From the NCBI RefSeq assembly GCF_000376385.1, contig NZ_AQWN01000006.1, positions 1-64,000 on the forward strand: a DNA stretch of 64,000 bases. Reading direction: 5' to 3'. A program made the position numbers and the translations under genes. The notes under the pieces were generated by a model, which ran no database searches, was not told the origin of the DNA, and saw nothing but the letters and a program-made list of their open reading frames with translations. This document shows, one piece after another, positions 1-64,000 of this stretch. The DNA comes from Desulfurispora thermophila DSM 16022 (GTDB lineage Bacteria; Bacillota; Desulfotomaculia; Desulfotomaculales; Desulfurisporaceae). Every line of letters starts with the position of its first letter. Positions within the stretch are counted from its first letter, which is position 1.

Positions 1-834
1 ACCAGCACCACCGACCCTGATAGTGGGCTTTTTGTCAAAAGTGAAAAAGAACGGGTCTTTGCCTACTCGTTTCATACGGCGTGTGACCGGCATGGTTTTG
101 TGTTGGGAACGCATGTGACACCAGCCCATGTGCGTGACAGCCAGGTATTTGATGAGGTACTGGAAAAAGTCACCCGGCGGTTTGGGCTGCCAAAAGCCAT
201 TGCGCTCGATGCCGGTTACAAAACGCCGTATATCGCAAAAAGGTGCCTGGATGCAAACATTCGTCCGGTCATGCCCTATACCAGACCCCATACGAAAGAC
301 GGTTTTTTACACAAACACGAGTATGCGTATGACGAATACTACGATTGTTACATCTGTCCTCAAAACGAAATCTTGGAGTATGAAACAACCACACGGGAAG
401 GGTACCGGGTGTACCGTTCCAACCCGGACAAATGCAAAGATTGTCCATTGCTTTCCCGGTGTACCGAGAGCAAAGATATTACCAAACGCATTAGCCGTCA
501 CATCTGGGCGGATTATGTGGAAGAAGCAGAACATTTAAGGCACACCGAGGAAAATAAACGATTGTATGCGATGCGCAAAGAAACCATCGAACGCGTCTTT
601 GCCGATGCTAAGGAAAAGCATGGCATGCGTTGGACAACCTTACGCGGTTTGGAGAAGGTGTCCATGCAGGCGATGCTTACTTTTGCTGCCATGAATCTGA
701 AAAAATTGGCCACCTGGCTTTGGAAGTCAGGTGGCTCGAAGCTACAATATTTATTTTTCCTTTCCAGATTGATACAAAAACAACGAATTCCCGCTGGCTG
801 GCTGTTGATACAAAGGTGTTTGTCAACACTCTGA
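1..834 (+). CDS. IS1182-type transposase, 3' part (5' end outside window)
   Basis: The reading frame is open from base 1, so this is the C-terminal 277 residues of a longer protein. It begins with a TDPDSG-like segment carrying a catalytic Asp, continues with a DAGY motif (second Asp) and has a late helix with a conserved Glu (TIERVFADAKEKHGMR). This DDE arrangement, with a Cys-rich insert between the last two acidic residues (CPQN, CKDCPLLSRC), is typical of IS1182/IS4-like DDE transposases that cut and paste their own element. The last 35 residues look less conserved. A hairpin overlaps the stop codon. The terminal inverted repeats could not be defined because the left end is missing, so it is unknown whether the element is intact. 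Confidence 0.85.
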   Translation, partial: TSTTDPDSGLFVKSEKERVFAYSFHTACDRHGFVLGTHVTPAHVRDSQVFDEVLEKVTRRFGLPKAIALDAGYKTPYIAKRCLDANIRPVMPYTRPHTKDGFLHKHEYAYDEYYDCYICPQNEILEYETTTREGYRVYRSNPDKCKDCPLLSRCTESKDITKRISRHIWADYVEEAEHLRHTEENKRLYAMRKETIERVFADAKEKHGMRWTTLRGLEKVSMQAMLTFAAMNLKKLATWLWKSGGSKLQYLFFLSRLIQKQRIPAGWLLIQRCLSTL

Positions 835-870
835 GCCACTCCTACACGGAGTGGCTATTTATTTTCTTTC
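834..870 (+). terminator. Hairpin at end of transposase gene
   Basis: AGCCACTCC (834-842) and GGAGTGGCT (848-856) form a perfect 9-bp stem with a 5-nt loop, followed by a T-rich stretch. It overlaps the stop codon and probably terminates the transposase transcript. Confidence 0.6.
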
Positions 871-1189
871 AAGCAAATTTTGTACTTGCACACACAAGTT
901 TTTGTTTAATTTTTGTTTATTGTATGTTATTATACAATTAACCAAGGCATAAAGCTTAAAAAATACATAAAAAATTTTATGCTGTACATTATTGCACATT
1001 TATTGGAGGTGAAAAATACCCGCCAGATCTGCTTTTTATGGCGTACATACAAAATATTGTTTGCTTTCATACAACCCATTCGTCCCGCTTGGAACCGGAG
1101 CCAGGTATTTTCCCGTATCCAGCGTATTTTTTCTGGCATGACTTGTGCAAAAAATTATTAGCACAAAACCAAAAAGTGAGGGATCCAAC
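857..1189. promoter_or_regulatory. Intergenic region upstream of the SulP gene, with an AT-rich inverted repeat
   Basis: About 330 bp without a convincing gene. The left part is very AT-rich. It holds a perfect inverted repeat ATTGTAT-6 nt-ATACAAT at 919-938, which could be an operator or the edge of the insertion sequence. A GGAGGTG site near 1003 is followed by a 50-codon open frame ending at 1161, but that frame has no recognisable product and is not annotated as a gene. No clear sigma-A promoter for the SulP gene was assigned. Confidence 0.3.
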
Positions 1190-2947
1190 ATGAAATCATT
1201 TATCCGCTACGTACCTCTGATTGAAACCCTGCGTAATTACAAAAGGGAGGACCTGCGTTTTGACATCATCGCCGCCCTGACTGTAGCGGTAGTAGCTCTG
1301 CCCCAGTCCATGGCTTATGCCATGATTGCCGGGGTGAATCCAGCCTACGGATTGTACACTTTTATTGTTTTAACCATTCTGGGCTCGGCATTTGGCAGCT
1401 CGCACCACCTGAACACCGGCCCCACCAACGCCATCGCCCTGCTGATTGCCGGATATATGTCGGTTTATCTGGGGCAGGACAACTTTTACGGCAATCTGTT
1501 TCTACTCACCTTCATGGTGGGCGCCATTCAATTTGCCATGGGCGTCTTAAACCTGGGCAAACTGGTCAACTACGTGTCGCACTCGGTTATTGTGGGCTTC
1601 ACCGCGGGAGCCGGCGTCATTATCGCCATGGGACAGTTAAACTCCCTGCTGGGTATCTCCCTGCCCAAAGGCAAGCTTTCCTCCCTGGAAAAAGTGATCA
1701 TCACTTTCCAGCATATTGACCAAACCAATATGGTGGCGCTCGGCCTGGGCATCTTCACTATTCTGGTCACGGTTTTTGCTAAAAAGATTAATAAAAACCT
1801 GCCCGGTGCTTTGCTTGGCATCATTTTCTCGGTAATCCTGGTCATGGCTTTAGGTCTGGACAAATATCACATCAAACTGGCCGGCAATATCCCGTCCGCC
1901 ATTCCACCCTTTACCATGATCAACTTTGATCCGGCCACCATGGCCCAGCTGTTCAGCGGCGCACTGACCATAGCCATTATCGGTCTTGTGGAGGCGGTTT
2001 CCATATCCAAGGCCATTGCTGCCCAAACCCAGCAGAAGATTGATTCCAACCAGGAGTTCATCGGCCAGGGCATTGCCAACATGGGCGGCGCTTTCCTGAG
2101 CTGTTTCGCCGGTTCCGGTTCTTTTACCCGCTCGGCGGTCACCTTCCAGAACGGCGGCCGCACCAGGCTGGCTAACATTTTATCCGGTGTGGTAGTCCTG
2201 ATCATCCTTTTCTTCCTGGCCCCCTATGCCAAATACATTCCCAACGCCAGTCTGGCCGGGGTAATCATGGTGGTAGCCTACTCCATGATTGATAAAAAAG
2301 CTGTGGCCAAGGTCTTTAAAGCCAACCGCAACGATGCCATTGTCATGCTGGTAACCTGTTTCACCACCATCCTGGCTCCCGAGCTGGAATATGCCATCTA
2401 CGCTGGTATTGCCATCTCCATTTTGCTCTACCTGCGCGACACAGGCAGCGCCAGTGTGCGCAAGCTGGCTCCGGTGAACGGCGATCCCCTGAATCTGGTG
2501 GAAGCCGCCCCCACCGTAGCAGCAGGCAGCAACATCTCGGTCGTCCAGCTGGAAGGCAACCTGTATTTCGGCTCCTCGGCCGACCTGGAAGAAAAGCTGA
2601 ACCAGGCCTATGATACTGGCAGCAAGGTATATGTCCTGCGCTTTAATGGAGTTACCGGCGCCGATGTCACCGCCCTGGAAGTGATTGAAAACTTCATCCA
2701 CCGTGCCCTGAAGGAAAACCGTAAGGTGCTGATCTGCGATGTGCGACCTGCCATATTCAATACAATGCAAAAAATGCACATCGTGGATCTGGTGGGCAGA
2801 GAAAACATTTTCCTGAGCGAACAGGAAGTCATGGCCGCATCTTCCAAAGCGCTGGACAAAGCCAATGCCTGGTTGCGGGAGGAGCTGGACCTGAACCTGC
2901 TGGGCGGGCAGGAGAAAAGCATGGGCCAAACCGTTACAGTAAGTTAG
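1190..2947 (+). CDS. SulP family anion permease with STAS domain
   Basis: This 585-residue membrane protein has the SulP layout: a hydrophobic core of roughly 10-14 membrane segments (about residues 25-420) and a cytoplasmic C-terminal STAS domain (about 440-560). Visible family features are the PQSMAYAMIAGVNPAYGLYT segment near the N-terminus and GSGSFTRSAV in the middle. SulP proteins carry sulfate, bicarbonate or other anions; in a sulfate-reducer-like background sulfate is a reasonable guess but the sequence does not settle it. The ATG at 1190 was chosen over an upstream in-frame start at 1145 because it follows GTGAGGG at a suitable distance and matches the usual N-terminus. It is a single gene followed by a strong terminator. 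Confidence 0.9.
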   Translation: MKSFIRYVPLIETLRNYKREDLRFDIIAALTVAVVALPQSMAYAMIAGVNPAYGLYTFIVLTILGSAFGSSHHLNTGPTNAIALLIAGYMSVYLGQDNFYGNLFLLTFMVGAIQFAMGVLNLGKLVNYVSHSVIVGFTAGAGVIIAMGQLNSLLGISLPKGKLSSLEKVIITFQHIDQTNMVALGLGIFTILVTVFAKKINKNLPGALLGIIFSVILVMALGLDKYHIKLAGNIPSAIPPFTMINFDPATMAQLFSGALTIAIIGLVEAVSISKAIAAQTQQKIDSNQEFIGQGIANMGGAFLSCFAGSGSFTRSAVTFQNGGRTRLANILSGVVVLIILFFLAPYAKYIPNASLAGVIMVVAYSMIDKKAVAKVFKANRNDAIVMLVTCFTTILAPELEYAIYAGIAISILLYLRDTGSASVRKLAPVNGDPLNLVEAAPTVAAGSNISVVQLEGNLYFGSSADLEEKLNQAYDTGSKVYVLRFNGVTGADVTALEVIENFIHRALKENRKVLICDVRPAIFNTMQKMHIVDLVGRENIFLSEQEVMAASSKALDKANAWLREELDLNLLGGQEKSMGQTVTVS

Positions 2948-2983
2948 TTGAACAACCGACTCTTCTGCTCAGCCAATAGTCCA

Positions 2984-3025
2984 AACAACCGCCGTAAGCT
3001 ACCGGCGGTTGTTTTCTGTTTCTTC
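2984..3025 (+). terminator. Rho-independent terminator of the SulP gene
   Basis: AACAACCGCCG (2984-2994) pairs perfectly with CGGCGGTTGTT (3003-3013) around an 8-nt loop, followed by a T-rich run. Confidence 0.85.
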
Positions 3026-3104
3026 CAGCAGGTATTGCCGCATAAAAAAAGAATTTAAAATATTACCAAAACAAGAAAAAGCGTTAAAAGGTGAGTACTT
3101 GGCC

Positions 3105-5378
3105 ATGCATATTTCTAACGATTGCCTGGATGAATTACAACTGTACCGCTGGATAATCAATAACATCGACGCCGGGATTGTAGCCATTGACAGCAATGAA
3201 AGGGTAATCCTAGCCAACCCGCGCGCTCTGGAGTTGCTCAATTTGCCCGGTGATTTTCCCATTCTGGGCAGGCAGTACAAAGAACTGCTCTCAGCTTGCG
3301 GTATCGCCAGTTCCGATTCACCTGTCCTGAAAGCTCTCCACCACGGCACTGCCTACCGGCGGGTAATGGTGCAGCGCCAGCAGCGCATATATGAAGCAGA
3401 CATCATCCCCGTATACGATTCTTCCGGACGGGTAGCCGGAGTGATTGACATTTTCCAGGACCGGGCGGAAACCATCCGGTACCAGCAGGCACTGCATGAA
3501 GCCAATTCCCGCCTGGCGGAAACCATGAACCATTATTTAAAGCAGCGCGACATCCTGCAATGGTTGATTGATGCCAGCCCTGTGGCCATAGTCAGCATTG
3601 ATAACACCGGAGTGGTCACCAATGCCAACCGTGCTTTTGTCAGCTACTTAAACCTCAGCTCACCGCAGGATATTATTGGTAAACACTATTCTGCTGTATG
3701 TGAACGAATGGGCATAGATTATGAGGATTCCATATGCGTCAGGGTACTGCGGGGCGAGACAATATCCAACCAGCAGGTAATGCGCGTGGGGCGCAACTTT
3801 ATTATCAACGGCAACGCCCTGCGCAACCCCTACACAGGGGAAATAATCGGCAGCATAGCCGTGGCTATGGACATAGAAGAAAGGGTCAAACTGGAGAAAG
3901 AATTACAGCGCATCGAGGCGGAAAAACAACAGCTGGAAAGGCAAAAACTGACGAATGAGCTGGAATTGGTAAAGAGCGTGCTGGACATCATCCCGGTTCC
4001 CATTGTGCTTTTTGACAGCGAATGCCGGGCTATCCACGCCAACACCGAAACCACCCGCATTTTCGGCTACGATAATAAGCAGTATGGTACGCATATTGAT
4101 GATATCATAAAAAATTATATTCACCCCGACGACCATTTACCCGAGTCCTATATTTCACTGGCTCTGAAAACCGGCCAGAAGCCGCCCGTACACCGCAAGC
4201 GAATCATCGCCCGGGACGGGCGGCTGGTACACGCCCTGTCCACCAACACCCCCATTAAGGACAAAAACAACCAGGTCATCGGAGTGCTCAGCGTCACCAG
4301 CGACCTCAGCCGGCACATGGAGCTGGAAGAACTCAGGCAAATCAGCCAGTTTGTTATGGAAAATACCAACAACGGCATCATCATGCTCAACGACCGGCTG
4401 CAGATAACTGTCTTCAATCAGGCGGCGGAAAAAATATGTGGCATCCCGGCCTTTCAGGCTGTGGGCCAGCGCTGCGGCCAGGTGTTTGATTTTCCCGAGG
4501 AAGAATTTTTAGCCGTGAAATCCTTCCGTGAAGACCGAGAATACCACGACGTGGAACTGGATGTAACGTTTAACGAACAACCGAAGACCATCCTTTGCGA
4601 TACATATATCATCAAAAACGATCTGGGGGAAAAAACCGGCGTGGTCCTTCTGTTCCGGGATTTTACCGAACAAAAAAGACTGGAACAGGCCGCCCGGGAG
4701 AGGGAAAAACTGGCCGTCGTGGGCCAGATGTCGGCTGGCATCGCGCACGAGATCAGAAACCCCCTGACCGTAATCAAAGGATTTGCCCAAATGCTGCACA
4801 TGAAATACCAGCAGCCCGAAATCAAGGAGTACGCCTCGCTGATCCTGTCAGAATGCGAGAGCGCCATTAAAGTACTGCAAGATTTTCTGCAGGTAGCCCG
4901 GCCCAAACAGCCCGAACTGGTGCCCACCGACCTCAATTCCCTGGTAGCGGATATGGTGACCATCATCGCCTCCCAGGCTTTTTTGCAGGGTATCACGGTT
5001 TCTTTTCAACCGGCGGCCACCCTGCCGGAAAGCATGGCCGACCCGGGGTTGATCAAGCAGGTACTGCTCAACCTCTGCCGCAACGCTCTGGAAGCCATGG
5101 AGGAGCTGGAAACAAAAGGCAACCTCACCTTGAGCACATATCTCGACCAGAAGCGCGGCATGAACTGCATTGTGATCAAAGACAATGGACCCGGCATACC
5201 GCCGGAAACAATATCCAAGGTGGGCATGCCCTTTTTCACCACCAAACCGCAGGGCACAGGGCTGGGCATCAGTATCTCCCGGGCCATTATTGAATCACAC
5301 GGCGGTGAGATCACCTGTCAGAGCGCGCCCGGCCTGGGCACAACTTTCACCATATGCTTACCGGCCCAAATCGGTTAA
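3105..5378 (+). CDS. Soluble multi-PAS sensor histidine kinase, NtrB-like
   Basis: A 757-residue kinase with no membrane segment. In order it shows about four PAS-type modules (roughly 10-115, 140-265, 295-420 and 425-535, the second followed by a Glu/Lys/Gln-rich helix near 265-295), a HisKA dimerisation domain with phospho-acceptor His548 in GIAHEIRNPL, and an HATPase domain with NALEAM, DNGPGIP and GTGLGISI boxes. It should autophosphorylate in the cytoplasm in response to an internal cue. No response regulator is adjacent, so it is an orphan; orphan kinases of this build often feed the sporulation phosphorelay (inference). ATG 3105 lies 9 nt after AAAAGGTGAG; a TTG at 3099 is an alternative. 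Confidence 0.85.
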   Translation: MHISNDCLDELQLYRWIINNIDAGIVAIDSNERVILANPRALELLNLPGDFPILGRQYKELLSACGIASSDSPVLKALHHGTAYRRVMVQRQQRIYEADIIPVYDSSGRVAGVIDIFQDRAETIRYQQALHEANSRLAETMNHYLKQRDILQWLIDASPVAIVSIDNTGVVTNANRAFVSYLNLSSPQDIIGKHYSAVCERMGIDYEDSICVRVLRGETISNQQVMRVGRNFIINGNALRNPYTGEIIGSIAVAMDIEERVKLEKELQRIEAEKQQLERQKLTNELELVKSVLDIIPVPIVLFDSECRAIHANTETTRIFGYDNKQYGTHIDDIIKNYIHPDDHLPESYISLALKTGQKPPVHRKRIIARDGRLVHALSTNTPIKDKNNQVIGVLSVTSDLSRHMELEELRQISQFVMENTNNGIIMLNDRLQITVFNQAAEKICGIPAFQAVGQRCGQVFDFPEEEFLAVKSFREDREYHDVELDVTFNEQPKTILCDTYIIKNDLGEKTGVVLLFRDFTEQKRLEQAAREREKLAVVGQMSAGIAHEIRNPLTVIKGFAQMLHMKYQQPEIKEYASLILSECESAIKVLQDFLQVARPKQPELVPTDLNSLVADMVTIIASQAFLQGITVSFQPAATLPESMADPGLIKQVLLNLCRNALEAMEELETKGNLTLSTYLDQKRGMNCIVIKDNGPGIPPETISKVGMPFFTTKPQGTGLGISISRAIIESHGGEITCQSAPGLGTTFTICLPAQIG

Positions 5379-5420
5379 CTGGATTTCGAGCCGGAACAAC
5401 CGGCGGCGGAGTAAATTTTC

Positions 5421-5449
5421 TGGACATCTTTACCGAAATATTATATAAT
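5421..5449 (+). promoter_or_regulatory. Sigma-A promoter for the cbi leader
   Basis: TGGACA (5421-5426) and TATAAT (5444-5449) are separated by exactly 17 bp, giving a start near 5456, just before the B12 aptamer. Confidence 0.75.
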
Positions 5450-5472
5450 TGTGGCAGTTAAATAATTATCTA

Positions 5473-5620
5473 CCTGGAGTGAGTCCCCAAGGGAAAGTCA
5501 GTGCAAGTCTGACGCGGTCTCGCCCACTGTGAGGGGGAACCTGCCGCATTCATGCCACCGTTTGCAGCGGGAAGGCGCGGTAAGGTAATGAACCCGAGCC
5601 AGGAAACCTGCTTGCTCCAG
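5473..5620 (+). ncRNA. Cobalamin (AdoCbl) riboswitch aptamer
   Basis: CTGGAG (5474-5479) pairs with CTCCAG (5615-5620) as the closing helix. Inside are the hallmark pieces: GGGAAAGTC...GTCTGACGC, CCCACTGTGAG, GGGAAGGCGCGG, ATGAACCCGAG and the B12 box AGCCAGGAAACCTGC at 5597-5611. It precedes the cobalt transporter operon, as expected for a switch that shuts off cobalt uptake when B12 is plentiful. Confidence 0.93.
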
Positions 5621-5684
5621 CACCACGTATACCACCCGCGAGGATGGGAGGTGTGGCGGCATGAGAATGACTGCCTGCCCTTTT

Positions 5685-5720
5685 AGCCCTCCATAAGGTG
5701 CAAAGGGCTTTTTGTTTTTA
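5685..5720 (+). terminator. Expression-platform terminator of the B12 riboswitch
   Basis: AGCCCT (5685-5690) pairs with AGGGCT (5704-5709), followed by TTTTTGTTTTTA. It lies directly downstream of the aptamer, consistent with transcriptional control. Confidence 0.7.
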
Positions 5721-5866
5721 CAAGTGCAATAGTCCAACCTGACCCGAGGGCAGGTTGCCTGCTATTCCGCAGGCGGGTCGATTGCTGGCATCCGCAAGCT
5801 TTTAAAAAGTGCCGGAACCATCAGGGGTGGCTGACTTAAAAGCATTTTTTAGATGCAGCACATCTG
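5721..5866 (+). promoter_or_regulatory. Second structured leader segment of unknown class upstream of cbiM
   Basis: Between the riboswitch terminator and a second terminator lies about 145 nt with no gene but several hairpins: CAACCTG/CAGGTTG, GCCTGC/GCAGGC with a 6-nt loop, CTGGCA/TGCCGG, and GCAT/ATGC. The arrangement aptamer-terminator-structured RNA-terminator suggests a tandem regulatory leader. I did not recognise the class; a metal-sensing RNA is one possibility. Confidence 0.45.
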
Positions 5867-5937
5867 GCCCTTACCGCATAAAGGGCATTTTTGCTCAAGA
5901 TGCCCCTTTATGCCAGGTAAGGGCTAATTGTTTTTTT
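5867..5937 (+). terminator. Strong intrinsic terminator just upstream of cbiM
   Basis: GCCCTTACC (5867-5875) pairs with GGTAAGGGC (5916-5924), GCATAAA (5876-5882) with TTTATGC (5907-5913), and GGGCA (5883-5887) with TGCCC (5901-5905). The long, nearly continuous stem is followed by a run of seven T at 5931-5937, about 30 nt before the cbiM start. Placed there it can only be conditional, i.e. an attenuator. Confidence 0.8.
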
Positions 5938-5967
5938 ACTTAATATTGCAGAAAGGAATGAAAGACT

Positions 5968-6702
5968 GTGCCCGGAAAGAAAAGCACTCTGTTTATACCG
6001 CTAACCATGTTCCTGCTCCTGCTGCCCACGCCGGCCTGGGCCATGCACATCATGGAAGGCTTTTTGCCCCCGGTTTGGGCAATCAGCTGGGCCTGCATCA
6101 GTTTGCCCTTTTTCTTACTTGGCCTGAATAAAATTAACAGGCTGGTCAAAGAACAACCTCAAATGAAGCTACTGCTGGCCATGATCGGCGCCTTTATATT
6201 TGTCCTGTCGGCACTCAAACTGCCTTCGGTCACCGGCAGCTGCTCCCACCCCACCGGCACCGGTCTGGGCGCCATCCTTTTCGGTCCCCTGCCGGTCACC
6301 GTCCTGGGTACCATTGTTCTGCTTTTTCAGGCCCTGCTTCTGGCCCACGGCGGGTTAACCACCCTGGGTGCCAACGTGTTTTCCATGGCCATAGCCGGAC
6401 CGCTGGTAGCCTACGGGATTTTTAAAGCTCTGCGCCGGATAAACAGCCCCCTCTGGCTGGCCGTTTTTCTCGCCGCCACCCTGGGCGATCTGGCTACATA
6501 CGTTGTCACCGCCCTGCAGCTGGCCATTGCTTTTCCGGACCCAACCGGTGGTATCCTGGCCTCCATGCAAAAGTTCCTGACCATCTTCGCCGTAACCCAG
6601 ATCCCACTGGCCGTCAGTGAAGGGCTGCTCTCGGTAATCGCCTACAATTTCATCTACACGCACAATAAAAACGAGCTCGAACAGTTACACATTATTTCTT
6701 GA
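5968..6702 (+). CDS. cbiM: Cobalt ECF transporter substrate-capture protein CbiM
   Basis: A 244-residue membrane protein, the metal-recognition subunit of the cobalt energy-coupling-factor transporter. A cleavable signal peptide precedes [11 protein letters not shown]; after cleavage the mature N-terminus would start Met-His-Ile-Met-Glu, the metal ligand region known in CbiM/NikM. Typical motifs [18 protein letters not shown] and [16 protein letters not shown] are present. The start is GTG, preceded by AGAAAGG. It is the first gene of cbiMNQO behind the B12 riboswitch. Confidence 0.95.
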
Positions 6703-6731
6703 AAATATTACCCGGGAAAGGAGCAACCAGC

Positions 6732-7022
6732 TTGAAAAAGAACACCATCATCTCATACCTTCTGCCCCTCATACTGGTGGTCCTGCTGGCCGTCATCCCC
6801 CTGCAGCTCAAGCGGGGAGCCGAATTCTCCGGAGCCGACAGCCAGGCCGAACAAGCTATCACCGCTATTGCCCCTGACTACCAGCCCTGGTTCTCCTCCC
6901 TCTGGGAACCCCCCAGCGGGGAAATAGAAAGCCTGCTCTTTGCCGTCCAGGCCGGCCTGGGCTGCCTGGTCATCGGTTATTACATCGGTTTTCAGCGGGG
7001 TAAAAGGCAAACGGACCGGTAA
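6732..7022 (+). CDS. cbiN: Cobalt transporter auxiliary subunit CbiN
   Basis: A 96-residue protein with two membrane helices around an extracellular loop. The loop holds the family signature YQPWF...WEPPSGEIESLLF followed by the second helix. CbiN is a short accessory protein needed for cobalt loading by CbiM. The TTG start at 6732 was chosen because GGGAAAGGAG ends 9 nt upstream; an earlier in-frame TTG at 6699 overlaps the cbiM stop but has no ribosome site. Confidence 0.92.
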   Translation: MKKNTIISYLLPLILVVLLAVIPLQLKRGAEFSGADSQAEQAITAIAPDYQPWFSSLWEPPSGEIESLLFAVQAGLGCLVIGYYIGFQRGKRQTDR

Positions 7023-7053
7023 AACTCATCGGTTTAAAGGACAGGATACAAGC

Positions 7054-7848
7054 ATGTACATCATTGACTACTATGCTTATACCAATAAAATGAAGCACAT
7101 CAACCCGGGCGAAAAAATTCTCTTCGCCTTGGGCAGTTTGGGCTGGGCTTTGCTGGCCCGCAATCCGCTGTTGCCAATGCTGATTCTGGCCGGAAATATA
7201 TTTATCCTGAACAAATGTGCCGGCATACCCGGCCGGATACTCTGGCGTTTGCTGGTTTTGCCCTTTACTTTTTTATTGCCGGCCCTGCTTCCCATCCTGC
7301 TATACTGGCAGAGCACCCCCCGGGATCTGGTCTGGTTTATTTGCCTGGGCAACAGCTTTCTGGGAATTAAAGCCGCGGGAATTCAACTGGCTCAGCAGGT
7401 GGCCGCCCGCTCCCTGGCTGCCGTTACCTGTCTCTATTTTATCTCACTGACCACGCCCATGCCAGATTGGAGGGAATTTTGCCGCCGCCTGCACCTGCCT
7501 CCCCTGCTGCTGGACTTGATGACGCTGGTTTACCGCTACATCTTCATTCTGGCCCAAACCGCCGCCAGCATGCACCTGGCCCAAACCCTACGGCTGGGTT
7601 ACGGAGGTTTTCGGCCATCCATCCGCCACACGGCCTTGTTACTGGCCAACTTATTGCAAAAGAGCTACCAGACTATGCAGAGCATCAACATCGCCATGCA
7701 GTCCCGCAACTTTCAAGACGAACTACCCATGGCCAGCAGGGAATACCCGTGGAACAAAAGAAATATTGTCTTAATTATATCAAGCTGGATAGTCCTGCTC
7801 ATTCTCACCCAACTGACTGGAGGATGGCAACTTTGGAACACCCCCTGA
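7054..7848 (+). CDS. cbiQ: Cobalt ECF transporter T component CbiQ
   Basis: A 264-residue integral membrane protein that couples the CbiO ATPase to CbiM. It has the usual starting box MYIIDYYAYTNKMKHINPGE, several hydrophobic helices, and a C-terminal cytoplasmic part with an Ala-Arg-Gly-like coupling region (AMQSRNFQDELP). It follows cbiN by 31 bp and overlaps cbiO by 16 bp, showing tight operon structure. ATG 7054 aligns with the family N-terminus. Confidence 0.93.
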   Translation: MYIIDYYAYTNKMKHINPGEKILFALGSLGWALLARNPLLPMLILAGNIFILNKCAGIPGRILWRLLVLPFTFLLPALLPILLYWQSTPRDLVWFICLGNSFLGIKAAGIQLAQQVAARSLAAVTCLYFISLTTPMPDWREFCRRLHLPPLLLDLMTLVYRYIFILAQTAASMHLAQTLRLGYGGFRPSIRHTALLLANLLQKSYQTMQSINIAMQSRNFQDELPMASREYPWNKRNIVLIISSWIVLLILTQLTGGWQLWNTP

Positions 7849-8696
7849 TTGAAGTGCGTAACCTGACATATGCCTACCCGGACGGCACGGAAGCCCTGAG
7901 CAATATCTCTTTAACCATACCAGCAGGAAAGAAGATTGTTTTCCTGGGCGGCAATGGTGCCGGCAAGTCCACACTTTTTGTACATTTTAACGGCATCCTG
8001 CGCCCAGCGGGGGGAACCGTCCTGTTTGCCGGTCAACCCCTGCAGTACAAGTCCAGCTGGCTGCGCCAATTGCGCAGCCAGCTGGGTCTGGTTTTACAAG
8101 ATCCAGATGTGCAACTATTCGCTCCCACTGTATTCCAGGAAATTTCTTTTGGTCCGGCCAACCTGGGCTGGTCATCCTCCAGGGTAAGACAAGTCGTAAC
8201 AGAAACAATGGCCATGCTCAACATTACCCATCTGGCCGAAAAACCCCCCCACTTGCTCAGCTACGGCCAGAAAAAGCTGGTGGCCATTGCCGCCACCCTG
8301 GCCATATCGCCCCGTGTGCTGATCATTGATGAACCAACGGCCGGTTTGGACCCCTCCAATGCCAGCAATGTCATGGAAATCCTGGAAATGCTCAGCCGCC
8401 AGCAAAAGACAATCATCATCTCCACCCACGATGTAGATGCGGCCTATAGCTGGGGCGAACTGTTTTACATCATGCACCGGGGCAAATTACTCACGCACGG
8501 CCCGGCAGAAAAAGTCTTTGCTGATGAACAGGCTATCCAACAGGCTGCCCTGTCTCTACCCTGGGTGTGGGAAGTATTTCATATGCTCACGGCTCGCTTT
8601 CCCCTGCCACACCCGCGCCAGATCCCCAAAAACAAAGAGGAACTGCAGCAAGTTCTGGCCAGGCCAGCTTATCGCTTTGTTGGCTCCCAAAAGTAA
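7833..8696 (+). CDS. cbiO: Cobalt ECF transporter ATPase CbiO
   Basis: A 287-residue ABC ATPase that powers cobalt uptake. Walker A GGNGAGKST, the Q-loop (GLVLQDPDVQLFAPTV), the signature LLSYGQKK (a variant of LSGGQ), Walker B VLIIDEPTAGLD and the switch STHDVD are all present. The TTG at 7833 was chosen because GGAGG lies 9 nt upstream; an ATG at 7824 sits directly on that site. It ends the cbiMNQO operon. Confidence 0.93.
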   Translation: MEHPLIEVRNLTYAYPDGTEALSNISLTIPAGKKIVFLGGNGAGKSTLFVHFNGILRPAGGTVLFAGQPLQYKSSWLRQLRSQLGLVLQDPDVQLFAPTVFQEISFGPANLGWSSSRVRQVVTETMAMLNITHLAEKPPHLLSYGQKKLVAIAATLAISPRVLIIDEPTAGLDPSNASNVMEILEMLSRQQKTIIISTHDVDAAYSWGELFYIMHRGKLLTHGPAEKVFADEQAIQQAALSLPWVWEVFHMLTARFPLPHPRQIPKNKEELQQVLARPAYRFVGSQK

Positions 8697-8730
8697 AGCC
8701 GCTGTTTGACATGCTCACAGCGGCTTTACT
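8692..8730. terminator. Bidirectional terminator hairpin after cbiO
   Basis: AGTAAAGCCGCTGT (8692-8705) and ACAGCGGCTTTACT (8717-8730) form a perfect 14-bp stem. It overlaps the cbiO stop and separates two convergent metal-transport units. Confidence 0.75.
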
Positions 8731-8800
8731 GGTTTGCTCCGGTTTATAAAGCGAGCAAATTACAGGCACGGGTATACTTCCTTCGCCCGCCCGAACCCAC

Positions 8801-9094
8801 CTATTTGGAACGCGGGGCCGTTTTTCCCAACAAGGCAGCCAGGCCGTACATGGCGGCGAAAACAACCGCCGTCCCCAGCACACCCGCTCCAGCCGTGGCA
8901 ATCCTTTCGTTACTGATGCCGGGTAGCAAATAATCGGGCACCGGAGCGCTGATCAAATTTTTCCCTTCCCCTTTTGCCAGAAAACCCTTATCTTCCGCCA
9001 CCCGTTCCAAACCATCCGGACTGGAAGAAGCAAAGGGAGACAAAAGCGCCCCCACCAGCAATGCTACCAGCAATCCTTTTTGCCAACCCTTCAT
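8801..9094 (-). CDS. PDGLE-domain protein, accessory to a cobalt/nickel CbiM-type permease
   Basis: A 97-residue protein with an N-terminal membrane helix, the motif SSPDGLERVAEDKGF, and a second hydrophobic helix. The PDGLE family replaces or complements CbiN in cobalt/nickel ECF systems, so its likely role is metal delivery to the neighbouring permease. It starts 6 bp after the permease stop, clearly one operon. No T component or ATPase follows; the pair ends against the convergent cbiO. Confidence 0.8.
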   Translation of the reverse strand: MKGWQKGLLVALLVGALLSPFASSSPDGLERVAEDKGFLAKGEGKNLISAPVPDYLLPGISNERIATAGAGVLGTAVVFAAMYGLAALLGKTAPRSK

Positions 9095-9100
9095 CCACGT

Positions 9101-9739
9101 TCACCCCGCTATTCCTTCGCTTTGTTCAAAAACATGCATTTTAACCAGGAAATTAACCACCAGTACTGTTATTAAGCCTTCTCCAATGCCAATGAGAAAA
9201 TGCCAACCCAGCATAGCGCTCAAAACCACCGGCAGAGATATGGTTCCGGAAAGGGCCAGTTCCAGCGAGGCGGCCAAGGCAGCCGCTTCCACCGACAAAA
9301 GGCCAGCCAGGAAGATTGCCAGCACCCGCCCGGTATCAGAAGGCATTATTTTGACCAGCAAGCGGTAAACCAGATAGGCTACCCAGACGCCAATCACAGC
9401 CATATTTAAAATATTGGCCCCAAGAGCTGTAACACCACCGTCCAGAAAACCAAAGCACTGGATAATCAACACGGTGGACAACACCAGCATGGCCTGCCAG
9501 GGACCCAGCAATACGGAAGACAGCGCCCCGCCCAGCAAGTGCCCGGAGGTACCTCCGGCAATGGGGAAATTGACCATCTGCGCCGCAAAAATAAAAGCGG
9601 CCATGACAGCCAGCCTGGGCACCTGCCGTTCACCCAGTTCGGCAGTGGTCTTTTTCACTGCCACACCCAGAGCCACAGCGCTGCAGGCGGCAGCTCCAGC
9701 CCAGGTCTTCACATCCAAAAAACCATCTGGAATATGCAA
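9101..9739 (-). CDS. CbiM/NikM-like metal-capture permease (second copy)
   Basis: A 212-residue membrane protein of the CbiM/NikM family with HIPDGFLD at the N-terminus, GGTSGHLLGGALSSVLLGP and LDGGVTALGANILNMA. NikM/CbiM ligate the metal with the free N-terminus and His2. Two TTG codons are adjacent at the start; the second (9739) gives Met-His-Ile-Pro-Asp and lies 8 nt after AAGGGGG, so it is preferred over the first, which would put Leu at position 2. Unlike CbiM at 5968 it has no signal peptide. It may share the CbiQ/CbiO energising module of the convergent operon (inference). Substrate cobalt or nickel is undecided. Confidence 0.85.
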   Translation of the reverse strand: MHIPDGFLDVKTWAGAAACSAVALGVAVKKTTAELGERQVPRLAVMAAFIFAAQMVNFPIAGGTSGHLLGGALSSVLLGPWQAMLVLSTVLIIQCFGFLDGGVTALGANILNMAVIGVWVAYLVYRLLVKIMPSDTGRVLAIFLAGLLSVEAAALAASLELALSGTISLPVVLSAMLGWHFLIGIGEGLITVLVVNFLVKMHVFEQSEGIAG

Positions 9740-10101
9740 CAAACCAACCCCCTTAATAGTATTTTTTTAATTTATTAAAAAATAAACCACGGCGGCACAG
9801 CAAAGCTATCAGCTGACTGTTACCTCCGTGGTACTATCCGACGGGCTTCGGCCCGTTAATTATAAGTTTATGATTCTACATAAAAATGTGTTTTCCTGCT
9901 AGAAAAAACAAATTGCAAAAATAATTTTAATTGAATTGCTTAACCAAATCTCCTCCAATCATCCGGCAAATTTTTTCCAAACAGAACTGGCAACACAAGT
10001 ATAATTATGTTAAAATCTTCTCAGAAAACTTGTGGTGCTGAGTTTTTAATTATTTAAGTGATTGTTTTCTCAATATCATACTTGGGGAGGAGATGCCGCC
10101 C
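9740..10101. promoter_or_regulatory. Intergenic region with attenuator-like leader for the minus-strand permease
   Basis: Read on the minus strand, a perfect hairpin ACGGGC/GCCCGT with a tetraloop (9841-9856) is followed by ACCACGG...CCGTGGT arms at 9826-9832 and 9786-9792 and then a T-rich tract before the start codon. This looks like a regulatory leader with a terminator; TATAAT lies just upstream in the same direction. The AT-rich right part (about 9870-10080) carries the promoter region of the chemotaxis receptor, with TATAAT at 10000-10005 but no convincing -35. Confidence 0.5.
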
Positions 10102-11664
10102 ATGATCAAGAGGTTACGCACCCGCCTGTTGCTTATGGCCGCCACCATTTTACTCTTTGTTTTGCTCATCGGCATATATAACCAGCTGCAGATCAAACGG
10201 ATCAACAGTTCATACTCCCAGCTTGTGCAGACACAAGCCCGCATTGCCCTGCTGGCCAAAAACGTAGTCACAGATTTCGAATACAGCGCCCTGTATTTGC
10301 GCTCTTTCTTGCTGACCGGCTATGCGGACTACCGGCAAAAATACGAACAGGCACTGCAAAACTCTATCCGGGATGTGCAGGAGCTGGACACCCTGATCAC
10401 CGATGAAGAAGGCAAGAAGCTGGTGGCCAGCATGCAAGAAAACCTGAGCAAATACCGGGACTACGCTACCCAGGTCATGCAGCTCAAGCAAACTGCTGGA
10501 ATGCAGGCAGTCATAGATTTTACAATAAACAAAAAGGGCACGATCAACAGCATTATTCAAGCCGGCAACCAGATTAGCCAGCAACAGCAAGACCAGATGG
10601 AAAAAGCCACAGCCCAGAACAACGCCCTGACCGGCAAGATCATCCAATCCACCCGCATTGCCATAGCTCTGGCCCTGTTAATTGGTCTCCTGCTCTCATT
10701 CCTGCTGGCTGAAATCATCTCCCGCCCCCTGGTGGCTCTGCAACAAAACGCCAGTTCCATCGCGAACGGCGACCTGACCGTAGCCGATCTCCCCGTGCGC
10801 AGTGCCGACGAAACGGGAACCCTGACCCAAACCTTCAACCACATGAAAAACAGTTTGAAGAGCCTGGTGCAGGAAATCAGCCGCATGGCCTCCCAGCTGG
10901 CGGCCGCGGTGCAAACACTTTCCGCCACGGCCCAGCAGACCAGCGCCCACGCCCAGGATACGTCCAGCGTCATTGACCAGGTGGGCAAAGCTGTGGAACA
11001 GGTGGCTTACAACGCCGGCCAGGTGGCTGCTGCGGCAGCCGAGACATCCCAGCTGGCCGCCCGGGGCCGGGAGGGCATAGATAACATCACCCGGCAAATG
11101 CAGCTGATGACCAATACCACCGCCCAATCGGTACAAACCATAGGTGAGCTGGGCAAGGCATCCCAGGAAATTACACGTGTGGTGGATATCATCAAGAACA
11201 TTGCCGAGCAAACCAACCTGCTGGCTTTGAACGCCGCCATTGAGGCGGCCCGGGCCGGTGACCAGGGCCGGGGATTTGCCGTAGTGGCGGAAGAAGTGCG
11301 CCAGCTGGCCGAACAGTCGGCACAGGCTACTGGCGAGATCTACCGTCTGATCCAGGACGTGCAGACACAGGCCAACCGCTCAATTGAAATAATGAACAAG
11401 AGCAGCCAGGAATTCAAACAGGGGCAGGACATCATCCATCAGGTGGGAGATTACTTCCTGAATATCATCAGCAAGATCCAGGGGCTGGGCGAACAGATGC
11501 AGGATGTGGCCGCCGCCACCCAGCAGATGTCGGCCAGCATCCAGAACATCTCCCAAATCAGCCAGGAGCAAAGCGCTGCTGTGGAAGAAGTCTCGGCCCT
11601 GGCCGAAGAACTGGCATCCATGGGGCAGGCTATGGAGAAATCTGTCAGCAGTTTCCGGGTGTAA
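10102..11664 (+). CDS. Methyl-accepting chemotaxis protein
   Basis: A 520-residue receptor: membrane helix near residues 8-26, an extracytoplasmic helical sensor (about 30-190), a second membrane helix (about 193-212), HAMP, and a cytoplasmic signalling domain with the hairpin tip [20 protein letters not shown]. It signals to the CheA/CheW array. No binding domain for a named ligand is recognisable. ATG 10102 is 9 nt after GAGGAG; an ATG at 10093 sits directly on that site. It is monocistronic and no che genes are nearby. Confidence 0.92.
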
Positions 11665-11748
11665 AGCATTGCCGCCCGGAAAGAGGAGTACCGCGCGGGC
11701 TTTGCCTTAATTGATGGAAAGAAACAAAAGCCCCCTCCCCTAATACAG

Positions 11749-11786
11749 AAGCGATGTATCACAAGGCAGATGTGTATACATCGCTT
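11749..11786 (+). terminator. Hairpin downstream of the chemotaxis gene
   Basis: AAGCGATGTAT (11749-11759) pairs perfectly with ATACATCGCTT (11776-11786). It is followed by TTAAATTTGG, a weak T tract; it separates the receptor gene from the proB promoter. Confidence 0.5.
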
Positions 11787-11801
11787 TAAATTTGGTCTTT
11801 G

Positions 11802-11810
11802 TGGTATAAT
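11802..11810 (+). promoter_or_regulatory. Extended -10 promoter of proB
   Basis: TGGTATAAT is a complete extended -10 (TGn plus TATAAT) about 50 bp before proB; the -35 is poor, as is usual for such promoters. Confidence 0.5.
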
Positions 11811-11861
11811 TTACTACACAAGCTAACTACAACTATCAAAAAGTCAAGGGGTTTAAACAAC

Positions 11862-12986
11862 ATGATCGATTGCCGCAGCAAACTGGCTCAGGCCCACCGT
11901 GTTGTGGTCAAAATAGGTTCTTCCTCTCTGGCCTACGGCACGGGCAAGCCCAACCTGACCCGGCTGGAGTCTCTGGTTCGCCAGTTGTCCGACCTGCACA
12001 ACAGAGGGCTGGAGGTCATTCTGGTCACATCGGGAGCCGTGGGTCTGGGATTAAGCCGCCTGGGTTTTACCCGCCGGCCCCGCAATATACCGGAAAAACA
12101 GGCTGCCGCTGCCGTGGGCCAGGGGCTTTTGATGCACCTGTACGAAAAACTTTTTGCCGAATACGGCATTACTGTCGGCCAGGTACTGCTCACCCGGGAG
12201 GACTTCACCCACCGCAGCCGCTTTTTAAATGCCCGCAATACACTATATACGATGCTTTCCCTGGCTATCATCCCGGTGATTAACGAAAACGATACCGTAG
12301 CCGTGGATGAAATCAAACTGGGGGACAACGATACCCTGGCCGCCATGGTGGCCAGCGCCATAGATGCCGACCTGCTGATCATCCTATCCGACATTGACGG
12401 CCTGTACACGGCCAACCCGCAAACCGACCCGAACGCCTGCCTGATTAGCGAGGTGACCGAGATTACGCCCGAGTTGGAACGCCAGGCCGGCGGGGCGGGC
12501 AGCCGGTTTGGCACGGGCGGCATGATCACCAAACTGTCTGCTGCCCGTCTGGCCATGCATTCGGGAATGCCCATGGTGCTGGCCGCTGCCGCCTGCGACA
12601 ACGTGTTACGCCGCATCATCGGCGGTGAAAATGTGGGCACCATTTTCTGGCCCTGCTCCAAACTGGAAAACAAAAAGCGCTGGATTGCCTACGGCTCGGC
12701 CGTACACGGCGCCCTACACGTGGATGCCGGCGCAGCGGAAGCCATCACCCATCACGGCAAAAGCCTGCTCCCCTCGGGCATCACCGCCGTGCAGGGTGAA
12801 TTCGAGCTGGGCAACACAGTATCCATCATCGACCCGGGAGGAAAAGAGCTGGCCAGGGGGATAGTAAATTACAGCTCGCGGGAAGTAAGGCTGATCATGG
12901 GCCGCAAAACCGGAGAAATCGAGCGTATCCTGGGCTACAAAGACTTTGACGAAGTCGTGCACCGCAACAATCTGGCCCTGCTATAA
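11862..12986 (+). CDS. proB: Glutamate 5-kinase
   Basis: A 374-residue enzyme that phosphorylates glutamate with ATP, the first step of proline synthesis. The amino-acid-kinase domain (about 1-255) shows VVVKIGSSSL, VTSGAVGLG, INENDTVAVDE, DNDTLAAMVA and FGTGGMITKL; a PUA domain occupies about residues 275-355. ATG 11862 follows CAAGGGG. In related genomes proB usually sits with proA next to obg; here proA is absent and obg is convergent, a sign of local rearrangement. Confidence 0.95.
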   Translation: MIDCRSKLAQAHRVVVKIGSSSLAYGTGKPNLTRLESLVRQLSDLHNRGLEVILVTSGAVGLGLSRLGFTRRPRNIPEKQAAAAVGQGLLMHLYEKLFAEYGITVGQVLLTREDFTHRSRFLNARNTLYTMLSLAIIPVINENDTVAVDEIKLGDNDTLAAMVASAIDADLLIILSDIDGLYTANPQTDPNACLISEVTEITPELERQAGGAGSRFGTGGMITKLSAARLAMHSGMPMVLAAAACDNVLRRIIGGENVGTIFWPCSKLENKKRWIAYGSAVHGALHVDAGAAEAITHHGKSLLPSGITAVQGEFELGNTVSIIDPGGKELARGIVNYSSREVRLIMGRKTGEIERILGYKDFDEVVHRNNLALL

Positions 12987-13035
12987 GAGCGGCAATGCGC
13001 CGGCTACCCGGGAGCGTTCAACCACACATACATGT

Positions 13036-13069
13036 TTAAGGCGCGGTATCGGTATCTACCGCGCCTTAA
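13036..13069. terminator. Bidirectional terminator between proB and obg
   Basis: TTAAGGCGCGGTA (13036-13048) and TACCGCGCCTTAA (13057-13069) form a perfect 13-bp stem with an 8-nt loop, serving both convergent genes. Confidence 0.8.
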
Positions 13070-13076
13070 TATTGCT

Positions 13077-14357
13077 TCAGTCCGCCACATATTCAAAACT
13101 GTAGTTACCAATCACCACAGTATCGCCGTCCTTGATCCCGGCCTCCTGCAACGCCTGATCTATGCCCATCAACTTCATAATGGAGTAAAGGCGCTCCAAA
13201 GCAGCTTCATTTTCCAGCTGGGTCATGGCCACATGCCTTTCAATTTCCCTCCCGCCAATCCAGAACACCCCATCTTGCTTGCGCAGAGTAAACCTGGGCT
13301 CGAGAGCACCGGCCACGTATTGACCCTCCGGCTGTGCGGCCGGTTGCTCCGGGGGGATGGCCGGCAATTCGCGCAGCATTTCGGCCAGACGGTGGATTAG
13401 AGGTAGCAACCCTTCCCCGCTGATGGCTGATAAGGGGAAAATCTCATACTGGTCACCCAGAGCGGCTTTGAGGCGCGACAGGTTTTCCTCCGCCCCGGGC
13501 AGATCGGTCTTATTGGCCGCCACCAGCATGGGACGGAGGGCCAGCCGCTGGTCATAAAGCGCCAGTTCCCGGTTGATTACAGCAAAATCTTCCAGCGGAT
13601 CGCGTCCTTCCGTGCCGGCGATGTCCAGCACATGCACCAGCACCCTGGTTCTCTCCACATGGCGCAAAAACTGGTGACCCAGCCCGGCCCCGCTGTGCGC
13701 TCCCTCGATCAAACCCGGTATGTCAGCAATAACAAAGCTATCACCTTCATCAACCCGTACCACTCCCAGGTTGGGCACCACAGTCGTGAAATGGTAGTTG
13801 GCTATTTTGGGCCTGGCCGCCGAAACCCGGGAAATAATTGTGGACTTGCCCACATTGGGAAAACCCACCAGCCCCACATCAGCCAGCAGCTTGAGCTCCA
13901 GTTCCAGCCACCTTTCCTCGCCCGGCTCTCCTTTTTCCGCAAAGGACGGAGCTTTATTCTGCAGGGTGACAAAACGGGCATTTCCCCGGCCACCGCGACC
14001 ACCCCGCGCCACCACCAGCCGCTGGCCGTGCTCCACCAGATCGCCCAGCACAGCACCGCTTTCGGCATCCCGCACCACAGTACCCACCGGCACCCGCAGC
14101 ACCAGATCCTCCGCACCGCGACCGTGCATGTTTTTGCCCATACCGTGCTGGCCCCGCCCGGCTTTATAGTGACGCTGGTAGCGAAAGTCCACCAGAGTGC
14201 GCAACCCCTCATCGGCTTGCAAGATCACACTGCCACCCCGCCCGCCGTCGCCTCCCCATGGACCCCCGTCCGGCACATATTTCTCCCGGCGAAAGGCCAC
14301 ACAACCATTGCCGCCATCGCCACCCTTAACATAAATTTTGGCATAATCGTAAAACAT
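13077..14357 (-). CDS. obg: Obg-family GTPase
   Basis: A 426-residue ribosome-associated GTPase. In order: the glycine-rich Obg fold (about 1-158), a G domain with GFPNVGKST (G1), TTVVPNLG (G2), DIPGLIEGA (G3) and NKTD (G4), and a C-terminal OCT domain (about 345-425). Obg acts in 50S maturation and, in Bacillus, in stress and sporulation signalling. It lies 44 bp after the Spo0B-like gene, the same pairing as in B. subtilis. Confidence 0.96.
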   Translation of the reverse strand: MFYDYAKIYVKGGDGGNGCVAFRREKYVPDGGPWGGDGGRGGSVILQADEGLRTLVDFRYQRHYKAGRGQHGMGKNMHGRGAEDLVLRVPVGTVVRDAESGAVLGDLVEHGQRLVVARGGRGGRGNARFVTLQNKAPSFAEKGEPGEERWLELELKLLADVGLVGFPNVGKSTIISRVSAARPKIANYHFTTVVPNLGVVRVDEGDSFVIADIPGLIEGAHSGAGLGHQFLRHVERTRVLVHVLDIAGTEGRDPLEDFAVINRELALYDQRLALRPMLVAANKTDLPGAEENLSRLKAALGDQYEIFPLSAISGEGLLPLIHRLAEMLRELPAIPPEQPAAQPEGQYVAGALEPRFTLRKQDGVFWIGGREIERHVAMTQLENEAALERLYSIMKLMGIDQALQEAGIKDGDTVVIGNYSFEYVAD

Positions 14358-14401
14358 TATGTCAACCTCTTCCCGCTATATTTACAATAGCTTACCTTTT
14401 T

Positions 14402-14980
14402 TTATCCCGCAGCATGTAAAAGACGCCGGGGCAAATTGATCACCAACTCGGTCACACCGGCAGAAAATACCACATTGATGCGTCCGCCCCTGGCGCGCAG
14501 TTTACTGTCCAATCCGCCCAATCTTTCCTGCCACCAGTTCAAACAAACCGTCTCATCTACCGGAATGGTCACCCGGCAGACATACCAGCGCGGGTGTTCC
14601 AGCAGGTTAATCTCCAGATAACGGTCGACCTGCTTGTCCAGGACCAGACAGGACACTGCCGCACCCACCGCTGCCAGCAGAACTTCCCCCACCAGTTCAT
14701 CGGGCAAATCAATCTGCGCCAGGTCAGTCTTTACATGGAAGCGAAGTTCCACCTGCTCTTTGGCTGCCTCATAGCTGCCCACCAGCATGGCGGCTGCCGC
14801 TTCACTGTTTTTAAGGTGTACGACTTTACTCAAGCTGGCAATGCTATAACTTACTTCCTTGATGTAGTCCATCACCCGTTCCGGCTTATTCAGTTGTAGC
14901 AAACCGGAAATAACCTGCAAGTGGTTCAAAAAATCGTGTCGCAAAACCGACAGCAACTCCAGCATCTTTTCGGTTTTCAC
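14402..14980 (-). CDS. spo0B: Spo0B-like sporulation phosphotransferase
   Basis: A 192-residue protein. The N-terminal helical hairpin carries VLRHDFLNHLQVISGLLQL, the SPOB_a signature, with His15 as the expected phosphate carrier. The rest resembles the degenerate ATPase-like half of Spo0B. Spo0B passes phosphate from Spo0F to Spo0A in the sporulation phosphorelay; many Clostridia-like spore formers lack a full relay, so the role here may differ. The position immediately before obg supports the assignment. Start is GTG, preceded by GGGGAGG. Confidence 0.8.
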   Translation of the reverse strand: MKTEKMLELLSVLRHDFLNHLQVISGLLQLNKPERVMDYIKEVSYSIASLSKVVHLKNSEAAAAMLVGSYEAAKEQVELRFHVKTDLAQIDLPDELVGEVLLAAVGAAVSCLVLDKQVDRYLEINLLEHPRWYVCRVTIPVDETVCLNWWQERLGGLDSKLRARGGRINVVFSAGVTELVINLPRRLLHAAG

Positions 14981-15084
14981 GGGTTTTACACCTCCCCGGC
15001 CCTGGATCAGAGAAAGCCCTCTGGAATGTTTATATTAACTTGAAATATAATTTTTGTCAATATTTTCTAGATAAATAGACAAAA

Positions 15085-15111
15085 ACCCTGCTTAAACAAA
15101 GCAAGCAGGGT
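15085..15111 (-). terminator. Terminator of the enoyl-CoA hydratase gene
   Basis: ACCCTGCTT (15085-15093) pairs perfectly with AAGCAGGGT (15103-15111); read on the minus strand it is followed by TTTTTGTC. Confidence 0.75.
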
Positions 15112-15151
15112 ATTATGCAAAGCACATTTAGACTTTTTTGGAAATATTTAC

Positions 15152-15931
15152 TTATCTCCCTTTAAAATCTGGTGCCCGCTTGGCAAAAAACGCCGCCACG
15201 GCCTCGTTTTTATCCTCGGTGCCCAGACAGTGTATGGACTGGGCCTGTTCGAATAAAAGACCGGCATACAGCGAGCTGTCCTGGGCGATGTTGATAGCTT
15301 TCTTGGCAAAGCGCACCGCCAGTGGTGGCCGGGCGGCAATTTTTTCCGCCATGGCCATGGCCGCGGGCAGCAGTTCCTCGGGTTCGTACACCAGGTCCAC
15401 CAGGCCGATGCGCAGGGCTTCCCGGGCATCAATTGTATCGCAGGTCAAAATCAGCCGTTTGGCCTGGCTGGCCCCCACCACCCGCGTCAGCCGCTGGCTG
15501 CCTCCCATATCGGGGGAGAGACCGAACTGCACCTCCTGCATGCCAAAAACCGCCCGTGTGGAGGCCAAACGGATGTCACAGGCCAGAACCAGTTCCGTGC
15601 CCGCCCCGAAACAGATCCCCTGCACAGCCGCGATCACCGGCTGCAGCAGGTTTTCCCAGCGGTTGTTCAGCTGCTGCATGCGGGGCAGGTTGCGCCAGAT
15701 AAAATCCGAATCCAGTTTGCCCAGCAATGACAAATCTATTCCCGCGCTGAATTTGTCACCCGCCGCTTTCAGCACCACCGCCCGCACGGACAGGTCCTGC
15801 TCCAGCTCGCTCAACACCAGCTCCATTTCCTGCCACATTTCCTCATTGAAGCAGTTCAAAGCGGCAGGACGGTTTAATGTTACCAGGGCCACCGGCCCCT
15901 GTTTTTCCAGCAGTACAGTCTTTTCCGACAT
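15152..15931 (-). CDS. Enoyl-CoA hydratase/isomerase family protein
   Basis: A 259-residue crotonase-fold enzyme acting on acyl-CoA thioesters. The oxyanion-hole segments KFSAGIDLSLLG and ICFGAGTELVLACD are visible; the Glu of GTELV and the Glu of MQEVQFGLSPD fit the two acid residues of true hydratases. The Asp in GLSPDMGG is unusual and is seen in isomerase-like members, so hydratase versus isomerase is open. ATG 15931 follows GGAAGGAG. It lies 4 bp downstream of the PadR gene and is probably controlled by it. Confidence 0.88.
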   Translation of the reverse strand: MSEKTVLLEKQGPVALVTLNRPAALNCFNEEMWQEMELVLSELEQDLSVRAVVLKAAGDKFSAGIDLSLLGKLDSDFIWRNLPRMQQLNNRWENLLQPVIAAVQGICFGAGTELVLACDIRLASTRAVFGMQEVQFGLSPDMGGSQRLTRVVGASQAKRLILTCDTIDAREALRIGLVDLVYEPEELLPAAMAMAEKIAARPPLAVRFAKKAINIAQDSSLYAGLLFEQAQSIHCLGTEDKNEAVAAFFAKRAPDFKGR

Positions 15932-15935
15932 AATC

Positions 15936-16514
15936 TTACTCCTTCCCCGCACCTTTTTCACCGGCCAGCATGTTTTCCAGCCTTTCAATGGCCCCCTCGG
16001 CCCAGCGCAAATTGGTCTGCATCAACTCAATGCCCAATTCCAGAGTCATGAGCCAGTAAAACTTATCCTGTGGCCGGTTGACATAACGGCTGTAGTTCTC
16101 CACCACAGCAATGAGAGCCTGAAAATTGCTCAGTTTGGCCTGCACTTCCTTGTGATATCTGATTAACTGGTAAAGAACCTCCCGTACCGGCATGCGTCCG
16201 GCAAAATATATGCGCAACAAAAATTCGTCATTGTAGCGCAGAGCCAGCCGGGGGGGAAAGTTGTGCAGCCAGGCCAGAAATTTTTCCTCCCCGGCCGGCG
16301 TCAGGCTGTATACCTTTTTATCCGGTTTGCCGGCCTGCTGCTTGACCTGCGAAACCACCAGGCCCTGCTCTTCCATCCTGGCCAGCTCGCGGTAGATCTG
16401 GCTCAAATGGGCATGCCAGAAGTGGTTGACCGAGTTATCGAAAACTTCTTTCAAGTTATAGCCCGTCATGGACCGGTAACTGAGCAAACCCATGATGGCA
16501 TAGGCCAGCGACAT
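15936..16514 (-). CDS. PadR family transcriptional regulator
   Basis: A 192-residue regulator. The N-terminal winged helix (about 1-80) has the PadR pattern LAYAIMGLLSYRSMTGYNL and a YRELARMEEQGLV recognition region; the C-terminal helices (about 95-180) form the Vir_act_alpha_C dimerisation part. PadR proteins are usually repressors relieved by aromatic or lipophilic compounds. It heads an operon with the enoyl-CoA hydratase, and its upstream region holds a cluster of DnaA-box-like sequences. Confidence 0.88.
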   Translation of the reverse strand: MSLAYAIMGLLSYRSMTGYNLKEVFDNSVNHFWHAHLSQIYRELARMEEQGLVVSQVKQQAGKPDKKVYSLTPAGEEKFLAWLHNFPPRLALRYNDEFLLRIYFAGRMPVREVLYQLIRYHKEVQAKLSNFQALIAVVENYSRYVNRPQDKFYWLMTLELGIELMQTNLRWAEGAIERLENMLAGEKGAGKE

Positions 16515-16544
16515 CTACATCACCACAAAACACAGCTTTCGACA

Positions 16545-16650
16545 TTATCCACAGGTCACTTCAGAGGGCAGGAATTTGTCAAACCTTGTAGCGCACGAAA
16601 TTATCAACATTATCAACAATTTTATCCACAGGTCTATAACTTTATCCCCA
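16545..16650 (+). promoter_or_regulatory. Cluster of five DnaA-box-like 9-mers
   Basis: TTATCCACA at 16545-16553 and 16622-16630, TTATCAACA at 16601-16609 and 16610-16618, and TTATCCCCA at 16642-16650, all in the same orientation within 106 bp upstream of padR. Two are exact DnaA consensus boxes. No dnaA or dnaN is near, so this is not the classical origin. Confidence 0.6.
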
Positions 16651-18634
16651 ATTCGCAGGCTTCCGCGATGGCCTCGGTTATTTTGCGCGGCTTGACGGCA
16701 TCCCCAATCAGGTAAAGCTCTTTCACCTTGCCCTGCAAACTTTCGTAAAGGCTGTCTTCCGCCCGCGCCCCCAGGGCTAAAACCACGGTATCAGCCGGCA
16801 GGGTGATTAGCTGTTCGGCCGTTTCAATTTGCACACCTGCCACCGACACACCCACCACCTTGCTCTGATCCAGCACTTTGATGCCCAGGCGCTTGATTTG
16901 CTTCATCACGCCCCAGCGCGTACTGATCCCTATATCGCGGCCAATCCCTTTGAGCATTTCCACTATGGTCACTTCCCGCACGCTCTGGTTGAGCAGTTGC
17001 TGCAGGACGGCCGGCTCCTCGGCCTGGTGCACCACCAAAAATTTCAGGGTCTCGGCGCTGATGGTACCCTGCTCGGCCAGGAAAATGGCCGTTTCACAGC
17101 CCACGGCCCCGCCGCCCACAACAACCACCCGCCGTCCGGCGCAGGCTGCCCCGTCCAGCACGTCGTTGGCCTGCAGTACACAAACCCCTTCATCCACCGG
17201 GAAAGGTGCCGCTATGGGTTTGGCACCGGTTGCCACCACCACCACATCGGGAGCGATGGCCAGCACTTCCTCCACCGTGGCTGCTTTGTTCAACACCACG
17301 GTCACACCCGCCTTTTGCAAACGGTGGGACTGGTAATCGACCAGGCTGAGGAAATCGGCTTTGCCCGGCGGCTTGGCGGCATAGTGCACCTGCCCGCCCA
17401 GGCGGTGGCTTTTTTCCCACAGCACCACGCGGTGCCCCCGCTCGGCCGCCAGCGCCGCCACCTCCATGCCGGCCGGGCCGCCGCCAATGACCAGCACACT
17501 CTTGCTCTCCTGCGCCGGCTTTACTTCCATTTCATGCTCCCGCCCGGCCAGGCCGTTGACGGCACAGCGCACATCCTGCATGCTGAAAACGCGGTCCATG
17601 CAGCCCTGGTTGCAGGCAATGCACTTGCGCACTTCCCGCTCGCGCCCCTCCTGCACTTTCCTGGGCAAATCGGGGTCGGCGATCAGCGGCCGGCCCATAT
17701 TCACCAGATCGGCCACTCCCATGCACAAAAGCTGCTCGGCCAGACGCGGGTCATTAATGCGGTTGCTGGCAATCACCGGAATGGAAACCGCCCGTTTCAC
17801 ACCCGCCGCCAGGTAGGAAAAGCCGCCCGGAGGCAGTTCGCCGGTAACCTGCGGCACCCTGGTTTCATGCCAGCCGCCCGTAACGTTGATGCAGTCCACC
17901 CCCGCTTTTTCCAGCTCCCGGGCAAAGGCCGCCGCCTCTTTGTTGGTGTTGCTGCCTGGCATGAAATCGTTGCCACTGATGCGCACCAAAATCGGGTAAT
18001 CGGCCCCCACCCGCTCTTTAATCGCTCGCACCACCTCAATGCCGAAGCGGCAGCGGTTTTCCCAGGAGCCGCCGTACTCGTCGGTGCGCAGGTTGGTCAG
18101 GGGGGATAAAAACTGGCAAATCAAATAGCCGGCGCTGGCGATCACCTCCACCGCGTCAAAACCGGCCCGTTTGGCCCGGTCGGCCGCGGCGGCATAGCTT
18201 TCAATCACATTGGCAATATCTTCTTTGGTCATTTCCCGCGGTGTTTCCCCGGTAAAACGCGAGGCCACGGGAGAAGGCGCCGCCGGTTGTTGACCGATGA
18301 CCATGGAGTGGGCATATCTCCCCGACTGGTAGAGCTGGGCCGCAATTTTGGCTCCGGCCGCATGTACAGCCGCCGTGAGCTCGCTCAAACCAGGGATGAA
18401 TTTGTCATCCTGCAGGCTGATCATCATGGGCCCCGGTCCCAGCCGGTCGATAGCGCAGCCGCCCACAATGATCAGGCCCACCCCCCCGGCCGCCCGGGTG
18501 GCATAATAGCGCACCAAACGCTGGTTGACAAACCCGTCCGGCGTGTAAGCGTGGTGAATAGCCGGCATGACAATGCGGTTTTTCAGCTCCATGCGGCCTA
18601 TTTTAATGGGCCGAAAAAGGTATTTATACTGCAC
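16634..18634 (-). CDS. 2,4-dienoyl-CoA reductase-like NAD(P)H:flavin oxidoreductase
   Basis: A 666-residue, three-part flavoenzyme. The N-terminal TIM barrel (about 1-330) is of the old-yellow-enzyme type with FMN/substrate boxes (GFDAVEVIASAGYLICQFLSP, DEYGGSWENRCRF). A Cys cluster CIACNQGCMDR...C (about 335-360) would bind a 4Fe-4S centre. The C-terminal half has two dinucleotide folds (VLVIGGGPAGMEVAALAAERG and VVVVGGGAVGCETA). This is the layout of FadH and of bile-acid/enoate reductases. The neighbouring enoyl-CoA hydratase supports a role in unsaturated acyl-CoA metabolism. GTG 18634 lies 8 nt after AAGGAG; an in-frame GTG at 18643 overlaps that site. Confidence 0.85.
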   Translation of the reverse strand: MQYKYLFRPIKIGRMELKNRIVMPAIHHAYTPDGFVNQRLVRYYATRAAGGVGLIIVGGCAIDRLGPGPMMISLQDDKFIPGLSELTAAVHAAGAKIAAQLYQSGRYAHSMVIGQQPAAPSPVASRFTGETPREMTKEDIANVIESYAAAADRAKRAGFDAVEVIASAGYLICQFLSPLTNLRTDEYGGSWENRCRFGIEVVRAIKERVGADYPILVRISGNDFMPGSNTNKEAAAFARELEKAGVDCINVTGGWHETRVPQVTGELPPGGFSYLAAGVKRAVSIPVIASNRINDPRLAEQLLCMGVADLVNMGRPLIADPDLPRKVQEGREREVRKCIACNQGCMDRVFSMQDVRCAVNGLAGREHEMEVKPAQESKSVLVIGGGPAGMEVAALAAERGHRVVLWEKSHRLGGQVHYAAKPPGKADFLSLVDYQSHRLQKAGVTVVLNKAATVEEVLAIAPDVVVVATGAKPIAAPFPVDEGVCVLQANDVLDGAACAGRRVVVVGGGAVGCETAIFLAEQGTISAETLKFLVVHQAEEPAVLQQLLNQSVREVTIVEMLKGIGRDIGISTRWGVMKQIKRLGIKVLDQSKVVGVSVAGVQIETAEQLITLPADTVVLALGARAEDSLYESLQGKVKELYLIGDAVKPRKITEAIAEACELGIKL

Positions 18635-18746
18635 ACATACCACTCCTTATGTACTTTTTAATATATAACACTGTACTATGTTAGAATTATCATGCAATAA
18701 ATTAACTGACAAGTCAATACTTTGAAAATAATAATAAAATAAATAA

Positions 18747-18773
18747 AGACAGGTGCCCACAACACACCTGTCT
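18747..18773 (-). terminator. Terminator of the sigma/anti-sigma operon
   Basis: AGACAGGTG (18747-18755) pairs perfectly with CACCTGTCT (18765-18773); on the minus strand a T-rich tract follows. The AT-rich stretch to its left is the upstream region of the flavin oxidoreductase. Confidence 0.75.
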
Positions 18774-18864
18774 GAACATTTTACCGGCTCCAATTTTCAT
18801 GATGAAAATGTACCTGAACCAGCTGCGCAATGTTTTATCGCAGCCCCTGAAAATACCGGCTGCG

Positions 18865-20028
18865 TCACTGCTGCCGTAAAAAAAGTTCCAGCAATTCGCC
18901 CGGACAATCGGTAATAAAAGGCCCCTCCAGGCTGTAAACAAATTCCCCCTGCTGCCAGTTCAACACGGAATAATCACTCCCCAACTCCCATAAAAGCCCC
19001 TGGTATTGATTATATTGCCACCATTGGGCTTTATCCATGGTCAGTTGCTCCCGCTGGCGCAGGGCCAGCGGCTGGTGGGCCGCTGAAGACACGGCTTGTT
19101 TGCCCCAAACAACCTGCCGGCCGTGCACCAGATATTCTTTAAAAATTGCCCCGTTGATGATCTCCACCCGGGTCGGAGCAGGCAGTTTCTGGTCCGGCAT
19201 AGCCGGCTCCTCCACTGGAGCGGCAGGCTGTTTACCTGCTGTACCAATATCCGGCGTTGCCATCAATGATTGCACCGGGCGTGCCATTGCACCGCGTTGG
19301 GCAACAGATATCCCCTGTACCACCAGCGTTTCGCTCTGCTTGGCCACAACCCGGTTACCCGGTAGATCAGCCGGCCTTCCTTCCGTCTGGCTCTCTACTG
19401 GCAGACCCTGGGCCGTTACACTGGCAACGGAATTATTTTGACCGGTATTGGCAGCTGATACAGATAAGGCCTGCCTGCCAGTGGTACCATTCTCCCTCCC
19501 GGCCTGTGCAGGCGTCATATTTTCTGCCGCCGTCATGCTCTGGATCTGCCGCCCGGCCAGTTTCTCTTCTGCCAGACTGGGCTTTTCTTCAGGCACTGAC
19601 GAAACTTTTTGCTTCTTGTCATCAGCCTGAACCGATAACAGACTGGCCGCCAGCCGGGGACTGGCAATCAAGTCTTTTTTCAGCCAGTCGCACCACCAGC
19701 CCAGGGCCAGAGTAAGCAATAGGGATGCAGCAACAATAGAGCCCAGCCAGCGCATGTACTCACCCGTCCATTTACCACGGCTCCGCCCGGCAGGCTGTTC
19801 CCGGCAAGCGGTCAGCACTTTGCGGGATAGCTCTTCCGGCACGGGAATCTCCGCCATGATTTCTTTAACCCCTTGCCTGAGCAATATCTCGGCCCTATGC
19901 CAGCTGTGCCACTCCCGGGCGCAACTGGCACAGGTTTGCAGATGCTGCTGAAAATCCTTTTCCCGGGATGCACTTAATGTACCCGAAAGCTGGTCCTGGA
20001 TCATCCGCTTGAAGTCATGACATTGCAT
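18865..20028 (-). CDS. Membrane anti-sigma factor with zinc-finger domain
   Basis: A 387-residue protein. The N-terminus has a zf-HC2 anti-sigma domain with the HxxxCxxC motif in HLQTCASCAREW; a single membrane helix follows near residues 92-112; then comes a long, low-complexity Ala/Gln/Pro-rich linker and a C-terminal folded part (about 290-387) of unknown family. It should hold the adjacent ECF sigma factor at the membrane and release it on an envelope signal. It overlaps the sigma gene by 14 bp. Confidence 0.83.
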   Translation of the reverse strand: MQCHDFKRMIQDQLSGTLSASREKDFQQHLQTCASCAREWHSWHRAEILLRQGVKEIMAEIPVPEELSRKVLTACREQPAGRSRGKWTGEYMRWLGSIVAASLLLTLALGWWCDWLKKDLIASPRLAASLLSVQADDKKQKVSSVPEEKPSLAEEKLAGRQIQSMTAAENMTPAQAGRENGTTGRQALSVSAANTGQNNSVASVTAQGLPVESQTEGRPADLPGNRVVAKQSETLVVQGISVAQRGAMARPVQSLMATPDIGTAGKQPAAPVEEPAMPDQKLPAPTRVEIINGAIFKEYLVHGRQVVWGKQAVSSAAHQPLALRQREQLTMDKAQWWQYNQYQGLLWELGSDYSVLNWQQGEFVYSLEGPFITDCPGELLELFLRQQ

Positions 20029-20554
20029 AGGGCATCTCTCCCAAACGTTCTTTTACCAGCGCCCGCGCTGCACTCAACCTGGATTTGACCGTGCCCTCGG
20101 GCAAATTCAAAACTTCGGCCACTCGCTTGACGCTCATGTCCAGACCGTAATAAAGCGTTAGCAAAATCCTGTACTCGGGCTTTAAGGAGTTAATCACCTG
20201 TTTGAGTTCCAGTTTGAGATCCAGGTCGGTGTCGGTCACATCACCGGACCAAGCATCATTTTGCACCACCTTTTCCAGCAAAGCCACCTCACGTTTATTT
20301 TTTCGCATTTTATCGCGGCACAGATTGATCACAATTTTATATAGCCATGTGGCAAAAGAAGCCTTGCCCTGAAAACCGGTAATTTTTCTGTAACAAATGA
20401 TAAAAGCCTCCTGCACCACATCTTCCGCTGCACCGTGATCTCTTAAAATCATATAAGCAGTGCGGTAAACGCTGGCCGAGTAATCTTCAACCAACCGGGT
20501 GAATGCTTCTTCGTCTCCCGCCCTGGCCTTTTCCACCACGGCAACATCCGCCAA
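20015..20554 (-). CDS. ECF-type RNA polymerase sigma factor
   Basis: A 179-residue group 4 sigma factor. Region 2 contains YRTAYMILRDHGAAEDVVQE and FATWLYKIVINLCRD, region 4 contains LKPEYRILLTLYYGLDMSVK and NLPEGTVKSRLSAAR. It redirects transcription to stress or envelope promoters when freed from the co-encoded anti-sigma factor. The start is TTG at 20554, 6 nt after GGGTGA. Such pairs usually regulate themselves; no matching promoter motif was assigned here. Confidence 0.92.
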   Translation of the reverse strand: MADVAVVEKARAGDEEAFTRLVEDYSASVYRTAYMILRDHGAAEDVVQEAFIICYRKITGFQGKASFATWLYKIVINLCRDKMRKNKREVALLEKVVQNDAWSGDVTDTDLDLKLELKQVINSLKPEYRILLTLYYGLDMSVKRVAEVLNLPEGTVKSRLSAARALVKERLGEMPYAMS

Positions 20555-20682
20555 TTACTGTCACCCGCCATTTAATCTTTTATTTAATTAATTGACGCTA
20601 AAAATGGCCATCTGGTTTTCTTCTCACTCGCCAGCATCTTAAAATTTTTTTAGCTATTTTAAATGTAAAGATCACCGGGTCG

Positions 20683-20691
20683 TGCTATAAT
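20683..20691 (+). promoter_or_regulatory. Extended -10 promoter of the zinc-ribbon gene
   Basis: TGCTATAAT is a complete extended -10 element about 70 bp before the start codon. Confidence 0.45.
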
Positions 20692-20763
20692 TATAACTTG
20701 ACAGGAAGTGCCTGTATTTTCCAAATCAACAACTTAAGAACAATTGCAGGGAGGCCGAAACAA

Positions 20764-21018
20764 ATGCCTATCTTTGAGTTTAAATGCCAAACCTGTAACC
20801 ATGTTTTTGAAAAGCTAATGCTTAGCAGCCAGTCTGATGCACCGCAAACATGCCCACAATGTCAAAGCAATCAGGTGCAAAAACTGATCTCGGCGCCGTT
20901 TATCCCCAGTGCCGTGGGCAAACCGGCCAATGACGAATTGCGCTGCTGTGCCGGTAAAGCAGACGCGGGTGAATGCACTCCGGGTTCTTGCTGCGGTGGC
21001 TCGAAACTAACCCACTAA
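20764..21018 (+). CDS. FmdB family zinc-ribbon protein
   Basis: An 84-residue protein beginning MPIFEFKCQTCNHVFEKL, with CxxC...CxxC (CQTC, CPQC) as in the FmdB/CxxC_CXXC_SSSS family. The C-terminus carries extra cysteines (RCCAGKAD, CTPGSCCGG). Family members are putative regulators whose function is largely unknown. ATG 20764 follows GGGAGG. It is monocistronic with its own promoter and terminator. Confidence 0.85.
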   Translation: MPIFEFKCQTCNHVFEKLMLSSQSDAPQTCPQCQSNQVQKLISAPFIPSAVGKPANDELRCCAGKADAGECTPGSCCGGSKLTH

Positions 21019-21088
21019 AAAGCCAGTACGAAATTAATAAATTTTGGTACCACCAAACATCGCCGTACGATAGCCAAACCTGCGACTT

Positions 21089-21122
21089 CCCGGTATAAAC
21101 ACTTGAGTATACCGGGCTTTTT
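21089..21122 (+). terminator. Terminator after the zinc-ribbon gene
   Basis: CCCGGTATA (21089-21097) pairs perfectly with TATACCGGG (21108-21116), followed by CTTTTTC. Confidence 0.85.
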
Positions 21123-21262
21123 CATGTTGGGTAAAACTAAGGAACGGCTGCTAATAATAATACGCGGATATCCCCGCACCTGCCCAACTCACCAACCAGG
21201 CACATGCCGGGGAACTGTTTGCGGGTTACTGATTACATGCGCCGGAACAAGGAGTGAGTCCC

Positions 21263-22117
21263 ATGCTGCTCAGCCAGTTCATTTACCACTCACCTTTCAC
21301 CATGCTGATCACCTTTATGCTCACCAGCGGATTAATCTTCCTCCTGGCCAGCGCCGGCAATGTCACCGTATTAAACGGCGGTCTATCTATGCGCTACCAT
21401 TACAACAAAGTAAACCTGCCCCATGTCAATGTCATTGGTTTTCCTCAACCTTTGAAAATTATTTTCTGGCTGCTGACCTTTATGCTTTTCAACCTGGGGT
21501 TAGACTACCTGGTAGCCTGGTTAAAACAGTTTTTTCCGGCCGGCTGGCAACTTACCCGCCTGATTGCCAGCCTGGAAGGCAACCTGCCCGTTCTGGTGCA
21601 GAGCCTGGCCAACCCGTTCTTAACCAGTGTGCTCAGCTTTTTTTACATTTTCGTCTTCCCGGCCCTGATACTGGGTGTATACCTTTACCTCATGTTCACT
21701 AAACGGACCGGTTACGCCCTGCTCCTGCTCTGCGCCGTAGGGGTAAACTACCTGCTGGCCGTACCTTTTTACCTGCTGGCGCCGGTATATGAAACCTGGT
21801 ATTACAACCCCCAGGTCAAGCTGCTCATCGAGCAGGTATATCCTGCCTTCAATCACACCTATCGCTTTTTCAGCGGCCTGAGCAACAACTTCCCCAGCCT
21901 GCACACCTCCATTTCCACCACGGTCACCCTGCTGGCGGCGTATACCCGGGAAAAACGCCTCTGCGCTCTGGTCGCCCTGGTCAACCTGGTCATAGTATTT
22001 TCCACAGTATACCTGGGCATTCACTGGCTAACCGACGTGCTGGCGGGCCTACTTTTCGCAAATATTTGCTTTGGTCTTACCATCAGATGTTTACGAAAAT
22101 TTAACGAACAGCTATAA
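21263..22117 (+). CDS. PAP2 superfamily membrane phosphatase/phosphotransferase
   Basis: A 284-residue protein with about six membrane helices. The C-terminal half has the PAP2 signatures SNNFPSLHTSISTT and YLGIHWLTDVLAG, containing the His, Ser and Asp expected for catalysis (PSLH and GxHxxxD boxes). Such enzymes dephosphorylate lipid phosphates or transfer phospho-head groups on the outer side of the membrane. The substrate cannot be told. ATG 21263 lies 8 nt after AAGGAG. Its last codons overlap the promoter of lutC. Confidence 0.85.
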   Translation: MLLSQFIYHSPFTMLITFMLTSGLIFLLASAGNVTVLNGGLSMRYHYNKVNLPHVNVIGFPQPLKIIFWLLTFMLFNLGLDYLVAWLKQFFPAGWQLTRLIASLEGNLPVLVQSLANPFLTSVLSFFYIFVFPALILGVYLYLMFTKRTGYALLLLCAVGVNYLLAVPFYLLAPVYETWYYNPQVKLLIEQVYPAFNHTYRFFSGLSNNFPSLHTSISTTVTLLAAYTREKRLCALVALVNLVIVFSTVYLGIHWLTDVLAGLLFANICFGLTIRCLRKFNEQL

Positions 22118-22131
22118 TATTGGTAAGACCA
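22072..22131 (+). promoter_or_regulatory. lutC promoter flanked by two GntR/FadR-type operators
   Basis: TGGTCTTACCA (22072-22082) and TGGTAAGACCA (22121-22131) both match TNGTNNNACNA, the site type bound by FadR-subfamily GntR regulators such as LldR. Both extend identically with TCAG. Between them lie TTTACG (22090-22095) and TATAAT (22113-22118) with a 17-bp spacer. The operators are centred 49 bp apart. The regulator itself is not in the window. Confidence 0.65.
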
Positions 22132-22211
22132 TCAGTCTTGCTGGCCACATGCCTTTAGTCAATTTTCTGGCTGTGAGCCGGAAGACAATCGCAGAGAGGA
22201 AGATTTCAGCA

Positions 22212-22748
22212 ATGCAGCAACTCTACGACCAATTCAAGCAGGCCGCCACCGCCCTGTCCGCCGAAGTTTACCGAACCACCGATCTGGCGGAAGCCATCTC
22301 ATTTTGCCGGCAGATCACCTCTGAATTGAACCAACTGGCTGTAGTGGGCGACTCCGGCCCCCTCACCTGCCACATCGGTTCCAGTTTACCCGGCGTAGTC
22401 ATGCCCTGCGGGCGGCAGGAGGCGGCCCGGGCCACGCTGGGCATTGCCCAGTACGACCTGGCCATTGCCGAAACCGGCACCCTGGTGCAGGACGCCACGT
22501 CCCTCAGCAGCCGGCTGGCCGCCACCCTGCCACCCATCCACCTGGCCCTGGTGCCCACCAGCGGGCTGGTCCCTTCCCTGACCGACGTTTTCGCCCGTCT
22601 GGCCCAGAACCCGGACCAAATGCCCGGGTTCCTGGCCTTTGTTTCCGGACCCAGCCGCACCGCCGATATCGAAAGAGTTCTTACCATCGGAGTACACGGG
22701 CCGGAACGATTAATCATCTTATTTATTGACCGGTGGGAAAGGGGCTAA
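22212..22748 (+). CDS. lutC: Lactate utilization protein LutC-like (LUD domain)
   Basis: A 178-residue LUD-domain protein with DLAIAETGTLV, LPPIHLALVP and the ending expected of LutC/LldG. LutC is one of three parts of the iron-sulfur lactate dehydrogenase complex that oxidises L-lactate to pyruvate. It lies 4 bp before the lutB-lutA fusion gene. ATG 22212 has GAGAGGA 11 nt upstream. Confidence 0.88.
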   Translation: MQQLYDQFKQAATALSAEVYRTTDLAEAISFCRQITSELNQLAVVGDSGPLTCHIGSSLPGVVMPCGRQEAARATLGIAQYDLAIAETGTLVQDATSLSSRLAATLPPIHLALVPTSGLVPSLTDVFARLAQNPDQMPGFLAFVSGPSRTADIERVLTIGVHGPERLIILFIDRWERG

Positions 22749-22752
22749 TAAA

Positions 22753-24906
22753 ATGGTTGATTATCTAAAAAAAGATATTGCCACCGCTCTGGGTAATCCC
22801 AATTTGCATACCGCTCTGGGCAATTTTGCCGATGATTATGTCAAGTCACGGGAAAAGGCCTATGCCAGCCGGGACTTCCAGGCCCTGCGCCAAAAAGTAA
22901 AGGCTGTCAAGAGCAGCGCGGCAGAAAGAATGCATGAACTGGCCAAACAGTTTACCGCCCGGGTGGAGGAACGGGGCGGCAAAGTATACCTGGCCCGGGA
23001 CGCCCAGGCCGCTGTAGACTACATCATCCGCCTGGCTAAGGAAAAAGGCGTCCAAACCGTTGTCAAATCCAAGTCCATGGCCTCGGAGGAGATTCATTTA
23101 AACCATCACCTGCAGGCCCAGGGCATTGAAGCCTTTGAAACCGACCTGGGTGAGTGGATTATCCAGCTCTGTAAACAGCGTCCATCCCACATGGTCATGC
23201 CGGCCATCCACATGACCCGCCAGCAGGTGGCGGAAGTGTTTTCCCGCGCTACCGGACAGGAGCTGCCGCCGGACATATCCCGTCTGGTAAAAGTGGCGCG
23301 GGAAAATCTGCGGCAAAAATTTTTGCGCGCCGACATGGGGATCAGCGGCGCCAACATCGCCATTGCCGAAACCGGCACCCTGGTGCTTTTGACCAACGAG
23401 GGCAACGCCCGCCTGGTCACCACCCTGCCCCCCATACATGTGGCCGTGGTAGGACTGGAGAAACTGGTAGCCAGCTTGCAGGACGCTCTGCCCATTATCG
23501 AGGCCCTGCCCCGCAGTGCCACCGGACAACAAATAACCAGTTATGTAACCATGATTACCGGACCGGTGCCCGCCGCAGGTCTTGATGGGACAGAACGCCC
23601 CAAGGAATTCCATGTGGTTCTGCTGAACAACGGGCGCACCGGACTGCGCGACGACCCGGAGTTCAAAGAAGCCCTGCAATGCATTCGCTGCGCCTCCTGC
23701 CTCAATGTCTGCCCGGTTTACCGGCTGATTGGCGGGCATGTATTCGGCGATGTTTATACGGGCGGCATCGGCACCATACTGACCGCCTTTCTGGGCCAGA
23801 ACCAGGAAAAGGCCGCCCGGCTGCAAACACTGTGCATCCAGTGCGGACGCTGCCGGGAGTTCTGCCCGGGTCTGGTGGATATCAGCGGCCTGCTGGAAAA
23901 ATTGCGCCAGCGCACCCAGAGCCAGAACAAACCCGGCTTAGCCCAGCGTCTGGTTTTGGAAAAAGTGCTGGGCAACAGACAGCTTTTCCACCGCCTTTTG
24001 CGCACAGCAGCCGCTGCTCAAAAGCCTTTCGTCCAGGGCGGTATGGTTCGCCACCTGCCCTTATTTCTGGCCGGCCTGACTAAAGAAAAAAGCCTGCCGG
24101 CTCTTGCCGGCAGACCGTTGCGCGAACGCACAAAAGAATTGGCCCGGCCGCAAGGCAAACCCAGGGCCCGGGTGGCGTTTTTCGCCGGTTGCCTGACCGA
24201 CTTTATTTATCCACAAATCGGGATCGCCACCAGCCGCGTGCTGGCCGCGCTACAAATGGAAATGTTTTTTCCCCTGGAACAAACCTGCTGTGGTTATCCG
24301 GCCGGCGAGGCTGGCTTCACCGATACATTTCGCCGGATTGCCCGGCAAAACATAGCTGTTTTCCAACAAGCGAATGCGGACTACATTATAACCCCCTGCC
24401 CCACCTGTGCCGCGGCCTGGAAAAAGCTCTACCCGCAGTTGCTGGCAGAGGATGCGGACTGGGCGACCAAGGCCAACCTTCTGGCCCAACGCGTTTATGA
24501 CTTCAGCACTTTTATCATGGAGCAGGGCGGTGAGGCGCTGATGCGTGGATGCCATCCGTCCGGCCAAACCGTCACCTACCACGATTCCTGCCACATGAAA
24601 CGCACATTGGGAGTATTCGCCGCTCCCCGTCAGTTGCTCAACGCGGCCGGTTATCAATTGGCCGAAATGCGCTTCTCAGATGTCTGCTGCGGCTTTGGCG
24701 GCTCTTACTCCCTGCAGTACCCCGAACTGTCGGCGGGCATGCTGCAAAAGAAACTGCAGTGGATTGGCGAGTCGGGCGCCGGCATTGTAGCCACCGATTG
24801 CCCGGGCTGTACCATGCAAATCAGCGGCGGCCTGGACCGCGCCGGTCTGCCGGTAAAAGCCCTGCATACCGCCGAACTGCTGGCCAAAGCCATTGAACGC
24901 AGCTAG
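22753..24906 (+). CDS. LutB-LutA fusion: LUD, 4Fe-4S and CCG-domain lactate oxidation protein
   Basis: A 717-residue fusion. Residues about 1-300 are the LUD domain of LutB (IAIAETGTLVLL, LPPIHVAVVGLEKL). Two ferredoxin motifs follow, CIRCASCLNVCP (about 310) and CIQCGRCREFCPG (about 360). The last third holds two CCG domains of LutA type (CCGYPAGEAGF near 511, CCGFGGSYSLQYP near 647), each with a partner cysteine pair upstream. LutA and LutB are separate proteins in B. subtilis; here one polypeptide supplies both. With LutC it should oxidise lactate and pass electrons onward through the clusters. The ATG follows AAAGGGG and the lutC stop by 4 bp. Confidence 0.9.
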   Translation: MVDYLKKDIATALGNPNLHTALGNFADDYVKSREKAYASRDFQALRQKVKAVKSSAAERMHELAKQFTARVEERGGKVYLARDAQAAVDYIIRLAKEKGVQTVVKSKSMASEEIHLNHHLQAQGIEAFETDLGEWIIQLCKQRPSHMVMPAIHMTRQQVAEVFSRATGQELPPDISRLVKVARENLRQKFLRADMGISGANIAIAETGTLVLLTNEGNARLVTTLPPIHVAVVGLEKLVASLQDALPIIEALPRSATGQQITSYVTMITGPVPAAGLDGTERPKEFHVVLLNNGRTGLRDDPEFKEALQCIRCASCLNVCPVYRLIGGHVFGDVYTGGIGTILTAFLGQNQEKAARLQTLCIQCGRCREFCPGLVDISGLLEKLRQRTQSQNKPGLAQRLVLEKVLGNRQLFHRLLRTAAAAQKPFVQGGMVRHLPLFLAGLTKEKSLPALAGRPLRERTKELARPQGKPRARVAFFAGCLTDFIYPQIGIATSRVLAALQMEMFFPLEQTCCGYPAGEAGFTDTFRRIARQNIAVFQQANADYIITPCPTCAAAWKKLYPQLLAEDADWATKANLLAQRVYDFSTFIMEQGGEALMRGCHPSGQTVTYHDSCHMKRTLGVFAAPRQLLNAAGYQLAEMRFSDVCCGFGGSYSLQYPELSAGMLQKKLQWIGESGAGIVATDCPGCTMQISGGLDRAGLPVKALHTAELLAKAIERS

Positions 24907-24957
24907 GAGCGGGGGTACCTTTCCTGAGCAAGCCCGTCTGGAGTACCGGGAACCGGG

Positions 24958-26100
24958 CTACAACCCCAGTTCCCGGGCAATGATCAGCTTCATGATCTCG
25001 CTGGTGCCCGCATAAATGGTCTGGATGCGCGCATCCCGGTAATCGCGGCAGATGGGGTACTCTTCTATATACCCGTAACCACCGTACAGCTGCAGCGCCT
25101 GGTACGCCACCCGGTTGAGCATTTCGGCCACCCAGTACTTGGCCATGGAAACCCGCTTCACGATGCGCTGGCCGGCCATGTGCTCTTCCACCAGCCGTTC
25201 CACAAAAACGCGCCCCAGTTCCACCTCGGTGGCCATTTCCGCCAGCTTGAAGCTGTTGTGCTGCAACCGTCCGATGGGTTGCCCGAAGGCCCGCCTGGTC
25301 TTGCTGTAATCCAGGACCTGGTCCAGGATTTTCTCCGCCAGGGCCTGGGCGCCCACAGCGGCCACCAACCGCTCCTGTTGCAGTTTTTCCATCAGATAAA
25401 CAAAACCTTTGTTTTCCTGCCCCAGTAAATTGCTCACCGGCACCCGGCAATCGTCAAAATAAAGCTCGGTGGTGTCCTGGCTTTTCAACCCCATTTTCTC
25501 CAGCCGCCGCCCCCGGCTAAACCCGGGTGTGCCGCTTTCCACCACCAGCAGGCTGATTCCGGCATGGGCGGTCACTGCCTGCGCGTTGGTCTTGCAGGCC
25601 ACAATCACCAGGTCACAGTTTTCGCCCCCCGATATAAATGTCTTGCTGCCATTGATAATGTAATCGTCACCCTGCCGGACAGCAGTGGTTTTGATGGCCG
25701 CCAGATCGGAGCCGGCGTCGGGCTCGGTCATGGCCACGGCGGCAATTATTTCCCCGCTGGCACAACCGGGCAGCCAGCGGCGCTTCTGCTCCGGCGTGCC
25801 GTAGGAATAAATATAGGGCACCACAATATCGCTATGCAGGGGGAACATCACGTGCGTGCCCGCCCGGGCCAGTTCCTGGGCGATAATCACAGAATAGGCG
25901 AAGTCGGCCCCGCTGCCCCCGTATTCTTCCTCCAACCAGGGACACAAAAAACCCTGTTCACCCGCTTTACGCCACACCCGGCGGGGCACCCGCCCCTGCT
26001 TTTCCCATTCATCATAGTAAGGTAGTATCTCGCTCTGAATAAATTTGCGAAAAGCCTGGCGAAAAATCAGGTAGTCACCGCTGTACAAATCAAGAGCCAA
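24958..26100 (-). CDS. Acyl-CoA dehydrogenase
   Basis: A 380-residue flavoprotein that introduces the alpha-beta double bond into an acyl-CoA. Family signatures are AMTEPDAGSDLAAIKT (FAD and substrate binding), QPIGRLQHNSFKLAEM, LYGGYGYIEEYP and RIQTIYAGTSEIMK; the Glu of YAGTSEI or the Glu of GYIEEYP are candidate catalytic bases. The TTG at 26100 fits the family N-terminus and lies 9 nt after AAAGGGG. Longer in-frame starts (26133, 26208) add a tail with no ribosome site. It is the last gene of the thiolase operon. The acyl substrate is unknown. Confidence 0.88.
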   Translation of the reverse strand: MALDLYSGDYLIFRQAFRKFIQSEILPYYDEWEKQGRVPRRVWRKAGEQGFLCPWLEEEYGGSGADFAYSVIIAQELARAGTHVMFPLHSDIVVPYIYSYGTPEQKRRWLPGCASGEIIAAVAMTEPDAGSDLAAIKTTAVRQGDDYIINGSKTFISGGENCDLVIVACKTNAQAVTAHAGISLLVVESGTPGFSRGRRLEKMGLKSQDTTELYFDDCRVPVSNLLGQENKGFVYLMEKLQQERLVAAVGAQALAEKILDQVLDYSKTRRAFGQPIGRLQHNSFKLAEMATEVELGRVFVERLVEEHMAGQRIVKRVSMAKYWVAEMLNRVAYQALQLYGGYGYIEEYPICRDYRDARIQTIYAGTSEIMKLIIARELGL

Positions 26101-26188
26101 GCCCCATCGCCCCTTTCCGCCCGTCGCATACATGCGAATGCGGTTATTTATATTACAGATCCACAGGCTGTTAAAGCCTGACCTGTCA

Positions 26189-27016
26189 TTATATACCTCC
26201 GGTAACACGAATCACCTGACCGGTGATATAATCAGCCAGCGGTGAAGCAATCAACAAAATGCTGGCCGCCGCTTCCTCGGGGGTGGCCGCCCGGCCCAGC
26301 GGACACATCAACTTGAACATCTGGCGAATTTTTTCCGGCACCCCGATGGCCACCTCTTTGTCACCCTGTCTTAACACCTCGCCCTTTTCTTTGGCCTGGG
26401 TCAGCCTGGTCTCAATAAAGCCAAAAGCAATACAATTGACCAGAATATTGTACGGCCCCCATTCCTTGGCCAGCGTTTTGGTCAAGCCCACCACCGCCGC
26501 CTTGGCGCTGGAATAGTTGGCCTGGCCAAAATTGCCGTCCAGCCCGGCAATGGAAGAAATGTTGATGATCTTGCGCGCCCGGGCCTGCCCGGAAGCCTGC
26601 TTCTCCCGGGCGGCCACATCGCGCATATAAGGTGCGGCAGCCCGGATCAGGCGGAATGGAGCGGTGATGTGCACATCCAGCATGGCCTGCCACTGCTGGT
26701 CGGTCATCTTGTGGATGGTCCCGTCCCAGGTATACCCGGCATTGTTAACCAGAATATCAATGGACGGTCCGAAATTGTCCACCGCCACCTGCACCAGCCG
26801 GGCCGGAAATTCCGGGTCGGTCACATCCCCGGCCAGCGCCACGGCCTGACCGCCCTGCTGCCTGATCTCTCCCACCACTGCTTCCACAGGCGCCTGGTCA
26901 ATATCGCTGAGCACCAGCCGGGCCCCCTCCCGGGCAAAGAGCAAAGCCGTAGCCCGGCCGATACCCCGACCGGCACCGGTAATCACCGCCACTTTATCCT
27001 TGAGCATTTGATCCAT
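26189..27016 (-). CDS. Short-chain dehydrogenase/reductase, FabG-like
   Basis: A 275-residue Rossmann-fold enzyme. TGAGRGIG binds the nucleotide, NNAG supports the sheet, and the catalytic set is Ser of NISSIAG with YSSAK (Tyr and Lys). Within this acyl-CoA operon the natural reaction is oxidation of a 3-hydroxyacyl-CoA to the 3-oxoacyl-CoA with NAD. Residues about 195-235 are a longer lid than in FabG. The ATG at 27016 lies 9 nt after GGAGG. Confidence 0.88.
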   Translation of the reverse strand: MDQMLKDKVAVITGAGRGIGRATALLFAREGARLVLSDIDQAPVEAVVGEIRQQGGQAVALAGDVTDPEFPARLVQVAVDNFGPSIDILVNNAGYTWDGTIHKMTDQQWQAMLDVHITAPFRLIRAAAPYMRDVAAREKQASGQARARKIINISSIAGLDGNFGQANYSSAKAAVVGLTKTLAKEWGPYNILVNCIAFGFIETRLTQAKEKGEVLRQGDKEVAIGVPEKIRQMFKLMCPLGRAATPEEAAASILLIASPLADYITGQVIRVTGGI

Positions 27017-27049
27017 CCCTGTTCGCCTCCCCTGAATAGGTTTTTAATA

Positions 27050-27478
27050 TTATCCGGCCAACGGACATACAACCAGGCACTCGCCTTTCAGGCGCGGCGC
27101 CCCATCCTGTCCCGTCGCGGTTAATGTACACTGCAGCCAGAGCTGGCCATCCCTTTCCTCCCGCTCTCTAATTTGACCCTGTACCGTGATGATATCACCC
27201 GGTTTGGTCACACCCACAAAACGCACTTTAAAACGCCGCAGGGCAGCGGGACCAAACCACTGCGTCAGCGCCTGGCCGGCAAAGGCCATGATCAGCATAC
27301 CGTGCGCGATCACCCCGTCAAAACCGGCCATTTTGCCCACGCTGTCCATATAATGCAGTGGGTTGAAATCGCCCGAAGCACCGGCATAGCGCACCAGCTG
27401 CACTTCACTGACCGCCTTTTTCACCAGCGGCGGCAGGGCATCACCCGGCTGCAATGCTGCCAAATTGAGTTCCGCCAT
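27050..27478 (-). CDS. MaoC-like hot-dog hydratase
   Basis: A 142-residue single hot-dog domain with the R-specific hydratase motif: YAGASGDFNPLHYMD followed by GFDGVIAHGMLIM, giving the Asp, Asn and His expected for enoyl-CoA hydration. It probably forms a heteromer with the next upstream gene, which carries the N-terminal-type hot-dog fold. ATG 27478 follows GAGGTGAGAG. Confidence 0.88.
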   Translation of the reverse strand: MAELNLAALQPGDALPPLVKKAVSEVQLVRYAGASGDFNPLHYMDSVGKMAGFDGVIAHGMLIMAFAGQALTQWFGPAALRRFKVRFVGVTKPGDIITVQGQIREREERDGQLWLQCTLTATGQDGAPRLKGECLVVCPLAG

Positions 27479-27510
27479 TGCTCTCACCTCACCCTGAAGT
27501 TGTGCCCGCC

Positions 27511-27948
27511 TCAAAGCCGTTCAATGATCAGCTTGCGGCTTTCCAGCACCATCTCCCCGTACTGGTTGCTGTACGTGCTGGCCAGAACAACCAGGCGCAG
27601 GGACTTTTTCACTGTATCGCTCTCGACTACAGTCTCCACAGTCAGCTCATCCCCGGCACAGACCGGAGCGTGATAAACAAACTCCTGCTCCCCGTGCAGC
27701 ACCCGCACCGGGTTCATCTGCAAAAACTGGCACATGGACATAAAATCCATACTGCCCCAGAAGTCGGCGCAAATACCGAATGTAGGCGGAGCCAGGACGT
27801 CCCGGTAACCAGCCTGCCTGGCCGCTTCGCTGTCCAGATAAAGCGGGTTTAAATCGTCCACAGCCAGGGCAAACTCCCTGATTTTCACCTTTTCCACCTG
27901 AAAAGTAAAGGCCGGCAGCTTGCTCCCCACCAGACTGCTTTGTTCCAT
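27511..27948 (-). CDS. MaoC N-terminal-type hot-dog subunit (FAS1-like dehydratase)
   Basis: A 145-residue protein of the MaoC_dehydrat_N type, with REFALAVDDLNPLYLDSEAA, a LAPPTFGI turn and an HGEQEFVYHAPVCAGDELTV strand. In paired hot-dog hydratases this subunit binds substrate while the partner supplies the Asp/His pair; the two genes are 32 bp apart here. The same pairing occurs in steroid side-chain degradation (ChsH1/ChsH2). Confidence 0.83.
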   Translation of the reverse strand: MEQSSLVGSKLPAFTFQVEKVKIREFALAVDDLNPLYLDSEAARQAGYRDVLAPPTFGICADFWGSMDFMSMCQFLQMNPVRVLHGEQEFVYHAPVCAGDELTVETVVESDTVKKSLRLVVLASTYSNQYGEMVLESRKLIIERL

Positions 27949-27982
27949 CTTTTACACCTCCTGCCGCTTGACCATAAAAACA

Positions 27983-28216
27983 TTATGCACTATCAATCCT
28001 ATCATGTCCATTGTCATCCCCGCCCCAGACCGGCAAATAGCTCACAAAATGCGGGCAATCAGCCAGCGAGCACTCCGCCTGGCCGGAACACTGCCAGTGG
28101 AAAAGTTGCCGGGCGATCTGACAGGTGCAGGTACCCTCGGCATAGATCAGCTCGGTTATTACCACCTGCCGTCCCCGGCGGGAACAGTAAAGATCCTGTT
28201 TACTTTCCAGCCACAT
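27983..28216 (-). CDS. Small cysteine-rich protein of unknown function
   Basis: A 77-residue product lying between the thiolase and the hot-dog genes, starting 5 bp after the thiolase stop with GGGAG upstream. It contains LYCSRRG, a CTC pair, QCSGQAEC and ADCPHF, seven cysteines in all, suggestive of a metal or iron-sulfur site. I do not recognise the family. Position inside the operon and tight spacing argue that it is real. Confidence 0.6.
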   Translation of the reverse strand: MWLESKQDLYCSRRGRQVVITELIYAEGTCTCQIARQLFHWQCSGQAECSLADCPHFVSYLPVWGGDDNGHDRIDSA

Positions 28217-28221
28217 GGTCG

Positions 28222-29406
28222 CTATCCCAGCTCCCGGCCCACAATGCACACCGAAGCCACGCTCTGCCAGGGGAAACCGCCCAGATTGTGCGTCAGCCCC
28301 AGCACCGGGTCTTTGATCTGGCGCGGCCCGGCCTCTCCTCTCAGCTGCAGAAACATTTCAAAAAGCATGCGCAGGCCGCTGGCTCCGATGGGGTGACCGA
28401 AAGATTTCAGCCCACCGTCCGGGTTGACCGGCAGTTGCCCGTCCAGATCAAACACGCCATCCAGCACATCGCGCCAGGCCTGCCCCCGCTCGCTGAAACC
28501 CAGGTCTTCATAAATAACCAGTTCGGTGGGAGTGAAGCAATCGTGCACCTCGGCCATGCTGATCTGGCGGCGCGGCTCGGTAATGCCGGCCTGCTGGTAG
28601 GCATCCCGGGCCGCATGCACGGTTTCCCGTATGGTGGTAAAGTCATAATCCTGGTGCATGCTGCCGTGTCCCGGCCCGCAGGCTATGGACAGAGCCTTCA
28701 CATAAACCGGTTTGTCAGTATATTTATGCGCGTCTTCCGCCCGCACAATCACCGCCGCCGCCGCCCCGTCGGCTACACCGGAGCAATCCATGATGCCCAG
28801 GGGGGCTGCCACCACAGGCGATTTTAAGATTTGTTCCATGCTCACCTCCTGGCGGAACTGGGCGCGCGGGTTCAAGGCCCCGTTTTTGTGGTTTTTCCAA
28901 GCGATGCGGGCCAGCACTTCTTTCCCCTGCTTCTCGTCCAGGCCATACTTTTTAAAGTAGGCCGGGGCCAGCAAGGAGAACGCGGCCGGTGCGGAATAAT
29001 TGGGCTTCATCCCGTCATCCAGCAGATGGGGAATAACCAGGCCGCTGTACCCCGAATCCTTCAACTTCTCCGCTCCGATGGCCAGCACAATATCGTAGGC
29101 GCCGCTGGCCACGGCGTAACAGGCGTTGCGGAAAGCATCTGTCCCCGTGGCACAGAAGTTTTCCACCCGGGTCACCGGCTTGTACTGGATTTTCAGCGGC
29201 CCGGACAGCGTGATACCGCAAAAACCCGAATTGCAGGTACCAAACCAATAGGCCTGTATGTCCTTGGGCTCCACACCGGCACTGGCATAAGCCTCATAGG
29301 CGGCCTCCACCATCAAATCCTCCAGACTTTTGTCCCAGTGCTCGCCAAAGCGGGTACAACCCATCCCCACAATGGCCACGCGGTCCTTAATCCCCCTGCC
29401 GGCCAT
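28222..29406 (-). CDS. Thiolase family protein, SCPx-like
   Basis: A 394-residue thiolase-fold protein. Cys85 in VENFCATGTDA is the acyl-accepting nucleophile, and GHPIGASG carries the catalytic His. In place of the C-terminal CxGGG loop of degradative thiolases it has LTHNLGG, as in SCPx-type thiolases and the Ltp2-like retro-aldolases that work with an OB-fold DUF35 partner. It may therefore perform thiolysis or a retro-aldol cleavage of a CoA thioester. It overlaps the upstream HMG-CoA-synthase-like/OB fusion gene by 20 bp. ATG 29406 follows GGAGG. Confidence 0.87.
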   Translation of the reverse strand: MAGRGIKDRVAIVGMGCTRFGEHWDKSLEDLMVEAAYEAYASAGVEPKDIQAYWFGTCNSGFCGITLSGPLKIQYKPVTRVENFCATGTDAFRNACYAVASGAYDIVLAIGAEKLKDSGYSGLVIPHLLDDGMKPNYSAPAAFSLLAPAYFKKYGLDEKQGKEVLARIAWKNHKNGALNPRAQFRQEVSMEQILKSPVVAAPLGIMDCSGVADGAAAAVIVRAEDAHKYTDKPVYVKALSIACGPGHGSMHQDYDFTTIRETVHAARDAYQQAGITEPRRQISMAEVHDCFTPTELVIYEDLGFSERGQAWRDVLDGVFDLDGQLPVNPDGGLKSFGHPIGASGLRMLFEMFLQLRGEAGPRQIKDPVLGLTHNLGGFPWQSVASVCIVGRELG

Positions 29407-30832
29407 TTTGCTGCACCTCCTGTCGCCTGGGTCTGGCTTTCCAGTAATAGTTGACAATGCCATCCGCCCGGTAATAACTGCGAAAGGTCATTTCCACCTG
29501 CATGCCGATGGACAGTTTTTGCGGGTCGCAGTCGGTCAGCTCACAGATCATGCGGCCGCCCCCCTCAAAATCCAGCACGGCGAACACGGCCGGCGGGTCC
29601 TGAGAGAAAGTCAGGTAGTCAACTGTATAAGTAACAATGCTGGCCGGGCGGTCCAAAAAACGGTAGGGGACCATTTTATCCACAGCCTGGCAATGCACGC
29701 ACACCCGCTGGGGCGGGAACTGCGGCGTACCGCACTCCTGACACCGGCTGCCGTAAAAAGCCAGTTTTTGCTTACCTCCCCGCCACATGCCCGGCGCGGA
29801 GGGCCGGCCGGGATCGGGACGGCGGGGTGGCTCCTGGGGAATGATTTGCCGCCATTTCAGATAGGTATGGTAGTTGATTTCCCGCCGCGACGCCAGGTGA
29901 CCGCGCAGCCCCCGCCGGGGCCGGAAACGTTCAATTGCCTCTGTGACCCGGAACAAGAGGGCATCGCACCCTTCCCCAAAGGTCACCAGCAGAATCAGCT
30001 GGCCCGGACGGGCTTCCTCCAGTGCCCCCACCAGCATCAGCAGCGGCCCTGCACAGCCGGCCATTCCGGCCGTAGCAAAAAGGCTGTCCTGAACCTGATC
30101 CAGCTCAAAACCCAGCTGGCGGGCCAGGGCCATCTGATAGCGGGGATTGGGACCGTACAGCACCAGCCTGTGCACATCAGCCGGCTGCAGGGCATGCCGG
30201 CCCAGCAAACTGCTCACGGCTTTCTTCACCAGGCGGTTGTATCCCTTGCTGATGAAAAACCGCTCCTCCCAGGTGCGGACAAACTGGTCATTTGCTGTGC
30301 GCCACTGGGATAAAATGTCCTCGGCCAGGCTCACCCCGCCCAGGTATTCGGCCAGGACATTTTGCCCGCCCAGCATAAAGGCCGCCGCACCGTCGCCGCT
30401 CACCTGCTCCCACGCCCCCTGCGGGGCACCCAACCGGCAATCACCCACTGCCACCAGGGCGGTCTCCACCCCGCCCTGCACGGCATCCAGAGCAGCCAGC
30501 AGGGCATTGCTGCCACAGCGTAGCGAACCGGTAATATCGGCCGTGCGCACAGCACCGGGCAGATCCAGCGCCCCCGCCAGGGTGGCCGCACCCTGTTTTT
30601 CCAAATAAGGGGGGGTGGTGGTGGCAAAATAGACCACCCCCGGACTTACCTGTCCCAGAGGAGCCAGGCAATCCCAGCCCGCCTCCACGGCCATGGACAG
30701 GCTGTCCTCATCGTAGCCGGCCACGGCCTTCTCACCCGGCGCCGCCGGTTCCCCGGTCACATTCTGGATGCTGCGACGCGGTAAACGCCCCAAAGGCACA
30801 TAGGCACCATAGGCAACTATACCGGACAACAC
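29387..30832 (-). CDS. HMG-CoA synthase-like domain fused to zinc-ribbon OB-fold (DUF35) domain
   Basis: A 481-residue two-part protein. Residues about 1-320 resemble HMG-CoA synthase/KAS III: Cys106 in GSLRCGSNALLAAL is the likely acyl-binding Cys. Where archaeal HMG-CoA synthases have the catalytic His in HxPN, this protein reads LYGPNPRY with Tyr226, so the ordinary condensing chemistry may be lost. Residues about 360-465 form a zinc ribbon (CQEC...CVHC) and an OB fold of the DUF35 type, which in other systems holds a thiolase or aldolase partner. First gene of the operon, overlapping the thiolase gene. Confidence 0.82.
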   Translation of the reverse strand: MLSGIVAYGAYVPLGRLPRRSIQNVTGEPAAPGEKAVAGYDEDSLSMAVEAGWDCLAPLGQVSPGVVYFATTTPPYLEKQGAATLAGALDLPGAVRTADITGSLRCGSNALLAALDAVQGGVETALVAVGDCRLGAPQGAWEQVSGDGAAAFMLGGQNVLAEYLGGVSLAEDILSQWRTANDQFVRTWEERFFISKGYNRLVKKAVSSLLGRHALQPADVHRLVLYGPNPRYQMALARQLGFELDQVQDSLFATAGMAGCAGPLLMLVGALEEARPGQLILLVTFGEGCDALLFRVTEAIERFRPRRGLRGHLASRREINYHTYLKWRQIIPQEPPRRPDPGRPSAPGMWRGGKQKLAFYGSRCQECGTPQFPPQRVCVHCQAVDKMVPYRFLDRPASIVTYTVDYLTFSQDPPAVFAVLDFEGGGRMICELTDCDPQKLSIGMQVEMTFRSYYRADGIVNYYWKARPRRQEVQQNGRQGD

Positions 30833-30912
30833 TGCTCACCGTCCTTTTTCGGAGTAAAACAACTTTCCGCCTTGCTGCCGTCCGGTGTTTATATATAGCA
30901 CAAAATATGCCT

Positions 30913-30928
30913 GAAACAGCAGTGCCCC
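30913..30928 (-). promoter_or_regulatory. Possible sigma54 promoter of the thiolase operon
   Basis: On the minus strand GGGCAC-5 nt-TTTCA resembles the -24/-12 consensus TGGCAC-N5-TTGCA, with the -12 G replaced by T. It lies about 80-95 bp before the first gene, directly downstream of the gene for a sigma54 activator. Confidence 0.4.
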
Positions 30929-30999
30929 GCCGCTTCGGACGGGACAAGTCATTCAATTATATTAATATAAAATTTTCTGATGATTAACCCTGCATCATT

Positions 31000-31009
31000 A
31001 CACTAGTGT
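31000..31009. promoter_or_regulatory. Palindrome ACACTAGTGT, possible activator site
   Basis: A perfect 10-bp palindrome about 75 bp upstream of the candidate -24/-12 element, a fitting place for an enhancer-binding protein. TGATG...CATCA repeats lie next to it. Confidence 0.3.
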
Positions 31010-31033
31010 GCACCAATCAGAACACTTTTGTCC

Positions 31034-32782
31034 TCAATCCGGGACAGGACAGCTTATTTTCAGGCGCTCCAACCGGGTATACAAACGGGAACGACTCATA
31101 TTCAACAGGCGGGCGGCCCGAGCCTTGTTGCCTCCCGTACGCCGCAGCGCAGACAGGATCATTTCCCTTTCCGCCTGTTCCAACCTTTCCCGGTAGGATG
31201 CAGCCCCTTCCTCTGCCGCCTGCCCGGTTGTCCCTCCGGGCAAAGCCCTTTCCCCGTCATCCTTCTCCCTGTCCGCCGCCCCACCCGGCAAAACAGCGCC
31301 GCCCAACAAATAGGCCGGCAGGTGCTGCAGCCCGATGCGACCGCTTTTGGCGTAAACCACGGCTCTCTCCACCACATTTTCCAGCTCACGCACATTGCCC
31401 GGCCAGTGGTAGGAATACAAGACCTGTCTGACTTGCAGGCCGATCCCGCTAACCGATGCGCCCAGCGCTTTGTTGAACCGGTCGATAAAATAGCGCACCA
31501 GCAGGTCTATATCCTCCCCGCGCTGGCGCAGCGGAGGCACCTGCAGGCCAATCACATTCAGGCGGAAAAAGAGATCTTCCCGAAAACGCCCCTGTTTGAT
31601 CATGGCTCCCAGATCCTGGTTGGTGGCCGCAATGATACGCACATCAACGCGCTGCGGTTTGGTATCACCCACCCGGACTATTTCCCTGTCCTGCAAAACG
31701 CGCAGCAGTTTGGCCTGCAGCACCAATGACATATCGCCAATTTCGTCCAAAAACAGCGTCCCTCCATCGGCCAGAACAAAGCGCCCCGGCTTGCCCGCCC
31801 GGTCCGCCCCGGTAAAAGCCCCCGGAGCATAGCCAAACATTTCACTTTCCAGGAGCGCTTCAGGGATGGCAGCGCAGTTTACCGTAACAAACGGGCCCCT
31901 GGCGCGGGGACTCAGGCGGTGAATGGCCCGCGCCACCAGTTCCTTGCCCGTCCCCGATTCACCGGTGATCAGCACAGTGGAAACCGTCTGGGCCACCCTG
32001 TATATCTCTTCCTTCAGGCGGCGCATGACAGTGCTTTCTCCCACCAGCATGTCTTTCCACATTTCCAGCTCCTGGGCCATTTTTTCCAGCTCAATTATAT
32101 CATGCAGTACGATCACCGCTCCCGCCTCCTCCCCCCCGGGCACGGGCAGGATATTGGCCAGCAAAGTGAGATGGCCCAGGTTGACACGCTGGCCCAAACA
32201 TGCCTGTCCATGCAGCGCTTTTTCCACAGACAGGCCGGGCAAAAAGGCCTGCACATACTCTCCGGTATGCCGGGCAGAATCGAGACCCAGAATGGTTTCT
32301 GCCGCCCGGTTAAGCAAGGTCAGACGCTGCCACCTGTCCACCGCCAGCACGGCATTGGGCAGAGCGTCCAGGATAGCCTTCAGCCTGGCGTTCAACAGGT
32401 CGGACTGTTTTAACAATGTGATCACCATATTGGTCTTGGTGAACATGCCCAGAAAACAACCGCTTTCATCCAGGACGGGCGCGGAACCAACCGGACTGGT
32501 TCTGACATTCTCCATCACTTCCTCATAGGGCATGTTGCCCGGTACCGCAACCACATCGCGGCGATAATATTTGTCAACAGGTTGGTTCAGGCCGGCCTCC
32601 TGCAGTAGCGCGTCAAAGAGATCCGTACGCGTGAGCACGCCCAGCAGTTTGCTCTGCTCATCCACCACCGGCAGGCTGTCCACCCGGGCACTGCGGAAAA
32701 AGAACAGCGCGGTGCGCAGCGTGTCGCCACACTTCAAAGAGGGCACATCTCTCCTGATCATGTCCTTGAGATACAACGACAT
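31034..32782 (-). CDS. Sigma54-dependent transcriptional activator with CBS and PAS domains
   Basis: A 582-residue regulator. In order: a CBS pair (about 1-120) likely sensing an adenylate or CoA-type ligand, a PAS module (about 130-235), an AAA+ domain (about 245-480) with GESGTGKE, the sigma54 contact loop GAFTGA and LFLDEIGDM, and a C-terminal Fis-type helix-turn-helix (about 530-575). It should activate sigma54 promoters; the operon immediately downstream on the same strand is the natural target. The CBS-PAS input suggests sensing of metabolic state rather than phosphorylation. Confidence 0.9.
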
Positions 32783-33136
32783 CCACTCCCCGCACCAATT
32801 TGTTCGTTTAATTCCGATTATAACAAAGAATTGTTGAAAAATGGTTATTATTAATTATTTCACAATATACCGAAGGCCTGCCGGCAAGTGTGAAATAAAT
32901 CCGCCCGGTGGCAACAATTAGGGACCCAAAGGTTGCAGAAAGACTGTTACCAATGATGTATTACTTGTTCTCTAGTACACACAAAATAAATGACCATTCA
33001 CCATCGGAATATTGTTATTTGTCAGAATTATATAAACAAATCAGTCTTTTACTCTTATAATTTATTACAGGACATTATGACATCCATTTTAATTCGGGGG
33101 GCACAAAATACACGCCATAACCGGGAGGTTGATAAG
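32783..33136. promoter_or_regulatory. Divergent intergenic region with a 10-bp inverted repeat
   Basis: About 350 bp between the sigma54 activator and acs. TTATTTCACA (32855-32864) and TGTGAAATAA (32889-32898) are perfect inverted repeats 34 bp apart (start to start); they could form a stem or bind a dimeric regulator. The rest is AT-rich, with TTATAATTT about 80 bp upstream of acs as a possible -10. No gene is visible. Confidence 0.45.
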
Positions 33137-35083
33137 ATGAGTGAACAAACCACCATTGCCGCTCTGTTGCAAGAAGACCGCATTTTTCCCCCACCGCCAT
33201 CATTTACCGAACAAGCCGTCGTCCGGGACCATTCTCTCTACGAGGAGGCCGCAGCTGACCGCATTGCTTTCTGGGCGCGCATGGCCACGGAAAATGTCAG
33301 CTGGTTTGTTCCGTGGGAAAAGGTCATGGAATGGGAACCGCCCTTTGTCAAATGGTTTACCGGCGGCAAGCTCAATGTTTCTTACAACTGCATTGACCGG
33401 CATCTGAACGGCTGGCGGCGCACCAAGGCAGCCATCATCTGGGAAGGTGAGCCCGGCGACAGCCGCGTGCTGACCTACCAGGAGCTCTACCGGGAGGTTA
33501 CCAAGTGTGCCAATGTGCTCAAAAGGCTGGGAGTGCAAAAGGGCGACCGGGTCACCATTTACCTGCCCATGATCCCGGAACTGGCCATTGTCATGCTGGC
33601 CTGCGCCCGCATCGGCGCCCCGCACAGCGTGGTCTTCGGAGGTTTCAGTGCCGAAGCGCTGGCCGACCGGATCAACGACTGTCAGGCCAAACTGGTGATT
33701 ACAGCCGACGGCGGCTGGCGGCGGGGCGGTATCGTACCCCTGAAGAAAAACTGCGACGACGCGCTGCAGCAATGCCCCACCGTGGAAAAGGTGATTGTTG
33801 TCAAACGGACGGGCAGTGAGATTAACTTCCAGCCCGAGCGCGACCTCTGGTACCACGAACTGATGGAGCAGGCGGCTATTGGTTGCCCGCCCGAAGCCAT
33901 GGACGCCGAGGATACCCTGTTTATCCTCTACACCAGCGGCTCCACCGGCAAACCCAAAGGGGTGCTGCACACCACGGGCGGCTACCTGGTGGGTGTCAGC
34001 ACCACCCATAAATATATTTTTGATATTAAAGATGATGATATTTACTGGTGCACGGCGGACATCGGCTGGGTGACCGGGCACAGCTATATTGTCTACGGCC
34101 CGCTGACCAACGGCTGCACCACCGTCATGTACGAAGGCAGCCCCGACTGGCCCGACCGGGGGCGCTTCTGGGCCATAATTGAAAAATATGCGGTGAATAT
34201 CCTCTACACCGCCCCCACGGCCATCCGGGCCTTTATGAAATGGGGACCGCAGTGGCCGCAGAAACATGATCTGTCCAGCCTGCGCCTGCTGGGCACGGTT
34301 GGTGAACCCATCAACCCGGAAGCCTGGATGTGGTACTACAAGTATATCGGCCAGGAAAGATGCCCCATTGTGGATACCTGGTGGCAGACCGAAACCGGCA
34401 TGATCCTTATTTCTCCCCTGCCCGGCGTCACACCGCTCAAACCGGGCTCGGCCACTGTTCCATTCCCCGGTGTGGAAGCGGAAATTGTGGACAACAGTGG
34501 TAATCCGGTTCCCCGGGGCAGCGGCGGCTATCTGGTGATCAAGTCGCCCTGGCCGGCCATGTTGCGCACTGTCTACGGCGATCCCCAGCGCTACATTAAC
34601 CAGTATTTCAGCCGTTTCGGAGAAAAGGTTTACTTCACCGGTGATGGAGCCAAATGGGATGAAGACGGCTACTTCTGGGTCATCGGCCGGGTGGACGACG
34701 TCATCAATGTCAGCGGTCACCGCCTGGGTACCATGGAAATTGAAAGCGCCCTGGTAGATCACCCGGCCGTGGCGGAAGCGGCAGTGATCGGGAAAGCTCA
34801 CGAACTGAAAGGGCAGGCTGTGGCGGCCTTTGTCACCCTGAAAGAAGGCATCGCCGGTACCGACGAGTTAAAAGAAGAGATCAAGGCCCATGTGGTGAAG
34901 AAGATCGGCGCCCTGGCCCGACCGGAAGACCTCTATTTCACTGCCGAACTGCCCAAGACACGCAGCGGTAAAATCATGCGCCGCCTGTTGCGGGATATAG
35001 CCGAGGGCCGTGCCCTGGGCGACACTACCACCCTGGCCGACCCGTCGGTAGTTGCCGCATTGAAACAGCAATACAGCGAATAG
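33137..35083 (+). CDS. acsA: Acetyl-CoA synthetase, AMP-forming
   Basis: A 648-residue adenylate-forming enzyme converting acetate, ATP and CoA to acetyl-CoA. Signatures: [20 protein letters not shown] (P-loop), [24 protein letters not shown], and near the C-terminus [18 protein letters not shown] with the Lys that is acetylated in this family. Propionate or other short acids remain possible substrates. ATG 33137 follows GGGAGG. It is transcribed away from the acyl-CoA operon and is followed by a carrier gene, suggesting organic-acid uptake and activation. Confidence 0.93.
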
Positions 35084-35101
35084 AACAGCGACTCGCTCCG
35101 G

Positions 35102-35130
35102 GCGGAGTGCCCAACCCGGGCATTCCGCTC
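35102..35130 (+). other. Hairpin between acs and the MFS gene
   Basis: GCGGAGTGCCC and GGGCATTCCGC form an 11-bp stem (one G-U pair). No T run follows, so it may stabilise or attenuate rather than fully terminate the acs transcript. Confidence 0.4.
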
Positions 35131-35185
35131 GCCAACACCGCTGCAAACCGGAAAATTCACTTTAATTTAAGAAAGGATGGTTATC

Positions 35186-36448
35186 ATGTCCCCTCCCCAA
35201 CAACCCGGTGTGGGCAGGGCCTGGGCCGTCACCTTTGCCGGCACGGGCATCAATCTGGCCCTAGGTGTTCTTTACAGCTGGAGCGTTTTCGCCAAAGCCC
35301 TGGTGGATCAGTTACACTGGAGCAAAACCGCTTCCCAGCTCCCCTACACCCTGGCCTGTGTGGTTTTCGCCATCTGCATGATCATTGCCGGCCGCTGGCT
35401 GGACCGGGCCGGACCACGCATTGTGGCTACGGTGGGCGGTATCCTGGCCGGCAGCGGGATGATTTTAGCCAGCTTATCCACTTCGGTCACCACCATCACC
35501 ATCGGCTTCGGCCTGATCGTGGGGGCCGCCATGGGCTTTGGCTACGCCGCCCCCACCCCGGCCGCGGTCAAATGGTTTCAGCCCCACAAAAAGGGGCAGA
35601 TCTCGGGACTGGTAGTAGCGGGATTCGGCCTGGCCTCGGTCTACATCGCCCCCATGACCAACTACCTGATTAAAACCTATGGTGTGCAAAGGGCTTTCTT
35701 CATCGAAGGTATCTTTTTCCTTACCGTCATTGTGCTGCTGGCCCAGTTGCTCTCCTTCCCGCCCCAAGAGAATTTCGTACCCTTCGGCGGGCCTCCACCG
35801 GAGAAACGCGCCGCTGCAGCGACTGCCGTAGCCAACAGACCGGACTACTCCCCGGCCGAAATGGTTCGCACACCACAGTTTTATCTGCTGTGGCTCATGT
35901 TCTGCTTTGCGGCCTCGGCCGGCCTGCTGATTATCGGCCACCTGGCCAAGATATCCCAGATCCAGGGCGGGATCAACTGGGGGTTTATGCTGGTGGCAGT
36001 GCTGGCCATAGCCAACGCCGGCGGGCGCATTATCGCCGGATGGGTTTCCGACCGCATCGGCCGCACCAGCACCATGCTGATCGTGTTTTCCCTGCAGGCC
36101 CTGAACATGTTCATGTTCTCCCACTACAAAACTCCGCTTACATTGCTGCTCGGTTCTGTACTCACCGGCCTGGCATACGGTTCGTTACTCTCCCTTTTCC
36201 CTTCCACAACTTTTGACTTCTTCGGTCTGAAGCACGCCGGTTTGAACTACGGTCTGGTATTCAGCGCCTGGGGAGCAGCCGCCCTGATTGGCCCAATCAT
36301 TGGCGGCCGGGCCGCCGACTTAACGGGTGGTTATCAGGCCAGCTACATCATCTCGGGCGTCCTGCTGCTCATTGCCGCCGCGCTCTCATTCATCACCAAA
36401 GCACCGGGCGATAAAAAGAACGCCGTACCTGTCCAGTCGTCCACATAA
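35186..36448 (+). CDS. MFS transporter, oxalate/formate antiporter-like
   Basis: A 420-residue carrier with twelve predicted membrane helices. The first helix region ALGVLYSWSVFAKAL and the GRWLDRAGPR loop after helix 2-3 fit the OFA family, which moves small carboxylates. A second-half loop GRIIAGWVSDRIGRTS mirrors it. Location 100 bp after acs suggests uptake of acetate or a related monocarboxylate (inference). ATG 35186 was preferred to ATG 35177, which lies on the GAAAGG ribosome site. Confidence 0.88.
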   Translation: MSPPQQPGVGRAWAVTFAGTGINLALGVLYSWSVFAKALVDQLHWSKTASQLPYTLACVVFAICMIIAGRWLDRAGPRIVATVGGILAGSGMILASLSTSVTTITIGFGLIVGAAMGFGYAAPTPAAVKWFQPHKKGQISGLVVAGFGLASVYIAPMTNYLIKTYGVQRAFFIEGIFFLTVIVLLAQLLSFPPQENFVPFGGPPPEKRAAAATAVANRPDYSPAEMVRTPQFYLLWLMFCFAASAGLLIIGHLAKISQIQGGINWGFMLVAVLAIANAGGRIIAGWVSDRIGRTSTMLIVFSLQALNMFMFSHYKTPLTLLLGSVLTGLAYGSLLSLFPSTTFDFFGLKHAGLNYGLVFSAWGAAALIGPIIGGRAADLTGGYQASYIISGVLLLIAAALSFITKAPGDKKNAVPVQSST

Positions 36449-36461
36449 AGAATAATTTAAA

Positions 36462-36515
36462 CAATCCACAACTTTATCCACAACTGTTAATAAGTTATCA
36501 ACAGTTTGGGGATAA
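36462..36515. promoter_or_regulatory. Second cluster of DnaA-box-like 9-mers
   Basis: TTATCCACA (36474-36482) and TTATCAACA (36495-36503) on the plus strand, CAATCCACA (36462-36470) as a weaker one, and TTATCCCCA on the minus strand (36507-36515), within 54 bp between the MFS gene and a small ORF. Confidence 0.55.
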
Positions 36516-36580
36516 AAACCTCCACCTCACTGTCATATCCGGCCTTGAGCCGCCATATAAAAGGCAGTGAGGTGTTTATT

Positions 36581-36793
36581 ATGCGTGATTTGCTGCCGCT
36601 CTACCAGCAGAGACAAAAAATGCTCCAGGACTACCTGTGCCGGCTGCGACCGGGTCTTACGGAAGCAACGCCCGCTGCCATGCTCGCCTCGCTCAATCGC
36701 AAACAACAATTGCTGCAGGAATATCACAGACAAATGAATGCCAGCGCTGCGCAAGAAAGTGTCACAGCGAGCATATCCGTGTGCAAGAAATAA
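36581..36793 (+). CDS. Small hypothetical protein
   Basis: A 70-residue, mostly helical, Gln/Leu/Arg-rich protein (MRDLLPLYQQRQKMLQDYL). No family recognised; it lacks the SQELD motif of Spo0E-like peptides. GTGAGGTG lies upstream of the ATG at workable spacing. The ribosome site is inside a potential stem CCTCACTG/CAGTGAGG. Lies between a DnaA-box cluster and the large RNA candidate. Confidence 0.5.
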   Translation: MRDLLPLYQQRQKMLQDYLCRLRPGLTEATPAAMLASLNRKQQLLQEYHRQMNASAAQESVTASISVCKK

Positions 36794-36852
36794 GCAAACC
36801 GGTTAATGCTCTGCAGCCTGCCGCTACGGCTCACCACAACCCGGGGCTGCCT

Positions 36853-36882
36853 TTGCCTTTTTCACCAACTGGCTGATATAAT
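36853..36882 (+). promoter_or_regulatory. Sigma-A promoter of the large RNA candidate
   Basis: TTGCCT (36853-36858) and a perfect TATAAT (36877-36882) with an 18-bp spacer; predicted start near 36889. Confidence 0.65.
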
Positions 36883-36888
36883 AATAAC

Positions 36889-37495
36889 CACAGCGAAAAA
36901 AACCATAACAGCAGTGATGCAGTATCCTAGTCGGGAAGCCTTTTCTGAAGGCGGGGCTAAAAATCCGCCAAGGGCACATCGATGAAGTTCCTGGTGCTGG
37001 CTTTCGATGCCAACGGGGGCTGGTACTGGGAGTTAAGGATTTAGGGCTACATACAAGGGCATGTATGGATGTCCCTATTTCCGTGGAGACCCGGGAGGTA
37101 GGCCTTTACCTAAAGTAAGGCTTGCGCCCGGGAAGAACCTGCACGTGGCAGCAACTGCGTGCAGTGTAGCCCGCCTTGAAGTGGCGCAGGGGGGATGGCG
37201 GTATCCACGCTTGAAACCCTGGCTGCAAAAGAGGCTAGGGAAAGGCCTACCGTCAAGGAAAACTTCTAGGCTGTCCGCCATCAGGGCGGGGCAGGACGGG
37301 AATTAAAGTGCGGACTAAGTGGCAATCCGGTTCCGGCTTTTCATACCGGGGGCAGTTTGAAAGGGAAACCGCCTGTACGGCAACGGCAGGTAATTGCCCG
37401 GGAAATCCTACCGGACCTAAGCCGCAAAGTTTACCCGCTCTGCTATCACTGCTCAAAGCAAAAGGCATCCCCTGCGGGAGTGCCTTTTTATTTTC
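36889..37495 (+). ncRNA. Candidate large structured non-coding RNA (about 600 nt)
   Basis: About 700 bp here have no plausible protein gene but show ordered RNA structure. The 5' end AGCAGTGAT (36910-36918), GCAG (36919-36922) and CGGG (36932-36935) pairs with ATCACTGCT (37445-37453), CTGC (37440-37443) and CCCG (37434-37437), closing a 544-nt domain. Inside are CCCGGG/CCCGGG (37090-37095 with 37127-37132), TGCACG/CGTGCA (37140-37145 with 37158-37163), ATGGCGG/CCGCCAT (37195-37201 with 37275-37281), and GCGG/CCGC plus TCCGG/CCGGA (37310-37330 with 37411-37425). A promoter precedes it and a strong terminator follows. Size and host type fit OLE RNA, but no OapA gene is adjacent and I cannot confirm the class from memory. 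Confidence 0.7.
37461..37495 (+). terminator. Rho-independent terminator of the large RNA candidate
   Basis: AAAGGCA (37461-37467) pairs with TGCCTTT (37481-37487) and TCCC (37468-37471) with GGGA (37476-37479), with a single bulged G, followed by TTTATTTT. Confidence 0.85.
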
Positions 37496-37504
37496 CCGCT
37501 CCGT

Positions 37505-38581
37505 TTATCCGCCTCTTTTGTTGCGATAAGCCGAAGGGGTCATGCCGGACATCTTCTTGAAGACACGGGCGAAATAACCGCTGTTTTTAAAGCCCACCTC
37601 ATAAGCAATTTCATCAATTGTCCGGTCGGAGGAAACCAGCAGTTCTTTGGCCCGCTGGATGCGCAGTTCACTCAAAATGGCCATGAAATTGGTGTTCATC
37701 TTGGTCTTAAAAATGCGGCTCAAGTAGGCAGGACTCAAATGTACATGGCGGGCCAGGTCATTCAAATTAATATCATCGGTATAATGTTGTTCAATGTATT
37801 TCAAGGCCCGGCGCAGGGCCAGGTGTTCTGCACCGGGATGTTTTTCCGCCCCGCAGTTACAAAGCATCTCCACCATCTCGTTGGCCCAGTTCTGCCAGTC
37901 TTCCACACTACCTATTGATCCCACCAGTTTGGTCTGCTGGCGTACTTCTTTTTCCAGCGTGCTACCCTCCGTGCCGGCATCCAGCAGCGCGTGCGCCCCG
38001 ATGATGAGCAAGTCATAAGCCAAACCTTTCAACTGCCCGGGCGAGGGATTGCTGGCCGCCTGACAAAAGTTCTGCAGTATTTTATCCACCGCCCGGCGTA
38101 CCTTTTCCCGCTCCTGCTTTTTCACCGCCTGCAGGTAGTCGCTTAAATTTTGCGCCTGCCAGATGATGTTGTCCGCTCCCCGCCAACCTTTCAGCAAAGG
38201 GTTCATGCGATCCAGCGCCCCGCTCACAGCCTCGGTTAGCTCAGAAGGGCGAAATGGTTTGAGCAAAAAATCCGCCACACCTGTGCGGATGGCCTGACGG
38301 TAGATGGCCGGCCCGGCCACCTCGGAGACAATAATTACCTCGGTACCGGGCAGGATCCTTTTAATTTCGGCCGCCACGGCCAGACCATCCTGGTCGGGCA
38401 GACCATAGTCCATGACCACCAGATCGGGTAACAGCTCTCTGGCCATCTTCAGGCAGGTCCCACCACTGCCGGCCTGTCCCACCACTAAAAGCGGTAAATT
38501 ACTCTCCCGGACGGTTCTGTATAATATCTGCCCCCCCAGCAATTCATCTTCCGCCAGCAGTATCTTATACAAAATTCCCAC
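37505..38581 (-). CDS. Response regulator with AraC-type DNA-binding domain
   Basis: A 358-residue two-component regulator. The receiver (about 5-120) has the acidic pair in LLAEDE, phospho-acceptor Asp58 in VVMDYGLPD, and Lys in LLKPF. A middle helical linker (about 130-245) follows, then an AraC/XylS domain (about 255-355) with LNDLARHVHLSPAYLSRIFK and IDEIAYEVGFKNSGYFARVF. The build is that of YesN-like regulators. No kinase is next to it; the gene is convergent with the RNA candidate. Targets unknown. Confidence 0.9.
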   Translation of the reverse strand: MGILYKILLAEDELLGGQILYRTVRESNLPLLVVGQAGSGGTCLKMARELLPDLVVMDYGLPDQDGLAVAAEIKRILPGTEVIIVSEVAGPAIYRQAIRTGVADFLLKPFRPSELTEAVSGALDRMNPLLKGWRGADNIIWQAQNLSDYLQAVKKQEREKVRRAVDKILQNFCQAASNPSPGQLKGLAYDLLIIGAHALLDAGTEGSTLEKEVRQQTKLVGSIGSVEDWQNWANEMVEMLCNCGAEKHPGAEHLALRRALKYIEQHYTDDINLNDLARHVHLSPAYLSRIFKTKMNTNFMAILSELRIQRAKELLVSSDRTIDEIAYEVGFKNSGYFARVFKKMSGMTPSAYRNKRGG

Positions 38582-38833
38582 CCCGCCCCTGGTTTTGCTT
38601 GGCCAGCGCCGCGGCCGGTTCTCCAGACCGACCCCGGTTCCAGATCCATTCTACAATATTTTTACCGGCAACAAAATAATACAGATCTTTTTTCATAATT
38701 TTAACATGATTACAACATATAACCATACAATACTTGCATGAATTAAATAATCTCTGCCGAGGTTTGCAAACTTTTTAATTGAATTTATTTTAGCAACAAA
38801 AAATAAAAACAAACAATTACAGGAGGGAGCAAT

Positions 38834-40228
38834 ATGCATTCACCAACCAATGAAGGCCTGCACCGGGGGTTACAGGAAAGACACATCCAGTTGATAGCCC
38901 TGGGCGGCGCCATTGGCGTGGGCCTGTTCCTGGGTTCCGCCACGGCCATCAAAACGGCCGGCCCGGCCCTCATGCTGTCCTACTTCGTCGGCGGACTGGC
39001 CATCTTTGTCATTATGCGCGCCCTGGGCGAACTGGCCGTGGCTTATCCGGTTGCGGGCTCATTCAGCACCTACGCCTACAACTTTTTGGGTCCCCTGCCC
39101 GGCTACATCACCGGCTGGACCTACTGGTTCATGTGGGTGGTCACCTGTATGGCGGAAATCACAGCGGCGGGCATCTACATGACCTACTGGTTTCCCGGCA
39201 CACCCCAATGGGCCTGGGCCCTGGCTGCTCTGACCATCATGACCATTGTCAACCTGATTAACGTAGCAGCTTACGGAGAATTTGAATTCTGGTTTGCCTT
39301 AATTAAAGTTGTCACAATCATCTTAATGATCATTGTCGGCCTGGGCATGATTATTTTCGGTATTGGAAACCAGGGCGTACCCATCGGCATCAGCAACCTG
39401 TGGTCGCACGGCGGTTTCTTCGCCAAAGGGTTTTCCGGCCCGGCCCTGGCCCTGGTGATGGTGGCCTTTGCCTATCTGGGCATTGAGCTGATTGGCGTCA
39501 CCGCCGGCGAAGCCCAGAACCCGGAAAAAACCATTCCCGCGGCCATTGACAAGGTTTTCTGGCGGATTTTGATTTTCTATGTGGGCGCACTGTTCGTCAT
39601 CATGTCTTTATTCCCCTGGAATGAAATTGGCACCAAAGGCAGCCCCTTTGTGATCACCTTTGACAAAATCGGTATTCCGGCCGCCGCTGGCATCATCAAC
39701 TTCGTGGTGCTGACCGCCGCCCTGTCTTCCTGCAACAGCGGCATCTTCAGCACCGGCCGCATGCTCTACAACCTGGCCCTGCAGAAAAAAGCCCCGGCCA
39801 CGTTCGGCAAGCTGAGCAAGACCAGTGTACCGGTCAACGGTATCATCGTCTCGGCCGCCTTTCTGCTCATCGGGGTGGTGCTGAACTATCTGGTACCGGC
39901 CAAAGTCTTTGAATATGTAACCAGTGTGGCCACTGTCGGCGCCATCTGGATCTGGGCCGTCATCCTGCTGGCTCAAATCAACTATCGCAAATCACTTTCA
40001 CCGGAAGAAGTCGCCCGGCTCAAATACCCCATGCCGCTCTGGCCCATTGCCTCTTACCTGGCGCTAGCCTTCCTGGCCATGGTGGTAATCATGATGGCCT
40101 TCAGCGAGGGTACCCGGGTAGCCCTGTATGTGGGCCCCGTGTGGTTCGGCCTGTTGATTGCTTCATACTATGGACTGGGCTTCCATAAAGAAGAAAGCAG
40201 TACCCGCCCGGCTTATGCCAAAAGGTAG
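38834..40228 (+). CDS. Amino-acid permease (AAT/APC family)
   Basis: A 464-residue carrier with twelve predicted membrane helices. The start GLHRGLQERHIQLIALGGAI and GVGLFLGSATAIKTAGPA and the GELAVAYPVAGSFSTYA loop are typical of the AAT family (CycA, ProY, AnsP relatives). Its neighbour, alanine dehydrogenase, points to alanine, serine or glycine uptake (inference). ATG follows GGAGGG. Transcribed in the same direction as ald, but a separate promoter region lies between them. Confidence 0.9.
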   Translation: MHSPTNEGLHRGLQERHIQLIALGGAIGVGLFLGSATAIKTAGPALMLSYFVGGLAIFVIMRALGELAVAYPVAGSFSTYAYNFLGPLPGYITGWTYWFMWVVTCMAEITAAGIYMTYWFPGTPQWAWALAALTIMTIVNLINVAAYGEFEFWFALIKVVTIILMIIVGLGMIIFGIGNQGVPIGISNLWSHGGFFAKGFSGPALALVMVAFAYLGIELIGVTAGEAQNPEKTIPAAIDKVFWRILIFYVGALFVIMSLFPWNEIGTKGSPFVITFDKIGIPAAAGIINFVVLTAALSSCNSGIFSTGRMLYNLALQKKAPATFGKLSKTSVPVNGIIVSAAFLLIGVVLNYLVPAKVFEYVTSVATVGAIWIWAVILLAQINYRKSLSPEEVARLKYPMPLWPIASYLALAFLAMVVIMMAFSEGTRVALYVGPVWFGLLIASYYGLGFHKEESSTRPAYAKR

Positions 40229-40261
40229 ATACGCGGGCGAGCAAAGGATGCACACCCGCGA

Positions 40262-40318
40262 TTGACAAGTTGAAATTACGCTGTATTGCTTGTTTACACC
40301 CGCTAATTTTACGCTGTA
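40262..40318 (+). promoter_or_regulatory. ald promoter region with direct repeats TTACGCTGTA
   Basis: TTGACA (40262-40267) is a perfect -35 with a weak -10 (TATTGC, 40284-40289). TTACGCTGTA occurs at 40276-40285 and again at 40309-40318, 33 bp apart, one copy in the promoter spacer. A hairpin CGCGGG/CCCGCG lies just upstream. Confidence 0.5.
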
Positions 40319-40352
40319 GTACTAAAAATATATCCGAGGAGGTCTTTGTGCA

Positions 40353-41492
40353 ATGATTATCGGTGTTCCCAAGGAAATCAAGAGCAATGAAAACCGGGTG
40401 GCCATTACCCCGGCCGGTGTGCAGGCCATGGTCAAAGCCGGCCACAAAGTGGTAATCGAAAACAATGCCGGCGTGGGCAGCGGTATCAGCAACGAGGATT
40501 ACATTGCCGCCGGGGCGGAAATCCTGGCCACCCCGGCCGAGGTATTTGCCGCCGCGGACATGATCATGAAGGTGAAAGAACCCCTGCCGCCGGAGTACGG
40601 CCTGTTTAAAGAAGGGCAAGTGCTCTTCACCTATCTGCATCTGGCTCCCGAACCCGAACTTACCCGCGCCTTGCTGGACAAAAAAGTGGTGGGCATTGCT
40701 TACGAAACCATCCAGCTGCCCAACGGCTCCCTGCCCCTGCTCACACCGATGAGCGAGGTGGCCGGTCGCATGGCCGTACAAATCGGCGCTCAGTTTCTGG
40801 AAAAGCACAACGGCGGCCTGGGCATCCTGCTGGGCGGCGTGCCCGGTGTTCCCCCGGCCAAAGTAACCATCATCGGCGGCGGTGTGGTAGGTACCAACGC
40901 GGCCAAAATCGCCCTGGGCATGGGAGCCGATGTAACCATCCTGGACTTGAACGCCAACCGTCTGCGCTACCTGGACGACATTTTCGGCTCCCGCATCAAG
41001 ACCCTGATGTCCAACAGTTACAATATTGCAGCTGCCGTAAAAGAAGCTGATTTACTAATTGGTGCTGTGCTCATCCCCGGCGCCCGCGCACCCAAGCTGG
41101 TGACCGAAGAAATGGTCAAACAAATGAAACCGGGCTCGGTAATCGTGGACGTGGCCATTGACCAGGGCGGCTCCATCGAAACCGTGGACCGGGTGACCAC
41201 CCATGCGGAGCCCACATATATCAAACACGGGGTTGTGCACTACAGCGTGGCCAACATGCCCGGCGCCGTAGCCCGCACTTCCACCTTTGCTCTGACCAAC
41301 GTGACACTGCCCTACGCCTTAAAACTGGCCAACAAGGGCTACCGGGCAGCGATCAAGGAAGATGCCGCACTGGCCAAGGGTGTTAATGTGATTGACGGTA
41401 AAGTCACCTACCGGGCTGTAGCCGAGTCCCTGGGTCTGCCCTTCACCCCGCTCAGCCAGGTACTGGAAGTACCGGCCGGTTTTGTTGATTAA
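40353..41492 (+). CDS. ald: Alanine dehydrogenase
   Basis: A 379-residue NAD-dependent enzyme interconverting alanine and pyruvate. The start [20 protein letters not shown], Lys75 (MKVKEP) and His96 (YLHLA) of the active site, and the nucleotide fold [17 protein letters not shown] are all present, with [13 protein letters not shown] near residue 265. It follows the amino-acid permease, suggesting alanine use as carbon, nitrogen or germination-related substrate. Ribosome site GAGGAGG. Confidence 0.96.
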
Positions 41493-41535
41493 CTTTGCCT
41501 CCCCTAAAAGCACACACATACCCCTTCACATAGAT

Positions 41536-41564
41536 TTGCCCCCTTGCAGGGGGCAATTTTTTTT
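41536..41564 (+). terminator. Terminator of ald
   Basis: TTGCCCCC (41536-41543) pairs perfectly with GGGGGCAA (41549-41556), followed by eight T. Confidence 0.92.
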
Positions 41565-41572
41565 CCACTATG

Positions 41573-41601
41573 CACCACTTCCCTGTCCGCTCCATAAGAT
41601 A
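41573..41601 (+). promoter_or_regulatory. Possible mother-cell (sigma K-type) promoter
   Basis: CACC (41573-41576), 16-bp spacer, CATAAGATA (41593-41601) match MACM-N16-CATANNNTA, about 40 bp before two YjcZ-like peptide genes. Confidence 0.4.
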
Positions 41602-41641
41602 TAACAGAAACTGAAAAATTATAACAAAGGAGTGTCGGTGA

Positions 41642-41752
41642 ATGGGTTACGGCTACGGTGGTTATTACAACAACTCCTTCATCATCTTCCTCATCCTGAT
41701 CTTGCTGATCCTCAGTATGCCTTACTATGGACCCTACAGTGAAGAAAAGTAG
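41642..41752 (+). CDS. YjcZ-like small sporulation membrane peptide
   Basis: A 36-residue peptide: a Gly/Tyr-rich head MGYGYGGYYNNSF, one hydrophobic helix FIIFLILILLILSM, and a short tail PYYGPYSEEK. This is the YjcZ/tiny-membrane-peptide pattern found in spore-forming Bacilli and Clostridia, often expressed during sporulation. AAAGGAG lies upstream. It is followed 47 bp later by a paralogue. Confidence 0.75.
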   Translation: MGYGYGGYYNNSFIIFLILILLILSMPYYGPYSEEK

Positions 41753-41799
41753 TTGGTCCTATCCTAAACCAAGAATTTATTATTAAGGAGGCTAAAAAA

Positions 41800-41925
41800 A
41801 TGGGTTACGGTTTCGGCGGCAAAGGCTATGGCTATGACAATTCTTTCGTGCTCTTCCTGATCCTGATCCTGCTGGTACTGAGCATGCCCTACTATGGCGG
41901 CTATCCCTGCGGCGGTAATAAGTAG
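41800..41925 (+). CDS. YjcZ-like small sporulation membrane peptide, second copy
   Basis: A 41-residue paralogue of the preceding peptide: head MGYGFGGKGYGYDNSF, helix VLFLILILLVLSM, and a tail PYYGGYPCGGNK with a Cys. AAGGAGG precedes the ATG. The tandem copies share DNA identity mainly over the helix, so they arose by duplication. Probably co-transcribed with the first. Confidence 0.75.
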   Translation: MGYGFGGKGYGYDNSFVLFLILILLVLSMPYYGGYPCGGNK

Positions 41926-41974
41926 CCGGGAAATCAAAACAGGACCCACAGGCCACATGGCAACCGCCTAACAA

Positions 41975-42013
41975 AAAAGCAACCTGTCTGCACAAACGCA
42001 GCAGGTTGCTTTT
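41975..42013. terminator. Bidirectional terminator between the YjcZ-like genes and rpmA
   Basis: AAAAGCAACCTG (41975-41986) pairs perfectly with CAGGTTGCTTTT (42002-42013); T runs follow in both directions. Confidence 0.88.
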
Positions 42014-42016
42014 CCC

Positions 42017-42286
42017 TTACAGAGCCACTGTTTCAGCCGGCAAGACGCAAACTTCCTTTTTGTCTTTGCCCCGGCTGCGAAATTTAACCACCCCGTCAAT
42101 CATGGCAAAAAGCGTATCATCGCCCCCGCGACCCACATTGCGGCCCGGGTGGATTTTGGTACCGCGTTGCCTGACCAGGATGGAACCGGCAGTAACAAAC
42201 TGCCCGTCGGCCCTCTTCACACCCAGCATCTTGGGCCGGGAATCCCGACCGTTCCTGGAGCTACCTACACCTTTCTTGTGTGCCAT
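42017..42286 (-). CDS. rpmA: 50S ribosomal protein L27
   Basis: An 89-residue ribosomal protein beginning [16 protein letters not shown], whose N-terminus reaches the peptidyl-transferase centre. Many Firmicutes make L27 with an extra N-terminal peptide removed by the protease Prp (YsxB), encoded between rplU and rpmA. Here the ATG directly precedes AHKKG, and only 18 bp separate it from rplU, so both the extension and prp are missing at this locus. GGGAGGTG precedes the start. Confidence 0.97.
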
Positions 42287-42304
42287 ATATGTTACACCTC
42301 CCGC

Positions 42305-42616
42305 TTAAGCCTGAATTTTTTCCACTACCACCTGGGTGAAAGGCTGGCGGTGGCCCTTTTTGCGGCGGTAGTTCTTCTTGGGCTTGTACTTAAAAACAAT
42401 AATTTTGGCACCGCGTCCGTGCCGCACTACCTGCAGGCTGACCCTGGCACCTTCCACCAGAGGACTGCCCAGCACCAGTTGCCCGTCCTTTTCCACTGCC
42501 AGCACGCTTTCCAGCGTAACCACCTGGCCGGGTTCGGCGGGCAGTTTTTCCACATACAGCGTATCGCCTTCCTGCACCTTGTACTGCTTGCCGCCGGTTT
42601 CAATAATAGCGTACAT
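42305..42616 (-). CDS. rplU: 50S ribosomal protein L21
   Basis: A 103-residue ribosomal protein, [18 protein letters not shown] at the N-terminus and [19 protein letters not shown] near the end, binding 23S rRNA. The second of two adjacent ATGs (42616) gives the standard length and spacing from GGGGG. First gene of a short operon with rpmA, preceded by a structured leader. Confidence 0.97.
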
Positions 42617-42715
42617 CATACTGACCCCCTTTAAATTGCGGGACACGCCGGAACAGGGCACAGGCATGCCGCCTGTTTGCCGGCCCTGGCCGTGCGGTCT
42701 ATTTATGCCTACAGT
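42617..42715 (-). ncRNA. Probable L21 leader (ribosomal protein autoregulatory RNA)
   Basis: The minus-strand leader holds GACCGCACGGCCAGG ... CCTGTTCCGGCGTGTCCCGC, with nested stems including ACAGGC/GCCTGT around GGCAT. Position and the CCGCAC...GTGTCCC pairing resemble the L21 leader seen upstream of rplU in Firmicutes. Covariance search was not possible. Confidence 0.55.
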
Positions 42716-42720
42716 ACGGT

Positions 42721-42749
42721 ATTGTAACACATCCGGTCATTTTATACAA
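42721..42749 (-). promoter_or_regulatory. Sigma-A promoter of rplU-rpmA
   Basis: On the minus strand TTGTAT (42749-42744) and TACAAT (42726-42721) with a 17-bp spacer; the -35 overlaps the stop codon of the upstream kinase gene. Confidence 0.6.
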
Positions 42750-44856
42750 GGGAATGTTCCCGGCAGGGGAGAATTATTGTAAACTTGCTCCCCCGCCCTT
42801 TTTCGCTGCTCACCTCGACCCGTCCCCCGTGCGCATCCACAATGGCGTAGGAAATGCTCAGACCCAAACCGGTTCCGTTTTCTCTGGTGGTATAGAAAGG
42901 CACCCCCAGTTTTTGTACTTCCTCGGGCGTCATGCCTACACCCGTGTCGGATACACTCACGGCCACCTGGCCCGGCTCACAAATATCGGCGGAAATGGTC
43001 AGATTACCCCCCTGCGGCATGGCCTGGATGGCGTTCTGGCAAATATTCATCAGTACCTGCTTGATCTGGTTTTCGTCCACCAGGCACTGGCAGGGGACAG
43101 GGCAGGTCTTTAAAAATGTCAGCACATTGCTCAAATAAGCCTGCGGCTCCACAATGGCCAGGATGTCGGATAGCAGCTCGTTGATGTTTACCGGACGCAT
43201 CTCGGGCTTTTTGGGCCGGGCCACCTGCAAAAAGTCTGTGACCACACGCACGGCCTGGTCCACTTCCTGCAAAATGATCCGCGCGTACTCCGGCGCCCTG
43301 GTCTGGTCCTGGCTGGCCAGAATCAGCTGGGCAAACCCCCGAATGGAAGTAAGGGGGTTTTTCACCTCATGGGTAATACCGGCCGCCATGGTACCAATCA
43401 GAGCCAGCTTTTCTCTCTCATGCACCAGCTTTTCCATCCGGCGCAATTGGCTGACATCCTGCACCACCATGGTTACGCCCTGCCGACCGTACTCTCCTTC
43501 AATAACTCCGGTATTAATAATCAGATGCTGGTCGTTTTCTCCCTGTTTCAACACAATCTCCCGGTTGACCACACTCTCCCCCCGCTGCAGGGTGTGCAAC
43601 AATAAATCCAACAGTACCTGATACCCCGGCGGCCAGACACTCCCGACAGGTCTACCTACAGCCGTTTGCCAATCTACACCCAGCATTTGCCCGGCCGCCC
43701 GGTTAAAGAGAATAATTCTTTCCATACTATCCAAAGCCACCACCACAGACAGTACGGAGTGTAGAACTGTTTCCGCCATGCGCTCAAACCTGGCAAAGGC
43801 CTCCTGCTGGCGCAAGTCCACCACCACCAGCAGCATCCCCTGCTGCCTGCCCAGAGCATTGTACAGGGGGTAAGCGCTCAAGGAAACCGGCAAAGAGCCG
43901 GCAGTTTTGCTGGAAAGCAGCACACGCAGATCGCTTACATTATTGTTGCTGGCCAAACTTTCCAGTATTTGCTGGATGACTTGTTCTGCAAACATCCTCC
44001 CTTTCAGGCTGCTTAAAGGGGCATGGAGCAAACTGCGGGAATTCCTCCCGCTCAATTCCTCCATCCGGCCATTGACATAGTTTATCTGCAGATCCTCATC
44101 GAAAGCTATCACTCCCACCGGCAGATTGTTCAACACGTCGCGCAAAGCACTCAAATCACGAGAAAAGGAAAAGGCGATGTTTTTCAGGTCTTCTTCCATC
44201 AGCCGCTGCTGGGTGACATCGCGGGCAATGAACACCGCCCCGCTCCCACCCGGCAAAAGGCTGCAGTCGCAATCCAGAGCGACAAAATTGCCCTGCAAAT
44301 TTACCAGCATCTGATGCTGGGTAAAATTCCGACCGGTCTGCAAAACCAGCAGGGGAAGCTGTTGCTCGGGCAAAAGCGTGCTGAACACCTCCGCAAATGG
44401 CCTCCCCACCGCTTCCTCCCGCGCTACACCGGCCAAGCGCGCCGCCGCGCGGTTGAGGTACCTGATCTGACCCGCCCGGTCCAGCACAACCACCGCACTG
44501 CGCATCTCATCAACAATGTTTTCCATATACCACTCGGCCGGGTAATCAAAAAGGCTATCATCCTGCTTACAGCCGTCCTTTTTCCGCCCATCAGCGGTTA
44601 TATACCCAACCGGTAAAGCAGACGCAACACTCCGCCAGATCTCCTGCCACAATAACCAACCCATCAACAAAACGCTGAACACGGTGATCAGGGTATAAAT
44701 GAGCAGGCTTTTGAGCACCGGCCCCCAGATCAAGCGCAGATCAAAATAATTCCCCTGCCCGGCAAAATAAAGCGTCATCACGGCCAGAAACATGACCGGT
44801 ATCAGAATGAGCAAAGCTAGCCACCAGCTCAACAAGCCTATATGCTTGAGACCCAC
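42742..44856 (-). CDS. Membrane sensor histidine kinase with PAS domains
   Basis: A 704-residue kinase. Two membrane helices (about 8-32 and 46-70) are followed by about three PAS modules (about 110-225, 230-345, 355-475), HisKA with His496 in GITHEVKNPLTSIRGFAQLI, and HATPase with NAIQAM, DTGVGMT and GTGLGLSI. It closely resembles the soluble kinase at 3.1 kb in its catalytic half. It is an orphan, sitting between rplU and rng, and may feed the sporulation phosphorelay with the nearby spo0B (inference). Confidence 0.88.
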   Translation of the reverse strand: MGLKHIGLLSWWLALLILIPVMFLAVMTLYFAGQGNYFDLRLIWGPVLKSLLIYTLITVFSVLLMGWLLWQEIWRSVASALPVGYITADGRKKDGCKQDDSLFDYPAEWYMENIVDEMRSAVVVLDRAGQIRYLNRAAARLAGVAREEAVGRPFAEVFSTLLPEQQLPLLVLQTGRNFTQHQMLVNLQGNFVALDCDCSLLPGGSGAVFIARDVTQQRLMEEDLKNIAFSFSRDLSALRDVLNNLPVGVIAFDEDLQINYVNGRMEELSGRNSRSLLHAPLSSLKGRMFAEQVIQQILESLASNNNVSDLRVLLSSKTAGSLPVSLSAYPLYNALGRQQGMLLVVVDLRQQEAFARFERMAETVLHSVLSVVVALDSMERIILFNRAAGQMLGVDWQTAVGRPVGSVWPPGYQVLLDLLLHTLQRGESVVNREIVLKQGENDQHLIINTGVIEGEYGRQGVTMVVQDVSQLRRMEKLVHEREKLALIGTMAAGITHEVKNPLTSIRGFAQLILASQDQTRAPEYARIILQEVDQAVRVVTDFLQVARPKKPEMRPVNINELLSDILAIVEPQAYLSNVLTFLKTCPVPCQCLVDENQIKQVLMNICQNAIQAMPQGGNLTISADICEPGQVAVSVSDTGVGMTPEEVQKLGVPFYTTRENGTGLGLSISYAIVDAHGGRVEVSSEKGRGSKFTIILPCREHSLV

Positions 44857-45060
44857 TTTTACCCACCTCTATTCCATTTTTCACTATAACGAGGAAAGTT
44901 TTTTGATATTTCTTTATTTTGTATCATATTTCCTGCCAGCATCCCACCTGAATTAACAAAAAAAACAAGACAGTCCATAAATTTGAGGCCGCGGGTGGTC
45001 TTTTGCATGTACGCTCTACAACCGAACACAGCAATCTGAAAAAATATTTATTCTAAACAT

Positions 45061-45130
45061 ATTGACAGCGTAATATGATACAATTAATATTAAAATGACT
45101 ACGCAAAATTTATTGATAGCGTAATATAAT
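45061..45130. promoter_or_regulatory. Paired repeats ATTGAYAGCGTAATAT upstream of the NapH-like gene
   Basis: ATTGACAGCGTAATAT (45061-45076) and ATTGATAGCGTAATAT (45112-45127), 51 bp apart. Each begins with a possible -35 (TTGACA, TTGATA) and has AT-rich sequence 17 bp downstream. Read in reverse they contain TTACGCTGT or TTACGCTAT, the motif also repeated upstream of ald. The region 44857-45060 is AT-rich and shows no gene. Confidence 0.5.
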
Positions 45131-45154
45131 TAAATTATTAAAGGAGGTTTTATT

Positions 45155-45826
45155 ATGTCTACCAACCAAAACCAACGCAAATGGCAAAAAGTCACCTGGC
45201 TGGGCCTGCCCCTGGTGCTGATCGGCGGCTGGTTCTACCCCCTGCTGGGCTTCGCCCTGCTGGGCTGCATGGTGGGGGCGGTGGGTATAGCCCTGTTCGA
45301 CGGACGTTCCTGGTGCAACTGGATGTGCCCGCGGGGCAGCTTTTTTGACCTGTTCATGGAAAAAATCAGCGCCAAACGCCAGATCCCGCGGTTTTTCCGC
45401 CGCTGGCCCGTGCGCGCTTTCATGGTATTGCTGATCTTTTTCATGATGGGCCTGCAGTGGTACCTGAGCTGGGGCAATTTGCCGGGCATGGGCCTGGCCC
45501 TGGTGCGCATTTTGACTGTTACCACAATTGTGGGCATCATCCTGGCTGTTGTTTACAGCCCCCGCACCTGGTGCCTGATCTGCCCCATGGGTACAATAGC
45601 CAACCTGTTAACCAAAAAAGACAGAGCCCTGCGCATTGAACCCAGCTGTGTCAACTGCAAGCTGTGCAGCAAGGCCTGCCCCATGCAGCTAAAACCCTAT
45701 AATTTCCGCCAGGACGGCGTATTGGGCGACCGCGACTGCATCAAATGCTCCTCCTGTGTGGCGGCCTGCCCGAAAAAAGCGCTTTCCTTTGCTGGTCAGG
45801 CAGCTGAGAACTGCCGGGTGGCATAA
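45155..45826 (+). CDS. NapH/MauN-like membrane 4Fe-4S protein
   Basis: A 223-residue polytopic iron-sulfur protein. Two CxxxCP motifs near membrane helices (Cys54 and Cys58 in CNWMCP, and CLICPMG near 140) are followed by two ferredoxin motifs CVNCKLCSKACP and CIKCSSCVAACP in the C-terminal cytoplasmic part. Relatives (NapH, RdhC/CcoG types) pass electrons between quinol and periplasmic or cytoplasmic partners. No partner gene is adjacent, so the electron acceptor is unknown. Upstream repeats suggest its own regulator. Confidence 0.85.
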   Translation: MSTNQNQRKWQKVTWLGLPLVLIGGWFYPLLGFALLGCMVGAVGIALFDGRSWCNWMCPRGSFFDLFMEKISAKRQIPRFFRRWPVRAFMVLLIFFMMGLQWYLSWGNLPGMGLALVRILTVTTIVGIILAVVYSPRTWCLICPMGTIANLLTKKDRALRIEPSCVNCKLCSKACPMQLKPYNFRQDGVLGDRDCIKCSSCVAACPKKALSFAGQAAENCRVA

Positions 45827-45840
45827 AGCTTTACCAAAAA

Positions 45841-45872
45841 AAATCGCCTTTTCCCACATGGAAAGGCGATTT
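45841..45872. terminator. Bidirectional terminator between the NapH-like gene and rng
   Basis: AAATCGCCTTT (45841-45851) pairs perfectly with AAAGGCGATTT (45862-45872), with A/T runs on both sides. Confidence 0.85.
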
Positions 45873-45875
45873 CTT

Positions 45876-47555
45876 TCATTTCAGCAGGCGGGCCCGGGCA
45901 TAGGTCCGGTGCACCTTGGACACTTCCACCGGTACCACTTCACCCACCAGCGCGCCGGCTCCTTCCACATCCAGGATGAAACCGTCCAGGCGCGCTATGC
46001 CATCGTGCAGGTTGACGGCGTGCGGCTCTTCAATCCGCACCTCCAGTACCTGCCCCGGCGTGACCGGCAAAGTGTTGGCCTGAATATCGGCCTGATCGTA
46101 CAGCGGGCGTACGGAAACGTCCTCGATATGCTGCCCCTGACAGCCGCGAATGTACAGGTTTTTACCCGTCCGGTGCTCCAGATCGCGCAAATTACCCCCT
46201 CCGCTGCCAATCAAGCGCGCCGCCACCAGGGGGTGGGCCTCCACCAAAATGGTGTCGGCACTGGTGCGCCGGGCCAGGTCGCAAATATAGTTTTTGAAGT
46301 GTATCCCCACGGTTTCCTCGGAAAGCACCTTGCCCCGCCCATCACAGTAGGGACAGGGACGCTGCAGGACCTCGCTCAGGCTGGGCCGGACTTTTTTGCG
46401 CGTCATTTCCACCAGCCCCAGCTGGGTGATGCCCAAAATGTTGGTCTTGGTTTTGTCTTTTTTGATCTCTTCCTCCAGCACCTGCAGCACCTGGCGCCGG
46501 TGTTCCTCCTGCTGCATGTCGATGAAATCCACAATGATGATACCCCCGATGTTGCGCAGGCGCAGCTGGCGGGCAATTTCCACCGCCGCCTCCAGGTTGG
46601 TGCGCAGCACGGTGTCTTCCAAATTGGTGGAGCCCACAAACTTGCCAGTGTTCACATCCACCGCTGTGAGGGCCTCGGCCTGGTCAATGACTATGTAGCC
46701 TCCGCACTTCAGCCAAACCTTGCGCTTTAAAGCCCTTTCCAGTTCCGCCTCAATGCCGTACAGGCGAAATAAATCATCCCGTTCATCCAGAAAGACCTTG
46801 AATTTCAGCCTGGGGCCGGTGATATCCAGTAAATCGAGCACTTTTTCGTATTCCGGCCGGGAATCAATGGTCAGCCGGGCCACATCCTCGGTAAAAACAT
46901 CGCGCAGGATGCGCTGCACCAACTCCAGATCCCGGTGCAAAAGCGCCGGCACCGGACCATGGGTCGCCCGCTGCAATATTTTGCGCCAGAGCTTGCTGAG
47001 GAGCTGCACGTCCTGCCGCAACTCCTCCTCTTCCACGCCTTCCGCAGCAGTGCGGACAATCACTCCCATGCCCTCGGGCTTCAGCCGGGCGGCCATCTCT
47101 TTTAACCGTTCCCGCTCCCGGTCGCTCTCAATACGCCGGGATATACCAATATAATCCACCGTGGGCATTAACACCAGATAGCGCCCCGGCAGGGTGATGT
47201 GTGTGGTCACCCGGGGACCCTTGGTACCAATGGGCTCCTTGACGATCTGGACGATCACTTCCTGTCCCGGCTTCAAAATATCGCTGATGTTGGCACCCGA
47301 AAGGGCGGGCTGCCCTTCGGGGGCACGGGCCGGCACGGCATCCTCCACATATAAAAAAGCGTTTTTTTCCAGGCCGATATTCACAAAGGCCGCCTGCATG
47401 CCGGGCAATACATTTTCCACCCGGCCTTTGAAAATATTGCCTACCAGCCGCTGGCTGACAGCCCTCTCAATATACATCTCCACCAGTTGCTTGTCCTCCA
47501 GAACGGCCACTCTGGTCTCTTCTTCCCCGACGTTGATGAGAATTTCTTTCAGCAT
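45876..47555 (-). CDS. rng: Ribonuclease G/E family endoribonuclease
   Basis: A 559-residue RNase. An S1-like domain (about 35-130, NIFKGRVENVLPGMQAAFVN) precedes the catalytic core with VDVNTGKF and IIIVDFIDM (metal-binding Asp residues) and the zinc link RPCPYCDGRGK. A C-terminal TRAM-like segment (about 490-555, PGQVLEVRIEEPHA...) is an addition common in Clostridia. It processes rRNA and turns over mRNA. It ends the long minus-strand envelope block and was probably once followed by rplU. Confidence 0.94.
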   Translation of the reverse strand: MLKEILINVGEEETRVAVLEDKQLVEMYIERAVSQRLVGNIFKGRVENVLPGMQAAFVNIGLEKNAFLYVEDAVPARAPEGQPALSGANISDILKPGQEVIVQIVKEPIGTKGPRVTTHITLPGRYLVLMPTVDYIGISRRIESDRERERLKEMAARLKPEGMGVIVRTAAEGVEEEELRQDVQLLSKLWRKILQRATHGPVPALLHRDLELVQRILRDVFTEDVARLTIDSRPEYEKVLDLLDITGPRLKFKVFLDERDDLFRLYGIEAELERALKRKVWLKCGGYIVIDQAEALTAVDVNTGKFVGSTNLEDTVLRTNLEAAVEIARQLRLRNIGGIIIVDFIDMQQEEHRRQVLQVLEEEIKKDKTKTNILGITQLGLVEMTRKKVRPSLSEVLQRPCPYCDGRGKVLSEETVGIHFKNYICDLARRTSADTILVEAHPLVAARLIGSGGGNLRDLEHRTGKNLYIRGCQGQHIEDVSVRPLYDQADIQANTLPVTPGQVLEVRIEEPHAVNLHDGIARLDGFILDVEGAGALVGEVVPVEVSKVHRTYARARLLK

Positions 47556-47621
47556 ATATAAAACCTTCCTTAAGAAAAACAGAAAAAATCGGCACGGACA
47601 AATGATTGCAGATGAAAATCT

Positions 47622-48296
47622 TCAGGTGTCCAGCTTTAAATTCACCTGTTTTCTAGTGCAAAGAACACTACCCGGGGGAATGTCCACCTGCCAGATTTTC
47701 GCCAGGGCCTGTACCACCTCTTCCGGACGCACATTCAGACGGCTGCCCAAGGCCAGATGCATATGTAAAACCAGCACGCCGTCCGCATAACCGCCCGCAG
47801 TAATCCGTCCGATGCCAGGTCGAATGTCCACCTGGCGCCTTTTCCCCTCTTTTTCCCGTATGATCAACACCTGCTCTTGTCCCAGCAGGCTGTTTATACC
47901 ATTTTGCACCTGTTCTGGAGAGACAGCCTCCGGCAGCTTTACGTAAACATCGTAGTCGGCTGCCTCCACCAAAGACATGAGCGGCGGATGCCGGTCGGGC
48001 AGCTCGTCCACGGCCAGTACGCGCAAACCGCCGGGCAACATTTTGTTCAGCTCCTGCCGGATCTCTTCCGGCGATACAGGAGTGGTCAGTTCCACCTCCG
48101 CCAGTTCGCGCTCGCCGGCGCTACCGACCGGCAGGGGCGCAGCAATGGAAAAGCGGGGGTGCGGGTTAAACCCCTGAGAATAAGCCAGAGGCAAACCGGC
48201 CCGCCGCAAGGCCCGCATAAATGTTTTCATCAAATCCAGGTGCGATACATATCTTAACAGACCTTCTTTAGAAAATATCAGCTGGTAGCGGTACAA
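47622..48296 (-). CDS. DUF2344 (TIGR03936) radical-SAM-linked protein
   Basis: A 224-residue protein of the DUF2344 family: YRYQLIFSKEGLLRYVSHLD at the N-terminus, then RALRRAGLPLAYSQGFNPHP. It is almost always encoded next to, or fused with, the TIGR03960 radical-SAM protein, as here, with an overlap of 29 bp. The function is not established; a tRNA or rRNA modification role has been suggested by context. TTG 48296 lies 8 nt after GGGGGG. Confidence 0.85.
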   Translation of the reverse strand: MYRYQLIFSKEGLLRYVSHLDLMKTFMRALRRAGLPLAYSQGFNPHPRFSIAAPLPVGSAGERELAEVELTTPVSPEEIRQELNKMLPGGLRVLAVDELPDRHPPLMSLVEAADYDVYVKLPEAVSPEQVQNGINSLLGQEQVLIIREKEGKRRQVDIRPGIGRITAGGYADGVLVLHMHLALGSRLNVRPEEVVQALAKIWQVDIPPGSVLCTRKQVNLKLDT

Positions 48297-50151
48297 GCTG
48301 CTCGCCCCCCAAAATTCCCGGTCGGATTTCCAGCGCCGGGCAAAGCCCGCACCCCGCACAGCGACCACCACGGCAGTCCGGCGTCAGTTTGCCGGCCAGG
48401 GCTCTCTTGTGCTCGGCAATTAAATACTTTTTGCTCACCCCGGCATCAATGTGGTCCCAGGGCAAAACATGTTGATAATCATAGCGGCGTCCGGCATACT
48501 GAGCGGGTTCGATATCCAGTTCCTGCATGGCCGCCTGCCATATTTCCGGCTTGAACCACTCGCTCCAACCATCAAAGCGAGCTCCCTTTTGCCAGGCCCG
48601 GTAGAGAAGCTGGCCCAGCCAGCGGTCGCCGCGGGCCAGCATGGCCTCCAGCATGCTTAAGTAGGGGTCATGGCAATTGAGGGCAATTTGTTTTTCCCGG
48701 CACTTCTCTCTTAGATAAGCCTGTTTTTGTTTAAGCACATCCAGACTGTCCTGCGGCTCCCACTGAAAAGGGGTATGGGCCTTTGGCACAAAACAGGATA
48801 CACTGACAGTCACTTTCAAACGGCTTTTGGGCACGCGGTGTTTTTTCCCCTGCTCCAGTACCGCTCTGGCCAGGTCGTAGATGCCGTCCAGATCGGCCGT
48901 GGTTTCCGTAGGAAGCCCCAGCATAAAATAAAGTTTCACCGCCTGCCAGCCGGCAGCAAAAGCCGCGTCCACGGCCGAAAGCAAATCCTGCTCTGTCACA
49001 CCTTTGTTGATCACATCGCGCAGCCTCTGGGTGCCCGCTTCGGGAGCAAAAGTCAGGGTGGACCGGCGCACTTTCTGCACCTGTCTGGCCAGATCCACGC
49101 TGAAAGCATCAACCCGCAGGGAAGGCAGGGATACGTTCACACCGCACGGCCCCAGAAAGCCCAACAGCTCTTCCACCAGGGGCTGGATGCGGGAATAGTC
49201 CGCTGTGCTTAATGATGTCAGCGACACTTCGTCATAGCCGGTGGATTTGAACAGAGCCCGGGCCTGCTCGGCCAGCAGCTGCGGGGATTTCTCCCGCACC
49301 GGGCGGTAGATCACACCGGCCTGACAGAAACGGCAGCTGCGCGTACAACCCCGCTGTACCTCCAGCATCATCCGGTCGTGCACGGCCGCCAGATAAGGCA
49401 CAACGGGCGCCAGGGGATAGGGCGCGGCATCCATATCGCGCAGCACTCGCTTCACCACGCGGGCCGGCACCGCCCCGTCGGCCGGCACAACGTACCGGAC
49501 CCCATCCGGCGATTCCTCCACCCGGTAAAGAGCGGGCACATACACACCGGGAAGCACTGCCAGACGGCGCAGCAGATCTTTTTTGTCCACCTGCTTTCCC
49601 GGCGGACACATCTCCCGCCAGAGGTCAATAATTTCCCCCAGCACTTCCTCCCCTTCACCGATGACAAAGGCATCGATAAAATCGGCCAGCGGTTCGGGGT
49701 TATAGGCGCAGGGGCCACCGGCAATTACCAGCGGCCGGGCCGGGCGCCGGTCAGCCCGGGGAGAAAGCCCGGCCAGGTCCAGCATATTGATGATATTGGT
49801 AAAACTCATCTCATATTGCAATGTAAAGGCGATAATATCAAAATCCTGGAGCGGCCTTTTGCTCTCCAGACTGAACAGGGGAATCCGATTTTGCCGCATC
49901 TGCCGCTCCATATCCGGCCAGGGGGCAAAAACCCTTTCCATCAAGGCGTCCGGCCGCTGGTTCACCACATGGTAGAGAATCTGCATGCCCAGGTGCGACA
50001 TGCCCACTTCATAAACATCGGGGAAGGCAAATACCACTTTCACTGCTGTTTTTTGCCAGTCCTTGCTGACCGCGTTCCATTCACCGCCGATATAGCGGGC
50101 GGGTTTTTCCACCAGGGGTAGCACCCCGGACAGCTTTTCCGACAAGTACAA
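48268..50151 (-). CDS. B12-binding radical SAM protein, TIGR03960 family
   Basis: A 627-residue radical-SAM enzyme. The N-terminal part (about 30-190) resembles a B12-binding fold (VVFAFPDVYEVGMSHLGMQI). The radical-SAM core contains QRGCTRSCRFCQAG with the CxxxCxxC ligands for the 4Fe-4S cluster. The C-terminus has a Cys-rich tail CRGGRCAGCGLCP. The natural substrate is unknown; the gene is co-conserved with DUF2344 and rng. The start is TTG with AGGAG upstream. Confidence 0.88.
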   Translation of the reverse strand: MYLSEKLSGVLPLVEKPARYIGGEWNAVSKDWQKTAVKVVFAFPDVYEVGMSHLGMQILYHVVNQRPDALMERVFAPWPDMERQMRQNRIPLFSLESKRPLQDFDIIAFTLQYEMSFTNIINMLDLAGLSPRADRRPARPLVIAGGPCAYNPEPLADFIDAFVIGEGEEVLGEIIDLWREMCPPGKQVDKKDLLRRLAVLPGVYVPALYRVEESPDGVRYVVPADGAVPARVVKRVLRDMDAAPYPLAPVVPYLAAVHDRMMLEVQRGCTRSCRFCQAGVIYRPVREKSPQLLAEQARALFKSTGYDEVSLTSLSTADYSRIQPLVEELLGFLGPCGVNVSLPSLRVDAFSVDLARQVQKVRRSTLTFAPEAGTQRLRDVINKGVTEQDLLSAVDAAFAAGWQAVKLYFMLGLPTETTADLDGIYDLARAVLEQGKKHRVPKSRLKVTVSVSCFVPKAHTPFQWEPQDSLDVLKQKQAYLREKCREKQIALNCHDPYLSMLEAMLARGDRWLGQLLYRAWQKGARFDGWSEWFKPEIWQAAMQELDIEPAQYAGRRYDYQHVLPWDHIDAGVSKKYLIAEHKRALAGKLTPDCRGGRCAGCGLCPALEIRPGILGGEQLVPLPADIF

Positions 50152-50246
50152 AACTTCTTCATCTCCTGTTTTTCGGGCATTAATTTTATTATAACCACTT
50201 GGTAAAATCTTTTAAAGCAAAAACTGGTCCCGCGCCGCAAGGACAT

Positions 50247-51119
50247 CTATTTGAGCAGCGAACCGACAGCTTTATCCAGTTCCCCCGCCCAGAACTGCTT
50301 GAGCAGCTTATCCTCACCCAGTGTGCCCAGCAGGCTGCCACTCCGGTCAAAAACCAGCACAATATTGTATTGTTCCGGCAAAAAATGTCTCACCACCCGC
50401 CCCAGCGGCGCGTGCTCCATAACAGCCAGGCCACGGCAGGGCAGGATGCCCGACTTGACAAACTGCTCTCTCTTGCTTTCCAGCTGCAGCACATAAACAT
50501 AGGGCGCTGCCGTGAGTTCACGGGTGGCGGCGTAAAATAAAAACAGCCCCGTCACCGGTATGTCCAGGCCACTGTATCCCAGGATTACGCCCGCCGCGCC
50601 GGCCAGACAAACCAGAGCCCCCCAACCTTGTCCCATGCGGGCCGCCCGCCGGGTAGCCCGCGCCACACCCAGCCGGCGAGCGAGATACGCCCGGTATACC
50701 CGGCCACCGTCCAGGGGGAGCGCGGGCAAGATGTTAAAGGCGGCAATCAATAGATTGCACTGTAAAAAAAACGGCCCCAGCTCATGGTGCCAGAAGCCGT
50801 AATTTTTTGCCGCTATTCCCAGCATGGTCAGCACCAGATTGCTGGCCGGCCCGGCCACCGCTACCAGCATTTCCCGCTCGGGCTCCCGTACCAGTTCGCT
50901 GCCCATGCGTGTTACCCCACCAAAGGGCAGAAGTTCCACTTCATCCGCCTGCATACCCAACCGCCGGGCAGTCAAACAATGGGCCAGTTCATGCACCAAC
51001 ACTATACCAAAAGCGATCAACCCCTTCACCAGCACCCCGGCCACAAAAAACAAGCCCAAAAGCAACAGAAAAAATGGGTTTACATAGATTCCGACACCCC
51101 AGAGCCTTCCCAAAAACAA
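50247..51119 (-). CDS. spoIVFB: SpoIVFB-type M50 intramembrane metalloprotease
   Basis: A 290-residue site-2-type protease with several membrane helices. The zinc motif HELAH (in VLVHELAHCLTARRLGM) and the third ligand loop NILPALPLDGG are present, and the C-terminal quarter is a CBS-like domain. In sporulation SpoIVFB cleaves pro-sigma K. It follows the SpoIVFA gene by 29 bp, the same order as in Bacillus, which supports the sporulation role over a housekeeping M50 peptidase. Confidence 0.9.
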   Translation of the reverse strand: MFLGRLWGVGIYVNPFFLLLLGLFFVAGVLVKGLIAFGIVLVHELAHCLTARRLGMQADEVELLPFGGVTRMGSELVREPEREMLVAVAGPASNLVLTMLGIAAKNYGFWHHELGPFFLQCNLLIAAFNILPALPLDGGRVYRAYLARRLGVARATRRAARMGQGWGALVCLAGAAGVILGYSGLDIPVTGLFLFYAATRELTAAPYVYVLQLESKREQFVKSGILPCRGLAVMEHAPLGRVVRHFLPEQYNIVLVFDRSGSLLGTLGEDKLLKQFWAGELDKAVGSLLK

Positions 51120-51148
51120 AACAGGCTCACCTCCTGCCCCAGTGGCAA

Positions 51149-51901
51149 CTACCTGGCCGGAATCTGCAAACTGGTCAGCGGGTCAACCAGCTTGCTCTTC
51201 AGGCGCAGTTCAAAATGCAGCCCCTGTTCCGGGCCGTCGCTTTTGCCCCCCACTTCCCCGATCACCTGCCCGGCAGCCAGATATTGCCCGGCCGCCACTC
51301 TCAGATTGGCTAGCCCGGCATACAAGGTGTAGGTACCCCCACCGTGGTCCAGTAAAACATAAAGACCCAGCACCCGGTCTTCGGCAATTTTCTCCACTTT
51401 ACCGTTCATGGCCGCTTTGACTTCGCTGCTGGCGGGCGCGGCAATATCAATGCCCGGATGAAATCTTTCCAGGTTGTCCAGCGTATCTTTCTGCCAGCCA
51501 AACCGGCGCACCACCCGGCCGGAAACCGGCACCAGCAGTTGCGTTCCGGTCGGACCCATGGTTTCTACCACCTGCGGCTCCGCCGGCCCGGCCTGCGGAG
51601 CCTGAGTGCCGGTCATTTGCAACCCCAGTTCCACCGCTTTTTGCAGGGCCGGTTGGAGATTTATCTCGGTTGTCAGAATGTAGCGCAACCCCAACCGCAG
51701 CTGCTCACCCACCGGGCTATCCCACTGCCGGACATACAATAAAACCAGCAACACACCGGCGGCAGCCAGGACTTTCAACCAGAGACCCCTTCTGCGGCCA
51801 GGCGGGGTGGAAAAACCGCCCCAGCCCGGCGAACGAGAGTAGCGGCGCGTTGCTTTCCAGTAGGCATCGTAATAGTTTCTTTCTTCTTCCGGACCGGTCA
51901 A
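51149..51901 (-). CDS. spoIVFA: SpoIVFA-like LytM/M23-domain membrane protein
   Basis: A 250-residue protein: cytoplasmic head rich in Arg/Tyr, one membrane helix (about 42-60), and a C-terminal LytM/M23-type domain with FHPGIDIAAP and GLHFELRLK. The usual second His pair is incomplete (YAGL for YxHL, HFEL for HxH), so it is probably not a peptidase but a regulator, as is SpoIVFA, which restrains SpoIVFB. The TTG at 51901 was chosen because GGGAGGG lies 6 nt before it. Confidence 0.82.
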   Translation of the reverse strand: MTGPEEERNYYDAYWKATRRYSRSPGWGGFSTPPGRRRGLWLKVLAAAGVLLVLLYVRQWDSPVGEQLRLGLRYILTTEINLQPALQKAVELGLQMTGTQAPQAGPAEPQVVETMGPTGTQLLVPVSGRVVRRFGWQKDTLDNLERFHPGIDIAAPASSEVKAAMNGKVEKIAEDRVLGLYVLLDHGGGTYTLYAGLANLRVAAGQYLAAGQVIGEVGGKSDGPEQGLHFELRLKSKLVDPLTSLQIPAR

Positions 51902-51987
51902 AGAAATCCCTCCCTGCTTGTGGCAACATTGCTTGTACATTTTACCTGTACAATAAATACGAAGCAGAGAGGTTGTTTATGCCAAAC

Positions 51988-53367
51988 TTACAGCATGAGT
52001 TTTTTGCGCCGGATATAAACATTCATCAAGAGCCCCAGCGCGGCCAGGTTCATCAACATGTTGCTTCCCCCGTAGCTGAAAAGGGGTAGAGGTATGCCGG
52101 TAACCGGCATTACACCGGCCGTCATGCCGATGTTGACCAGCACGTGGAAGGCAAACATGCAAACTATTCCCGTGGCCAGAAGCACTCCGTAGCTATCCCT
52201 GGCCACCAGCACCACTCGGCTGCCCCGGTATAAAAGCAAGGCAAAGAGGAACAGAACCAGTACCCCGCCCATTAAGCCAAACTCTTCCCCCACCACGGAA
52301 AAAATAAAATCAGTATGCCGGATGGGCAAAAAAGTAAAATGGGTCTGCGTACCGCCCAGCAGGCCTTTGCCCCAGATCCCGCCCGAACCGATGGCGATTC
52401 TGGATTGCCAGACATGGTAGCCCGCTCCCAGCAAATCGCTTTCCGGGTCGACAAATATGGTCAGGCGGGTCATCTGGTACTCTTTGAGCGTGTATTTATG
52501 GAACTTTTCATGCCGGGCATGCCAGACCCGGTGCCGTTGTTCCAGGTTTTGCTTGTACTTCAGCAAATCGGCCTTCTTATCCGTCGAAAGGTGCAGGCTC
52601 AGCATTTCCTGCCTGATACCATCGTCCGTATTAACATAATACAGGTTTCCTTCCAGGGCCTTGTTTACATAAGCCAGCCGCTCTTCCAGGACAACATCGG
52701 GATGGTGCAGGTAACTGTGGGAAAAATACAGCACTACGCCTGCGGTGAAGCCCAGACCGATAATCGTAACCAACAATGCCGGCCTGGCCCCGGCCATGAA
52801 CAGCATACCGAACATGATGGCCACAAAGACCAGCGAAGTGCCCAGATCTGGCTGTTTGAGCACCAACAGAGTGGGCAGGCCGACAAACATAAAGCAGGGT
52901 AACAGCTCTTTAAATGTATTCAGACGACCTTCCCGCTCCACAAGGAAGCGGGCAAAAGTGATAATCAAGATCAGCTTGGAAAACTCGGAGGGCTGAAACT
53001 GGAACGGACCGATGGCTATCCAGCGCTGCGCTCCCAGAGCAGTGTGGCCGAGAAAAATAACCGCCAGCAAAAGCAGCAAATTGATCCCGTAAAGCAAACG
53101 GGAGTGCTTGATCAATATTTCATAATCCATGCTGATCAGCGCCCCGAAGGCTATTAAACCGAGAATAATCCAAACCAATTGTTTGATGACATAGGTGAAG
53201 TCCAGTTTGGTCAGACGCCAGAAAAAGCTCAGGCTCTTGAGCTGTAAATAGGAGGGATCGCTGTACTCCAAAGTGGCCGAACCAATGGTAATCAGGCTAA
53301 ATAATAGCAATGCCCCGGCCGCCGCCAGTATCAAATGATCCATATTTTTCCATAAACGTTGGTACAT
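51988..53367 (-). CDS. rodA: RodA-family peptidoglycan glycosyltransferase with an inserted segment
   Basis: A 459-residue SEDS protein, longer than the usual 370-400. Family signatures are GAQRWIAIGPFQFQPSEFSK, KQPDLGTS with catalytic Asp174, and GIPLPLFSYGGSNM. RodA polymerises lipid II together with PBP2 for side-wall growth. The extra length is mainly a highly charged helical stretch (about residues 222-293) in the extracellular loop before YQMTRLTIFVDPE. It lies in the min/mre/pbp block. ATG 53367 fits the family. Confidence 0.92.
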   Translation of the reverse strand: MYQRLWKNMDHLILAAAGALLLFSLITIGSATLEYSDPSYLQLKSLSFFWRLTKLDFTYVIKQLVWIILGLIAFGALISMDYEILIKHSRLLYGINLLLLLAVIFLGHTALGAQRWIAIGPFQFQPSEFSKLILIITFARFLVEREGRLNTFKELLPCFMFVGLPTLLVLKQPDLGTSLVFVAIMFGMLFMAGARPALLVTIIGLGFTAGVVLYFSHSYLHHPDVVLEERLAYVNKALEGNLYYVNTDDGIRQEMLSLHLSTDKKADLLKYKQNLEQRHRVWHARHEKFHKYTLKEYQMTRLTIFVDPESDLLGAGYHVWQSRIAIGSGGIWGKGLLGGTQTHFTFLPIRHTDFIFSVVGEEFGLMGGVLVLFLFALLLYRGSRVVLVARDSYGVLLATGIVCMFAFHVLVNIGMTAGVMPVTGIPLPLFSYGGSNMLMNLAALGLLMNVYIRRKKLML

Positions 53368-53449
53368 CAGCTGTCACCACCGTTTTACATTATACCCTCC
53401 AAAGCCGTCCGGCGCCAGAAAAAATAAAGTGCCATAAAAAGCGGCACTT

Positions 53450-53731
53450 TCAGCTGTGAGTGGGAATACTGCTCAGCCTTTTCATACTCTTTACGGGAAT
53501 GTTGGCCACAAGGGCTACCTGACTGTCGCTGCTGTCCAGGTTGACCTCCAGAGCATTCTCGTCTATCTCCATGTAGTTTTTGATTACCCGAATCAGGTCG
53601 GCCTTGAGTAGCTGCATTAACTCAGGTGATACATCGGCCCGGTCGTGCACCAGCACCAGGCGCAGCCTTTCCTTGGCCACATTTTTGCTGGCAGTTTCCC
53701 GGGAAAAAATGCGGGTAATAAAATCCAGCAC
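53450..53731 (-). CDS. minE: Cell-division topological factor MinE
   Basis: A 93-residue protein with the amphipathic start MLDFITRIFSRE, the MinD-contact region KNVAKERLRLVLVHDRAD and the C-terminal dimerisation domain. MinE drives the pole-to-pole movement of MinD and so places the division site. Presence of MinE in a spore former, rather than only DivIVA, is known in several Clostridia. It lies 23 bp after minD. Confidence 0.92.
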   Translation of the reverse strand: MLDFITRIFSRETASKNVAKERLRLVLVHDRADVSPELMQLLKADLIRVIKNYMEIDENALEVNLDSSDSQVALVANIPVKSMKRLSSIPTHS

Positions 53732-53754
53732 GGGCCTTTACCCCCTTTGCACTG

Positions 53755-54546
53755 TTATTTCCAACCCATCATCCGGCGCAGTTTGGCCATAAAACCCTCT
53801 TCCTCCAGATCCATCAGGGGTACCTGCTCGCCCTTGAGCCGCCGGACAATATTCCTGTATGCCTGCCCCGACCTGGACTTGCTGTCCTGTACTACCGGTT
53901 CTCCCTTATTAGTATTAATTACCACCAGTTCGTCTTCGGGAACCACGCCCAGCAGGTCAATAGAAAGAATATCAATAATATCGTCGATGCTCATCATGTC
54001 CCCGGCTTTGACCATGCGGTAGCGCAGGCGGTTAATGATCAAAGCCGGCCGGCGCAGCTCATGCGCCTCTAAAAGGCCGATAATCCGGTCGGCATCGCGC
54101 ACAGCGGAAACTTCCGGCGTTGTGACCACTATGGCCTTTTCCGCCCCGGCGATGGCGTTTTTAAAACCCTGTTCAATACCGGCCGGACAATCAATAATCA
54201 CATAATCAAATTCTTGCCTGAGCTCCTGGCACAGAGCTCTCATTTGCTCCGGACTGACCGCGGTTTTATCTTTGGTCTGCGCAGCCGGTAACAAAAATAA
54301 ATTGTCGAACCGCTTGTCTTTGATCAGCGCTTTGCGATAAGGCACCTGACCATCGGTGACATTGGTCAGATCGTAAACAATCCTGTTCTCCAGCCCCAGC
54401 ACGACGTCCAGGTTGCGCAGACCAATATCCGCGTCCACCAGCACCACTTTATGCCCGGCCGCAGCCAACCCCACGCCAATATTGGCCGTCGTAGTCGTTT
54501 TGCCCACGCCGCCTTTACCAGAAGTAACCACAATCACCTGGCTCAT
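53755..54546 (-). CDS. minD: Septum-site determining ATPase MinD
   Basis: A 263-residue deviant Walker ATPase: GKGGVGKTTTTANIG with the two Lys, DADIGLRNLD, VIIDCPAGIEQGF, and the C-terminal amphipathic helix EEEGFMAKLRRMMGWK for membrane binding. It recruits MinC and is displaced by MinE. The order minC-minD-minE is preserved. Confidence 0.96.
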   Translation of the reverse strand: MSQVIVVTSGKGGVGKTTTTANIGVGLAAAGHKVVLVDADIGLRNLDVVLGLENRIVYDLTNVTDGQVPYRKALIKDKRFDNLFLLPAAQTKDKTAVSPEQMRALCQELRQEFDYVIIDCPAGIEQGFKNAIAGAEKAIVVTTPEVSAVRDADRIIGLLEAHELRRPALIINRLRYRMVKAGDMMSIDDIIDILSIDLLGVVPEDELVVINTNKGEPVVQDSKSRSGQAYRNIVRRLKGEQVPLMDLEEEGFMAKLRRMMGWK

Positions 54547-54582
54547 GGTATAAAATCCTCCCCGTCAGAAGTTAAGCAACCA

Positions 54583-54972
54583 CTAATAATAGCTCTCAAT
54601 GGTTACAATGCCGTTCTTGATGCTGGCGATTTCCGGCCCGTTTCCGCCCTGCTTTTCTTCATCGGGCGGCCGGGTGATATGTCCGGCAATCCGGAGCTGA
54701 GTGGGTAGCAATTTGAGCGCCATAACCACCGCATTTTCATCACCGGTGGCCCCGGCGTGCACTACACCCCGCAGCTGTCCCATAACAATCACGTGTCCGG
54801 CTGCAACTACTTCCGCTCCCGGATTCACATCGCCCAGAATAACCACATTGCCGTCAAAATTTATTTTCTGTCCGGAGCGCAGAGTCCGTTTAATCAACAA
54901 TGTATTGCCCTCATCACCAGTCTCCCCGGACCAGGCCGGTATCCATTGCCCGCTCGCTCTCTCCCTGGCCAA
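54583..54972 (-). CDS. minC: Short MinC consisting of the C-terminal domain only
   Basis: A 129-residue protein containing the right-handed beta-helix C-terminal domain of MinC: SGQKINFDGNVVILGDVNPG, VIVMGQLRGVVHAG and LLPTQLRIAGHI. The N-terminal FtsZ-binding domain (about 100 residues) is absent, and there is no room for it upstream since the mrdA stop is at 55078. TTG 54972 lies 9 nt after AAGGGGG. The C domain still binds MinD and interacts with the FtsZ tail in other species; if functional, inhibition must work without the N domain. Confidence 0.85.
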   Translation of the reverse strand: MARERASGQWIPAWSGETGDEGNTLLIKRTLRSGQKINFDGNVVILGDVNPGAEVVAAGHVIVMGQLRGVVHAGATGDENAVVMALKLLPTQLRIAGHITRPPDEEKQGGNGPEIASIKNGIVTIESYY

Positions 54973-55077
54973 AAACCACATCCCCCTTAATTCCATGCCA
55001 CACATATCTTCTCTAACAAAAAATTTCTACAGCCAAAAACCAAATCCTGCTAAAATAGCTATTATGATGAAATAAAT

Positions 55078-56940
55078 TTAACGTTCTGGCCCGGCAGGAA
55101 CCGGGGAGTTTTTTCCCGCAAAGTAGGCATCCATTATCTGCCTGGCCACCGGACCGGCAATGCCGCTGCCCTTACCGCCATACTCGATAATTACCGCCAC
55201 GGCTATCTCAGGCTTTTCATAAGGTGCGTAAGCCACAAAAAGAGCATGGTTGTTTTTGGCCCGGTCGCCCACCTCGGCCGTACCCGTTTTGGCGGCAGCG
55301 CTGTATGTGGCACCGGCAAAGATTGCCGCCGCAGTACCCCCGGTTGTGGTAACCTCATGCATACCGCGGTGCAAGATCTCCCAGGTAGTGGGCGCAAGCT
55401 TCACTTTACCCATGACCTGGGGCGTGAAAACATGGATGGACCCGCCGTCCGGAGCGGTTATTTTATCCACCAGGTAGGGCCGGTAAAGTGTACCCCCGTT
55501 GGCAATAGCTGCCGTGTACCTGGCCAGCTGCAGCGTAGTGACTTTTGTTTCCTGCTGGCCAATGGCCATATCCATGCTGTCATATTCATGCCACTGCGAC
55601 TCCCACGGATCGTGTGCCCAGTGCTTTTTCTTCAGTTCCCGGGAGGCTATATAGCCTTTTACCTCTCCCGGCAATTCAATGCCGGTAACCTGTCCAAAAC
55701 CAAACTTACTGGCGTACTCATGCATCAACTCCGGCCCCGCCCGGGGACCAAACATGTAAAAAAAGGTATCGCAGGAATACTTGAGCGCCTCCACCGGGTC
55801 AACCAGTCCGTGCCCGCCCGGCTTCCAGTCTTTTTTATACTTGTAGTAGCCCGGATCGGAAATAACAGTGCCTCTGTCCACAATGCCCTTTTCCAGCATG
55901 GCCGCCAGGGAAACCATCTTGAAAGTTGAACCCGGCGTGTAGATGTCGCTTATGGCATGGTTGAGCAGCGCCCGGCTGTTGAGCAACTGATTGTATACCG
56001 CCGGGCTTAAAGGACCGGAAAAAACGTTCAAGTCATAAGATGGGATGGAAGCCATGGCCAAGACGGCTCCCGAGTTGACGTCCAGGACAACGGCGGACCC
56101 GCTCATGGGTTTATCGGCCGGCAGTTTGGCATATCCCAACTGCCGGGCCCGCGCGATGGCCTCGCTCACAGCGTCCTGGGCCACCCTTTGCAAGTGCTGA
56201 TCCAGGGTCAAATGCAGGTTGTTTCCCGGCACAGGTTGCTTGAGGCCCAGATCGCGCACCGGTTTACCCTGCGCATCCACCTCCACCTGGTGGGCACCAT
56301 CCGTGCCGCGCAAATAGCTCTCAAAGGTATACTCCAGCCCCACCTGTCCAAACTGATCACCCAGCTTGTACCCCTCGTCGGCATGTTCTTCCAGCTGTTT
56401 TTCGGTGATTTCCCGCACATAACCGAACACTTCCCCGCCCAGGTCGCCGAAAGGATAGTAACGGATGGGTTCCACATCAATGACTATGCTCTGGTATTTC
56501 TCCTGCTGTTCCATAATCTTTTCCACAGTTTCCCTGGTTACGTCCTTGGCGATGACAATATACTCGTGCGGCCGGGCCGCCTTCAGGCGAGCCCGAAATT
56601 CCTTTTCCAGCTCTCCGGGGGTAATTTTGCCCCGGAAGTTGGCGTCCTGTCCAATCAGTTCCAGCAGATCGTTTAACAAACCGCTGTCCAGCGTACGGTT
56701 GGCGGTTTTGAGCACAAATACCGGCCTGTTGCCCACCAGGCGCACCCCGTGACGGTCATAGACCTCTCCCCGGGGGGCGGGTACCGTAACCAGTCGCACG
56801 TGGTTCATGGTGGCCAGGGTCTGGTAGCGCGCCGCATCAATCACCTGCAAATAAACGAGGCGACTTAAAATTAGTCCAAAACAAACGGCCAGAATCACCA
56901 GCAGAATGCGGTTTCTTTTTTCCAGCTTTTTTTTGTCCAT
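55078..56940 (-). CDS. mrdA: Penicillin-binding protein 2, elongation transpeptidase
   Basis: A 620-residue class B PBP. A short cytoplasmic tail and membrane helix (about 10-30) are followed by the dimerisation domain (about 50-240) and the transpeptidase domain with the SxxK motif in TPGSTFKMVS, SxN-type YSCDTFF, and KTGTAEV. It cross-links peptidoglycan with RodA during elongation. Located between mreD and minC. Confidence 0.93.
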   Translation of the reverse strand: MDKKKLEKRNRILLVILAVCFGLILSRLVYLQVIDAARYQTLATMNHVRLVTVPAPRGEVYDRHGVRLVGNRPVFVLKTANRTLDSGLLNDLLELIGQDANFRGKITPGELEKEFRARLKAARPHEYIVIAKDVTRETVEKIMEQQEKYQSIVIDVEPIRYYPFGDLGGEVFGYVREITEKQLEEHADEGYKLGDQFGQVGLEYTFESYLRGTDGAHQVEVDAQGKPVRDLGLKQPVPGNNLHLTLDQHLQRVAQDAVSEAIARARQLGYAKLPADKPMSGSAVVLDVNSGAVLAMASIPSYDLNVFSGPLSPAVYNQLLNSRALLNHAISDIYTPGSTFKMVSLAAMLEKGIVDRGTVISDPGYYKYKKDWKPGGHGLVDPVEALKYSCDTFFYMFGPRAGPELMHEYASKFGFGQVTGIELPGEVKGYIASRELKKKHWAHDPWESQWHEYDSMDMAIGQQETKVTTLQLARYTAAIANGGTLYRPYLVDKITAPDGGSIHVFTPQVMGKVKLAPTTWEILHRGMHEVTTTGGTAAAIFAGATYSAAAKTGTAEVGDRAKNNHALFVAYAPYEKPEIAVAVIIEYGGKGSGIAGPVARQIMDAYFAGKNSPVPAGPER

Positions 56941-56962
56941 AAAGATTTATCCCGCCTGCCTG

Positions 56963-57478
56963 TCAGTATTCTTGTTCACGCCAGCGGTAGCGAAAAAGCC
57001 AGCGGTAAAAGTGCCTGAACAAAAGGGGAACAAAGGCCGCCGTATACAGCGCGGTGGGAAATATCACCCGCCCCAGGGCCAGAGCGGGAGAAACGGCCAC
57101 GCCCGACAGTCCGAGCAACAAATAGTAAAACAACTGGTGCACAACCGTGGCCAGAAACGTGAGCAAAGTGAGTAAAACCGCACTTTCTTTATAAATCTTG
57201 TTATGAGCCAGTCCCACCAGATATCCTGTCGCTGCAGTGGCCAGGGCGTGCTGACCCATATTGTACCCCGCCGCAATGTCCACCAGAAAACCAGACCATA
57301 GCCCCAGCAGGGCACCCTCACCCCGGCCCGACCAGAAGGCGGCAAAAACTACAGGCAGCAGAACCAGATAGGGGATGATCCCTCCCGGAGCAAAGGCGGA
57401 AAACACGGTCATCTGTAGAAAAAGTGCGGCCAAACAATAACCGAGCAGGTAAAAAACGCGCATCCCGCCGCTCACCAT
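56963..57478 (-). CDS. mreD: Rod shape-determining protein MreD
   Basis: A 171-residue membrane protein with about five hydrophobic helices, no soluble domain, and the low conservation usual for MreD. Position between mreC and mrdA identifies it. It overlaps the end of mreC by 7 bp. It stabilises the elongasome in the membrane. Confidence 0.87.
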   Translation of the reverse strand: MVSGGMRVFYLLGYCLAALFLQMTVFSAFAPGGIIPYLVLLPVVFAAFWSGRGEGALLGLWSGFLVDIAAGYNMGQHALATAATGYLVGLAHNKIYKESAVLLTLLTFLATVVHQLFYYLLLGLSGVAVSPALALGRVIFPTALYTAAFVPLLFRHFYRWLFRYRWREQEY

Positions 57479-58425
57479 CCATCCCCACTTTCGCCCGCCG
57501 CTTCGCCGGCACCGATGGCTCCCGGCGAGCCCGGGTTGGTACTGGCACCCGCCCCCCAGGGATAAGGGAGAGCGCCGGCCGGTGCTGCCACAGGCTGATA
57601 TCCGGTCACCACCAAAACTTCCTCCAACCGCTCAAAATCCACAAAGGTATCCAGAGTAGCCTGTTGGAAAAGGCCGGAACTCTCCCGGCTCACTCGCAAG
57701 ACCCGGCCAATGGGTATCCCTTTGGGATAAAGCCCGCTGAGGCCCGAAGTCAGGGCAATATCTCCCTCGTGCACTGGAATATCACTGGGGATGTGGGTCA
57801 TAACAATGCTGCTCACTGCTCCCACTTCTCCCAGCACAATGCCCGGCGAGCGGCTCTGCTGCAAATATGCTCCCACCCCGCTGCGGGGGTCGGTGATCAG
57901 CAACACCTGGGCGCTGTGCTGGCTGACCGCCACCACCCGGCCCACCAGTCCGGCCGGTGTGATCACCGCCTGACCGGCTCTGAGCCCGCTGGTTAAGCCC
58001 TTGCTCAGCAAAATCATGCCCGACCAGTTAGACGGATCGCGGCCGGCCACCGCAGCCGGAACGGTTTTCATATTCAGCACCGGCGCCACCCGGCTTTGAA
58101 AATCCAGCAACTGCTTCAAACGCTGGTTTTCCTGCCGGTATTCCTGCGCCACATAAAGCTGCGCTTTAAGCTGGTCCACCTCCTGTTTCAGCCGCCGGTT
58201 TTCTTCGGCCAGACGGGGCAGGGAGACGGGAAAAGCCAACACCCGGCTCAGCGAGTTACCAACTCTGGTGAATACGCTGCCGGCAGGCGCGGTCAGATCG
58301 CGCAAAGCAGCCTCCAGAGGCGTAAAACCACCCCGTCCCGGAGCTGTATAGCGAATTAAAGATAATGTTGCCATTACGAGGATTATTGCTATCACCAAAG
58401 CCCGCCAGGGCACCTTTGCCTTCAA
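57472..58425 (-). CDS. mreC: Rod shape-determining protein MreC
   Basis: A 317-residue protein: one membrane helix near the N-terminus (about 9-27), a coiled coil (about 65-105, RLAEENRRLKQEVDQLKAQL), and a beta-rich domain (about 115-270) with GRDPSNWSGMILLSKG and TSGLSGLYPKGIPIG. The C-terminal 40 residues are Pro/Gly/Ala-rich. MreC links MreB to PBP2/RodA outside the membrane. TTG 58425 lies shortly after GAGGTGA. Confidence 0.92.
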   Translation of the reverse strand: MKAKVPWRALVIAIILVMATLSLIRYTAPGRGGFTPLEAALRDLTAPAGSVFTRVGNSLSRVLAFPVSLPRLAEENRRLKQEVDQLKAQLYVAQEYRQENQRLKQLLDFQSRVAPVLNMKTVPAAVAGRDPSNWSGMILLSKGLTSGLRAGQAVITPAGLVGRVVAVSQHSAQVLLITDPRSGVGAYLQQSRSPGIVLGEVGAVSSIVMTHIPSDIPVHEGDIALTSGLSGLYPKGIPIGRVLRVSRESSGLFQQATLDTFVDFERLEEVLVVTGYQPVAAPAGALPYPWGAGASTNPGSPGAIGAGEAAGESGDGW

Positions 58426-58583
58426 AGATCTCACCTCAAGCAGATAAATCAACAACAACATTATATCGCCAGGCTACGCAACTTGCAGCAGAAATTTTGC
58501 TCCCAAAAACAAAACCCGGCCTACCCAATTTATTTTGGAGTATCCGGGCCTGACTTATGAACTTTTACATGGCAGCGCGCTCA

Positions 58584-59615
<1,032 letters not shown>

Positions 59616-59644
59616 TTATTTGTATAGCCCCTTTCGCAGCGTGA

Positions 59645-60343
59645 TCATGCCAGCAGATTTTCTGCTTTCAAGCTGATATACTTATTATCCCCAATGACGA
59701 TGTGATCCAGCACTTCAATACCAATAATGCGCCCCGCCTCAATCAGGCGGTGCGTCACCTGAATATCTTCCTGGCTGGGCCAGGGATCCCCGCTGGGATG
59801 ATTGTGCAATAAAATAACCGCCGCCGCGCTGCGGCGGATGGCCAGTTTGAAAAGCTCGCGCGGGTGCACGGCGGACGAGGAAAGGGTGCCCACCGAAACC
59901 ACTTCCCTGGCCAGGACCTGGTTCTTGGTGTTCAAGAGCAAAGCCACAAAATGTTCCCGGTCCAGGTGGCGCATTTCTTCCATTACCATATCAGCAGCAT
60001 CCTGCGGGCTGCGAATGACCGGCCTTAAACCATATGAGCTGAGTGCCACCCGGCGTCCCACTTCCAGAGCTGCTTTGATCTGGGCCGCTTTGGCCAGCCC
60101 CACACCGCTGATGGCACACAATTCCTCCATGCTGACATCCAGCAACTGGCGCAGGCCGCCAAAGGCGGCAATAATACTGCCGGCCAGTTCAATGGCGCTT
60201 TTTTCCCGGCTACCGGTACGCAGAATGATGGCCAGGAGTTCGCTGTCGCTCAGCCTGTCCACCCCGTAATCCAACAACTTCTCCCGCGGCCTGAGTTCCC
60301 GGGGCATATCTTTCACAGTAACCCGGTACGACAATGTCCTCAC
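59645..60343 (-). CDS. radC: RadC-like JAB1/MPN domain protein
   Basis: A 232-residue protein with an N-terminal helix-hairpin-helix part (about 50-90, ELCAISGVGLAKAAQIKA) and a C-terminal JAMM metalloprotease-like domain with LLLNTKNQ and LLHNHPSGDPWPSQED (the HxH...D zinc site). Once linked to DNA repair, its true role remains unclear. It sits between maf and mreB as in Bacillus. Confidence 0.93.
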   Translation of the reverse strand: MRTLSYRVTVKDMPRELRPREKLLDYGVDRLSDSELLAIILRTGSREKSAIELAGSIIAAFGGLRQLLDVSMEELCAISGVGLAKAAQIKAALEVGRRVALSSYGLRPVIRSPQDAADMVMEEMRHLDREHFVALLLNTKNQVLAREVVSVGTLSSSAVHPRELFKLAIRRSAAAVILLHNHPSGDPWPSQEDIQVTHRLIEAGRIIGIEVLDHIVIGDNKYISLKAENLLA

Positions 60344-60386
60344 CCACTTACATCGCCCGCCTCCAGCCCCGCCTGCTCACACGCAA

Positions 60387-60956
60387 CTACAGTGTATAGG
60401 AGAATTCCTGCCAGAGAATTTTGTTCAGCAGGGCCAGTGGCAATCCGACCACATTAAAATAGCAGCCCTCAATGCGCTGCACAAACCTGGCTCCCCGTCC
60501 CTGCACGGCATAGGCACCGGCTTTATCCAGAACTTCCTCGCTGGCCGCGTACTCCGCCAACTGCCGCTTATCGGGCGCGCAAAAAAATACTCTGGTTTCT
60601 TCATGCGCCACAACACTTTTCCCGCTGGCGGCATCCACCACCGCCAGGCCGGTAAACACACTGTGCGTCTTTCCGTCCAGCATGCTCAACATGCGCAGCG
60701 CATCTTGGTTATCGACCGGCTTGCCCAAAATGCGGCCTTCCAGCACCACTACCGTATCGGCGCCTATCACCAGCCCGGTTGTCAACTGCCGGGCCACCGC
60801 ACCGGCCTTGCGCAGGGCCAGCGTCTCCACCACCCGGGCCGGTGGCCAATGGGCGGAAAAATCCTCGCTGACTTGAGCTGTCTTCACAATAAATTCGGCC
60901 CCCAGCTGGCTGAGCAGTTCCCGCCGGCGCGGCGAAGCCGAAGCAAGATAGAGCAA
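60387..60956 (-). CDS. maf: Maf family nucleotide pyrophosphatase
   Basis: A 189-residue protein starting MLYLASASPRRRELLSQLG, with VIGADTVVVLEGRILGKP and KAGAYAVQGRG. Maf proteins hydrolyse dTTP/UTP or modified nucleotides and, in Bacillus, influence septation. Here it precedes radC and mreB, the classical arrangement. Confidence 0.94.
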   Translation of the reverse strand: MLYLASASPRRRELLSQLGAEFIVKTAQVSEDFSAHWPPARVVETLALRKAGAVARQLTTGLVIGADTVVVLEGRILGKPVDNQDALRMLSMLDGKTHSVFTGLAVVDAASGKSVVAHEETRVFFCAPDKRQLAEYAASEEVLDKAGAYAVQGRGARFVQRIEGCYFNVVGLPLALLNKILWQEFSYTL

Positions 60957-61017
60957 AACATTTCACCCCGTTAGGTCAATACGATTGTCTCAAAAACACA
61001 TCATGTCCCGGACCACT

Positions 61018-61317
61018 TTAAAGACGGGAATACACCCAGTAACCCAGGAAAAGGCCCAGCGCCGTCAACGGCCCCAGCGACATGGTAAAACCGAAGGTAA
61101 CGCGCAAAAAGTGCAGGTCAAGTGTAGCCGGATTAAGCCCGAAATGCGCCGAGGACTTTAGCACCGGCCAGTAGTTACCCAGCTGGCCGGCCAGCGCACT
61201 GCCGGCCAGCCCGCCCATGGTCAATAGCAACAGCAGCACCCAAACCCCTTTGGGATGATAAGAAGCCTTGCCCATAATCTCCAACCAACCACCAAACACG
61301 CTGACCGCATTGGTCAT
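61018..61317 (-). CDS. DUF4321 small membrane protein
   Basis: A protein of about 99 residues with two hydrophobic helices and the conserved middle AHFGLNPATLDLHFLRVTFG and LGLFLGYWVYSRL end, matching DUF4321, a family found in this same position between folC and maf in many Clostridia. Function unknown. Several ATGs are possible (61326, 61317, 61275); 61317 has the best spacing from AAGGT. Confidence 0.78.
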   Translation of the reverse strand: MTNAVSVFGGWLEIMGKASYHPKGVWVLLLLLTMGGLAGSALAGQLGNYWPVLKSSAHFGLNPATLDLHFLRVTFGFTMSLGPLTALGLFLGYWVYSRL

Positions 61318-61378
61318 TGCTGACATTACCTTCAGTTTACAATGAAATCAGCCCGGCGGCAAGTCACTGAGGTAATTT

Positions 61379-62662
61379 TTAGAGTAGTAGTTCCCTGGCC
61401 TCAGCCACCATATACAGCGAACCGGTGATCAGCACCACATCATCCGCACTCGCTCTGCCCAGAGCTGTCCGCACCGCCCCGGCAATGTCCTCCACCACCA
61501 CCACATCCTGGACATACCGCCGCGCCTCCTCCGCCAGCTTCTGCCAGTCGCCGGCCCGTGGACTGTTTGGGCGGGTTACCACCACGGAAGCGGCATGCGG
61601 GGCCAGCTCGGCCACCACTTTGCTGCGCTCCTTGTCCCCCAGCATGCCAATGACCAGGTGTACGCGCCGGCCGGCAAAACAGTCCTGAAGCGCCGCGGCC
61701 AGCACCACCGCACCGGCATGGTTGTGGGCACCGTCCAGCAAAACCAGAGGATTCTGGCGCAAGACTTCCAAACGGGCCGGCCACTGCACCTTGCCCAGAC
61801 CAGATTTGATATGCTGCGGTGTAACCTCCGCCCCTTTTTCCATTAATACCTCCAGCACCGCTATGGCTGTAGCGGCATTGACCTGCTGGTGCCGCCCGGC
61901 CAGGGGAAGTTCCAGTTCCCGGTATGTCCCCAGGCGTCCCTGCACATCGATTACCTGTTTGGCAAAGCTAAAGGATTTCTCCTGCCAGGATATATCTTTA
62001 CCCACCACATAAAGGGGAGCCTCTTTTTGCTGACAAAAGTCCTGGATGACCTCCAGCGCCTCACCCGTGGCCGCCGTCACTACAGGCGTGTTTGGCTTGA
62101 TAATCCCCGCCTTTACCGTGGCTATCTCGCGGATGGTGTTACCCAGGTAGTCCATATGATCCATGGCCACGTTGGTGATCACCGCCACCAGGGGACTGGC
62201 CACATTGGTGGAATCAATGGCCCCGCCCAGCCCCACCTCCAGCACCAGATAGTCCACCTGCTGGCGGTAGAAGTACAGAAAAGCCAGCGCCGTGCAAACC
62301 TCAAACTCGGTGGGGTGTTCCAGCCCCTCGCCGACCATTTTTTCCAGATAAGGCCGCATCTCGGTCAGCAATGCGGCTATATCCTCCCGGGAAGCCGGCC
62401 GCCCATTGATGCAGTAACGCTCGGTGTAGTCGTGCAGGTGCGGGGAGGTAAACACGCCGGTTTTATAACCCGCCTCCTGCAAGACGGCGGCCACCATGGT
62501 CGAGGTGGAGCCTTTGCCATTGGTACCACCGATATGGACTATTTTTAGACTTTCCTGAGGATTGCCCAGCAGCCCGAGCAAATGGGTAATTCGACCCAGG
62601 CCAAAGTTAATACCAAATTTGGTCAAATTCTGCAGAAAAGCTAGCGCTTGCTGGTAGTCCAC
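61379..62662 (-). CDS. folC: Folylpolyglutamate synthase/dihydrofolate synthase
   Basis: A 427-residue Mur-ligase-type enzyme: HIGGTNGKGSTSTMV (P-loop), TSPHLHDYTERYCING (omega loop), VGLGGAIDSTN and LLDGAHNHAGA. It adds glutamate to folates. It precedes DUF4321 and maf in the minus-strand block. Start ATG 62662 follows GGAGTAAG. Confidence 0.95.
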   Translation of the reverse strand: MDYQQALAFLQNLTKFGINFGLGRITHLLGLLGNPQESLKIVHIGGTNGKGSTSTMVAAVLQEAGYKTGVFTSPHLHDYTERYCINGRPASREDIAALLTEMRPYLEKMVGEGLEHPTEFEVCTALAFLYFYRQQVDYLVLEVGLGGAIDSTNVASPLVAVITNVAMDHMDYLGNTIREIATVKAGIIKPNTPVVTAATGEALEVIQDFCQQKEAPLYVVGKDISWQEKSFSFAKQVIDVQGRLGTYRELELPLAGRHQQVNAATAIAVLEVLMEKGAEVTPQHIKSGLGKVQWPARLEVLRQNPLVLLDGAHNHAGAVVLAAALQDCFAGRRVHLVIGMLGDKERSKVVAELAPHAASVVVTRPNSPRAGDWQKLAEEARRYVQDVVVVEDIAGAVRTALGRASADDVVLITGSLYMVAEARELLL

Positions 62663-62715
62663 CTGTCACTTACTCCTTCTTTACTATATAATTATCCCTC
62701 AAATGCAATAATAAC

Positions 62716-62745
62716 AGGAAAAGCCCCACCTGTCAGCGGGGCATT
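62716..62745 (-). terminator. Terminator of thiC
   Basis: GCCCC (62723-62727) and GGGGC (62738-62742) form the core of a stem; on the minus strand TTTTCC follows. Confidence 0.6.
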
Positions 62746-62751
62746 TTGTGA

Positions 62752-63999
62752 TCAGCACGGCATAAAATCCTTGCCCAGGTAGTCGGACACCAGCTTCATG
62801 GCGCAGAAATCCCCACACATGGAGCAGGCCTGGGCTCCGGCCTGGTTGCGCTGCTCCCGCACCTGACGCGCCCGCACGGGATCCATGGCCAGTTTCAGTT
62901 GACCTTCCCAGTCCAGCGCCCGGCGGGCTTCCGACATGGCCCGGTCCCATTCCAGCGCTCCCGGCAATCCGCGGGCAATATCGGCAGCGTGACCGGCAAT
63001 ACGTGAGGCAATCACCCCGGCCCGCACGTCCTCGGCCGTGGGCAGGCCCAGATGCTCGGCCGGCGTGACATAGCACAGAAAATCGGCCCCGGCCCAGGCC
63101 GCCAGGGCACCGCCTATGGCCGCTGTGATGTGGTCGTAACCCGGCGCCACATCGGTCACCAGCGGGCCCAGCACATAAAAGGGAGCGTTGTTGCACAGCG
63201 ACTTTTGCAGCTGGATATTGGCCGCCACCTGGTGGAGAGGCACGTGGCCCGGACCTTCCACCATCACCTGTACACCGGCCCGGCGGGCCCGGTCCACCAG
63301 TTCACCCAGCACCAGCAGTTCGGCCACCTGGGCCCGGTCGGTGGCGTCGGCCAGGGCGCCCGGACGCAGTCCGTCACCCAAACTTAAAGTCACGTCATAC
63401 TGCCGGCAGATTTCCAGCAGGCGGTCAAACTGGCTGTAGAGCGGATTTTCCTGCCCGTGATAGAGCGTCCAGGCCGCCATGTAAGATCCGCCCCGGCTGA
63501 CAATGTCGGTCACCCGGCCCTGCTCTTTCAGCGTCTGAATCACCTGCCGGGTAACCCCGCAGTGCACCGTGATGAAGTCCACCCCGCTGCGGGCATGGTC
63601 TTCAATCACCGCAAACAGCTCGTCCACACTCATATCCAGAATATGCCTGCCGCGCCCGGCCGCCTCCACCCACGCCTGGTAAACCGGCACGGTGCCCAGC
63701 ATAACCGGACAGCGGGAAATAATCTCCTTCCTGATCGCTTTCAGATCACCGCCGGTGCTCAAATCCATCACACTGTCCGCACCAGCATCCAACGCCGCCG
63801 CCAGCTTTTCCAATTCCAGGGACAGTGCGGGGTAAGCGGTGGAAGTACCGATGTTGGCATTGACCTTGACCCTTAGCCCTTTGCCCACCCCGGCGGGCTT
63901 GAGTTGCCGGTGGTTCACATTGCAGGGAATGACAATCTCTCCCCTGGCCACCCCTTCCCGTATATCTTGCACCGGTCTTTTTTCATCTTTAGCCACCTG
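62752..63999 (-). CDS. thiC: Phosphomethylpyrimidine synthase ThiC (5' end outside window)
   Basis: The frame runs off the window edge, so about 15 N-terminal residues are missing; 415 residues are visible. ThiC is a radical-SAM enzyme making the thiamine pyrimidine from AIR. Visible boxes: [31 protein letters not shown] and the C-terminal cluster motif [11 protein letters not shown] (CxxCxxxxC). This is the short ThiC form. A Cys replaces the usual Ala in IPCNVNH. A TPP riboswitch, if present, would lie beyond 64000. Confidence 0.95.
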
Positions 64000-64000
64000 T

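Follow-up and report, generated by a model that had tools for sequence, protein, structure and literature searches.

To our knowledge, few structured bacterial RNAs that still lack a known biochemical function are as large as OLE RNA, and descriptions of its dimer and of its proposed insertion into the membrane are recent. It has been reported that OLE binds the proteins OapA, OapB, and OapC, is located at the membrane, and is required under Mg2+, cold, and alcohol stress (PMC9723947, PMC11332333, PMC12265935). The ole gene lies directly upstream of oapA "almost always" (PMC9723947), an arrangement that is typical rather than strictly defining, and H. halodurans OLE mutants grow poorly on alternative carbon sources (PMC10898510). 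In the cryo-EM dimer, the palindromic loop of P9 constitutes bridge B3, while L5/L6 are part of bridge B2 (PMC12286853; PMC12265935).

The window, that is, the whole 64-kb stretch (64,000 nt) of Desulfurispora thermophila DSM 16022 analyzed here, contains a genuine OLE RNA at 36898–37465 on the forward strand. The Rfam scan of the window matched RF01071 (OLE) with 447.6 bits against a curated cut-off of 50 (E 3.7e-128); the match is full length, covering positions 1–616 of the 616 of the model, and a scan of all 19 contigs showed it to be the sole copy in the 2.82-Mb genome. No other large RNA family, including ROOL, GOLLD, and HEARO, reached its cut-off in the window. The initial annotation, made from the sequence alone, had proposed an independently transcribed, highly structured RNA without a protein gene, either an OLE RNA that had been displaced or another class of large RNA; the comparison with the Rfam models decides for the first of these. 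The absence of a protein gene was also borne out, since the longest open reading frame shifts between frames and strands among the homologues and no conserved protein frame was found.

In the OLE tree, the window RNA falls into a clade of ten OLEs with a support of 100/100 (P9 columns left out). Its members come from the window genome, which by kinship is apparently a lone family within the order of the Desulfotomaculum-type Bacillota, from eight genomes of family f5 (Desulfocucumaceae-type), namely Desulfocucumis palustris, Peptococcaceae BRH_c4a, BRH_c4b, and BICA1-7, and four bins, and from an unplaced bin (L164). The last was the one member contributed by scanning about 85,000 species genomes for the motif GGGGCTAAAAATCC, and it lies on a 3.8-kb contig; the scan gave 57 matches, mostly canonical OLEs with oapA adjacent, and the motif is too loose to serve as a clade marker. 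Judged from these sequences, the clade is a distinct, slimmed-down OLE lineage.

The members of the clade are separated from oapA. OLE was found in 101 of 113 genomes of the host's class, where oapA lies 2–378 nt downstream of all 89 canonical OLEs with readable downstream DNA (a further canonical locus, G040, lacks downstream DNA and stands outside the 89), against none of the nine clade loci of that class, the window and eight others; one of the nine (G027) has only 552 nt of downstream DNA, and its oapA is on another contig. In the scan of about 85,000 genomes, oapA was adjacent in 38/38 canonical matches with enough downstream DNA by our own count, and the OLEs without an adjoining oapA were the clade group and L164. 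At the window locus, ole is preceded by acs, which encodes an AMP-binding acetyl-CoA synthetase, and by an MFS transporter gene of the L-lactate type, and is followed by an AraC-type response regulator gene on the opposite strand and then an amino-acid permease gene. These genes form part of a carbon-source cluster around ole (31034–41492), which also includes a sigma-54 activator with CBS domains and, by look, an alanine dehydrogenase-like ORF. In view of the growth defect of H. halodurans OLE mutants on alternative carbon sources, this placement of ole may carry meaning, or it may be due to chance. Between the transporter gene and ole, a small ORF of at most 95 aa lies at 36506–36793 (+), probably read from an internal ATG, and has no Pfam or NCBIfam match; a cobalamin riboswitch (77.4 bits in the Rfam scan) occurs at 5464–5629 (+). 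No plasmid or viral carriage of the locus was found.

All three partner genes are present in the window genome. The initial annotation had remarked that oapA was missing, which is correct for the neighborhood, as none was found in the 64-kb window, yet the genome does encode OapA: a profile of true OapA proteins matched C3:215930–216493, on another contig, with E 1.4e-79. This oapA lies between ispA and dxs, in the usual place of the ole–oapA pair, 55 bp from ispA and with no OLE in the gap, so that "displaced" is an apt description: an intact oapA occupies the ancestral operon position without ole. Those f5 genomes whose loci could be read have the same ispA–oapA–dxs order without ole, and no ole remnant was detected at the orphan oapA genes by Rfam scan (L052–L056) or nhmmer (L052–L057). 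The OapB gene lies between map and infA, its product matching PDB 7k9b, "OLE-associated protein B" (E 4.9e-8), and the OapC gene follows rpoC, its product matching the YbxF structures 4lck/3v7e (E 2e-15). The CNNM Pfam model PF01595 matched nothing in the genome, which at first suggested an OLE without OapA, an idea dropped because the true-OapA profile found the protein. Loss of OapA was likewise considered and dropped for G029, G031, and G040, where the OapA profile search detected no match; these are best read as gaps, since the expected place lies past the contig end in G031 and G040, and in G029 ispA was also not found and the assembly is 84% complete.

The RNA is highly structured, as had been claimed. 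The fold of 36898–37465 has an energy of −244 kcal/mol (z −6.1), and none of 100 shuffled sequences folded as well. Within the clade, the Rfam helices are paired in 90.4% of cells, compared with 38–47% in slid controls, and 31 pairs are changed on both sides; this covariation in relatives shows that the structure is under selection. The helix said to join the two ends of the RNA (9+4+4 bp) also withstood comparison over ten relatives, with 85.3% of cells paired against 21–46% when slid, two doubly changed pairs, and compensatory UA/AU swaps in its first part, although its outermost pair and the last pair of its GCAG part are poorly kept. Its arms in the P1/P2 region are AGCAGTGAT and GCAG at 36910–36922 (+) and CTGC, T, and ATCACTGCT at 37440–37453 (+). 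Further helices, whose P-numbers were assigned from their succession in the Rfam structure and from published accounts rather than from a superposition on the cryo-EM model, are all on the forward strand. The P4 hairpin (36950–36969), with its A-rich loop CUAAAAA, which is bridge B1 in the cryo-EM dimer, is 100% paired in its helix; the P5/P5.1 hairpin (36988–37032) is flanked by k-turn elements and keeps GGGAGTTAAGG in 10/10 members; and the Rfam alignment, pairing, and clade comparison place the P6/P6.1 hairpin, with the loop CAAGGGCATG, at 37037–37082. By Rfam alignment and pairing, the P7 (37090–37132) and P8 (37139–37164) hairpins are retained.

The clade differs from the other OLEs in, among other features, loops that make dimer contacts. 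The L5.1 loop reads GCCCA in 90/90 other OLEs and in 0/10 clade members, all ten of which have the shortened GCCA. The A-rich L4 loop is present as CTAAAAATCCG in 10/10 members, and its first base, C in the other OLEs, is G in every member. Relative to the same 90 OLEs, GAGGAAAAC is replaced by AAGGAAAAC and GGTAATC by GGCAATC, while the k-turn-side sequences, as well as the CAGTAT.CTAGTC and ACATCGATGAAG stretches, are kept in 10/10 members. P9 (37173–37235) is truncated: its base and conserved internal loop remain, and a short hairpin stands in place of the distal arm and its GGGCCC kissing loop (B3). The P9 arm measures 37–65 nt in nine clade members, 44 nt or less in seven of them, compared with 54–90 nt in the others, of which all but one have 75–90 nt. 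A palindromic P9 loop of the GGGCCC/GGCC type occurs in 74/74 other OLEs with readable anchors and in 0/9 clade members, a count to be read with the possibility of a chance loop palindrome in the three members with longer arms. An OLE outside the clade, in bin KA22 (L169 5794–6353, −), also has a short P9 arm of 41 nt without a palindrome and has oapA adjacent; its arch was apparently lost independently. Loss of the OapB-binding P13 tip was considered as a hallmark of the clade and dropped, the motif being absent from several canonical OLEs as well.

Transcription signals flank the RNA on both sides, and both the promoter and the strong terminator of the initial annotation were recovered. The promoter (36853–36882, +) consists of a −35 element TTGCCT (36853–36858), an 18-nt spacer, and an extended −10 element TATAAT (36877–36882); it is sigma-70-like with an extended TG, has 10/12 matches, and is the single such site in 900 nt, where 0.5 would be expected. 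Transcription would start near 36889. The intrinsic terminator (37460–37494, +) is a hairpin followed by a T-run and overlaps the 3' end of the Rfam match, where conservation is poor; its hairpin has an energy of −15.5 kcal/mol (z −2.9), and 0/200 shuffles gave an equally good fold. Read by eye, the other clade members have a TTTTACA and TATAAT-like pair at the corresponding upstream position, and each clade OLE is followed by an inverted repeat and then T-rich sequence, unlike the canonical OLE of Peptococcaceae BRH_c4b, which runs directly into oapA. Clear terminator hairpins were obtained in three of the four regions folded, the fourth having been cut inside its stem by the chosen coordinates. 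A promoter of its own would not by itself be new, because the ole gene of H. halodurans is also reported to have one despite its operon setting (PMC9723947).

From the above, the locus is best understood as a functional OLE RNA that is transcribed alone and assembles in trans with OapA, OapB, and OapC, a reading to which we give a probability of about 0.88. The ole gene would be transcribed from its own promoter and stopped at its terminator, giving an RNA of about 600 nt that would fold into the OLE structure; OapA from the distant ispA–oapA–dxs operon would then join the RNA in trans, together with OapC (YbxF) and OapB. The product would be the membrane OLE ribonucleoprotein that is needed in H. 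halodurans under Mg2+, cold, and alcohol stress. The same particle is expected because the partner genes and most sequence blocks are intact, while it may differ because this RNA lacks the B3 kissing loop that other OLEs conserve. As the P9 arch is lost and L5.1 is shortened, dimerization, if any, should rest on L4 (B1) and the altered L5.1/L6.1 contact (B2).

The alternative that survives best is a functionally distinct paralogue, in which ole was duplicated in the common ancestor of Desulfocucumaceae and the window genome; the new copy would have moved, shed its P9 arch, and taken up a new role or assembly mode, and only Peptococcaceae BRH_c4b (G030) would still retain the canonical one. This genome carries both OLE types (517.8 and 407.2 bits) on different contigs (L036, L037), the canonical OLE with oapA and the arch-less OLE near rplU–rpmA–spo0B–obg, between rpmA and a Spo0B-like gene; in a 398-genome sample of the phylum, none of the genomes among the matches listed showed two full-length OLE copies. 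In the OapA tree, the window genome and f5 group together in one clade (SH-aLRT 97), as vertical descent would give, and a tree joining the OLE clade with the canonical OLE of G030 fits no worse than the unconstrained one (p-AU 0.547), which makes a duplication with later loss of the original copy possible, not proven; on these sequences, transfer and duplication are both compatible with the tree test. The window-genome OapA (L052 6022–6609) has the longest branch of its clade (0.61), possibly reflecting faster change after the switch of OLE type. Against a new role, the same partner genes are kept and most genomes hold one OLE type only, which suggests replacement instead, and a functionally distinct paralogue appears unlikely. 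It may tentatively be proposed that duplication gave rise to a second, arch-less paralogous OLE, whose transcription is independent of OapA and which took the place of the canonical OLE in one lineage; two different OLE RNAs would then share one OapA in at least one genome and give two different particles per cell.

That the RNA is a degenerating, functionless relic is very improbable; the lost P9 arm, the shortened L5.1, the separation from oapA, and the lower model score would fit decay, but the clade-wide covariation with its doubly changed pairs, the long invariant stretches, the conserved promoter and terminator motifs, and maintenance across several genera speak against it. Two further explanations can be practically dismissed: a protein gene or another class of large RNA, for which no support was found beside the RF01071 match and the lack of another large-RNA match or conserved reading frame, and an assembly artifact with oapA truly beside ole, for which the draft state of the genome (19 contigs) might be cited, but ole is flanked on either side by other genes within the continuous 64-kb window, oapA occupies its canonical operon in the interior of a 301-kb contig, and independent assemblies show the same separation.

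The preferred reading, a functional OLE assembling in trans, concerns a lineage in which one dimer bridge is gone, another contact loop has changed shape, and the dosage of the RNA is no longer tied to OapA, while covariation remains strong. Such a lineage indicates which parts of OLE are changeable and offers a natural test of which parts matter, and the genome with both OLE types makes a direct in-cell comparison possible. An OLE clade unlinked from oapA and with altered dimer loops appears to be new, as no account of such a clade or of a genome with both kinds of OLE was found in the literature examined, which does not extend to the original 2006 and 2011 papers.

Compared with canonical OLE (RF01071; H. 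halodurans, C. acetobutylicum, C. botulinum), the window OLE shares the helices, among them P4–P9 and the 3' domain, the conserved blocks, and the OapA, OapB, and OapC genes; it differs in not lying beside oapA, in having its own promoter and terminator-like sites, in lacking the distal P9 arm with its GGCC kissing loop (B3), in its L5.1 of GCCA instead of GCCCA, in its L4 starting with G instead of C, and in its length of 568 nt compared with about 600–620. ROOL, GOLLD, and HEARO are also large, ornate bacterial noncoding RNAs, but they have no Rfam match in the window. A described form with a reduced structure is OLE variant 1 of the TANB77 clade and others (Fernando and Breaker 2024, PMC11332333), which scores 310–390 bits with its authors' own model, a scale not interchangeable with the Rfam score (PMC11332333). 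P9 is short in both, and the P13 tip motif is missing in most clade members, as it also is in some canonical OLEs. Unlike variant 1, in which P7, P8, and P9 are shortened, the window OLE has its P7 and P8 helices; its host is no reduced gut symbiont and keeps OapB and OapC; and the papers examined describe neither a separation from oapA nor a canonical copy in the same genome.
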